Positions 1-44,593 of a stretch of 44,593 nucleotides of DNA are shown one piece after another. The notes beneath the pieces were generated by a model. It was not told the origin of the DNA. It searched no databases and saw only the letters and a list, made by a program, of their open reading frames with translations. A program made the position numbers and the translations under genes. Numbering within the stretch: the first letter of the stretch is position 1; the number at the start of each line of letters is the position of its first letter. Origin of the DNA: an uncultured Acidimicrobiales bacterium (lineage in GTDB: Bacteria; Actinomycetota; Acidimicrobiia; Acidimicrobiales; SHLQ01); the NCBI GenBank assembly GCA_905479685.1, contig CAJQNJ010000047.1, positions 1 to 44,593 on the forward strand, read 5' to 3'.

Positions 1-792
1 TTTCCCGGTTTTCCCGACGGGATCATGGGCCCCGAGCTGATGATGAACTTCAGATCTCAGGCGCAACGATTCGGCGCCGAGGTCCAGACCGTCAAGGTCT
101 CCAAGGTCGACCTGTCCGAACGTCCGTTCAAGATATGGGTCGGAGATCCCGACGCTGCTGAACCAACACACCTCGCGCACACGATGATCGTGTCGACGGG
201 CGCACAGTCGATCATGCTCGGACTACCTCGCGAGACAGAGCTGATCGGCCACGGACTTTCCACCTGTGCGACCTGCGATGGCTTCTTCTTCCGAGATCAA
301 GAGATCGCCGTGGTCGGCGGCGGAGACTCGGCACTCGAAGAGGCCAACTTCTTGAGTCGCTTCGCATCAAAGGTCTATGTCGTGCACCGACGGGACGAAC
401 TCCGTGCATCACAGATCATGCAAGACCGCGCGATGTCCAATCCCAAGATCGAGTTCGTCTGGAATGCACGGGTCGTCGAGTACCTGGGTGACTCGAAACT
501 TTCAGGGGTCAAGGTCGAGAGCACCGTCGATGGATCAATCTCGGAACTCCCGGTCACCGGATTGTTCATCGCGATCGGACACACGCCCAACACGGGACTG
601 TTCACCGGACAGCTCGACATGAAGGACAACGGATATCTCCTTACCGAGCCTGGACGCACTGCAACGAACATCCCTGGTGTGTTCGCCTCAGGAGACGTAC
701 AAGACGACTATTACCGCCAAGCCATCACGGCGGCGGGTTCGGGCTGCCAAGCCGCCCTCGAAGCCGAACGGTGGCTAGAAGACCAAGATTGA
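1..792 (+). CDS. trxB: Thioredoxin-disulfide reductase (5'-truncated by window edge)
   Basis: Frame open from base 1 (FPGFPDGIMGPELM...); CATC redox motif (STCATCDGFFF), GGGDSA NAD(P)H-binding motif, C-terminal GVFASGDVQDDYYRQAITAAGSGCQAA. Confidence 0.97.
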   Translation, partial: FPGFPDGIMGPELMMNFRSQAQRFGAEVQTVKVSKVDLSERPFKIWVGDPDAAEPTHLAHTMIVSTGAQSIMLGLPRETELIGHGLSTCATCDGFFFRDQEIAVVGGGDSALEEANFLSRFASKVYVVHRRDELRASQIMQDRAMSNPKIEFVWNARVVEYLGDSKLSGVKVESTVDGSISELPVTGLFIAIGHTPNTGLFTGQLDMKDNGYLLTEPGRTATNIPGVFASGDVQDDYYRQAITAAGSGCQAALEAERWLEDQD

Positions 793-858
793 CCGAAGCA
801 AGGGAATGCCAGAGCCGTCATACTGGTTCCAGTACGAAGGTCGATGAAAGGACCCCCC

Positions 859-1188
859 GTGGCCTCAGAAAACGTAACCATCCTGTCCGACGAGAACTTC
901 TCGGACACCATCTCTGAAAAGGGCGAACCCGTCCTCGTTGACTTTTGGGCCGAGTGGTGCGGACCGTGCAAGATGATCGCTCCGATCCTCGATGAGATCG
1001 CCGATGAACAGGCCGGCAGCGTCAGAATCGCAAAGCTCAATGTCGATGACGCCCCCGACACTGCTCGCCAGTACGAGGTCATGAGCATCCCGACGATGAT
1101 CTTGTTCAAGGATGGCGAACCCGTGAAGAAGATTGTCGGGGCGAAACCAAAGGCCGCAATTCTCGGAGAGCTCGCCGAATATCTGTAA
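859..1188 (+). CDS. trxA: Thioredoxin; ORF opens at ATG 844 but GTG 859 after AAAGGA is a likely start
   Basis: WAEWCGPCKMIAPILDEIA active site; adjacent to trxB. Confidence 0.95.
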   Translation: MASENVTILSDENFSDTISEKGEPVLVDFWAEWCGPCKMIAPILDEIADEQAGSVRIAKLNVDDAPDTARQYEVMSIPTMILFKDGEPVKKIVGAKPKAAILGELAEYL

Positions 1189-1224
1189 CTCACCCCCTAT
1201 TGGTCCTGGAAGTAGTGTGGCCAG

Positions 1225-2211
1225 GTGAATGTCGTTGAGCTGCCTCGATTGAAACGTGGTGATGTCGGTGACAGTGTCGTCGACCTCCACGCACAGCTCA
1301 CAATCGCCGGCTACGCAGTCGAAACGATTCATCTCGATCGCTTCGGAGGCACAACCCATGACGCGCTTGTCGCGTTTCAGCGCCGGCGGGGGCTCGAACC
1401 CACTGGTGTTGTCGACGACGAAACGTGGCGATCTCTCGCCGAGGCCGCGCACTACTTCGGAGAGCGCCTCATGTGTAGGCGAACCCCCAACATGCGCGGT
1501 GATGATGTTGCTGAGCTCCAACTCCTCCTCGGCAGCTTGGGCTTTGACACGGGTTGGATCGACGGCATCTTTGGTCCCGAGACCGAAGATGCTGTTGCTG
1601 ACTTTCAACGCAATGCCGGGCTGCCTGTAGACGGTGTGGCAGGACCCACAACGTGCGCAACACTCACGCGCCTTCGGCTCTCCGCAAACGCAGCTCGCCC
1701 AGTGGCCGCGATCCGAGAACAAGAGCGTCTTCGACGAGGCAGGATTGGTCTCGTGGGCCGTCGCGTGGTCGTTGGCGACCTTGGACACTCCCCCAGCATC
1801 ATTGGGGACGTGGGGAGTCGGTTGCGCCGCGAAGGTGCCCGAGTCCTGTTGTTGCATCACCTCGACGGCTCCACCCACGCTCGAGCGGCGAACCAGTTTG
1901 ATGCCGAGATCTATCTGGGCTTCATTGCAACCGACGATGACCGGTGCACGGCGTCGTTCTACGAAACGGACTCGTTCTCGTCATATGGTGGTCAAGATCT
2001 TGCGAACCTCGCGATAGACACGTTGTCCATTGCGCTTCGCACACCTGGGGAGACGATGGGCACTCGATCGCCGGTGTTACGCGAAACCCGTATGCCCGCT
2101 GTCGTGTTTCGTATCGGCCCCAAAGATGACTTGGAGACAATCACGGGATCGATTGCATCGGCCATCTATGACGCACTCACCCGGTGGATCGAACATGGGG
2201 AAGAGACATAG
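1225..2211 (+). CDS. CwlM-like protein: two peptidoglycan-binding (PG_binding_1) repeats plus degenerate N-acetylmuramoyl-L-alanine amidase (Amidase_3-like) domain
   Basis: Two repeats (GDSVVDLHAQLTIAGY...FGGTTHDALVAFQRRRGL and GDDVAELQLLLGSLGF...FGPETEDAVADFQRNAGL); C-terminal VVVGDLGH...; position between trxA and parB as for actinobacterial cwlM. Confidence 0.8.
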   Translation: MNVVELPRLKRGDVGDSVVDLHAQLTIAGYAVETIHLDRFGGTTHDALVAFQRRRGLEPTGVVDDETWRSLAEAAHYFGERLMCRRTPNMRGDDVAELQLLLGSLGFDTGWIDGIFGPETEDAVADFQRNAGLPVDGVAGPTTCATLTRLRLSANAARPVAAIREQERLRRGRIGLVGRRVVVGDLGHSPSIIGDVGSRLRREGARVLLLHHLDGSTHARAANQFDAEIYLGFIATDDDRCTASFYETDSFSSYGGQDLANLAIDTLSIALRTPGETMGTRSPVLRETRMPAVVFRIGPKDDLETITGSIASAIYDALTRWIEHGEET

Positions 2212-2264
2212 AACGCGTCGGACGTCCCAGTCTAACTGATCTCGAACGTATGTTCGATATCAGG

Positions 2265-3152
2265 TCAGGGGGCGATGATTCGATAGATACGTTCGAGATC
2301 GTCAAGGTCCGCGTAGTCGATGAGGATCTTGCCCTTCTTGGCACCTAGAGATACCCCGACGCTCGTCTCCAGACGCTCGGACAGGAGTCGCTCCAGCTCG
2401 AGAATCGCAGGAGCCCGCGTTGTGCCGAGAGCGGGTCGCGCTCGCGCGCTCGCCGGCTCAGGCGCGTCGATCGGAGAAGTGACAGCATCTTTGCCCTCAC
2501 CCTTCAGGATCTGTTCGGTGTCGCGGACCGATAGACCGTCAGACACGATGCGATCGGCTAGTGCTTTCTGCTCGGCTTCGGTCTCCAGCGCGAGGATCGC
2601 ACGAGCGTGACCAGCGCTCAATCGACCATCGGACACATACCGCTGCACTGCTGTAGGTAACGTGAGTAGTCGTAATGTGTTCGCCACTGCCGAGCGAGAC
2701 TTTCCGACGCGTTTGGCAATCTTTGCCTGGGTCAGGTCAAAGTCGTCCGCCAACTGCTGATACGCTGCCGCCTCTTCGAGAACATTCAGATCTTGACGAT
2801 GGAGGTTCTCTACCAGGGCCTGCTCGAGGGATGCCATGTCATCGGCTACCCGGACGATGACGGGAACGTCCTGCAGACCAGCCCGCTTGGCTGCCCTCCA
2901 CCGACGCTCACCCGCAATCAACTGATACCCGTCGCCATCCTTGCGTACGAGGAGTGGCTGGAGGACTCCTAGCTCGCGAACCGAACTCGTCAACGCATCG
3001 AGGGTTTCTTCGTCGAAGTGCTCGCGTGGCTGATACGCGTTGGCATGAATCGATGTGACAGCGATGGTTTGAAATGTTGCATCCGGATTGTCAGTTACAT
3101 CGGAGGGAATCAACGCCCCGAGGCCCCGTCCAAGACCACTTTGTCGCGTCAT
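2265..3152 (-). CDS. parB: Chromosome-partitioning protein ParB
   Basis: YQPREHFDEETLDALTSSVRELGVLQPLLVRK..YQLIAGERRWRAAKRAGL; HTH LTQAKIAKRVGKSRSAVANTLRLL; RLSAGHARAIL; next to parA and parS. Confidence 0.97.
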   Translation of the reverse strand: MTRQSGLGRGLGALIPSDVTDNPDATFQTIAVTSIHANAYQPREHFDEETLDALTSSVRELGVLQPLLVRKDGDGYQLIAGERRWRAAKRAGLQDVPVIVRVADDMASLEQALVENLHRQDLNVLEEAAAYQQLADDFDLTQAKIAKRVGKSRSAVANTLRLLTLPTAVQRYVSDGRLSAGHARAILALETEAEQKALADRIVSDGLSVRDTEQILKGEGKDAVTSPIDAPEPASARARPALGTTRAPAILELERLLSERLETSVGVSLGAKKGKILIDYADLDDLERIYRIIAP

Positions 3153-4228
3153 TCGTTTTCCTCCAGGGTCTCGCTGTCAGCTTCAGGCATCACCTCTGGG
3201 CTGCCGCCCAGAATCATTGTTGCCCCAAGCCCGCTTGGTCGCTTGATCGGCGCTGCAGTTGGTTCATCGAGACCCAATTGCGGCTGCGGGGGTGCGGGGT
3301 CATCGGGTGCAGGGTCATCGGGTGCAGGGTCATCGGGTGCGAGGTCATCGGGTGCAGGGTCGCTCTCGCGTTCGGGAACGATCTCAACGCCACCCGAACT
3401 CGGAACGTTGTCGTCATCGAGATTGAGTTCGTTGCCAAGTACTTCGTTCGCAAGGTCTCGGTACGCCTGCGCTCCACGATTTTCCGGGTCGAAGACGGTG
3501 ATTGGTTGACCATACGAGGGTGCCTCGGAGAGACGCACCACGCGGGGAATCACAATCTTGCAGACCTTCTCTCCAAAGTGGTTCCTCACCTCGTCGACGA
3601 CCTGACCTGCCAGCTTTGTCCGGGCGTCGTACATCACGAGAACAATGGTTGAGATCTCGAGACTCTGATTGAGGCTCTTTCGGACCAGCTCTACATTACG
3701 AACGAGCTGCCCGACCCCTTCCAACGCATAGTATTCACATTGAATCGGCACGAGGACCTCGGTCGCAGCCACAAGTGCGTTGATCGTGAGAAGCCCGAGC
3801 GACGGGGGACAGTCGATGAACACATAGTCGTAGTCGCCGACGATGGGGGCAAGGGCATCGATCAATCGCCGCTCGCGATTGAAGCCTGGCACCAACTCGA
3901 TCTCTGCCCCCGCCAAATCGAGGCTGGATGGTGCAACAAAGAGCCCTTCAACATCAGCGACGGGTTCGAGTGTGTCTTCAAGTGGGGTATCCCCCAGCAA
4001 CACGTCGTACATATTCTTCTCGATAGCCCGAGGGTTGATCCCAAGCCCCGTGGAGGCATTTGCCTGGGGGTCGAGATCGATGAGAAGCACACGTTGCCCG
4101 AGCTCAGCGAGAGCGGCACCAAGATTGACGGTTGTTGTGGTCTTGCCCACACCGCCCTTTTGATTCGCAATTGCAATGACTCGGGTCTTTGATTGCGCGA
4201 TCAGTTCCGAGGAGGTCATATCCAACAA
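3149..4228 (-). CDS. parA: Chromosome-partitioning ATPase ParA (Soj) with acidic/proline-rich C-terminal extension
   Basis: Deviant Walker A ANQKGGVGKTTTTVNLGAALA; DLDPQANASTGLG; FIDCPPSLGLLT. 4-bp overlap with parB. Confidence 0.97.
   Translation of the reverse strand: MLDMTSSELIAQSKTRVIAIANQKGGVGKTTTTVNLGAALAELGQRVLLIDLDPQANASTGLGINPRAIEKNMYDVLLGDTPLEDTLEPVADVEGLFVAPSSLDLAGAEIELVPGFNRERRLIDALAPIVGDYDYVFIDCPPSLGLLTINALVAATEVLVPIQCEYYALEGVGQLVRNVELVRKSLNQSLEISTIVLVMYDARTKLAGQVVDEVRNHFGEKVCKIVIPRVVRLSEAPSYGQPITVFDPENRGAQAYRDLANEVLGNELNLDDDNVPSSGGVEIVPERESDPAPDDLAPDDPAPDDPAPDDPAPPQPQLGLDEPTAAPIKRPSGLGATMILGGSPEVMPEADSETLEENE
3297..3361. repeat. About four tandem 15-bp units (gggtcatcgggtgca/g-type) inside parA, encoding DDPAP/DDLAP
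   Basis: Direct reading: gggtcatcgggtgcagggtcatcgggtgcagggtcatcgggtgcgaggtcatcgggtgca. Confidence 0.9.
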
Positions 4229-4325
4229 CCGTACCTCTTCGCATCATCATGGTGGTGACAGTCAACAAAATTCTCTTCAGGCACGTGAGCAACAGCAGCA
4301 ACAGCTCAGTGTGCAGCCGTCCAGG

Positions 4326-4341
4326 TGTTTCACGTGAAACC
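4326..4341. promoter_or_regulatory. parS: parS site (15/16 match: TGTTTCACGTGAAACC)
   Basis: Match to TGTTTCACGTGAAACA with one terminal mismatch; upstream of parA. Confidence 0.93.
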
Positions 4342-4375
4342 TTCATCTGTACGCAGTTGGATACACGTGGTTGGT

Positions 4376-4391
4376 TGTTTCACGTGAAACA
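4376..4391. promoter_or_regulatory. parS: parS site (perfect TGTTTCACGTGAAACA), embedded in a 24-bp perfect palindrome 4372-4395
   Basis: tggttgtttcacgtgaaacaacca read directly. Confidence 0.97.
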
Positions 4392-4449
4392 ACCAGGCGG
4401 ACACCCAGGACCCCGGGGGAGATCGCGAGAACCGCGGCGTGTTGGTTCT

Positions 4450-5061
4450 TTAGAACAGCAGCGTCTTACGGGCACCGCGTCGGGGAAGGTCGGGGATCTC
4501 TTGTGGTGTCCGACGGAACCGCGCATACTTTCCAGACGGCGTCATCCAGCTCTCCTCGAACTCCAGGCCGGTTCGTTCTAGTCCAGCCTTTGGCCATCGG
4601 CGCTCCAGATCACCCGAACGCGGCTCACTCACAAGCAATGAGCCACCCGTACGAAGAAATGGGCTCGCACACTCCGCCGTATCGCCGGGAGGACCAAACG
4701 ATCGTGCAGTCACCCAATCCGCACATCCGCGCAGTGGACCTCGGCCCACGAGTGCGGCGTCTTCGGCAACGACGGAGACTCGATCCTGTAACCTCAGTCG
4801 ATGAACCGCACGAGTGAGGAGCTCGGTGCGTCCCTGTCGTCGCTCGATCAGCGTCCAGCGTGTGTCCTCGAAGGCGTCTGCGAGAACGAGCGCCGGAAGT
4901 CCAGCCCCAGAGCCGAGGTCAACAACGTCTCCAACAAACACCGCGTGTGGGGTGCTCGAAAAAGCAACAAACCCCATGGCGTGTTCGCCATGGGGTTTGC
5001 TTTCACCACCAAACTGACCCGCTCGAATCCCCTCCAACAGCACATCTTCGGCAGAACGCAT
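4450..5061 (-). CDS. rsmG: 16S rRNA (guanine-N7)-methyltransferase RsmG/GidB
   Basis: VVDLGSGAGLPALVLA SAM motif; TLIERRQGRTELLTRAV; WVTARSFGPP; conserved position between parA and jag. Confidence 0.9.
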   Translation of the reverse strand: MRSAEDVLLEGIRAGQFGGESKPHGEHAMGFVAFSSTPHAVFVGDVVDLGSGAGLPALVLADAFEDTRWTLIERRQGRTELLTRAVHRLRLQDRVSVVAEDAALVGRGPLRGCADWVTARSFGPPGDTAECASPFLRTGGSLLVSEPRSGDLERRWPKAGLERTGLEFEESWMTPSGKYARFRRTPQEIPDLPRRGARKTLLF

Positions 5062-5073
5062 GCACTCTGTGTA

Positions 5074-6111
5074 TCAGAGTGGGCGAATAACCACTCGCCT
5101 TCTCGGCTCTTCACCCTCCGAGCCAGTCTCGACGCCGTCGATCTCGTTCACGGCGTCGTGCACGACTTTGCGGTCAGCGGGCCCCATTGGCTCGAGTAGT
5201 TTCTCGGTACCTGATTCAATGACATCGGCGGCGATCTGTGCAGCGAATCCCCGAAGTGCAGCTGTACGACGAGCGCGGTAACCGGCCACGTCTACACGTA
5301 GCCGATCTGTCTTTGCACCATCTGACTTGCGTTGAACAACAGTCCGAGTCAATTCCTGTAACGCATTGAGGGTGACACCCTTTTGTCCAACGAGAAGACC
5401 TAGTTCGCTGCCAGTTACTTCCAGCTCGATGGCGTCATCATCGACTTCTTCGGCAACTACGGCGACCGAGCCATCCATCTCGAATGCTCCAAGCACGCCC
5501 TCGAGAAACTCTCTGGCTGCCTTCTCCTGATCGCTTCTGCTCATTTGTTCATCCACGGAGTCCCTCTTCCCGTTGTCACCAGTTGTCTGATCGCCACTCC
5601 GAGGAGGGCTGCTTGCCTTGTCACGATTTCCACCAGACGTACCTCCCTGACGACCATCGCCGCCAGATTTCTTCGCCTCGCCCTTCGACTTCGACGACTG
5701 TTCGCTCGGGGCGACAGCATCAGAAGTCGTCGAATCGTTATTGTCACGGGACGACTTGCCCTTGGCTGAGTCGTTCCTGTTGGAGCCACCAGACTTCGCC
5801 GCGGCCTTCGCTCCTCCGCGCTTGCCTTCCTCGTTCCCGCCCTTGCTGGAACGTGACCCTGCTTTTTGATTGCGGTTTCGACCACTTCCACCCCCACCAG
5901 TTCGTCGACGACCACGGTCATCTTTGGTGGCCGTCTGTTTGGGGCGAACACGTGCACGGATTCTGGCCTCGTTCTTGACGCGGCCGAACAATCCTTTCTC
6001 GACATCGTTCACAACATCGAACTCAGCCTCGTCAGCAACGATCCCAAGTTGGTCGAGCGCATGGCTCTTTGCTTCATCGAGCGTTCTACCCGACGTGGTA
6101 ATCCAGTCCAT
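5074..6111 (-). CDS. khpB: Jag/KhpB RNA-binding protein (Jag_N, long low-complexity linker, KH and R3H domains)
   Basis: N-term TTSGRTLDEAKSHALDQLG...EKGLFGRVKNEARIRARV; KH ELGLLVGQKGVTLNALQELTRTVV; R3H PMGPADRKVVHDAVNEIDGVETGSEGEEPRRRVVI; adjacent to yidC. Confidence 0.93.
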   Translation of the reverse strand: MDWITTSGRTLDEAKSHALDQLGIVADEAEFDVVNDVEKGLFGRVKNEARIRARVRPKQTATKDDRGRRRTGGGGSGRNRNQKAGSRSSKGGNEEGKRGGAKAAAKSGGSNRNDSAKGKSSRDNNDSTTSDAVAPSEQSSKSKGEAKKSGGDGRQGGTSGGNRDKASSPPRSGDQTTGDNGKRDSVDEQMSRSDQEKAAREFLEGVLGAFEMDGSVAVVAEEVDDDAIELEVTGSELGLLVGQKGVTLNALQELTRTVVQRKSDGAKTDRLRVDVAGYRARRTAALRGFAAQIAADVIESGTEKLLEPMGPADRKVVHDAVNEIDGVETGSEGEEPRRRVVIRPL

Positions 6112-6113
6112 TT

Positions 6114-7211
6114 CTACCTCTTCTTCTTCTTGCGCGCCTTCGGCTGGACACTTGCGCGAGCACTAGCTTGCCTGCCGCTTGAGTTGCGACCAGGTGCGCC
6201 CGTCTGCGCTGCCGTTGACGTCTTCGATTTCTTCTTTGCTCCACTAGACCCGTTCTTCTTTGGGCTACTGGTTTTCGAGTTGTTCTTTGTCGAACGAGAG
6301 TTCTTTGTGTTACTACCCTTGCTGCCGCCACCTTTACCCGAACTGCTCTTGGAGTCCCGGGGTGAGTCCTCACGGTTCTTTCGCAATTGTCCGCCGAGCG
6401 AGTCTTCGCCGTGATACATCGAGCGCGTGATGTAGTACTGCTGCGCAATCCGGTACAAGTTGGACACGAGGAAGTAGAACACGATGGCGGCAGGAAGCGT
6501 GAACGCGAACACGGGCAGGAAGAAGGGCATGAACTTCATGATCATTTCCTGCGTTGGATTGACTGCCGCGCCCGTCTGGCGCTTCCGAATCATCTGATGT
6601 TGCACCCATCCCGAGATGCCAACGACCAACACGAGCAGAAGGTAGGGGAGCGCGTCGATAATGCCGTCGCCGAGCACCTGGCTCGCCGAGCGGGCGAGAT
6701 CGAACCCCATGCTGTTCATCTCGCTGGTGTTGGAGAGGTCTTCGAAGAGTTGCGTGTCCTCGCTGACATATGCGGGGTTGAACAGACGGTTCTCGCCAAG
6801 ATCGATGACCTCGGGAGCAGTACCACCCGCTAGAGAGCCAGTGACTTCGCCAAACTCGGTTCCGACGTCAGTTGCGCGGCGGGTGATTCCAATGATCACG
6901 CGGTACAAGACCAAGAACACGGGAATCTGAAACAGCATCGGGATACAGCCGCCAACGGGATTGATGTTGTTCGCTTTATAGAACTCCATCATTTCGGCGT
7001 TCATCGCCTCGCGCTCGTCCTTGTCGTACTTGTTCTGAATCGCCTTCAGCTCCGGCTGGAGTAACTGCATCTTGAGCATCGACTTCGTGCCCGTCAGCGT
7101 GAGCGGAGTGGAGATCACCAGTACGACCAAGGTCAACAAGACGATGGCAACGACATACGAGTTGTTGAGGTCGTAGAAGAACGACAGCAGGTTTGCGATA
7201 AGATCGAACAT
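6114..7211 (-). CDS. yidC: Membrane protein insertase YidC
   Basis: SMLKMQLLQPELKAIQNKYDKDEREAMNAEMMEFYKANNINPVGGCIPMLFQIPVFLVLYRV; basic Ser/Lys-rich C-terminus. Confidence 0.96.
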   Translation of the reverse strand: MFDLIANLLSFFYDLNNSYVVAIVLLTLVVLVISTPLTLTGTKSMLKMQLLQPELKAIQNKYDKDEREAMNAEMMEFYKANNINPVGGCIPMLFQIPVFLVLYRVIIGITRRATDVGTEFGEVTGSLAGGTAPEVIDLGENRLFNPAYVSEDTQLFEDLSNTSEMNSMGFDLARSASQVLGDGIIDALPYLLLVLVVGISGWVQHQMIRKRQTGAAVNPTQEMIMKFMPFFLPVFAFTLPAAIVFYFLVSNLYRIAQQYYITRSMYHGEDSLGGQLRKNREDSPRDSKSSSGKGGGSKGSNTKNSRSTKNNSKTSSPKKNGSSGAKKKSKTSTAAQTGAPGRNSSGRQASARASVQPKARKKKKR

Positions 7212-7432
7212 CAGTTCGCCTTCCGAGCGGGAATTGGGTCAAATCCATGTCCACCCCAAGGATGGCAACGACAAATACGGCGCAGACCGAGCCAAGATCC
7301 TCGGAGAAATCCGAACTCAGCGATGGCGTCGTCCGTGTAATGAGAGCACGTCGGCGAGTATCGACATGTCGGCGGTCGAGTCGACGACCACGCGTGATAG
7401 ATCGATATCAGGCCGCGAGAAACCCGTTTCAC
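7211..7432 (-). CDS. yidD: Membrane protein insertion efficiency factor YidD
   Basis: CRYSPTCSHYTDDAIAEFGFLRGSWLGLRRICRCHPWGGHGFDPIP. Confidence 0.95.
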   Translation of the reverse strand: MKRVSRGLISIYHAWSSTRPPTCRYSPTCSHYTDDAIAEFGFLRGSWLGLRRICRCHPWGGHGFDPIPARKAN

Positions 7433-7791
7433 GAGACACTCTCGACTGATTTTTCCATCTTTTTCATGAGTTCCAACACCTGATTCCGAAGCTCGGAAAA
7501 TTGCAGCTCGTGAGCACCTGGCAACACAATGACCATCGCCGCCGCCAACCGTGGAGCGTTCTCGATGCCCAGGACCTCACTGAAGATCGCCCGAAGCCGG
7601 CGCCGAATACGGTTTCGCACCACTGCGTTCCCTACCTTGCGAGAAATCGAGTACGCAATCCGCGGGGTCTGGGTCGAATCAGCGTCCGTTCTCACAAGAA
7701 GATACCTGCATCGCAAGTCTCGAGATCGAACGTGCAGACCATCCGATCGAAGCCGAACAAGTTCGGCTCGGTCAGATATCCCCGAGATCAA
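7429..7791 (-). CDS. rnpA: Ribonuclease P protein component
   Basis: [27 protein letters not shown] signature; between rpmH and yidD. Confidence 0.95.
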
Positions 7792-7922
7792 GCCGACAGC
7801 TTGTGGCGGCCCTTACGGCGACGATTCTTCAGGATCTCTCGGCCAGCGCGGGTCGACATCCGCTGGCGAAAGCCGTGTTTCTTCGACCGTTTGCGGACAT
7901 TTGGCTGATACGTGCGCTTCAT
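7788..7922 (-). CDS. rpmH: 50S ribosomal protein L34 (start at MKRTYQPN, not the longer ORF start 7973)
   Basis: [44 protein letters not shown]. Confidence 0.98.
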
Positions 7923-8151
7923 CTCTTCTCCAAATCGTCTGGGCGAAGGACCGATGCACACCAATGGCATCACATGCCATGGCTGTCGGGGTGGGACACA
8001 CGCGCGCCCCTCGCTGAAAGAGAACCAGCCAATGTTACGGCCGCGCGGGTACGCGTTCCAACCATCTCGCCCGATTCACCGTCGAGGAGCTTGCGTGCAA
8101 GGGTCGCGTTCGTGGTCGGCGAGTCGCGCGCAATTCCAACGTTTCTTGGGG

Positions 8152-8240
8152 TTATCCACACCCGGTTGGCGCGCGGTTGGGCGACGCGCGAGGGTAAGAG
8201 GTCCAAGGCTGTCCACATCTGTGGAGCGTGCTGTGGAAAC
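8152..8240. promoter_or_regulatory. DnaA-box cluster upstream of dnaA (perfect TTATCCACA 8152-8160; CTGTCCACA 8209-8217; TGTGGAGCG 8220-8228; TGTGGAAAC 8232-8240)
   Basis: Direct matches/near-matches to TTATCCACA on both strands. Confidence 0.75.
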
Positions 8241-8258
8241 AAGGTGGAGTGAACGAAC

Positions 8259-9674
8259 GTGCTAACGGCAGACCAGTTGTGGGACACGTGTTCCGATCTC
8301 ATCCGAGCACAAGTCTCAGACGTGGTTTGGAATACGACCTTTCGTGAACTCGTGGCGATCGACCTGACCACCGACGAGATCACTGTCGCTGTTCCGTCTC
8401 GCGTGGTGAAGGACCGGATCGAAGCGCGATACCTCGGCATCGTGCGAGATGCGATCACCGAGTCGAACAACGGCCCACTCGAGATGGACCTCCAGGTCCG
8501 GGTCGATGAGCAGACGCTTCTTGGGATCGATTCAACAGCATTGGATCTCACTACCGAGCAGCCTCGGATCGAGGTTCACCTTCCAGACCTGTCCGCCGCC
8601 GAGGCAGCAGAGACGATCTCCACCAAGTCGCCAAGCAATGGATTCGATGCTGGCCAGAATCGCTACACCTTCGACGACTTCGTCACGGGCACGGGCAATC
8701 GATTCGCCCACGCCGCCGCGTTGTCCGTAGCCGAAACTCCAGCCAAGTCGTACAACCCACTGTTCATCTACGGGGACGCAGGGTTGGGCAAGACACACCT
8801 GCTACGGGCGATCGCCAGCTACGTCAACACCCATTACCCACACTTCTCCGTTCGTTATGTCTCCACCGAGACGTTCCTCAACGAGTTCGTGGATGCCATC
8901 CGGCAAAACACGACGATTCAATTCAAACGCAGATACCGAGAGATCGACGTGCTCCTCGTCGACGACATTCAATTCGTCGAGGGCAAAGAAGGCCTCCAAG
9001 AAGAGTTCTTCCACACGTTCAACACGTTGCATCAAGCGAACAGACAGATCGTGTTGACGTCCGACCGCCCTCCAGACAGCATCCCAACGCTCGAAGATCG
9101 ACTTCGCAGCCGATTCAAGATGGGGCTGATCACCGACATTCAACCACCCGATATCGAAACGCGACTTGCCATCCTGCAAAAGAAGGCCGAGATCGCGAAA
9201 GGTGACATTCCACACGACGTCTTGATGTTCATCGCCGAGCGTGTCACCGACAACATCCGAGAACTCGAAGGCGCACTCATTCGTGTCACGGCATATTCGA
9301 ACCTCACCGGCGAAACGCTCACGATCGACTTGTGCCAACGAGTACTCGGTGACCTACTCAGTTCGAAACAGCCCCGACAGATCACCCCATCGATGATCTT
9401 GAACGAAACATCGGACATGTTCGGCTTCCCAGTCGACGAAATCATCGGTGCCAGCCGCCGGCGACCATTGGTCACTGCTCGTCAGGTCGCCATGTACGTG
9501 TTCCGCGAGGCCACCGACCTGTCCTATCCCGCGATTGCTCGTGAGTTCGGAGGACGCGACCACACCACCGTCATCCATGCCGTCGACAAGATCGGCAATC
9601 TCATGGCCGAACGGCGCCAGATCTATGACCAGGTCACGGAGCTCACAACGCGTATAAAGAAGTCCAATCGGTGA
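8259..9674 (+). CDS. dnaA: Chromosomal replication initiator DnaA (GTG start)
   Basis: NPLFIYGDAGLGKTHLLRAI; LLVDDIQFVEGKE; C-terminal FREATDLSYPAIAREFGGRDHTTVIHAVDKI. Confidence 0.98.
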   Translation: MLTADQLWDTCSDLIRAQVSDVVWNTTFRELVAIDLTTDEITVAVPSRVVKDRIEARYLGIVRDAITESNNGPLEMDLQVRVDEQTLLGIDSTALDLTTEQPRIEVHLPDLSAAEAAETISTKSPSNGFDAGQNRYTFDDFVTGTGNRFAHAAALSVAETPAKSYNPLFIYGDAGLGKTHLLRAIASYVNTHYPHFSVRYVSTETFLNEFVDAIRQNTTIQFKRRYREIDVLLVDDIQFVEGKEGLQEEFFHTFNTLHQANRQIVLTSDRPPDSIPTLEDRLRSRFKMGLITDIQPPDIETRLAILQKKAEIAKGDIPHDVLMFIAERVTDNIRELEGALIRVTAYSNLTGETLTIDLCQRVLGDLLSSKQPRQITPSMILNETSDMFGFPVDEIIGASRRRPLVTARQVAMYVFREATDLSYPAIAREFGGRDHTTVIHAVDKIGNLMAERRQIYDQVTELTTRIKKSNR

Positions 9675-9953
9675 TGAAATTCGCGCGCCCAGTGTTCACA
9701 GGTGGGGATATCTTGTGGAAAACTCGACCAAACTACGCGAACTCACCTGTGGAGCTAGCACCCAAAGATGTGGGTACTCCGCAGGATATGCACCGCGCGT
9801 ATGTTCGATCCGTACAATCCTGTGGACGTTGGTGGATAGACACTGCACGAGGAATCGTTCAGAAATCAGTCGCAAATGACCCTTGTCCACAATCCACACG
9901 CCTACTTTCTCCATTACCGAATCCAATCCTGACCTACAAAGAGATGTGGAACG
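9675..9953. other. oriC: Probable oriC: dnaA-dnaN intergenic spacer with several DnaA-box-like 9-mers
   Basis: TTGTGGAAA 9713-9721, CCTGTGGAG 9746-9754, CCTGTGGAC 9819-9827, TTGTCCACA 9883-9891; dnaA-dnaN spacer is the usual actinobacterial oriC position. Confidence 0.8.
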
Positions 9954-11045
9954 ATGAAATTCAGATGTGAACGCGACGTACTTCTCGAAGCCCTGAGCAC
10001 CACTGGTCGTGCTGTTGGCGGACGTGCAGGCAACGTTGCGTTGTCTGGTCTGCATCTCGAACTGACTGGCGACGAGCTGCGAGTCACCGGGTCTGACCTC
10101 GACCTGACAATCTCGCAGCAGCTGACCGTGGCGGGCGATACCGATGGTGTCGTGGTGATCCCATCAAAGCTGATCGCTGACATCGTGCGAGCGTTGGGAC
10201 CTGGGGCCGTCGATGTAGTCGTCGAGGGTGACGAGGTACAGATCACTGCTGGTCGGTCCGAGTTTTCGATGCGCACAATTCCTGCCGATGACTTTCCTCG
10301 TCTCGGTTCCCCAGAGGGAGATGAAGTCACGCTCAATGCCGCGGATTTGTCAGATGCGCTGAAACAGGTCGTGAAAGCTGCGTCCAGCGATGACTCGCGT
10401 CCGATTCTGACCGGCGTCCTCTTGGCCGCTGAGGGCGAAGGGCTCCGCCTCGTGTCCACCGACTCCTATCGCTTGGCCGTTCGAGATCTGCCCGGGACCT
10501 CGGTGCTGTCGGGGGATCAGTCTGTGCTGGTTCCTTCTCGTGCGCTGGCAGAACTGAACCGAGTCTTCGGTGAAAACGAAACCGTCGCACTCCGACTCGG
10601 GGAACGAGATGCGAGCTTCGAAGTCGGTGGTACCCAGGTCGTGACCCGGTTGATCGAAGGCGAATTCCCGAACTACCGCGGCCTCATCCCGGACACCTAT
10701 CCCAACGAGCTCACCGTGAATCGATCAGAACTGCTCGACGCTGTTCGACGCGTTCGTTTGATGGCCCAAGAGGCCACACCAATTCGACTGAATATGCGTG
10801 CTGACACACTCGAGCTCGTTGCGGTCACCCAAGACGTCGGCCAAGCACAAGAGGTCCTGGACGCGTCCTACGACGGGGATGAGCTGACCGTTGCGTTCAA
10901 CCCCGATTATCTGATCGACGGCATCGAAGTGACCCCTGGCGAAGAGATCACATTGCAGACTGTTGATCCACTCAAACCGGCGGTGATGCGTGGAGCAGAC
11001 TCGGCTGATTTCTTGTACCTGCTCATGCCAGTGCGAGTGTCCTGA
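9954..11045 (+). CDS. dnaN: DNA polymerase III subunit beta (sliding clamp)
   Basis: MKFRCERDVLLEALSTTGRAVGGR...; SSDDSRPILTGVLL; TDSYRLAVRDL; C-terminal FLYLLMPVRVS. Confidence 0.97.
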   Translation: MKFRCERDVLLEALSTTGRAVGGRAGNVALSGLHLELTGDELRVTGSDLDLTISQQLTVAGDTDGVVVIPSKLIADIVRALGPGAVDVVVEGDEVQITAGRSEFSMRTIPADDFPRLGSPEGDEVTLNAADLSDALKQVVKAASSDDSRPILTGVLLAAEGEGLRLVSTDSYRLAVRDLPGTSVLSGDQSVLVPSRALAELNRVFGENETVALRLGERDASFEVGGTQVVTRLIEGEFPNYRGLIPDTYPNELTVNRSELLDAVRRVRLMAQEATPIRLNMRADTLELVAVTQDVGQAQEVLDASYDGDELTVAFNPDYLIDGIEVTPGEEITLQTVDPLKPAVMRGADSADFLYLLMPVRVS

Positions 11046-11057
11046 CCACGTGCTCCC

Positions 11058-11363
11058 CTAACGCGAGCCGAGTGCGGCAGCATCGACGGCAGTAGCGAGA
11101 GCGACGTCGAGTTGCGTGAGGCCTCCCGCGTCGTGTGTCGTGAGATCGATCTTGACGGTGCTGTAGACGTTCGACCATTCGGGATGGTGATCAAGCTTTT
11201 CGGCGACGATCGCGATCTCGCTCATGAAACCGAATGCGGCGGCGAAGTCGGCAAACCTCAGCTCCCGGTGAAGGGTTCCTTCCGAAGACACAGACCAGTC
11301 GGAGTGCAAGAGAATCAGGGCATCTTCGAGATCGTCGGCGGACAGCAAGTTTGTGCGAGTCAT
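11058..11363 (-). CDS. 4a-hydroxytetrahydrobiopterin (pterin-4a-carbinolamine) dehydratase
   Basis: [25 protein letters not shown]...[65 protein letters not shown] motif. Confidence 0.93.
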
Positions 11364-11407
11364 ACCCCAGTCTGTCATTCGGGCGGACGACTTTCTATGG
11401 TGAAGGG

Positions 11408-13027
11408 ATGACGCCTCCGCTCGAACCGCTCGATTCGATGATCCGTCGCAGCCCACTCCTGCTCGTGATTGCCGACGGATTCGGGTGTGCTGATGCCGGG
11501 CCGAGCAATGCGATCTCCGAAGCCCACACTCCTCGGCTCGACGCGCTGATGCACTCACCGTTGTCGACCGAGCTGCTGGCACACGGCCCTGCGGTCGGTC
11601 TGCCCACCGACGGAGACATGGGAAACAGCGAGGTAGGTCACAACGCGCTTGGTGCCGGCAGGGTTTTTGCTCAAGGTGCGAAGCTCGTCAACAAAGCGAT
11701 CGCTGACGACTCCATGTTCGAGGCTTCCGAATGGCACAGCGTGGTCGCGTCTGGCCGCGCCGGCACGCTTCATTTTCTCGGACTTCACTCCGATGGAAAC
11801 GTCCATTCCCACACCGACCATTTGTACGCGATGCTGCGCGCCGCTGCGCGCGACGGGGTCACGGACTGCGCAGTGCACATTCTGCACGACGGTCGCGATG
11901 TGGCGATTCGATCAGCGCTGACCTACGTCGAGGCGACAGAGGCTGTGCTCGCCGAGATCAACGCTGTGCATCCGGGTGCCAACTATCGAATCGCATCCGG
12001 TGGTGGGCGGATGACGATCACGATGGATCGGTACGGCGCCGATTGGGACATGGTGCGCCGCGGGTACGACGCACACACGAATGGCGTGGGCCGAGCATTT
12101 CGTTCAGCACGATCCGCTGTCGAAACCATGTACTCCGAATCCGACGTTGGCGACCAGTACCTGGAGAGTTTTGTCGTCGTCGACGAGGTCGGTTCACCCA
12201 TCGGGCGGATGCACGATGGTGACGGGGTCGTGTTGTTCAACTTCCGCGGTGATCGCTCCATCGAGATCAGCCGGGCATATGAGGATCCCGAGTTCTCCAA
12301 CTTCGATCGTGGGCGCAACCCAGCGGTGAACTTCGTCGGCTTGTTGCAGTACGACGGCGACGCTCTCGTCCCCAAGCACTACCTTGTCGCTCCACCCGCG
12401 ATCGACCGAACCATGAGTGAGTTCTTGTGTGCTTCAGGGATGCGCAGCTTCGCGATCAGCGAGACACAGAAGTTCGGGCATGTGACCTATTTCTGGAACG
12501 GCAATCGATCTGGATACATCGATGAAACGCTCGAGACCTATGTCGAGATCCCGTCCGACAACGTCGAATTCAACAAGACGCCGGCGATGAAGCTTCGCGA
12601 GATCACTGACAAGACGATCGAGCTCTTGCGATCCGGTGACTACGACTGGGGCCGACTGAACTTTCCGAATCCAGACATGGTGGGACACACGGGCGACCTC
12701 ACTGCAACAATCGAGGCGATCCGGGTGCTCGAGGAGTGTGTCGGTCAACTCCTCGACGTCATCGCTGAACTCGGCGGCACCTTGGTCTTCACCGCTGACC
12801 ATGGGAACGCCGACATCATGTACACCGAGAAGAATGGCGTCCGGACGCCTCTCACGAGCCACACACTCTCGCCAGTGCCATTCGCGATATTCGACGCTTC
12901 TGGCGACGTCGGCTACACGCTTGCACCACCAGAAGGTGCGGGTTTGAGCAACGTCGCAGCCACGCTGATCAATCTGCTCGGGTTCCAAGCCCCCGCCGAC
13001 TACGACCCCAGCTTGATCACAATCTGA
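11408..13027 (+). CDS. gpmI: 2,3-bisphosphoglycerate-independent phosphoglycerate mutase
   Basis: [63 protein letters not shown] track start at 11234 overlaps the opposite-strand gene; ATG 11408 fits better. Confidence 0.95.
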
Positions 13028-13121
13028 CCCGCTCGTTCCTCGCTCCCGGCAATCGCGATCCGTCGCTTCGCTTTGGATGCTCTGCGGACTGACGGAGGCC
13101 CCGCGCCGTTCGTCGTCCCTC

Positions 13122-13261
13122 CTCACTCCGGTGCTGGCGGGTGTCGGTGCGTATACAAGCTCTTGCGTTCAGCTGGCTCCAGCTCCGCTGTCGCTGTCGG
13201 CGCAGACCCACCTGTGTGCCTGTACGCATCGAGGAAACGCCTCAGGCGGGAGGGGAGTGAG
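13122..13261. other. Unexplained intergenic segment with nested complementary helices (candidate structured RNA/element)
   Basis: ctcactcc 13122-13129/ggagtgag 13254-13261; ggcg 13136-13139/cgcc 13238-13241; tcggtgcgta 13144-13153/tacgcatcga 13223-13232 (one G-U); agctg-gctc-cagct 13171-13184. Confidence 0.3.
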
Positions 13262-13343
13262 CCGGAGGCGATCGAGCATGTCGATTTTCGCGGTTCTCGA
13301 CGGGAAGGGTCGAGGTGTAGGGGAATAAATCCACTGCCCCAAA

Positions 13344-13364
13344 GTTGAGTGTATGTGACTAAGG
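13344..13364. promoter_or_regulatory. Distal HAIR-like HspR site (GTTGAGT-N7-ACTAAGG)
   Basis: Partial match to CTTGAGT-N7-ACTCAAG. Confidence 0.55.
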
Positions 13365-13437
13365 ATTTCGCTCTCGGGTAGAAGCCCGCAAATCGGTTCG
13401 GCGTGAAAACGCTCCGTGACCGAATTCGACTTCTACA

Positions 13438-13458
13438 CTTGAGCGCTGTCCACGCAAG
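13438..13458. promoter_or_regulatory. HAIR HspR-binding inverted repeat (CTTGAGC-GCTGTCC-ACGCAAG) upstream of dnaK
   Basis: 12/14 match to CTTGAGT-N7-ACTCAAG, 31 bp before dnaK ATG. Confidence 0.85.
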
Positions 13459-13489
13459 TCTCACCGTAGACACTCAGGAGCAACACCCC

Positions 13490-15331
13490 ATGTCCAAGGC
13501 AGTAGGAATCGACCTCGGAACCACCAACTCTGTGGTTAGCGTTCTCGAGGGAGGCGATCCAGTCGTGATCGCAAACTCAGAAGGATCGCGAACCACGCCG
13601 TCGGTGGTCGCATTCGCAAAGGATGGCGAAGTACTCGTCGGTGAAGTCGCAAAGCGACAAGCCATAACGAACCCTGATCGCACGATCCGCTCGGTCAAGC
13701 GCCACATGGGCACCGGCTGGAAGATCGATATCGACGGCAAGAACTACACCGCGCAGGAGATCTCCGCGCGGACGTTGATGAAGCTGAAGCGTGATGCCGA
13801 GGCATATCTCGGTGAGTCCGTGACACAGGCTGTCATCACCGTCCCAGCGTATTTCGATGACGCCCAGCGCACCGCAACACAAGAAGCCGGCACGGTTGCT
13901 GGGCTCGAGGTTCTCCGAATCATCAACGAGCCAACGGCGGCCGCCCTCGCGTACGGTCTGGACAAGAGCGACGAAGACCAGACGATCTTGGTGTTCGACC
14001 TCGGTGGCGGCACGTTCGACGTCTCGGTGCTCGAGATCGGCGACGGTGTGTTCGAAGTTCGCTCGACCCACGGCGACACCAGCCTCGGTGGAGACGACTG
14101 GGACGATGCGGTCATCGAGTGGCTCGTCACGAGTTTCAAGAACGATCACGGAGTCGACCTCGGTAGTGATTCCATGGCTGGCCAGCGACTGAAGGAAGCA
14201 GCCGAGAAAGCCAAGATCGAACTGTCGCAGGTCCAGCAGACTCAGATCAACCTTCCGTTCATCACCGCGACCGACGCAGGTCCGCTCCATCTCGATTACG
14301 GGCTGAGCCGATCGAAGTTCGAGGAACTCACTTCTGATCTCCTCCAGCGGACTCGCGTGCCATTCGAGCAAGCGATCAAGGATGCGGGGCTCACCAAAGG
14401 TGAGGTCGATCATGTGATCCTTGTCGGCGGGTCCACCCGGATGCCTGCTGTCGCCGAGCTCGTTCACGAGCTCACCGGTAACGAGCCGAACAAGACCGTG
14501 AACCCTGACGAGGTTGTTGCCATCGGAGCCGCCGTACAAGCCGGTGTGCTCAAGGGTGAAGTCAAGGATGTCTTGCTCCTCGACGTCACTCCGTTGTCAC
14601 TCGGCATCGAGACCAAGGGTGGTGTCATGACCAAACTCATCGAACGCAATACGACCATTCCGACCAAGCGCACAGAGGTCTTCACCACTGCTGATGACAA
14701 TCAGCCATCGGTTGAGATCCACGTCCTTCAGGGCGAACGCGACATGGCTGGGTACAACAAGACGCTCGGTAAGTTCCAGCTTGTCGATCTACCACCAGCG
14801 CCACGCGGTGTGCCGCAGATCGAGGTCACGTTCGACATCGACGCCAACGGCATCGTGCACGTGTCGGCCAAGGATCGTGCGACGAACAAGGAACAGTCCA
14901 TGACGATTACCGGCCAGAGTTCGCTCGACACCGATGTGATCGATCAGATGGTTCGAGACGCCGAGGCGCACGCCGAGGAGGACGCACGCCGTCGTTCAGA
15001 AGCCGAGACTCGGAACAACGCCGATTCTCTCGTCTACCAAACCGAGAAGCTCCTGAAAGATCAGGGAGAGAAGTTCGAGGGAGACGAAAAGGCAGATGTC
15101 GAGTCGAAACTGGCCGACCTGAGGGGTGCCCTCGAGGGAGAAGACATCGACGATCTGAAAGAGAAGACAGAGGCGTTGATGACAGCATCCCAAGGGTTCT
15201 CACAACGGCTGTACGAAGAGGCAGCTGCCCAAAACGTCGATGACAACCCAGACTTCTCGGAACCGACGCCAGATGATGTCGTCGATGCTGAAATCATCGA
15301 GGACGACGCAGACGTCGAAGAAGAGGCATGA
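13490..15331 (+). CDS. dnaK: Chaperone DnaK (Hsp70)
   Basis: [50 protein letters not shown]. Start at 13490 after AGGAG; ORF track start at 13403 would run through the HAIR site. Confidence 0.98.
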
Positions 15332-15978
15332 GTTCCGCCGACGAGTCGGCGATCGATGCACTGGTCGACGAAGTGATGGCAGGGCGCGCCGCAGCTGAGG
15401 CCGCGGCCGCTCCTGCAGCATTCGCGCCGTCCGAAGAGGAGCCCCCTCCCGTCGAGAAGCCCACCTTCAACGTCGGATTCGCTGACAGCAACACCAGCCA
15501 ACCCGAAGACGATGTGGCGATCGACGCGAACTCGATCGATGACGACGATGTTGCCTCGCTACGAGCTGAGCGGGACTCCTATCTCGCCGACTCCCAACGA
15601 CTTGCAGCCGATTTCGCCAATTTTCGCAAACAGTCCGAAAAACGTGTCGCGGACACGGCAGCCTCACAATCGGCGGCCCTCGTTCGCAGCTTGCTTCCGG
15701 TGCTCGATGCGTGTGACAGTGCGATCGAGCTTGATCCGGAGTCAGCGGCCACGCCGATTCGGTCGGCACTGATCGCTGAACTCGAGCGCAACGGTCTCGA
15801 ATTGTTGTCTCCGGCGCTCATGGATCCCTTCGATCCAGAACGTCACGAAGCCGTGATGCATGAGGTGGCTTCGCCAGAACAGGAACACGACGGTCCTGTA
15901 ATCGGGGATGTCCTGCGCGCCGGGTATCTGTGGAAGGGGCGAGTCGCTCGGCCGGCCATGGTCAAGGTCATCGGTTGA
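15328..15978 (+). CDS. grpE: Nucleotide exchange factor GrpE
   Basis: [20 protein letters not shown]...[14 protein letters not shown]...[42 protein letters not shown]. Confidence 0.95.
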
Positions 15979-16018
15979 GCGCCATGATCGGTCCGATTCG
16001 ATCGAACGGAGGTGAGTA

Positions 16019-16945
16019 GTGGAAGCGCAACGTGATTGGTTGGAGAAGGACTACTACCGCGTCCTCGGTGTCGAAGCGACCGCGACGGCAAAAGAGTTGT
16101 CGAAGGCGTATCGGACGCTGGCGCGCAAGTACCACCCAGATACGAATCCTGGCGACACGTCCACCGAGGATCGATTCAAAGAAATCTCCTCGGCCTACGA
16201 GGTCGTTGGAGACGAGGCCACTCGAAAAAAGTACGACGAGTTCCGGCGTCTCGGCGGCGGAGGCGGCGGGTACGGAGGGTTCGGTCAACGCGGTCAACAA
16301 AATGTGGGTGACCTGGGTGACTTGTCTGACCTCCTCGGCGGCCTCTTTGGAGGTGGTCGAGCATCGGGGTCCACGGGTCGTGGCGGGTTTGGCTTCGGAC
16401 CGATGCCAGGGACCGACTTACAGGCGCAATTGACATTGTCATTCGAAGAGGCGGTCACGGGCGTCACCAAGACGGTTCGACTGAACTCGGAGGCGCTGTC
16501 GAGTCCGATGGAGGTCACAGTCAGGATTCCCGCTGGCGTGCGAAATGGACAACGGATTCGTGTGCCTGGCCGGGGCGCCCCATCGTCTGACGGGGGAGAT
16601 CCGGGCGATCTTCTCGTTTCGATCACCATCACGCCGCACGAGGTATTCGACCGTGATGGGAACAATCTCCTGGTCGATGTTCCGATCACCTACGCCGAGG
16701 CCGTCCTCGGAGCAGACGTGAAGGTGCCAACGATCGGCGGCGGAACAGTCACTGTTCGGGTGCCCCCAGGTACGCCGTCGGGCAAGGTGATGCGCGTTCG
16801 TGGCCGGGGCGTGAAAAGCTCTTCCCAAGGCGGTGATCTTCTCGTGACCGTTTCTGTCCATGTTCCAACCGATCCCAATGATGCCGAACGCGCACTGGTA
16901 GAAAAACTCGCCGATGTGTCAACGCCGGCTCCAAGGGGTAGCTGA
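16019..16945 (+). CDS. dnaJ: DnaJ-family co-chaperone lacking the CxxCxGxG zinc-finger region (CbpA/type II-like)
   Basis: J domain DYYRVLGVEATATAKELSKAYRTLARKYHPDTNPGD; G/F-rich segment; C-terminal beta domains without CxxCxGxG repeats. Confidence 0.93.
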   Translation: MEAQRDWLEKDYYRVLGVEATATAKELSKAYRTLARKYHPDTNPGDTSTEDRFKEISSAYEVVGDEATRKKYDEFRRLGGGGGGYGGFGQRGQQNVGDLGDLSDLLGGLFGGGRASGSTGRGGFGFGPMPGTDLQAQLTLSFEEAVTGVTKTVRLNSEALSSPMEVTVRIPAGVRNGQRIRVPGRGAPSSDGGDPGDLLVSITITPHEVFDRDGNNLLVDVPITYAEAVLGADVKVPTIGGGTVTVRVPPGTPSGKVMRVRGRGVKSSSQGGDLLVTVSVHVPTDPNDAERALVEKLADVSTPAPRGS

Positions 16946-17322
16946 TGGCACGCGTCACTTCTGCGGTCTATGTGATTTCGGTGGCGGCTGAGTTGTCCGG
17001 CATGCATCCCCAGACGCTGCGTATTTACGAACGGAAGGGCCTCGTTCATCCGGCCCGTACCTCCGGTGGGTCGCGTCGGTACAGCGATTCTGACGTTGCA
17101 CTTCTTCAACGCATCTCCGAACTCACTTCGCTCGGGATGAATCTGGTCGGCGTGAAAAAAGTGCTCGACCTCGAGCGCAGAGTCCAGGAGCTCGAGAGGG
17201 AATTGGCCAAGCATCGTTCTTCGCGGCGAGAAGTCAGCGATGCCGTGCGCGAGACAGAGCGAAGTTATCGGCGCGATCTTGTGCCGCTCCGCCAAACAGT
17301 GACGATCTACGAAGAACTCTGA
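16945..17322 (+). CDS. hspR: HspR, MerR-family heat-shock repressor
   Basis: VYVISVAAELSGMHPQTLRIYERKGLVHPARTSGGSRRYSDSDVALLQRISELTSLGMNLVGVKKVLDLE; dnaK-grpE-dnaJ-hspR order. Confidence 0.95.
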   Translation: MARVTSAVYVISVAAELSGMHPQTLRIYERKGLVHPARTSGGSRRYSDSDVALLQRISELTSLGMNLVGVKKVLDLERRVQELERELAKHRSSRREVSDAVRETERSYRRDLVPLRQTVTIYEEL

Positions 17323-18212
17323 CTGTTTCTGATCCGTGCCTGACGGGCCCGGCGGGAGTCACCGGCGGCTCGTAGCGCGTCGGGGTCGTCAGTCGACATG
17401 TACGTAGCACGCCAATTTTTCGGGCCGTTCCAGGTGACGGGAAGCACCACGGTCGAGCGTGAACGCTGTGCTGTCTCTGCGAACTGCAACGCCGCCAGAA
17501 GAATGCGGCGTTGTTGGTCGGGGTCCCCACTCGGTCCGACGGGATTGCCGAGAGGAAGATCGGTGAAGGCAAATCTCGGAACTCCGACCTCGTCGATGAT
17601 GTCGAGTGCGGATCCGATGATGATCGTCGAGATACCGTTTGCTTCAAGATGGCGTGCGGTCAGACCGACCGTTTGATGACATACCGGTCAGAGCGGGATG
17701 AGTACAACGAGGTCTACATCGTCTTTCGTGAACTCCTGATGGAGTTCCGCGGCCCAGGTCTCCGTTCGCCGCTGACTGTAGACCGTCGGGATTCCGGCAA
17801 ATCGTGGAGCGAGTGCGCCAATGATCCCGTCATCAGCCAGTTGACGAAGGTGGTCGAGTGGCAAGAAGGATCCGAGATCGTCGGTCGTTGTTGCCTCCTT
17901 GTGCCAAGAGAGGTGTTCGGTAGTCATCGACGTAGGGGCAGGAGTGGAGGGCGCGGTGTACGGCTCGAGCGGTGCGTCGCGTTCCAGCGATGCAGTGGTG
18001 ATGACGCCCACCCGGCATTCGGCCAAGGGTCTGCGCAGAGGCGCGAAGGGGGCTTCGGTGTGTGCCGCCCACCGATATGGAACGCGGTAACCCTGAGCGG
18101 CGTAGTACGCGCGTGATTTGTCGATGTAGCGGACGAAGGTGTGAGGATCGTGCGTCACTCCATCAGTGTGGCAGGTCGGTGTCGAATCGACGAGGGTCGC
18201 TGGATTGAGCAT
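17307..18212 (-). CDS. Predicted selenoprotein, GrdB/PrdB-related (glycine/sarcosine/betaine/D-proline reductase selenoprotein B family); TGA 17688-17690 read as Sec; likely start GTG (VTHDPHTFVRYIDKSRAYYAAQGY) or ATG 18212
   Basis: ORF 17688-18212 ends ...DVDLVVLIPL-TGA; same frame continues PVCHQTVGLTARHLEANGISTIIIGSALDIIDEVGVPRFAFTDLPLGNPVGPSGDPDQQRRILLAALQFAETAQRSRSTVVLPVTWNGPKNWRATYM... to TAG 17307-17309 with no other stop; UxxC motif; GGUC-loop hairpin 3' of the TGA. Confidence 0.85.
17657..17671 (-). promoter_or_regulatory. Candidate bacterial SECIS apical stem-loop (CGGUC-GGUCU-GACCG)
   Basis: On the minus strand: UGACCGGUAUGUCAUCAAA[CGGUCGGUCUGACCG]CACGCC; 5-bp perfect stem, GGUCU loop like the GGUC loop of E. 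coli fdhF SECIS. Confidence 0.75.
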
Positions 18213-18270
18213 CGACGTGGATCTTCAGTCTTGAATGCGCGAAGAAGAGGAATATTTTCAGTCCCGTGAA

Positions 18271-18291
18271 GTTGAGTCATGTGTACTCAAC
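18271..18291. promoter_or_regulatory. HAIR HspR-binding inverted repeat (GTTGAGT-CATGTGT-ACTCAAC) upstream of clpB
   Basis: Perfect 7+7 inverted repeat with 7-nt spacer, 12/14 match to CTTGAGT-N7-ACTCAAG. Confidence 0.9.
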
Positions 18292-18376
18292 TTTGGTCGG
18301 CTCGTCCGGCCGCGACGTCGCCGGCGAACGGCGGGCATACGAGGCTCATGGAGTCCCGCCGTGCTAGGAGGTATTC

Positions 18377-20863
18377 ATGGCAATCGATCCAAATCAGTGG
18401 ACACAAAAGACCCGCGAAGGGTTCATAGCCGCACAAGAGTTGGCCAAGGCAGAGTCTCACCCGGAGGTCACGCCAGACCATCTCCTCCTGGCGCTTGTCG
18501 GACAGGCCGACGGCATCGTCTTGCCGATCTTGCAGCGGCTCGGTCAAGAGCCTCTCGCGGTTCGAAATCGTCTGACCGAACGACTTGGCGAACTCCCCAA
18601 AGCCTTTGGGGCCGAAACGCAGCAGTCTCGCGAGCTCATCAATGCATTCGATGCTGCCGAGATCGTCCGAAACGATCTGGGCGACGACTACTTGTCCACA
18701 GAGCACTTGTTGCTGGCCCTTTCCACCCGCCTCGAGTTGGATCGATCCGAGGTTCTCGAGGCGCTGCGAGAGGTTCGCGGGTCACATCGGGTGACCAGTC
18801 AGAACCCCGAAGATCAGTACCAGTCGCTCGAGAAGTACGCACGGGATCTGACCGCTGCGGCGCGTGCGCAAAAGCTCGACCCGGTGATCGGGCGTGACGA
18901 CGAGATCCGCCGGGTGATCCAGGTGCTGTCGCGTCGCACGAAGAACAATCCTGTACTCATCGGCGAACCCGGGGTAGGCAAGACGGCAATCGTCGAAGGC
19001 CTCGCGAATCGAATTGTCGAAGGTGATGTACCCGAGTCGCTGAAGAACAAGACGATCATGTCCCTCGATCTCTCATCGATGGTCGCGGGTGCCAAGTACC
19101 GGGGCGAGTTCGAAGAGCGCCTCAAGGCGGTGCTCAAGGAGATCGAAGACTCCGATGGCGAGATCATCACGTTCATCGACGAACTCCATACCGTGGTGGG
19201 CGCTGGTGCCGGTGGCGAGGGTGCGATGGACGCCGGCAACATGCTCAAGCCGATGCTCGCTCGCGGTGAGTTGCGTATGGTCGGCGCAACCACACTCGAT
19301 GAGTTTCGCAAGTACATCGAAAAGGATGCTGCGCTGGAGCGTCGGTTCCAGCAGGTTCTCGTCGATCCGCCATCGGTCGAGGACACGATTGCGATCCTGC
19401 GCGGTTTGGCCGAGCGTTACGAAGTTCACCACGGCGTGCGCATCCAAGACGCCGCCCTCGTCAGCGCGGCCGTTCTCTCCGACCGATACCTGACCGGTCG
19501 GTTCCTGCCAGACAAGGCGATCGACCTCGTCGATGAAGCTGCCTCGAAACTACGTATCGAGATCGATTCGGTTCCCATGGAGATCGATGTGGTCGATCGT
19601 CGTGTTCGACAACTCGAGATGGAACGGGTTGCACTCGAAAAGGAGTCGGACCGCGCATCGAAGGAGCGGCTTGCCGACCTCGAGGTGGAGGTGGCAGATC
19701 TCACCGAGAAGCTGAGTGCGATGAAGGTGCATTGGCAAAGCGAGAAGGATGCGATCGCAGAAATTCGGACCCGTAAGGAGCAGCTGGAACAATTGCGGCT
19801 CGATGTCGACCGCGAATCCGATCTGAACAAAGCGGCCGAAATTCGATACGGCCTCATCCCAACGCTCGAAGCCGAGATCGATGACGCGACGTCGCGACTC
19901 GACGAATTGCAGGGCGACAACGTGATGCTCAAAGAAGAGGTCGATGCCGAAGACGTCGCTGAGGTGGTCAGCGCATGGACCGGCGTGCCCGTCTCGCGTT
20001 TGCTCGAAGGTGAGATCCAGAAGCTCATTCGCCTCGAGGAAGTTCTCCATGAGCGCGTGATCGGCCAAGAAGATGCGGTGGCCGTGGTTGCGAATGCAAT
20101 TCGCCGGAGCCGGGCGGGTCTGTCCGATCCGCATCGGCCGATCGGCAGTTTCCTCTTTCTCGGCCCGACCGGTGTTGGAAAGACCGAACTCGCTCGATCG
20201 CTCGCGGATTTCTTGTTCGACGACGAGCGAGCGATGATCCGCATCGACATGAGTGAGTACATGGAAAAGCACTCCGTGTCCCGACTCATCGGGGCCCCGC
20301 CCGGCTACGTCGGGTACGACGCTGGCGGGCAACTCACTGAAGCGGTGCGGCGGCGGCCATATGCCGTCGTCTTGCTCGACGAGGTCGAAAAGGCGCACGC
20401 CGATGTCTTCAACGTGCTCCTGCAGTTGCTCGACGATGGGCGGCTGACCGATGGTCAAGGCCGCACGGTGAACTTCTCGAACGTTGTCTTGATCATGACA
20501 TCGAACCTCGCCGGAGATCCCAACGATTTCTTCCGGCCAGAATTCATCAACCGCATCGACGACATGGTGCGGTTCCGCGAGCTCACTGAGAGCGACCTCC
20601 GAGAGATCGTTGACATTCAGCTCTCGTTGTTCCAGGCACGCCTCACATCCCGACGAATCGATCTGGACGTGAGCGCTGAGGCTCGATCCTGGCTGGCCAA
20701 AGAGGGGTATGACCCGGCCTTTGGTGCTCGACCGCTCAAACGGGTGGTGCAGCGTGAGGTGGCCGACAAATTGGCGATTCACTTGCTCGACGGGACGTTC
20801 GCCGAGGACTCATCGATCTCGGTCGGCGTGTCGGCCGATGGTACGAGCCTCGAATTCGCCTGA
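18377..20863 (+). CDS. clpB: ATP-dependent disaggregase ClpB
   Basis: N domain; NBD1 [16 protein letters not shown]; coiled-coil middle domain; NBD2 [34 protein letters not shown]. Confidence 0.96.
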
Positions 20864-20990
20864 TTGACAGGGTCGATTGGCCCAACAATTTGGTCCAAAA
20901 GGCTTTTGGTTGAGCAAATCGGCAGATCTACTCTCGCGGTATCGACCAAGTCGTCACACGACGGTGACCTGGTCGCTCGAGGAGACTGCA

Positions 20991-22004
20991 GTGGAAACTC
21001 AGACGACAGAGTCAAGTACTAATCGTTCTACTCGGACGATTGGATTATCGTTGGTGGCTGCGGCTTTGGTCGTTGTCTCGGTCATCACGATGGCTGGTTC
21101 GGTGTCCGCACAAAGTGGCCCCGCGGCGAACTGCCGTGGCGCAAGCGTGACCGGCTTCGGTTCTGACTATTACGGCCTTGGAGACTTCGGCAATCGACTG
21201 CAGTCCACCTCGCCCGTCCTGAGAGATTACGTCCTGGCGTCGCCGCTGGAACCGGGCGCGTACGTGCTCGACGCAGTCTCCTATGACGGGTATCTGGGAC
21301 GTGAGCAGTTCGATCCACAACCGCAAGAGCAGTGGTACGTCCAGTTTCTGTCAGCCGATGGAACGATTGTTGCAACATCTGGGGTCACGGGCGACCTCGA
21401 AGACGGTGTTGATGAAGCGACGTGGTCCGGGAATCTCGGTGAGGTCACGATCGATCAAACGGCGGTCGTCGTGCGAATACAACATGCATCGCCTGGTTCG
21501 ATCAGCGTGAACTCCGTTCGTCCGGTCTGCCTCGGTGCCACGGCAATCGCAGTACCCGACAGCACACTCGTGATCGACTTCAACAGCACCGCTGCAACAG
21601 GATCCAACGTCATGGTGGCCTGTGGTGATCTCGAAGAATCTGCAAGAGGGACAATGATCGATCTGTTGATCGAAGGGCTTCCAGCAGGCTCTGATTGTGC
21701 TGTCGCTTATCCAGAGGAATTGATCTGCACAGTGGTGGTCGCACCACCGTCGACCGAAGGTTCGAACAGTCCGGGTGGTGTCGACATCCAGATTCCTGAC
21801 AGTGGCGATACCTCGATCCTCGTCAACATCGACTGTGCTCCTATAGCGATCGCAGGCCCGACGACGACCGCACCTCCAACCGATGTCGCCGGAGTGGTCG
21901 AAAACGCACCGACGACGACCGCACCTCCAACCGATGTCGCCGGAATAGTCGAAAACGCACCGACAGCACAGGTGCAACCAGGTACGCCCGCCTTCACTGG
22001 TTGA
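20991..22004 (+). CDS. Secreted/exported hypothetical protein with signal peptide and C-terminal Thr/Pro repeat (GTG start 20991 after GGAGA)
   Basis: TRTIGLSLVAAALVVVSVITMAGSVSAQSGP signal-like N-terminus; C-terminal TTTAPPTDVAGVVENAP x2. Confidence 0.75.
   Translation: METQTTESSTNRSTRTIGLSLVAAALVVVSVITMAGSVSAQSGPAANCRGASVTGFGSDYYGLGDFGNRLQSTSPVLRDYVLASPLEPGAYVLDAVSYDGYLGREQFDPQPQEQWYVQFLSADGTIVATSGVTGDLEDGVDEATWSGNLGEVTIDQTAVVVRIQHASPGSISVNSVRPVCLGATAIAVPDSTLVIDFNSTAATGSNVMVACGDLEESARGTMIDLLIEGLPAGSDCAVAYPEELICTVVVAPPSTEGSNSPGGVDIQIPDSGDTSILVNIDCAPIAIAGPTTTAPPTDVAGVVENAPTTTAPPTDVAGIVENAPTAQVQPGTPAFTG
21861..21962. repeat. 51-bp tandem duplication encoding TTTAPPTDVAG(V/I)VENAP x2
   Basis: Two consecutive nearly identical 51-bp units read directly. 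Confidence 0.95.
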
Positions 22005-22089
22005 CACAGGCCTCGTCGGCACAAATCCGACCGGTGCGTCACGGCGATAGAGTCCGTCGGTCGGAGTTTTCTGACTGGGAGGGGTTGGC

Positions 22090-23370
22090 ATGGGCGCCAC
22101 AGTCATAGTCGGTACCCAATGGGGTGACGAAGGCAAGGGCAAGTTCACCGACTTGCTCGCACGCGACATGACCACGGTCGTGCGCTTCCAGGGTGGTCAC
22201 AATGCTGGTCACACGATCGTCGTCGAGGGGGAGAGTTTTGCGCTGCAGCTCGTGCCCTCGGGTGTGTTGTACGACCACATCACCCCAGTGATCGGTAACG
22301 GAGTCGTCGTTGATCCAGGCGTGCTGCTCAAAGAAATCGCGATGCTCGAGTCGAAGGGCGTCAACACGTCCAAGCTGCGCATCAGCGGTAATGCACATCT
22401 GATCTTTCCCTACCACCAGAGTCTCGATGCGCTTCAGGAGCGTCATCTCGGAAAGAACAAGCTCGGCACGACCAAGCGGGGTATCGGGCCGGCGTACGCA
22501 GACAAATCGATGCGGACTGGCCTTCGGGTTCAGGACATGCTCGACGAGAAGATCTTCCGCCAAAAACTCGAAGTTGTGCTGCATCAGCTCAATCCGGTGA
22601 TGGCTCGCGTCTACAACAAACTCGGGTTCGACATCGACGAGATCGCCGAAACGTTCGTGAACGAGTACCGCCCGAAGATCGAACCGATGGTGACCGACGC
22701 GATTGCCCTTGTCCACGATCGGCTCGAAGCGGGTGACGAAATACTGCTCGAAGGCGCGCAAGCCACGTTCCTGGATCTCGATCACGGCACCTACCCATAC
22801 GTGACTTCGTCGAATCCAACCGCTGGCGGTGCATGTGTCGGTTCTGGTGTCGGACCTCGCTACATCGACCGCGTTGTCGGTGTTGCCAAGGCGTACATCA
22901 CCCGAGTGGGAGCGGGACCGTTTCCCACCGAACTCTTCGACGACGTTGGCGAACACCTTGTTGATGTCGGCCACGAATACGGGACGAATACGGGACGTCG
23001 CCGTCGACCCGGCTATTTCGACTGCGTCATGATGCGCTACGCACGACGAGTGAACTCGTTGTCCGAACTTGGTATCACGAAGCTTGACGTCCTCGACGAC
23101 CTCGATTCGATCAAGGTATGCGTCGCGTACGAACACGAGGGTGAGCGCCTCGAAGACTTTCCGTATCACCAGACCGTGTTGCACAACGTCACACCGATCT
23201 ACGAGACCTTGCCAGGATGGAAGACCGATCTGACCAGCGCCACCGATCGATCCGAGCTCCCCACGGCGGCACTCGACTATCTGACCTTCATCGAGGAGCA
23301 GTGCGGAATGCCGGTTGGATTGGTCGGAGTCGGGCCTGGTCGCAAACAAGTCCTGGACTTCCAGGCGTAG
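22090..23370 (+). CDS. purA: Adenylosuccinate synthetase
   Basis: [64 protein letters not shown]. Confidence 0.98.
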
Positions 23371-23391
23371 CGATACACAGGGGGCGAGACC

Positions 23392-24621
23392 ATGACGCGA
23401 GTGGTGGTAGTCGGTTCCGGTGGACGCGAGCATGCGTTGGCCGATGTGCTTGGTCGCACCGCCGAGTCTGTCGTCGTCACACCTGGCAACCCAGGGATTC
23501 CTGGCTCGGTTGAAACACCTGCCACCGAACTCGAAGCGGACTTGTTCGTCATTGGCCCCGAAGTACCACTAGTCGAGGGGCTGGCCGATGAACTTCGCGC
23601 GCAGGGAAAGCTGGTCTTCGGGCCAGGTCGAGATGGGGCACAACTCGAAGGCAGCAAGGCGTGGATGAAGGAGTTGTTCGCCGCGGCTGGTGTGCCGACC
23701 GCCGCCTACGGTTCGTTCTCCGAAGTTGAAGCAGCGCTCGCCTATCTCTCCACGATGTCTGCACCATTCGTGATCAAGACCGATGGACTCGCCGCCGGGA
23801 AGGGTGTGGTCGTCACGAATGACCGAGCTGAGGCCGAGGCCGCAGTGCGCAGTTATCTCTCTGGTGAGGCGTTCGGCGACGCCGGATCGACTGTCGTGAT
23901 CGAGGAAGGCTTGACGGGCCCCGAGGTCTCCGTCTTTGCCGTGTGTGATGGGCACAAGGCAGTGCTGCTTGCTCCAGCGCAGGATCACAAACGCATCTTC
24001 GACAACGACGAGGGGCCCAATACCGGAGGCATGGGGGCATACACGCCACTTCCGTGGGCAGACGCTGGTCTTCTCGAGATGGTGGAGCGAGAAGCGATCA
24101 ACCCCACCTTGGCGGAGCTTCGTCGTCGCGGCATCGACTATCGAGGCGTGCTGTACGCCGGGCTCATGTTGACCCCTGCTGGGCCGAAGATGCTCGAGTA
24201 CAACGTGCGGTTCGGCGACCCCGAGACCCAGGTTGTGCTTCCCCGAATCGATTCCGATCTGGTGCAATTGCTGATGGAGGCTGCGGCGGGCAACATCGAG
24301 TCTGAGCCGACCTTTTCGAATGACGCCCATGTGATCGTGGTGTGCGCGAGCGAGGGTTATCCCGCTTCACCACGAACAGGTGATGTCATTCACGGGATCG
24401 GTGCCGCCCGAGCCATCGATGGCGTTTCGGTGTATGCCGCTGGGGTGAAAGAGAACGCGGCTGGCGAACTGATCACCGGTGGAGGTCGGGTGCTGAACGT
24501 TGTGGGTCGGGGAAGAACAGTAGATGAGGCGGTTGCCAAGGCGTACGAGGGCGTTGCCGCAATAGAGTTTCCCGGGATGCACGTCCGATCCGATATCGCC
24601 GCACAAGCGCGAGAAAGTTAG
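23392..24621 (+). CDS. purD: Phosphoribosylamine-glycine ligase
   Basis: VVVVGSGGREHALA; NTGGMGAYTPLPW; LEYNVRFGDPETQVVLPR. Confidence 0.98.
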   Translation: MTRVVVVGSGGREHALADVLGRTAESVVVTPGNPGIPGSVETPATELEADLFVIGPEVPLVEGLADELRAQGKLVFGPGRDGAQLEGSKAWMKELFAAAGVPTAAYGSFSEVEAALAYLSTMSAPFVIKTDGLAAGKGVVVTNDRAEAEAAVRSYLSGEAFGDAGSTVVIEEGLTGPEVSVFAVCDGHKAVLLAPAQDHKRIFDNDEGPNTGGMGAYTPLPWADAGLLEMVEREAINPTLAELRRRGIDYRGVLYAGLMLTPAGPKMLEYNVRFGDPETQVVLPRIDSDLVQLLMEAAAGNIESEPTFSNDAHVIVVCASEGYPASPRTGDVIHGIGAARAIDGVSVYAAGVKENAAGELITGGGRVLNVVGRGRTVDEAVAKAYEGVAAIEFPGMHVRSDIAAQARES

Positions 24622-24627
24622 GGAGAA

Positions 24628-25080
24628 ATGGCCAAGGTTGCTGTACTGATGGGTTCGCCGAACGACGCCGACAAAATGGCTGCAGCGGGGGAGACCCTCG
24701 AGCAGTTCGGGATCGAAGCCGATGTTCGGGTCATGTCGGCGCACCGGACACCTGCGAAGGTGGCTGAGTTCATCGGTGGTGCACGTGAGAACGGCTACTC
24801 GGCGATCATCTGTGGAGCGGGGATGGCTGCGCACCTCGCTGGCGCCGCGGCGGCACACACCACACTTCCTGTCATTGGCGTGCCGCTGTCCGGTGGGGGG
24901 CTCGATGGAGTCGACGCGCTCTATGCAACGGTGCAGATGCCCAAGGGGATTCCGGTCGCCACGGTCGCGATCAACGGGTCGATGAATGCCGCTTTGTTGG
25001 TGGTGCAGATGTTGGCCATCAGCGACGAAGGACTTCAGGCTCAGCTGACCGCACATCGACAAGAGATGGCCACGCGCTGA
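24628..25080 (+). CDS. purE: N5-carboxyaminoimidazole ribonucleotide mutase
   Basis: [68 protein letters not shown]. Confidence 0.97.
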
Positions 25081-25120
25081 TGTTCAGAAACGGTGTCCGA
25101 GTTCGACAGCAGGCCCTTCG

Positions 25121-26539
25121 ATGACTGTTCCGAACGTTCTTGCTGGCCGCTATGCCAGTGCCGACATGCTCGACATCTGGACACCGGAAGCGAAGATTGT
25201 TCTCGAGCGGGAGCTCTGGATCGCCGTGCTTCGAGCCCAAGCCGAGCTTGGTGTTGACGTGCCCTCTGGGGTGATCGAAGCCTACGAAGCTGTTGTGTCA
25301 AACGTCGATCTTGCGTCGATCGCTGATCGAGAGAAGATCACTCGACACGATGTGAAGGCGCGGATCGAGGAGTTCAGTGCCCTCGCTGGGCACGAGCACA
25401 TTCACAAAGGGATGACATCGCGAGACCTCACCGAGAACGTCGAGCAGCTGCAGATTCGTCGGAGCCTCGAGTTGATCCGGTCCCGGATCATCACAACCTT
25501 GGTTCGACTCACCGAACGCGCCGTCGAATATTCCGAGGTCGCGATGGCCGGTCGGAGTCACAACGTCGCAGCACAGGTGACGACGCTGGGCAAACGGTTC
25601 GCGAACACCGCCGAGGAGTTGCTTCAGGCCTATGTCCGAATTGATGAGCTGATCGTTCGGTACCCGCTTCGCGGCATCAAGGGCCCCATGGGAACCCAGC
25701 AGGATCTCCTCGATCTCCTTGGTGACAAAGATGCGGTTGTCGCGCTCGAGCAACAAGTAGCGCGACATCTCGGGTTCGATTCGGCGCTCGACAGTGTGGG
25801 TCAGGTTTATCCGAGGTCACTTGATCTCGATGTTGTCTCGGCGTTGCTGCAGGTGGCCTCGGGTCCTGCGAGTTTCTGCAACACGCTGCGCCTCATGGCC
25901 GGCCAGGAGCTCGTGACCGAAGGCTTCAAGGAGGGCCAAGTCGGTTCATCGGCCATGCCTCACAAGATGAACGCTCGTTCCTCCGAGCGAGTGGTTGGCT
26001 TCCAGGCAATCTTGCGTGGCCACCTGACCATGGTTGGTTCGCTGGCTGGCGACCAGTGGAACGAAGGAGATGTCAGCTGCTCGGTCGTTCGACGTGTTGC
26101 GCTGCCTGACGCATTTCTTGCGCTCGACGGGTTGTTCGAAACGTTCCTCACGATTCTCGACGAGTTCGGTGCCTTTCCCGCCGTCATCGATCGTGAGCTC
26201 GAGCGGTATTTGCCATTTCTGTCGACTACGAAGTTGCTCATGGCCGCCGTCAAGGCAGGTGCGGGACGCGAACAGGCGCATGAGGCGATCAAGGAACATG
26301 CGGTGGCCGTCGCATTGGACATGCGCCAAGGCGGCCGCACCGACAACGATCTACTCGATCGCCTTGCCGCGGACCCTCGGTTTCCCGGTGACCCCGCAGA
26401 GCTCGACGCAGCTGTCTCGGACCCGATTGGACTCAGCGGTCTTGCTCGAGAACACGTCGCAGCCATCGAATCCCGGGTCGGGACACTCGCTGCCGCCCAT
26501 CCTGAAGCCGCGACATACCGGCCAGGTGGAATCCTCTAG
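25121..26539 (+). CDS. purB: Adenylosuccinate lyase
   Basis: EHIHKGMTSRDLTENVEQLQIR; GQVGSSAMPHKMNARSSERV. Confidence 0.96.
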   Translation: MTVPNVLAGRYASADMLDIWTPEAKIVLERELWIAVLRAQAELGVDVPSGVIEAYEAVVSNVDLASIADREKITRHDVKARIEEFSALAGHEHIHKGMTSRDLTENVEQLQIRRSLELIRSRIITTLVRLTERAVEYSEVAMAGRSHNVAAQVTTLGKRFANTAEELLQAYVRIDELIVRYPLRGIKGPMGTQQDLLDLLGDKDAVVALEQQVARHLGFDSALDSVGQVYPRSLDLDVVSALLQVASGPASFCNTLRLMAGQELVTEGFKEGQVGSSAMPHKMNARSSERVVGFQAILRGHLTMVGSLAGDQWNEGDVSCSVVRRVALPDAFLALDGLFETFLTILDEFGAFPAVIDRELERYLPFLSTTKLLMAAVKAGAGREQAHEAIKEHAVAVALDMRQGGRTDNDLLDRLAADPRFPGDPAELDAAVSDPIGLSGLAREHVAAIESRVGTLAAAHPEAATYRPGGIL

Positions 26540-26616
26540 CCGGTCGCACAGCAAAAGTTCATCTCGATCTGGAGTTCGTCGAGGCATCTTGCACGATTGA
26601 CGAATATGTTCTGAGG

Positions 26617-27507
26617 GTGACTGTTCAACTTCCTCATCTGTATGCGGGCAAGGTCCGCGAAATGTACGACGCCGGTGACGGCAACCTGCTGATCGTTGCG
26701 AGCGATCGCCTGTCCGCGTTCGATGTCGTGATGAACGAACAGGTGCCCAACAAAGGTCGCGTGCTCACTGCGATCTCGGCGTTCTGGTTCGATCATCTGG
26801 CAGAGATTGCTCCCAATCACCTCATCTCGACCGACATCGATGATTTTCCAGACGGTGCCAAGGATCCCGAGCTTGCCGGGCGGAGTATGTACGTACACAA
26901 GGCCGAGATGTTGCCGATCGAGTGCATCGTCCGTGGGTACATCACCGGTTCAGCCTGGAAGGAGTACTCGCGATCGGGAACCATGCACGGCACGGCCCTT
27001 CCGGAAAACCTGCTCGAGAGTGAACAGCTTCCCGAGCCCGTGTTCACCCCATCGACAAAGGCCGAAGACGGCCTGCACGACGAAAACATCAGCTTCGAGC
27101 AAGCGGTGGAGCTTGTCGGTATCGACATTGCCGAGCAGGCACGTGATCTGTCGATTGCGCTCTACAAAGCGGGTGCGGAGTGGGCGGCAGAACGGGGAAT
27201 CATCATCGCCGACACCAAGTTCGAACTCGGCATGGTCGACGGTGAGCTCGTGGTTGCCGACGAAATGCTCACGCCGGACTCGTCTCGATTTTGGCCCGCA
27301 GATCAGTGGGTTCCGGGGACGACACCGCCCAGCTTCGACAAGCAGCCTGTGCGGGATTTTCTCGACACACTGGACTGGGACAAAACGCCACCACCGCCCA
27401 CGATTCCCGACGAGGTCATCTCTGCCACGATCGAGCGATACACCGAGGGGTACGAACGAATCACCGGCATGACATTTGCCGACTGGCCAGGGGTGACGAA
27501 CCGCTAG
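26617..27507 (+). CDS. purC: Phosphoribosylaminoimidazole-succinocarboxamide synthase (GTG start)
   Basis: HLYAGKVREMYDAGDGNLLIVASDRLSAFDVVM; ECIVRGYITGSAWKEY; IIIADTKFELG. Confidence 0.97.
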   Translation: MTVQLPHLYAGKVREMYDAGDGNLLIVASDRLSAFDVVMNEQVPNKGRVLTAISAFWFDHLAEIAPNHLISTDIDDFPDGAKDPELAGRSMYVHKAEMLPIECIVRGYITGSAWKEYSRSGTMHGTALPENLLESEQLPEPVFTPSTKAEDGLHDENISFEQAVELVGIDIAEQARDLSIALYKAGAEWAAERGIIIADTKFELGMVDGELVVADEMLTPDSSRFWPADQWVPGTTPPSFDKQPVRDFLDTLDWDKTPPPPTIPDEVISATIERYTEGYERITGMTFADWPGVTNR

Positions 27508-27516
27508 GTTTGCAGC

Positions 27517-27786
27517 ATGTTGTTTCACGCCGTGCTCGACATCCAACTCCATCCGGGAATCGCAGATCCCCAAGGTTCGACGATCGAACGAGCGTTGCCG
27601 ACGCTCGGGTTCGATGGAATGTCCAATGTGCGCTCGGGCAAGAGCATCCATCTCGATATCGAGGCCCATGATGCTGGTGCAGCCGAGGCGCAGCTACATG
27701 AGGTGTGCGAGAAGTTCCTGACCAACCCGGTGATCGAGGGTGCGTCGATCACCATGGTCGAAGCTGCGACAGTGCAGGCGGGTTGA
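27517..27786 (+). CDS. purS: Phosphoribosylformylglycinamidine synthase subunit PurS
   Basis: 89 aa; FHAVLDIQLHPGIADPQGSTIERALPTLGFDGMSNVRSGKSIHLDIEA; directly before purQ. Confidence 0.93.
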   Translation: MLFHAVLDIQLHPGIADPQGSTIERALPTLGFDGMSNVRSGKSIHLDIEAHDAGAAEAQLHEVCEKFLTNPVIEGASITMVEAATVQAG

Positions 27787-28460
27787 TGACGGCCAAGGTC
27801 GGAGTTGTCAGATTCCCCGGTACGAACTGTGAGTTCGACACGGTTGAAGCAATCGAGGCGCTGGGCGGGGCTGGAGAGGTCCTGTGGCATGGCGATGCAG
27901 CCCTGGGAGACGTTGATGCGGTCGTGATTCCTGGAGGATTCGCTCATGGCGACTACCTCCGCCCGGGAGCGATTGCACGATTCAGTCCAATCATGACCGC
28001 GGTGATCGATGCTGCCAACAGCGGTATGCCGGTCGTCGGTATCTGCAATGGCTTCCAGGTTCTGACCGAGGCGGGGCTCCTGCCGGGAGCCCTGCAGAAG
28101 AACGCGGGGTTGAAATTCCTCAACGACTGGCAGATACTGCGCGTCGAGTCGACGAACTCGGTTCTCACGTCAGCAGCGTCGACCGGTGACGAGCTCAACG
28201 TTCCTATCAATCACTTCGAGGGCAACTACACCTGTAGCCCCGAGACGTTGGCCGAGCTTCAAGCCAACGAGCAGATTGTGCTCACCTATGTGGGAAATCC
28301 CAATGGCTCCATCGCCGACATCGCAGGAGTATGCAACGAAGGTCGAAATGTCGTTGGCCTCATGCCCCACCCCGAGCGAGCAAGCAACGCACTACTTGGT
28401 TCGACCGATGGCAATGTGTTGCTGCAGAGCATTCTCGATTCGGTCACCGTTCCCGCCTGA
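27786..28460 (+). CDS. purQ: Phosphoribosylformylglycinamidine synthase subunit PurQ
   Basis: MTAKVGVVRFPGTNCEFDTVEAIEALGG; IPGGFAHGDYLRPGAIA; VVGICNGFQVLTEAGLLPGAL; LMPHPERA. ATG overlaps purS stop. Confidence 0.97.
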   Translation: MTAKVGVVRFPGTNCEFDTVEAIEALGGAGEVLWHGDAALGDVDAVVIPGGFAHGDYLRPGAIARFSPIMTAVIDAANSGMPVVGICNGFQVLTEAGLLPGALQKNAGLKFLNDWQILRVESTNSVLTSAASTGDELNVPINHFEGNYTCSPETLAELQANEQIVLTYVGNPNGSIADIAGVCNEGRNVVGLMPHPERASNALLGSTDGNVLLQSILDSVTVPA

Positions 28461-28467
28461 CCATGGC

Positions 28468-29556
28468 TCAGCTCACTCGGTAGCTCGTTAGGGCTTCGGT
28501 GGTGAATTCCACCCCATGTCCAGGCACGTCAGGCACAGCGAGGTGTCCATCGACGACGTCGAACGACCTCGTCAATGCTCCCTCGGGTATGAGTTCGACG
28601 TATTCACACGCCCAGCCAGAGGGGGCCGCTCCAACGACGCTGATCGAGAGCTCATGCCAGAGATGGCTCGTGAGCGACAGCCCGAACGAATCAGCGAGCG
28701 CGCCGATCTTGCGGAACTCGGTCACGCCACCACATCGGGCGATGTCGGGTTGGAGATAGTCCACTGCGTTGCGCTCGCAGAGCTCTCGGAAGCCCCAGCG
28801 GAAGTAGTTGTTCTCGCCTGCGGCCGTCGGGACAGGGCTCGAGCGAGCAACGGCCGCGAGATCATCGGTCGAGTCAGCGACGACGGGTTCCTCGATCCAC
28901 GCGACCCCGTACTCGGCGAGCATCGCCGCGGACTCGAGCGCCTCGCGAACATTGAACTTCTGGTTGGCGTCGGCCAGAAGGACGAACTCGGGGCCCATTT
29001 CCTGGCGCAAGAGCGCGGTACGTTCGCGATCGCGATCCGTACCGATCTTGTACTTGTAGGCACCGATGCCGAGTTCTGCGAAGCCGCGACACTCCTCGAC
29101 CAAGTCATCGTCGGACAACGAGTGCCAGCCACCGCTGCCATACACGGGAACCAACTGCTGATACCCACCCAGGATCGTGTGCAGCGGTAGACCAGCGGCT
29201 TTTCCGACACAATCCCAGATGGCGATATCGACCGCCGAGAGAGCCCAAACCCCGAGGCCAGCACGTTGGCGTGCCTTGTTCGGAGACCACATGCGGTGCC
29301 ACAGTTGTTCTGGTTGCAGGACGTTCTCACCGATGATCCGCGGTGCAAGTTCACGGTCGATGTACGGGACGATCGCCGCACTCGCATGCCCTCCGAGACA
29401 TGCGGTGAAACCGGTACCAACATGACCGTCGTCGGTGTGGACACGGACGACCGTGCAGTCCACATGTGGATAGACGCCGAGGGCGCTCGAGATGGGTCGC
29501 GCAAGAGGCAACTCGAGCGCAGTGGCCTCTACGGATGTCACGGTGATCGGCTGCAT
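28468..29556 (-). CDS. Mandelate racemase/muconate lactonizing enzyme family protein (enolase superfamily)
   Basis: KYKIGTDRDRERTALLRQEMGPEFVLLADANQKF; WIEEPV; AAGENNYFRWGFRELCERNAVDYLQPDIARCGGVTEFRKI. Confidence 0.92.
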   Translation of the reverse strand: MQPITVTSVEATALELPLARPISSALGVYPHVDCTVVRVHTDDGHVGTGFTACLGGHASAAIVPYIDRELAPRIIGENVLQPEQLWHRMWSPNKARQRAGLGVWALSAVDIAIWDCVGKAAGLPLHTILGGYQQLVPVYGSGGWHSLSDDDLVEECRGFAELGIGAYKYKIGTDRDRERTALLRQEMGPEFVLLADANQKFNVREALESAAMLAEYGVAWIEEPVVADSTDDLAAVARSSPVPTAAGENNYFRWGFRELCERNAVDYLQPDIARCGGVTEFRKIGALADSFGLSLTSHLWHELSISVVGAAPSGWACEYVELIPEGALTRSFDVVDGHLAVPDVPGHGVEFTTEALTSYRVS

Positions 29557-29685
29557 CTGGTCCTCCCCAGAGAGTGAGTACTGAGACAGTAATGCATCGA
29601 TCTTTCGTGACCGACACGGTCTGAACCGTGCCGAATGTCGCCGTATTCACATGGCGGGACGTCCTCAGAACATGCCCGCATAGGG

Positions 29686-29743
29686 CTGAAGAAACACTGA
29701 AGACACCATCTTTTCGACGGCGGTGTCTTCAGCAGACCTTCAG
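29686..29743. promoter_or_regulatory. Symmetric operator-like element: CTGAAG-N5-CTGAAG ... CTTCAG-N5-CTTCAG
   Basis: Half-sites at 29686, 29697, 29727, 29738 (11-bp phasing); includes 11-bp perfect inverted repeat ctgaagacacc/ggtgtcttcag (29697-29707/29722-29732). Confidence 0.6.
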
Positions 29744-29805
29744 CGACCCATGGCCATGGTGTGGACATACACATCGACCTCGATGTGACCAATGAAAGGG
29801 AAACC

Positions 29806-30153
29806 ATGGATACCAAGACCGCACTGGGAGCTGCCGGAGGCATTGCCCTCACCGTCGTTGGGGCAATGTCCGCACTTGCTCTCACGTTCGGGGTCGGACC
29901 CTCGAGCGCCGACCAGAATCCGCTGACGACGACGACGATCGAGTACGTGGACCAGTACGGAAACCCCATCGATCTTCACCAATCGTTGAACGCACAGCTA
30001 CCCGAGATCACCGTCAGAACGGAGGCTCCGGGCACGTACGTCGAGGAGTACGAGGAAGAAGACGAGGCCGAGTATGGCGAATACGAAGACGGCGAGCACG
30101 GCGAGTACGAAGACGGCGATTACGAGGAGTACGAGGAGGAAGACGATGACTGA
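29806..30153 (+). CDS. Small exported/membrane-anchored protein with highly acidic E/D/Y/G repeat tail
   Basis: MDTKTALGAAGGIALTVVGAMSALALTFGVGPSSADQ... EEYEEEDEAEYGEYEDGEHGEYEDGDYEEYEEEDDD; ATG 29806 preceded by AAAGGGAAA. Confidence 0.7.
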   Translation: MDTKTALGAAGGIALTVVGAMSALALTFGVGPSSADQNPLTTTTIEYVDQYGNPIDLHQSLNAQLPEITVRTEAPGTYVEEYEEEDEAEYGEYEDGEHGEYEDGDYEEYEEEDDD

Positions 30154-30559
30154 TCCAGGTGTTCCACCGTCTGAACCGCATCGTCCCGCGGCGCGGTCTA
30201 CGCCGAAGAAGACTGGGCGAGGAAGTCGATTCCTCGTAGCGGGCGCCGCCGTTGGCTTGAGCATCGCAGCGGTCGGTGGCATGTCGGCAGCTTCTCAGGC
30301 CGGTGATTCGACGCAACCTCCGGTCTCGACAGTGCAACGCGTGGTCGTGCAAGACGCGGTTCTGCCACAGCAGATCGTGATCATCTTGCCCGATACCCAA
30401 TCAGCAGGTTCACGACAGACGCTGACGCCGCAGTCGATCCAGATCACGACACCGGGGCGGGCCACAGCGCCAGCACAGTCACCCGTGACCACGAAACACT
30501 CCACTCCGACAAAGGCCACTACAGCTGCCACACCGGTCACCGAATCGGGCGGAAGCTGA
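30146..30559 (+). CDS. Single-TM hypothetical protein with Pro/Thr-rich C-terminus
   Basis: MTDPGVPPSEPHRPAARSTPKKTGRGSRFLVAGAAVGLSIAAVGGMSAASQAG...; overlaps neighbours on both sides (operon-like). Confidence 0.7.
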   Translation: MTDPGVPPSEPHRPAARSTPKKTGRGSRFLVAGAAVGLSIAAVGGMSAASQAGDSTQPPVSTVQRVVVQDAVLPQQIVIILPDTQSAGSRQTLTPQSIQITTPGRATAPAQSPVTTKHSTPTKATTAATPVTESGGS

Positions 30560-31464
30560 TGCGCACGGTTCGAGAATCACGGTTCTCTGCGATGGGAACC
30601 ACGGCACACATCGTTGTGGTGGGCCCGGGTGGCGATGCCCTCATCGACAGAGCCACGATGCGCATCGACGAGCTCGAGATGCGCTGGAGTCGGTTCATAC
30701 CGTCGAGCGAAGTCAGCCATCTGAACAGCGCGAGCGGTCGACCGGTTCGAGTCAGCACAGACACCGTGCGTCTTGTCGAGCACGGTTGCGCTGCTTGGCA
30801 ACTGACAAACGGTGCCTTCGATCCGACCATGACCACGCAACTCATCGCCGCTGGCTACAACCAATCCTTCGGCGACGTCGTCACCGGCGTCGCCACCCCC
30901 GGCGTTGCTCCAGGTCGCGGCTGCGAAGGCGTCACCATCGATCGAGAGGCGCAAACCGTCACGTTGCCTGTTGGCAGTGGATTCGACGCCGGAGGAATCG
31001 GCAAAGGGTTGGCCGCCGACATGATGCTTGCCGAGCTCGTCGACCAGGGTGCCGAAGGTGCCATGGTCAATCTCGGCGGTGATCTTGCCGTGGCGGGTCG
31101 GCCTCCATCGGGTGACGAGTGGATCATCTCTGTGCGGGAACCATCGATCAGTGACGCACTGATCACAACAACCCGGCTGGTCGACGGAGGCCTGGCGACG
31201 AGTACCACGGCGAAACGTCGGTGGGCCACCGCTGATGGCGAGGCACATCACATCATTGACCCAGCAACGGGTATGTCCTCAGACCACCAACCTGTGCTTG
31301 CCACCGTCATCGCTGGGCAGGCGTGGTGGGCAGAAGCCTTCGCAACGGCTCTTCTCGCCTCACATCCCAGCACCCTCGACAACAACGAGTCCTGCGCGAC
31401 TCTGCTCCTTCGTGGTGATGGAAGCATCGAGCGCCGGGGCGATTTCGAAAGCTACGAACAGTGA
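30559..31464 (+). CDS. apbE: ApbE-family FAD:protein FMN transferase
   Basis: FSAMGTTAHIVV; LEMRWSRFIPSSEVSHLN; DAGGIGKGLAADMML; MVNLGGDLAVAG; HHIIDPATG. Confidence 0.92.
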   Translation: MRTVRESRFSAMGTTAHIVVVGPGGDALIDRATMRIDELEMRWSRFIPSSEVSHLNSASGRPVRVSTDTVRLVEHGCAAWQLTNGAFDPTMTTQLIAAGYNQSFGDVVTGVATPGVAPGRGCEGVTIDREAQTVTLPVGSGFDAGGIGKGLAADMMLAELVDQGAEGAMVNLGGDLAVAGRPPSGDEWIISVREPSISDALITTTRLVDGGLATSTTAKRRWATADGEAHHIIDPATGMSSDHQPVLATVIAGQAWWAEAFATALLASHPSTLDNNESCATLLLRGDGSIERRGDFESYEQ

Positions 31465-32051
31465 ACAATCTTCTCTCCAACGAACAACTGTGGTGGTACG
31501 TCGCCCGTTCCGGCGGCATCACGGCGCTGGTCCTCACGGGCCTCTCCGTGATCTGGGGCCTTGCGTTGTCGACCAAAGTCATGCAGGGAACCCCGAAGCC
31601 CAAATGGCTGCTCTCGCTACATCGTTGGCTCGGCGGGCTTTCCGTTACGTTCAGCGCCGTCCATATCGCAGCTCTTGTCGCTGACAGCTATGTGAGTTTC
31701 GGCCTGACCGACATTCTGGTGCCGTACGCATCTGACTGGAAGCCGGGAGCGGTCGCATGGGGAATTGTCTCGATGTACCTTCTCGTCGCAGTCCAGGCCT
31801 CGTCGATGCTCATGAAACGATTGCCGCGACGTTTTTGGAAAGGGATCCACATGAGTAGCTGGTTGCTGTTCTGGAGCGGGGTGATCCATGGAGCCACGGC
31901 GGGGACCGATGCGACGAACCCCATCTACGTGCTCCTGGTCGGGACCATCACCGTCTTGATCACCTGGTTGACCGGTGTGCGGATCCTCGCGTCGCGGTCG
32001 GCTCGGCGAATTGTGCGCCCTCAACCCATGTCAACTGGAGCCGTAGGGTAG
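31461..32051 (+). CDS. Ferric-reductase-like heme b transmembrane protein
   Basis: Multiple hydrophobic helices with paired His (LLSLHRWLGGLSVTFSAVHIAAL; FWKGIHMSSWLLFWSGVIHGA). Confidence 0.82.
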   Translation: MNNLLSNEQLWWYVARSGGITALVLTGLSVIWGLALSTKVMQGTPKPKWLLSLHRWLGGLSVTFSAVHIAALVADSYVSFGLTDILVPYASDWKPGAVAWGIVSMYLLVAVQASSMLMKRLPRRFWKGIHMSSWLLFWSGVIHGATAGTDATNPIYVLLVGTITVLITWLTGVRILASRSARRIVRPQPMSTGAVG

Positions 32052-32056
32052 GGCTG

Positions 32057-32734
32057 ATGCGAATACTGGTGGTCGAGGATGAGGTCGCGATGGCGCAGTC
32101 GCTTCGTGAGGGTCTCGTGGCTGAGGGGTTCGCCGTCGATGTCGCAACCGACGGTGAAGAAGGCCTCTGGTTCGCGAGTGAAATCGATTACGACGCAATC
32201 GTTCTCGACTTGATGCTTCCGAAGGTGAATGGTTACAAGGTGTGCGCGCAGATACGCGAACGCGGCGATTGGACGCCGATTCTGATGCTTACGGCAAAGG
32301 ATGGACATCTTGACGAGGCAGAGGGTCTTGATACCGGCGCAGATGACTACCTGACTAAACCGTTCAGCTTCGTTGTTCTGCTGGCTCGTCTGCGCTCATT
32401 GCTTCGACGGCGGGGAAGCGCGCGGCCAACGACACTCGAGACTGGTGATCTACGGCTCGATCCTGCCACCCGCCAGGTGCGCCGCGGAGACGTCCGAATC
32501 GAACTCACGCCGCGCGAGTTCTCGATTCTCGAATACTTGATGAGTCATCCTGGTCAAGCCATTTCCAAGAACGTGCTACTCGAACACGTCTGGGATTTCG
32601 ACTTCGACGGCGGTCCGAACATCGTCGAGGTCTACGTCGGGTCCTTGCGTAAGAAGATCGATGTTCCGTTCGGACGTGAATCGATCGTCACTGTTCGTGG
32701 TGCGGGTTACATGCTTGATGTGCCCGATGAGTAA
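32057..32734 (+). CDS. OmpR/PhoB-family response regulator
   Basis: MRILVVEDEVAMAQSLREGL; DAIVLDLMLPKVNGY; MLTAKD; winged-helix LTPREFSILEYLMSHPGQAISKNVLLEHVWD. Confidence 0.96.
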   Translation: MRILVVEDEVAMAQSLREGLVAEGFAVDVATDGEEGLWFASEIDYDAIVLDLMLPKVNGYKVCAQIRERGDWTPILMLTAKDGHLDEAEGLDTGADDYLTKPFSFVVLLARLRSLLRRRGSARPTTLETGDLRLDPATRQVRRGDVRIELTPREFSILEYLMSHPGQAISKNVLLEHVWDFDFDGGPNIVEVYVGSLRKKIDVPFGRESIVTVRGAGYMLDVPDE

Positions 32735-34109
32735 ATCGCTGCTCGAGGTCATCCAACGCTCCGTCGGTACGATTCGTGCGCGATCGGCGCTGCTCGCAAC
32801 GCTCGTCGTCTTCGTGGCGCTAGGTGTCGGTTCGTTCGTGCTTCTGCAGCTTTACGAGCGGGAGTTGGTGAAGAATCTCGATACCACGCTCGAACAACAG
32901 GTAGCTGATCGAGTCCGGCTGATCGAGAACGGTAGCTCGAATGATCTCCTCACGATCGCGCTCCAGGAGGAGTCCTTCGTGTGGATTGGCGCCGCGAATG
33001 GTGTGGCGACCGCGCTTGGAGGCGGCCTGTTCCCAATCGACAATCCTGTACCAGACCCGGTTGGGACGACCACGACGAAGACGCTGTTCGTCGAGGAGCG
33101 CACACCCGATGAGGTCGAACGAGAGGCGAAGGATCTCCGGCTCGCGAGCGCGCAGACCTCGACCGGGCAGGTCGTCATCGTGGGGGCAGAGCTCGACGTC
33201 ATCGAGCGCACGCTTGGTGAGTTGGCGCGTCTCTTTGCGATCGCTGTGCCTCTCCTCGCGTTCTTCGTTGGCGGTCTTGCGTGGGTCGTGACGGGTCGGG
33301 CATTACACCCTGTCGCGGCGATTCGAGCACAGGCAGAAGCCATCTCGGGAACAACGTTGGCTGAGCGAGTACCAGTGCCCGCCACCCATGACGAGGTACA
33401 GGATCTCGCGGTGACTGTCAACGGAATGCTCGAGCGCATCGAGCACCACGACACCGCTATCCGCCAGTTCAGCTCGGACGCCTCGCACGAACTCAAGAGC
33501 CCGATCGCGAACATCACAGCGTTGGTTCAAACGCGAACTTCTACCGATCCGAGCTGGGGTCACATACAGGAGCAGTTGACCAGTGAGGCGAATCGGCTGG
33601 GCGCCTTGGTGGAGAACCTGTTGTTCCTGGCCACGCATCAAGATACGGAACAGCCTGTCGAACGTCGTGCCGTGCAGCTCGATGAGCTCCTCTTTTCAGA
33701 AGCCGAGCTGGTATCGGCAACAGCTGACATCCGGGTGGCCATCGGCCGCGTCGAGCCTGCGGCAGTCATTGGGTCGATCGGCGATCTGAGTCGAATGGTT
33801 CGGAACCTCGTTGACAACGCAGTCCGCCACGCGACAACGCGAATCGAGCTATCTCTCACGACGAGTGACGGCGTCGTCGTCCTTGGCGTTGAAGACGATG
33901 GGCCCGGCGTTCCTGTAATTGATCGCCAGAGAGTTTTCGAGCGGTTCACCCGTCTCGACGAGGCGCGAGCTCGCGACGACGGCGGCACAGGACTCGGGCT
34001 CAGCATCGTCGCGCAGGTGGCGACGGCGCACGGTGCAACTGTTGCAGTGGGTGAAAGTGAGCTCGGTGGGGCGCTCTTCGAGGTGACCTTCAGTCCTCAC
34101 TCGAAGTGA
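32727..34109 (+). CDS. Sensor histidine kinase (HAMP, HisKA, HATPase_c)
   Basis: FSSDASHELKSPIANI H-box; MVRNLVDNAVRHA N-box; EDDGPGVP; GGTGLGLSIVAQVA; overlaps response regulator stop. Confidence 0.95.
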   Translation: MSKSLLEVIQRSVGTIRARSALLATLVVFVALGVGSFVLLQLYERELVKNLDTTLEQQVADRVRLIENGSSNDLLTIALQEESFVWIGAANGVATALGGGLFPIDNPVPDPVGTTTTKTLFVEERTPDEVEREAKDLRLASAQTSTGQVVIVGAELDVIERTLGELARLFAIAVPLLAFFVGGLAWVVTGRALHPVAAIRAQAEAISGTTLAERVPVPATHDEVQDLAVTVNGMLERIEHHDTAIRQFSSDASHELKSPIANITALVQTRTSTDPSWGHIQEQLTSEANRLGALVENLLFLATHQDTEQPVERRAVQLDELLFSEAELVSATADIRVAIGRVEPAAVIGSIGDLSRMVRNLVDNAVRHATTRIELSLTTSDGVVVLGVEDDGPGVPVIDRQRVFERFTRLDEARARDDGGTGLGLSIVAQVATAHGATVAVGESELGGALFEVTFSPHSK

Positions 34110-34154
34110 ACTCGGCGTCGGCGAGTCTTGTCAGTGTCCTGGCTTTCGCCATGC

Positions 34155-34203
34155 TCGAGGGTCGGCTATCGGGGAGAAATCGACCGATGGGGAAAACCCT
34201 CGA
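34155..34203 (+). other. Candidate structured leader/terminator between kinase gene and purL
   Basis: tcgagggt 34155-34162/accctcga 34196-34203 enclosing atcgg 34168-34172/ccgat 34184-34188. Confidence 0.35.
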
Positions 34204-34282
34204 CCCCGGTACGGAAGAAACCCGAAGGTCACAGCAGAAAACATGACCATCTGGTGACGGGGGCAGTTAGGTTTGCTCACGT

Positions 34283-36478
34283 ATGGCTGAGCCTTTACAT
34301 CGCGCCCTTGGACTGACCGACGACGAAGCCGAATCCATCGACGAGATTCTTGGCCGACCGGCCAACCCACTCGAGCTCTCCATGTACTCGGTGATGTGGT
34401 CTGAGCATTGCTCCTACAAGTCGTCCCGGATTCATCTGAAGCGCCTTCCGACCGAGGCTCCCTGGGTGCTGGTCGGCCCCGGTGAGAACGCTGGTGTTGT
34501 CGACCTCGGCGACGGGATCGCTGGTGCGTTCCGAATCGAGAGCCACAACCACCCCTCCGCGATCGAGCCATATGAAGGTGCTGCGACAGGGGCCGGTGGA
34601 ATCCTTCGAGACATCTTCACCATGGGTGCGCGACCGATCGCGTTGATGGATCCACTCCGATTCGGTCCGATCGACGATGCTCGGAGCCGCTGGATCGCAG
34701 AAGGTGTCGTCAGTGGAATCTCTGGCTACGGCAACTCGGTGGGTGTTCCCACCGTCGGTGGCGAAACGATCTTCGACGAGACCTACAAGGGCAACCCGCT
34801 CGTCAACGTCTTCTGTCTTGGGACGATGCCAACCGAACGCCTGGTCCTCGGCGAGGCAACCGGTCTCGGCAATATCGCGATTCTCTTCGGATCCGCGACT
34901 GGACGTGATGGGATCGGCGGCGTCAGTGTCCTTGCGTCGGCTGGCTTTGATGATTCCGAGGACGAAAGCGCCAAGCGCCCCAGCGTTCAGGTTGGTGACC
35001 CGTTCGAGGAGAAACGCCTGATCGAGGCATGTCTCGAGCTCCTCGACGAAGGCCTTGTTGTGGGAATTCAAGACCTCGGCGGTGCAGGGTTTTGCTGCGC
35101 GACGTCGGAGACGGCCTCTCGAGGCGGCATGGGAATGGACGTCGACGTGACGGCCGTACACCGCCGCCAAGCGGGTATGGAACCGTTCGAGGTCATGACC
35201 AGCGAGAGCCAAGAGCGCATGCTCGCGATCGTCGAACCGACCAACGTCGAGCGGGTCATGGAGCTTTGTGCGAAGTGGGAAGTACAAGCGTCGGTCGTCG
35301 GCACGGTGGTCGAAGGTGGTGCCCTGCGGATCCTCGATGGTTTCGATGGCGATGTGCTCGCAGACATCCCGGCTTCATCGCTACACGACGCCGCCCCCCT
35401 CTATGACCGACCGATGGCAGAGCCCGACCGCACATCCGAGGTCGACCCAGCCACCCTCGACACACCCGTAGATCTGTGGGGCGAGCTCACGTCCATGCTC
35501 ATGGACACATCATGGGTGTACAACCAGTACGACTCACAGCTTTTCCTCAACACGGTCATCGGTCCGGGCAGCGACGCAACACTTCTTCGTCTCAAACACC
35601 CGACGACGAATGTGGACACCGGTCGCGGGATCGGCATGACCACCGACGGGAACCATCACTGGTGCATCGTCAACCCGTTCCGTGGTGCGGCGATGACAGT
35701 GGCCGAATCGATGTTGAACCTTGCGTGTGTCGGGGCAAAGCCGCTCGCACTCGTCAACAACTTGAACTTCGGCAATCCCGAACATCCCGAGACAATGTGG
35801 CAACTGAGTCAGTCGGTCGACGGCATGGCCGAGGCGTGCATGGCGTTCACGGTTCCCGTGGTCGGTGGCAACGTGAGTCTCTACAACGAGGCGAACGGCA
35901 AGAACATCGATCCCACTCCCGTTGTCGGAATGCTCGGAATGACAGAAACGATCGAACACATACCGCCGGGAATGGGGCTCAGTGAGGGTGATCGATTGAT
36001 CGTGCTCGGCCCGGTTGGGAGCGGACTCGGTGGGTCGTTGTGGGCTCGCAACAATGGCGCGATCGGCGGCGATCTTCCCGAACTCGATTACGACATGCAT
36101 CTGCGTGTCTCCGAAGTCACCCGCAAGTTGGTCTCGGGCGGAATCGTGTCGGCCGTACACGATGTGGCCGCAGGAGGACTTGGCCTCGCGATTGCAGAGA
36201 TGGCGATCGCTGGGGGAGTCGGCGTGATCGCAGCACGAGTCAAGTCGCACGATGCACTCTTCAGCGAAGCGCCTTCGCGAGTTGTGGTGGCCGTGACCCC
36301 CGACAACATGCAACTGGTCGAGAACATGGCCGAGTCGATGGGTGTCCCGATGATGCGTTTGGGCCTTGCGACCGGGGACACGATTTCGTTCAAAGGACTT
36401 GTCGAAGGTTCCCTCGCTGATGCCACCGAACAGTGGCGCACCAAACTCCCCTCCGCAATGGGAGCAGCCGCAGAATGA
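34283..36478 (+). CDS. purL: Phosphoribosylformylglycinamidine synthase subunit PurL
   Basis: [83 protein letters not shown]. Confidence 0.98.
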
Positions 36479-36572
36479 GGATCGTGAGGCATCCTCCGAA
36501 TCGGCTGTTCCGAAGCGAAGCGACCCTTGGCGACGCTTTCCGCCCCGTGGAGCTTCAAGGGAGCGGGCAATA

Positions 36573-38054
36573 ATGTGCGGAATCTTCGGGGTGTATGCGC
36601 CGGGACGTATGGTTGCGCATCTGACCTATCTGGGTTTGTATGCACTCCAGCATCGAGGGCAAGAGTCGGCGGGCATGGCGGTCAGCAACTTCGAAGATGT
36701 CATGGTTGTCAAAGAGATGGGCCTGGTCTCGAACGTCTTCGATGATCGTGTGTTGACCTCGCTGCCTGGCGATGTGGCCATTGGGCAGACGCGGTACTCG
36801 ACAACCGGTGCGTCGCAATGGCGCAATGCACAACCGATCTATCGGGGCGTTGGCGACCTCCAGTTCGCGCTGGGACACAATGGCAATCTGGTGAACACCG
36901 AGGCCTTGGCACAAGAGGCCGGAATGCTTCCCGGCACCGTTGCGAGCGACTCTGATCTCGTTGGCGAGTTGGTGGCCCAAGAGTTGTTCGGCACGTCGCA
37001 TTCTGCGGAGAATCCGCTTCTCGAAGCGATGATGGTGATTCTTCCAAAGCTCGAAGGTGCCTTCTGTTTCTCGGTCATGGACCAAACGCAGATCATTGGG
37101 GTTCGGGATCCGAATGGATTTCGCCCTCTCGCTCTCGGGCGCCTCGATGACGGAGGATGGGTCCTGGCGTCGGAGAGCCCTGCTTTCGACGTTGTTGGTG
37201 CGACCTTCGTGCGAGAACTCGAGCCTGGCGAGATGATCGTCATCGATGCCGATGGTGTGACCTCGTATCGGCCTTTCGATGATTCGAAAGTGAATCCCAA
37301 ACTCTGCATCTTCGAGTTCGTCTACTTCGCTCGACCCGATTCGATGCTCTACGGGCAGAATGTCCACCAGGCCAGAGTGCGGATGGGAGAGGCCTTGGCC
37401 GAACAGGCCCCTGTCGAAGCTGACCTCGTCATGGGTGTGCCCGAATCCGGAATTCCCGCGGCGGAGGGATATGCCAAGGCCAGCGGTATCACGTTCGGGC
37501 ATGGGCTCGTGAAGAACCGCTACATCGGTAGGACGTTCATCGCACCGAATCAGGCGCTTCGGGCGCTCGGCGTGCGTATGAAACTCAACCCGCTGCGAGA
37601 CAACATCGCCGGCAAGCGGTTGGTCGTGGTCGACGATTCGATCGTTCGCGGCACCACGACCAAAGGGATGATCTCGATGCTCCGCGAGGCTGGGGCGAAG
37701 GAAGTACACCTTCGTATCTCTTCTCCGCCCTACAAATGGCCGTGCTTCTATGGCATGGACACCGGGATCCGAAGTGAACTCCTGGCGGCGAACCTCAGCG
37801 TCGACGAGATCCGCGCGTACACCGGTGCCGACACGCTTTCGTACCTACACATCGACAAGCTCATCTCAGCCACTGGCGCCGTGAAGGCGGGCTTCTGCGA
37901 TGCATGTCTGACCGGTAACTATCCGATCGAGATCCCGGTGAATCTCACGAAGAACGTTCTCGAAGTCGGCAGCGTGCGCGATGACCAGAACTCGATAGGC
38001 AACTCCTTGGTTGCCGATGCGAGCATCGGCTCGTCTGACTCACTCTTCTCCTAG
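36573..38054 (+). CDS. purF: Amidophosphoribosyltransferase (start at MCGIFGVY; catalytic Cys follows Met)
   Basis: MCGIFGVYAPGRMVAHLTYLGLYALQHRGQESAGMAV; VVVDDSIVRGTT; MDTGIRSELLAA. Confidence 0.98.
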   Translation: MCGIFGVYAPGRMVAHLTYLGLYALQHRGQESAGMAVSNFEDVMVVKEMGLVSNVFDDRVLTSLPGDVAIGQTRYSTTGASQWRNAQPIYRGVGDLQFALGHNGNLVNTEALAQEAGMLPGTVASDSDLVGELVAQELFGTSHSAENPLLEAMMVILPKLEGAFCFSVMDQTQIIGVRDPNGFRPLALGRLDDGGWVLASESPAFDVVGATFVRELEPGEMIVIDADGVTSYRPFDDSKVNPKLCIFEFVYFARPDSMLYGQNVHQARVRMGEALAEQAPVEADLVMGVPESGIPAAEGYAKASGITFGHGLVKNRYIGRTFIAPNQALRALGVRMKLNPLRDNIAGKRLVVVDDSIVRGTTTKGMISMLREAGAKEVHLRISSPPYKWPCFYGMDTGIRSELLAANLSVDEIRAYTGADTLSYLHIDKLISATGAVKAGFCDACLTGNYPIEIPVNLTKNVLEVGSVRDDQNSIGNSLVADASIGSSDSLFS

Positions 38055-38064
38055 GGGCAATCGC

Positions 38065-39111
38065 ATGACCGAGAACGGTGCCACATACCGAGATTCAGGC
38101 GTTGACATCGATGCCGGAGAGGCTGCCGTCGAGCGCATCAAACCGCTCGTAGCGCGAACCGAACGGCCAGGTGTCGTTGGTGGCATCGGCGGCTTTGGCG
38201 GTCTGTTCGATGTCAGAGCAGCAGGATACGACGATCCACTGCTGGTCTCGTCGACAGATGGCGTCGGGACCAAGGCTCTGGTTGCAACTGCGGCGAATCG
38301 TTTCGAGACGATCGGTATCGACCTCGTTGCGATGTGCGTCGACGATCTGGTGTGTCAGGGCGCTGAGCCCCTCTTCTTTCTCGACTATGTGTCCGTCGGG
38401 ACGCTCGATGCAGATCAGATGGAGGCACTCGTCGCGGGTGTGGCAGAAGGATGTCGACAGGCGAACTGTGCGTTGATCGGTGGAGAGATGGCCGAACATC
38501 CCGGCGTCATGTCGGCGGGAGACTTCGAGTTGGTCGGGTTCTCTGTGGGCGCGGTCGAGCGGAATAGGGTCATCACCGGCCAGCGGGTCGAGGTGGGCGA
38601 TGCGCTCGTCGGGCTGTCCTCCCCAAACCTTCGTTCCAATGGCTTCTCCCTGGCCCGCCGGATCATGTTTGACATCGCAGGCCGGTCGCTCGATGATCCG
38701 GCGTACAACGATGCTGCTGAAACAGTGGCAGATGCCCTCCTTGATCCCTCGGTGATCTACTCGCCCGCCGTACTTGCGGCCGCGAAGGCCTTCGACCTTC
38801 GGGCGGTCGCCCACATCACAGGAGGCGGCCTTCCCGGCAATCTCAACAGAGTGCTTCCGGCCGGTACCGATGCGCGTGTCGACACGACGACGTGGGGGTC
38901 ACCACCGATCTTCGCTGAGCTCGCAGATCTGGGGGGCGTCGCCATCGATGAGATGTTCCGAGTGTTCAACATGGGTATCGGGATGGTGCTGGTAGTTCCG
39001 CCAGAACACGTTGATGGGCTTGTTGATCTTGCCCTGGATCATGGACACCCCGCGGTGATGATCGGTGAGGTCGTGCAGGGTGATGGAGTCGTACAGCTCG
39101 ACCATCGATGA
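38065..39111 (+). CDS. purM: Phosphoribosylformylglycinamidine cyclo-ligase
   Basis: YRDSGVDIDAGEAAVERIK; LLVSSTDGVGTKALVA; HITGGGLPGNLNRVLP; MFRVFNMGIGMVLVV. Confidence 0.98.
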   Translation: MTENGATYRDSGVDIDAGEAAVERIKPLVARTERPGVVGGIGGFGGLFDVRAAGYDDPLLVSSTDGVGTKALVATAANRFETIGIDLVAMCVDDLVCQGAEPLFFLDYVSVGTLDADQMEALVAGVAEGCRQANCALIGGEMAEHPGVMSAGDFELVGFSVGAVERNRVITGQRVEVGDALVGLSSPNLRSNGFSLARRIMFDIAGRSLDDPAYNDAAETVADALLDPSVIYSPAVLAAAKAFDLRAVAHITGGGLPGNLNRVLPAGTDARVDTTTWGSPPIFAELADLGGVAIDEMFRVFNMGIGMVLVVPPEHVDGLVDLALDHGHPAVMIGEVVQGDGVVQLDHR

Positions 39112-39206
39112 TCGCCGTCGCGTGGATTCTTGGTCGCCGAGCGGTAACGTAACTTCGCTCATCTCATTGGGGTGAGTATGCAGATCACAGCTACTGTGTG
39201 AAGCAA

Positions 39207-39284
39207 GGTCCCGTGGTGAAGTCAGGAGTTCACGCCGCCCTGTCAAGGCGGAGGTCGCGAGTTCAAATCTCGTCGGGACCGCCA
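39207..39284 (+). tRNA. tRNA-Asp (anticodon GTC), CCA encoded
   Basis: Acceptor ggtcccg/cgggacc; anticodon loop ctGTCaa; T-loop gttcaaatc; G discriminator plus CCA. Confidence 0.95.
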
Positions 39285-39285
39285 C

Positions 39286-39311
39286 ACAAAACGTGCGAGA
39301 GCTCGTTTTGT
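39286..39311 (+). terminator. Hairpin with T-rich tail between the tRNAs (acaaaacg/cgttttgt)
   Basis: 8-bp inverted repeat followed by tt. Confidence 0.5.
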
Positions 39312-39314
39312 TTC

Positions 39315-39387
39315 GGTCGGGTAGCTCAGTTGGCAGAGCGACCGCCTGAAAAGCGGTAGGTCCCCGGATCGACGCCGGGCCCGACCA
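39315..39387 (+). tRNA. tRNA-Phe (anticodon GAA), CCA not encoded
   Basis: Acceptor ggtcggg/cccgacc; D-loop agctcagttggcagagc; anticodon loop ctGAAaa; discriminator A. Confidence 0.95.
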
Positions 39388-39392
39388 CACGA

Positions 39393-39421
39393 AACAGCCA
39401 CCGCATCATGCGGTGGCTGTT
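39393..39421 (+). terminator. Strong hairpin after tRNA-Phe (13-bp perfect stem, 3-nt loop)
   Basis: aacagccaccgca-tca-tgcggtggctgtt. Confidence 0.75.
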
Positions 39422-39450
39422 CACGTTCAGCCGCCGGACAGGGCCACTAC

Positions 39451-39507
39451 CTCCAAAATTCCTGCGGTAAACCGCGATAGTCGCGGTTTACCGCAGGAAT
39501 TTTGGAG
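39451..39507. repeat. 57-nt perfect inverted repeat (27-bp arms, TAG loop)
   Basis: ctccaaaattcctgcggtaaaccgcga-tag-tcgcggtttaccgcaggaattttggag, no mismatches. Confidence 0.98.
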
Positions 39508-39514
39508 ATGAGAG

Positions 39515-39898
39515 TTATGCCGTATTGATCATGTGGGTGGCGGCCATCTCGAAGTAGTCGATCATCTGCTGCTCGAGTTCGGGATGGAGATCTCCGGCTC
39601 GGACCGCACCGACCATGTGGGTGACCCAGGCATCTCGCTCGGCGGAGGTGATGACGAACGGTGCATGTCGCATGCGCAGTCGTGGGTGACCACGTTCCTC
39701 GGAGTAGGTCGTTGGGCCGCCCCAGTACTGGGCCAGAAACTTGACCATGTGGTCTCGTGATTCGGTCAGGTCTTCGGGATAGAGCGGTCGAAGTAACACA
39801 TCGGTTTCGACTGCGTCGTAGAACCGGTCGATCATCGACTCGAACCAGGTCATGCCGCCGATGGCTTCATACATTGTCAGCGGTGTATCCATCTCCAC
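39515..39898 (-). CDS. Group II truncated hemoglobin (TrHbO-like)
   Basis: TMYEAIGGMTWFESMIDRFYDAVETDVLLRPLYPEDLTESRDHMVKFLAQYWGGPTTYSEERGHPRLRMRHAPFVITSAERDAWVTHM. Confidence 0.95.
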   Translation of the reverse strand: MEMDTPLTMYEAIGGMTWFESMIDRFYDAVETDVLLRPLYPEDLTESRDHMVKFLAQYWGGPTTYSEERGHPRLRMRHAPFVITSAERDAWVTHMVGAVRAGDLHPELEQQMIDYFEMAATHMINTA

Positions 39899-39970
39899 AC
39901 GTTAGGGCGGTTGTCGCCGACGCGAGGGTTCGTCTCATGTCCATTCTGTGTCCCTCGATAGCATGACCGT

Positions 39971-41578
39971 ATGGAACTCAGAGCAAGCAACGTTGCTCGA
40001 CTCGATGGCGGGTCGTTCGATGTGCTCGTCGTCGGTGGGGGGATAAACGGAGCGGTTGCAGCAGCCGTATTGGCAGGTCGCGGACTCGATGTTGCGATCA
40101 TCGATCGCGGTGACTGGGCGGGGTTCACGAGCTCGTCATCGTCGAATCTGGCATGGGGCGGATTCAAGTACCTCGAGAACTACGAGTTGAACCTGGTACG
40201 CAAACTGTCGATGTCGCGCAACCGGCTGCTGAAGGCGTACCCATCGAACATTTCACAGTTGGGATTCCTCGCGGCGCTCGATCACGGCTCCCCGTTTCCC
40301 CCATGGCTCGCAGCGCTCGGTAGTTCGGCCTACTGGGCGATTGGCAACTTTCAGACGCAGCGTCCCCAAGTCTTGGGCCCCGAAGAGATCAAGGCCGAAG
40401 AACCCGTCATCAACACCGACAACGTCCGTGGGGGAATCGAATATTTCGACGCATATCTTCGTGACAACGACAGCCGGTTCGTGTTCAATTTCGTGCGCCA
40501 GGCTCTCGAGGCAGGCGCCACCGCTGCGAATTATGTCGAGCTCGTCTCGGCCACAAAGTCCGAAGACCGCTGGGATGTCGAGCTCGAAGACGTCGAGTTC
40601 GGCCAGAAGCTGTCGCTCTCTGCGAGTGCGATCGTCAACGCTGCCGGGCCCTTTGTCGATGGTTTGAACGAGAAGTGGAACAACACGACTGAACATCGCA
40701 TCGTGTACTCAAAGGGCATTCATCTCGTCGTGCCACAACTCACCGAGAACGAACGGGTGCTCGCCTTCTTCGACGATACGCAACGACTCTTCTACGTGAT
40801 ACCGATGGGTCGTCGCTCGGTGATCGGTACCACCGACACTCGAGTTCCGACACCGTTCACCGAGGTCACCGACGAAGATCGAACTTTTCTTCTCGAGCAA
40901 ATCAACGCTCGCCTTGACCTGGACGCTCCGCTCACTCCGGACGACATCATCGCCGAACGCTGTGGTGTTCGACCATTGGTCGTAAAGAACGATGGTGATG
41001 ACCGCGAGGACATCGACTGGACGACCCTTTCGCGAAAGCACGAGATCGATCTCGACCCCGATCGTCGCATCGTCACCATTTTCGGCGGAAAGATCACGGA
41101 CTGCTTGAACGTGGGCGAAGAAGTTGCCCTCGAGATCGAGCAGCTTGGGTTTGTACTCGAAGCCGATCGGAGTGATTGGTTCGGGGAGCCCTCCGATGAG
41201 GTGCGGGACGACTTCATGCGACAGGCCAAGCGGATGAAGCTGGACAGTCTTCGACACAAGAAGGGCGTCGAACCGCTCAGTGAGCGGCTGTGGCGGCGAT
41301 ATGGCCGTCGCGCCTTCGCCATGCTCGACAGCATCCGTGAGGATCCGTCGATGGGAGAGGACATTCTTGCTTCGGCCGACTACCTGCGCGCCGAACTCCA
41401 TCACGCTGCCCGACACGAGATGGTGACCCACCTCGAGGACTTCACACTTCGTCGTTCAAAGATCGATTTGGTCGTGCGGAACGAAAAGATTCGGGCGGGC
41501 GATGGCCTCCGCGAGGTTGCCGAGATCCTGTTTGGCGATCGAGCCGACGCAAAACTCGCCGAATACCTCGCTGACTGA
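39971..41578 (+). CDS. glpD: FAD-dependent glycerol-3-phosphate dehydrogenase/oxidase
   Basis: FDVLVVGGGINGAVAAAVLAGRGLDVAIIDRGDWAGFTSSSSSNLAWGGFKYLENYELNLVRK; GRRSVIGTTDTR; FGGKITDCLNVGEE. Confidence 0.93.
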   Translation: MELRASNVARLDGGSFDVLVVGGGINGAVAAAVLAGRGLDVAIIDRGDWAGFTSSSSSNLAWGGFKYLENYELNLVRKLSMSRNRLLKAYPSNISQLGFLAALDHGSPFPPWLAALGSSAYWAIGNFQTQRPQVLGPEEIKAEEPVINTDNVRGGIEYFDAYLRDNDSRFVFNFVRQALEAGATAANYVELVSATKSEDRWDVELEDVEFGQKLSLSASAIVNAAGPFVDGLNEKWNNTTEHRIVYSKGIHLVVPQLTENERVLAFFDDTQRLFYVIPMGRRSVIGTTDTRVPTPFTEVTDEDRTFLLEQINARLDLDAPLTPDDIIAERCGVRPLVVKNDGDDREDIDWTTLSRKHEIDLDPDRRIVTIFGGKITDCLNVGEEVALEIEQLGFVLEADRSDWFGEPSDEVRDDFMRQAKRMKLDSLRHKKGVEPLSERLWRRYGRRAFAMLDSIREDPSMGEDILASADYLRAELHHAARHEMVTHLEDFTLRRSKIDLVVRNEKIRAGDGLREVAEILFGDRADAKLAEYLAD

Positions 41579-41636
41579 GCACGCAGCGAGATCGTCGTCC
41601 CGTTCGCGGCCTGGATCCAGTTGTCGCGGCGTCGTG

Positions 41637-44066
41637 TCAGAGGTAGTCGTGCCGTTGTAGCCACTGAAACGCCAGCCAACCGGGCAGGATCGGCGCCCAG
41701 AACGTGACGAGGCGATAGAGGAAGACGGCAGGCACGGCGACCGTGTTGTCCAGCCCGGCGGCGATGAGCCCGGCTATCAGGGCCGCTTCGACTGCTCCGA
41801 GCCCTCCCGGGGTTGGAGCCGCTTGTGCGATCGCTGAGCCGACCAGGAAGATGGCTCCCACTGTTGCGAACGGCAGTCCTCCGCCGAACGTCTCGAGGCT
41901 CAAGAACAGCGTCGTCAAATAGGAGAACGTGAGGAGTACCGACCCGCCCACGAGCAGTGCGACCTTGCCGGGTCGTCGAAGTAGATCGCCGATTCCATCG
42001 AAGGCGCTGGCCACGACTGGGAGGAACCTGTTGAGGAACAGGTCGCGTGTCGTGGGGATGAGGAGGGCGACGGCCAGCAGCGCGACGATGATCCCGAGCA
42101 CGATCATGAACCACTTCGGGTCGGGCAGCGTGATGCTTCCAAAGGCTTCGCGACCAGCCCAGACAAAGAAGACGCCGAGCAGGCTGATGTGGCCCACGAA
42201 ACCTGCGACCGTGTTGAGCCCGACACCCGACACCGCCACCGTCCGCTCCACTCCCTGCTTCTGGAGAAAGCGCATGTTGAGTGCCATTCCTCCCAACCCT
42301 GCGGGCGCGAGTTTGCTGGCGAACGACGAAGCGAAGCTTGCGGTCACCAGTGGTCCCATCGGCAGTCGCTGTGGAATCGCCCCCGCCAGTGCCAACGACG
42401 CTGTGAGATAGGTGCACATCGAGGCGACGACGACGAGCGGCAACCACGCCCAGTTTGCCGACGTGACTTGGTCGACGATGCCGGGCAGATCGGCGAGCTG
42501 CGGAAAGATGAAGTACGTGGCGAGTGCGAGCGCCACCACGGTGATGATCGTGTTCCGGCTTACGCGCTCGAGTGGGACGAACGCGACGTCGCTCACCTCG
42601 CATTGCTCGATCACCTCGGCCTGAATCTCCTTCAGAAGGCCGGAATGCTCCTTCATTGCGGTCTGAGTCGCGCCGCTCAGTGCCTTCGATTGCATCCGAG
42701 GCAACGCCTCGCCCACCGCGTCAGTGCCGAGAGCCTCGACGGCACCGCCAACGGCACGCTCGGCTCCGACGACGATGGAGAGCGATGAGATGAGCTGCGC
42801 CACGTCGGCGTCGAGGATCGATTGATCCACGGCCACTTCAGAGAACCCGAAGTCGATCATCCATGGCGTCTCGGCGTCGGCGATGAACACATTGGCGCGT
42901 CGGAGGTCGCGATGCGCGATTCGGTGATCCCGCAGCATTGCGACCTGCTCCCAGATGGCACACATCAGCCCGTCGGTCACCTCGTCGCCGGGAACGCCGT
43001 CCAGAGAGTTGCCGTCGATCATTTCGTAGGCGAGCAACATCGAGTCGCCGCCCACGTCGACGATGCCACGCAGACGTGGTGTCCGCACGCCGACATCGCG
43101 CGCGATCAGGGCGATCAGCGCTTCGTGTTCGACGGTCCGTCGCAGCGATGAAAAGGGTCGGTCATCGCCGACGTTCTTGAAGCGAAGGAATCGGTAGACG
43201 CGAAACAACAGGTCGGCTGCTCGCTCCTCCGAGCCGAGTACTTTGATGAAGACTCCAGTGCCATCGACGAGCGTGCCGAAATATGGGGTCGAGCCGCGGG
43301 CGTCGACGTTGGCGACGTGGACCTCGCTGGTCGGGAGCCCGGCTGACACGAGCGCGGCTCGGATTGCTGTGACCGTCGGGCGACGATCGGGGCGGCCGAG
43401 CGCGAACAGAATGATCGACCCGCACAGTGCACCGACCGGCAGTGCGAGGAACACTTCAGCCGGGAACTCTGGTGAGACGAGAACGCGCACGAGCAGGAAC
43501 AAGGCGATCGTCGTCGCTCCCGCCCGCCGCCACCGACGCGTCACGAACGGCGCGAGGACCACGAACGTGCCGGACATCTGGGCGAGTCCCACCGAGCCCG
43601 AGGTGGTACCGCCAGTGATCCCGGCGCGTGCGGCCAACTCGTTCGCGATCACAACCGACGCCTCGCGATCCACCACCCACTGTGCTGCGGTCATGAGCAG
43701 CATGCTCGCCGCTGATGTCGCGATGATGTAACTGAACAGCCGATAACGGCGGGTGATCAGAGGAACGAGGTAGATGCCGAGTCCGATGAGCAACGCCACG
43801 ATTTCGATGCCACCGTGGAGGACGCGTTCGATCGACGGGCTGATGAACCCGAAGAGTTCGACGATGTCTTCTTCCACGCCGATGACGGCGTCTTCGAGAC
43901 CAATGGTGAGCCCGAGCAGCGTAATGCTGATCGTCGCGAACACGATCGCGCGTAGGACGTCTTTTGGTGAGCGGTCATACCTTCGGGTCGCAACTTGGTG
44001 TTGGCCGAAACCTGTCAGGTCGGAGCCATCGGCCGACTCCGCGGGTTGTCTCTTGGAACGATTCAC
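41637..44066 (-). CDS. Multidomain membrane protein: N-terminal TM helices, kinase-like domain, C-terminal lysylphosphatidylglycerol-synthase/flippase-like TM domain
   Basis: Kinase-like HRIAHRDLRRANVFIADAETPWMIDFGFSEVAVD; C-terminal LAPAGLGGMALNMRFLQKQGVERTVAVSGVGLNTVAGF...PTPGGLGAVEAALIAGLIAAG. Confidence 0.87.
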   Translation of the reverse strand: MNRSKRQPAESADGSDLTGFGQHQVATRRYDRSPKDVLRAIVFATISITLLGLTIGLEDAVIGVEEDIVELFGFISPSIERVLHGGIEIVALLIGLGIYLVPLITRRYRLFSYIIATSAASMLLMTAAQWVVDREASVVIANELAARAGITGGTTSGSVGLAQMSGTFVVLAPFVTRRWRRAGATTIALFLLVRVLVSPEFPAEVFLALPVGALCGSIILFALGRPDRRPTVTAIRAALVSAGLPTSEVHVANVDARGSTPYFGTLVDGTGVFIKVLGSEERAADLLFRVYRFLRFKNVGDDRPFSSLRRTVEHEALIALIARDVGVRTPRLRGIVDVGGDSMLLAYEMIDGNSLDGVPGDEVTDGLMCAIWEQVAMLRDHRIAHRDLRRANVFIADAETPWMIDFGFSEVAVDQSILDADVAQLISSLSIVVGAERAVGGAVEALGTDAVGEALPRMQSKALSGATQTAMKEHSGLLKEIQAEVIEQCEVSDVAFVPLERVSRNTIITVVALALATYFIFPQLADLPGIVDQVTSANWAWLPLVVVASMCTYLTASLALAGAIPQRLPMGPLVTASFASSFASKLAPAGLGGMALNMRFLQKQGVERTVAVSGVGLNTVAGFVGHISLLGVFFVWAGREAFGSITLPDPKWFMIVLGIIVALLAVALLIPTTRDLFLNRFLPVVASAFDGIGDLLRRPGKVALLVGGSVLLTFSYLTTLFLSLETFGGGLPFATVGAIFLVGSAIAQAAPTPGGLGAVEAALIAGLIAAGLDNTVAVPAVFLYRLVTFWAPILPGWLAFQWLQRHDYL

Positions 44067-44108
44067 GAGCGTCGGATGCTGGCCGCAGAACGCCCGTCGT
44101 CGCGAGTT

Positions 44109-44593
44109 CTACTCGGCCGCTACCGCCGTCTCGTGTTCGGCATCTTCGAGATCATCGGCTGCGAGTGCGTCGAGCATGTCGTTCATGTGGTGGAACAGGA
44201 TCCGCTTACCTTCGATCTTGTACTCGTGCCCGGTCGAGGCATCGGTGATCACAGCGGTACGCACGGTTGCCTTCTGATGCATCTCGACGCTCAGGTTGGC
44301 GCGGTCGAGCGTGTCGATCATCAGGAGATGCTGGGCAAGGATGATGCCCTTCGCATTGTTCGACGTCATCAGATAGAGCTTGGTCGGTGACGCAGCCACG
44401 ACGATGACTCGTGGCAACTCACCTGAGGTGGCGGAATAGTTTCCTGCCGTGTAGCCCGCCATCGTTCCGACTGATTGGCCCACGTCCCCGCCGACCGCAT
44501 CGCCGAGCACGGATCCGGCGGCGGCGCCAGCGGCCACCTTCCACGTCATGCCCTTCGGCTGGAAGTCGCCTGCGACCGTGATGGTGTCATCGC
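44109..44593 (-). CDS. Hypothetical protein with glycine-zipper-like segment; probably continues past the right window edge
   Basis: Open frame through 44593 (DTITVAGDFQPKGMTWKVAAGAAAGSVLGDAVGGDVGQSVGTMAGYTAG...). Confidence 0.65.
   Translation of the reverse strand, partial: DDTITVAGDFQPKGMTWKVAAGAAAGSVLGDAVGGDVGQSVGTMAGYTAGNYSATSGELPRVIVVAASPTKLYLMTSNNAKGIILAQHLLMIDTLDRANLSVEMHQKATVRTAVITDASTGHEYKIEGKRILFHHMNDMLDALAADDLEDAEHETAVAAE

What the first reader, a model, noticed from the sequence alone, without database searches (positions are those of the whole stretch)
17307..18212. Cryptic selenoprotein: one GrdB/PrdB-related gene split by an in-frame TGA in a UxxC motif
Seen directly: minus-strand ORF 17688-18212 (174 aa) stops at TGA 17688-17690, and the same frame continues without another stop to TAG 17307-17309. 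Around the TGA it reads ...KDDVDLVVLIPL-[TGA]-PVCHQTVGLTARHLEANGISTIIIGSALDIIDEVGVPRFAFTDLPLGNPVGPSG..., so the highly protein-like sequence carries on immediately. Established knowledge: Sec is often found in UxxC redox motifs, and as I recall Cys homologues of this 'selenoprotein B, glycine/betaine/sarcosine/D-proline reductase' family read ...CPVCHQ(T/S)V... at this position. Inference: the TGA is Sec, giving a ~300-aa redox protein. Automated callers would report a truncated protein plus a 60-aa orphan, or the antisense ORF 17511-18116. The 3' end overlaps convergent hspR by 16 bp.
Basis: partly seen in the sequence, partly recalled or inferred. Interest (0 to 1): 0.95.

Follow-up and report, generated by a model that had tools for sequence, protein, structure and literature searches.

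The report
PrdB-like selenoprotein gene beside clpB
A gene that looks cut in two by a stop codon is really one gene for a selenium-containing redox protein: the 'stop' is read as selenocysteine, relatives in several bacterial phyla have the same arrangement, and the family has been known from ocean surveys since 2005 although its function is not known.

Summary
The minus-strand frame 17307-18212 is one gene with TGA at 17688-17690. That TGA encodes selenocysteine with near certainty. The genome has SelA, SelB and a tRNA-Sec with anticodon TCA. TGA is the ordinary stop of 10 of 13 neighbouring genes, so UGA is recoded locally, not reassigned. Of 80 relatives from several phyla, 78 have TGA at exactly this codon and 2 have Cys; another Cys copy lies in the same bacterial order. 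A SECIS hairpin just 3' of the UGA covaries strongly. The window's own small clade has lost one pair of the common hairpin but can form one 4 nt further downstream. It is a member of a known kind: the Sec 'PrdB' (UxxC, GRDB superfamily) of marine metagenome surveys and reviews. It is not D-proline or glycine reductase: it scores 78 bits against the PrdB equivalog cut-off of 300, and PrdA and GrdA are absent from its genome and family. What seems new is local: in this genus the gene sits between hspR and clpB, divergent from clpB across a perfect HspR operator (HAIR). The function is open; most likely it is a stand-alone selenol/thiol reductase whose Cys178 resolves Sec175.

The parts
17307..18212 (-). 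Selenoprotein gene of the PrdB-like/GRDB superfamily, 301 aa from ATG 18212 (283 aa from the likelier GTG start at 18158); stop TAG 17307-17309
17688..17690 (-). UGA codon read as selenocysteine (U175, UPVC motif; C178 is the partner)
17660..17676 (-). Position of the family-wide SECIS hairpin (nt 15-20 paired with 26-31, T of TGA = 1); in the window one pair (18x28, A-C) is lost
17657..17671 (-). Alternative SECIS hairpin CGGUC-GGUCU-GACCG (nt 20-24 with 30-34, loop 25-29), -7.2 kcal/mol, also possible in L002, L006, L007 and L008
18156..18158 (-). Likely true start codon (GTG), by comparison with congeners
18271..18291 (.). HAIR-type HspR operator GTTGAGT-N7-ACTCAAC between this gene and clpB
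16945..17322 (+). hspR (MerR-family heat-shock repressor), convergent, 16 bp overlap at the 3' ends
18377..20863 (+). clpB, divergent from the selenoprotein gene

Best explanation
The gene encodes a selenocysteine-containing protein of the PrdB-like branch of the GRDB superfamily. SHOWN by sequence: one continuous frame, UGA at the position of a Cys/Sec redox residue, a covarying hairpin immediately 3' of the UGA, and SelA, SelB and tRNA-Sec in the same genome. ESTABLISHED mechanism applied here: SelB-GTP carrying Sec-tRNA(Sec) binds the hairpin and decodes the UGA, giving U175-P-V-C178. INFERRED: Sec175, at the N-cap of an alpha helix after a beta strand, is the attacking selenolate of a stand-alone reductase (small-molecule or thiol/disulfide substrate). 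C178 resolves it as a selenenylsulfide, which a thioredoxin-type donor then reduces. It does not belong to a Prd or Grd Stickland complex. INFERRED, weaker: in the species where the gene shares the HAIR region with clpB, HspR controls it together with the chaperones. I put the selenoprotein call at about 0.97, the stand-alone redox role at about 0.5, and HspR control at about 0.45. The confidence below is for the selenoprotein and family call together with 'not a Stickland subunit'.
For: Sec/Cys at the site: 78 TGA and 2 Cys of 80 loci in Acidimicrobiia, Alpha-, Beta-, Gamma- and Deltaproteobacteria, Chloroflexota and Binatota; a Cys copy CPVCHQ in G057, which also has Sec paralogues; two Cys copies in Roseomonas and Haematobacter. 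Machinery. All 14 Sec-bearing genomes tested elsewhere have SelB over cut-off, while Cys-bearing Bradyrhizobium pachyrhizi has none. In 59 relatives, homologues occur in 29 of 42 genomes with SelB over cut-off and in 2 of 17 without (Fisher p = 1e-4). SECIS: 93.9% of cells paired against 79.9% shuffled, covariation 0.443 against 0.161, 0 of 500 shuffles; slid versions pair 39% or less. Among 98 Sec sequences the synonymous CAA/CAG and TTG/CTG codons are coupled (72+13 matched, 4 wobble, 4 broken), and where Ser follows it is encoded by AGT in 76 cases and AGC in 1. TGA is a normal stop here. Model: pLDDT 92.6, strand 168-172, helix 176-191 starting next to U175. PrdA and GrdA absent from own genome and family. 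HAIR and synteny.
Against: No protein-level proof of Sec. SelD not found in this assembly. In the window itself the family hairpin has an A-C mismatch (-1.6 kcal/mol), and the 51-nt stretch as a whole folds no better than shuffles, so the recoding signal of this copy rests on the shifted hairpin. Function: no solved relative by sequence or fold and no constant gene partner. HAIR lies next to clpB wherever it was found; in G003, G005 and G010 the selenoprotein gene is kilobases away from it.
Confidence: 0.93

Rival explanations
1. The TGA is a sequencing or assembly error, or the gene is a recent nonsense-mutated pseudogene.
For: The window is a contig of a metagenome-assembled genome (85.3% complete, 246 contigs).
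Against: The same codon is TGA in independently assembled genomes of many genera and phyla, the downstream half is conserved at 41-73% identity in most close homologues, and the TGA-proximal hairpin covaries.
Confidence: 0.01
2. UGA is reassigned to Trp or Gly in this organism, or read through non-specifically, so no selenium is involved.
For: An open frame under TGA = any residue is by itself compatible.
Against: 10 of 13 neighbouring genes end in TGA, Cys and not Trp or Gly replaces it in homologues, and SelA, SelB and tRNA-Sec(TCA) are present.
Confidence: 0.01
3. The protein is the PrdB subunit of a true D-proline reductase, or GrdB of a glycine/betaine/sarcosine reductase, working in Stickland fermentation.
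For: TIGR04483 (PrdB) is the best family, 5.5e-22; Pfam GRDB is just over its gathering score; surveys label such proteins PrdB (PMC2398784).
Against: 78.4 bits against the equivalog cut-off of 300. PrdA has no hit in the own genome or any family member, and in the order only 26-36 bit hits in 5 other genomes. GrdA is absent from the own genome and family; the same 5 other genomes have it with its own TGA.
Confidence: 0.05
4. The protein is a catabolic reductase for an organic substrate (reductive cleavage of a C-N, C-S or C-X bond), not a thiol/disulfide redox protein.
For: GrdB and PrdB cleave C-N bonds (review PMC13188914). Many distant homologues lie near CoA-transferase, acyl-CoA dehydrogenase, AMP-ligase, SDR and luciferase-like monooxygenase genes.
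Against: Those neighbours are abundant gene families with varying order; no operon is conserved across groups; in this genus the neighbours are chaperone genes.
Confidence: 0.35

Closest known systems
'Proline reductase PrdB' selenoproteins of the Sargasso Sea and Global Ocean Sampling surveys (PMC1088965, PMC2398784)
   Same: Sec in a UxxC motif, GRDB superfamily, Cys homologues, many environmental bacteria (42 and 235 Sec sequences reported)
   Different: In the passages read the surveys give no gene context and take proline reductase function from the name. No direct sequence comparison with the survey sequences was possible here, so identity with that set is inferred.
Clostridial D-proline reductase subunit PrdB (TIGR04483)
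   Same: Best-scoring curated family over residues 54-260; UxxC motif listed for it in PMC13188914
   Different: Far below the equivalog cut-off (78 of 300 bits); no PrdA in the genome or family
Glycine/betaine/sarcosine reductase selenoprotein B (GrdB, PF07355, TIGR01917)
   Same: Pfam GRDB 23.1 bits, over the gathering score of 22; match in the C-terminal region of the model
   Different: TIGR01917 33 of 602 bits; no GrdA in the genome or family; about 300 aa instead of about 430
NCBI-named 'glycine/sarcosine/betaine reductase selenoprotein B family protein' (e.g. WP_207415257.1 Roseomonas, WP_035710215.1 Haematobacter)
   Same: 48-49% identical over the C-terminal 100 residues, CPVCHQ/CPICHQ at the site
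   Different: Cys instead of Sec; the hairpin is not kept

Membership tests
Bacterial selenoproteins (UGA-encoded Sec) | In-frame UGA with homology continuing on both sides | tested here: met
Bacterial selenoproteins (UGA-encoded Sec) | Homologues with Sec (UGA) or Cys at the same position | tested here: met
   78 TGA + 2 Cys of 80; further Cys copies
Bacterial selenoproteins (UGA-encoded Sec) | SelA, SelB and tRNA-Sec in the genome | tested here: met
Bacterial selenoproteins (UGA-encoded Sec) | SelD in the genome | tested here: inconclusive
   Not found in this 85%-complete assembly; found in all 10 congeners, in G003, G005 and G010 about 40-45 kb from selB, while the selAB contig here is 36 kb long
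Bacterial selenoproteins (UGA-encoded Sec) | SECIS hairpin just 3' of the UGA | tested here: met
   Covariation in the family; in the window itself only the shifted hairpin is intact
Bacterial selenoproteins (UGA-encoded Sec) | Selenium in the protein | not testable with these tools
   Needs 75Se labelling or mass spectrometry
GRDB superfamily (PF07355) | Score over Pfam gathering threshold | tested here: met
   23.1 bits against 22, narrowly
D-proline reductase PrdB (TIGR04483) | Equivalog score of at least 300 bits | tested here: not met
   78.4 bits
D-proline reductase PrdB (TIGR04483) | PrdA partner encoded | tested here: not met
   No hit in G000 or in any of 18 other genomes of the family f1; own genome incomplete
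Glycine reductase GrdB (TIGR01917) | Equivalog score of at least 602 bits | tested here: not met
   33.2 bits
Glycine reductase GrdB (TIGR01917) | GrdA partner encoded | tested here: not met
   Absent from G000 and its family f1
HspR regulon | HAIR operator at the promoter | tested here: inconclusive
   Perfect inverted repeat 18271-18291 between the gene and clpB; promoter and binding not shown; the promoter scan found no sigma-70-type site

The most novel reading that the evidence does not exclude
In this Acidimicrobiales genus a Sec-dependent PrdB-like reductase has been moved into the hspR-clpB heat-shock locus and is co-induced with the chaperones through a shared HAIR operator. It would be a selenium-dependent arm of the actinobacterial protein-quality-control response. 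In the same clade the recoding hairpin has slid by 4 nt during evolution through an intermediate that can form both.
Probability: 0.3. Interest if true: 0.6.

Novelty: new member of a known kind. Interest (0 to 1): 0.42.

Why it matters
The gene shows how a widespread environmental selenoprotein family is lost to table-11 annotation: a 174-aa truncated protein, an orphan tail, or an antisense ORF. The family occurs in Acidimicrobiia and several other phyla; in the window's own family it occurs without the Prd or Grd partners that gave it its name, so its physiological role is an open question. The hspR-clpB location in one genus gives a first testable lead (stress and proteostasis), and the Sec/Cys pairs give natural controls.

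Tried and rejected
Folding the single window sequence downstream of the UGA: no better than shuffles; covariation over homologues was needed. Conserved gene neighbourhood as a clue to substrate: none outside the genus; hits are abundant CoA-metabolism families. Solved structures by sequence: nothing. Fold search of a confident model (pLDDT 92.6): no match with E below 0.001 in PDB or the viral library; best TM about 0.3, not interpreted. Sigma-70 promoter and terminator scan: nothing. Direct comparison with clostridial PrdB sequences was not made, no scan being left.

Full report
CHECK OF THE OBSERVATION. The frame is as described. Translating window 17307-18212 (-) with TGA = U gives 301 residues, one TGA at codon 175 and a TAG at the end. 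The truncated ORF and the antisense ORF exist as stated. Openness alone would be weak evidence (chance about 1.5% for 126 codons). The conserved homology on both sides of the TGA is decisive. Congeners suggest the GTG at codon 19 as the true start, and residues 1-21 are mostly disordered in the model.

WHAT IT IS. NCBIfam places it nearest PrdB (TIGR04483, 5.5e-22, 78 bits, cut-off 300), and Pfam GRDB matches just over its gathering score. In 59 relatives, 31 genomes have homologues, nearly all with exactly one TGA. Read in frame, the TGA falls in the U of UPVCHQ, or of UPLCTR, UPECTR, UPFCNR or UPVCQQ in distant branches; G057 has one copy with CPVCHQ besides Sec paralogues. Of the 80 best, from Acidimicrobiia, Alpha-, Beta-, Gamma- and Deltaproteobacteria, Chloroflexota and Binatota, 78 have TGA and 2 have Cys (phyla). 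Two plasmid-borne relatives annotated by NCBI have Cys.

MACHINERY. The window's genome (MAG, 85% complete) has SelA and SelB side by side on one contig and tRNA-Sec with anticodon TCA. SelD was not found but is in all 10 congeners. In G003, G005 and G010 it lies roughly 40-45 kb from selB on the same contig, and the selAB contig here is only 36 kb long, so an assembly gap is the simplest reading. Fourteen Sec-bearing genomes from other groups all have SelB; the Cys-bearing Bradyrhizobium pachyrhizi has none, while another Cys-bearing genome keeps it. TGA ends 10 of 13 neighbouring genes, so UGA is not reassigned.

RECODING SIGNAL. A hairpin with pairs 15-20/26-31 (T of TGA = 1) and a five-base loop, most often CGUGA or GGUCG, is present across the family: 93.9% of cells paired, covariation far beyond shuffles and slides. 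On 98 Sec sequences CAA goes with TTG and CAG with CTG, both synonymous changes. Cys copies do not keep the loop and pairs consistently. The window, L002, L006 and L008 break one pair (A18 x C28) but can form CGGUC-GGUCU-GACCG 4 nt downstream (-7.2 against -1.6 kcal/mol for the window). L007 can form both, which suggests a slide of the signal in this clade; that is inference.

SETTING. The gene lies between hspR (convergent, 16 bp overlap) and clpB (divergent), with a perfect HAIR palindrome at 18271-18291. The same arrangement is found in G002 and G006. In G003, G005 and G010 the gene is in the same region with purK, a MocR-type regulator or other genes in between; in other genera it is elsewhere. 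The genus clade of the gene is well supported (100/99); G001 of the same genus carries a copy from another branch, not seen beside clpB. HspR represses dnaK and clpB through HAIR in actinobacteria (PMC8223512). Co-regulation of the selenoprotein gene is plausible but untested; HAIR lies next to clpB wherever found, so clpB may be its only target.

FUNCTION. The Stickland reading is not supported: PrdA and GrdA are absent from the genome and its family, while five other families of the order have GrdA with its own TGA. The model (pLDDT 92.6) is an alpha/beta fold with U175 directly before helix 176-191 after strand 168-172; both residues 175 (Sec or Cys) and 178 (Cys) are invariant in 61 aligned relatives. 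No solved structure is close. I therefore favour a stand-alone selenol/thiol reductase with C178 as resolving residue; a catabolic bond-cleaving reductase is the main rival.

NOVELTY. Sec 'PrdB' with UxxC was the third most abundant known family in the Sargasso Sea (42 genes, PMC1088965), had 235 Sec and 110 Cys members in Global Ocean Sampling data (PMC2398784), and is in the 2022 and 2026 reviews (PMC9312934, PMC13188914). The gene is a new member of that kind. The hspR-clpB location and the shifted hairpin are the parts I did not find described in the papers searched.

Noticed in passing
L059:4921-5673 (-) (own genome, contig C61): Second PrdB-like selenoprotein gene in the same genome, UPVCHQ with its own hairpin, about 35% identical to the window's.
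   Followed up: partly
L001, L002, L006, L007, L008, nt 15-34 after the TGA: Apparent 4-nt slide of the SECIS hairpin within one clade, with L007 able to form both versions.
   Followed up: partly
L163, L164 and the G039, G046, G058 hits: GrdA with an in-frame TGA in five other families of the same order, with GRDB-type hits nearby in four of them; none in the window's family.
   Followed up: partly
hits (L077, L078, L081, L082 against G003-G005, G007, G009, G010): Two kinds of SelD within one genus: forms with an in-frame TGA, and about 730-840 aa open frames (probably fusions) without one.
   Followed up: no
window 13344-13364: Partial HAIR-like sequence (3 mismatches) upstream of dnaK (13403).
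   Followed up: no
L165:1976-4361 (Roseomonas haemaphysalidis plasmid p546-2): A Cys-containing relative lies directly beside selO (protein adenylyltransferase SelO), convergent.
   Followed up: no
L013 (G035): Homologue with the TGA and also one TAA within the matched stretch; the TAA was not examined.
   Followed up: no
L023-L025, L028: Distant branch with UPLCTRTV or UPECTRTV at the Sec site, also with hairpin; L028's genome (G019, 84% complete) showed no SelB or tRNA-Sec over cut-off.
   Followed up: partly
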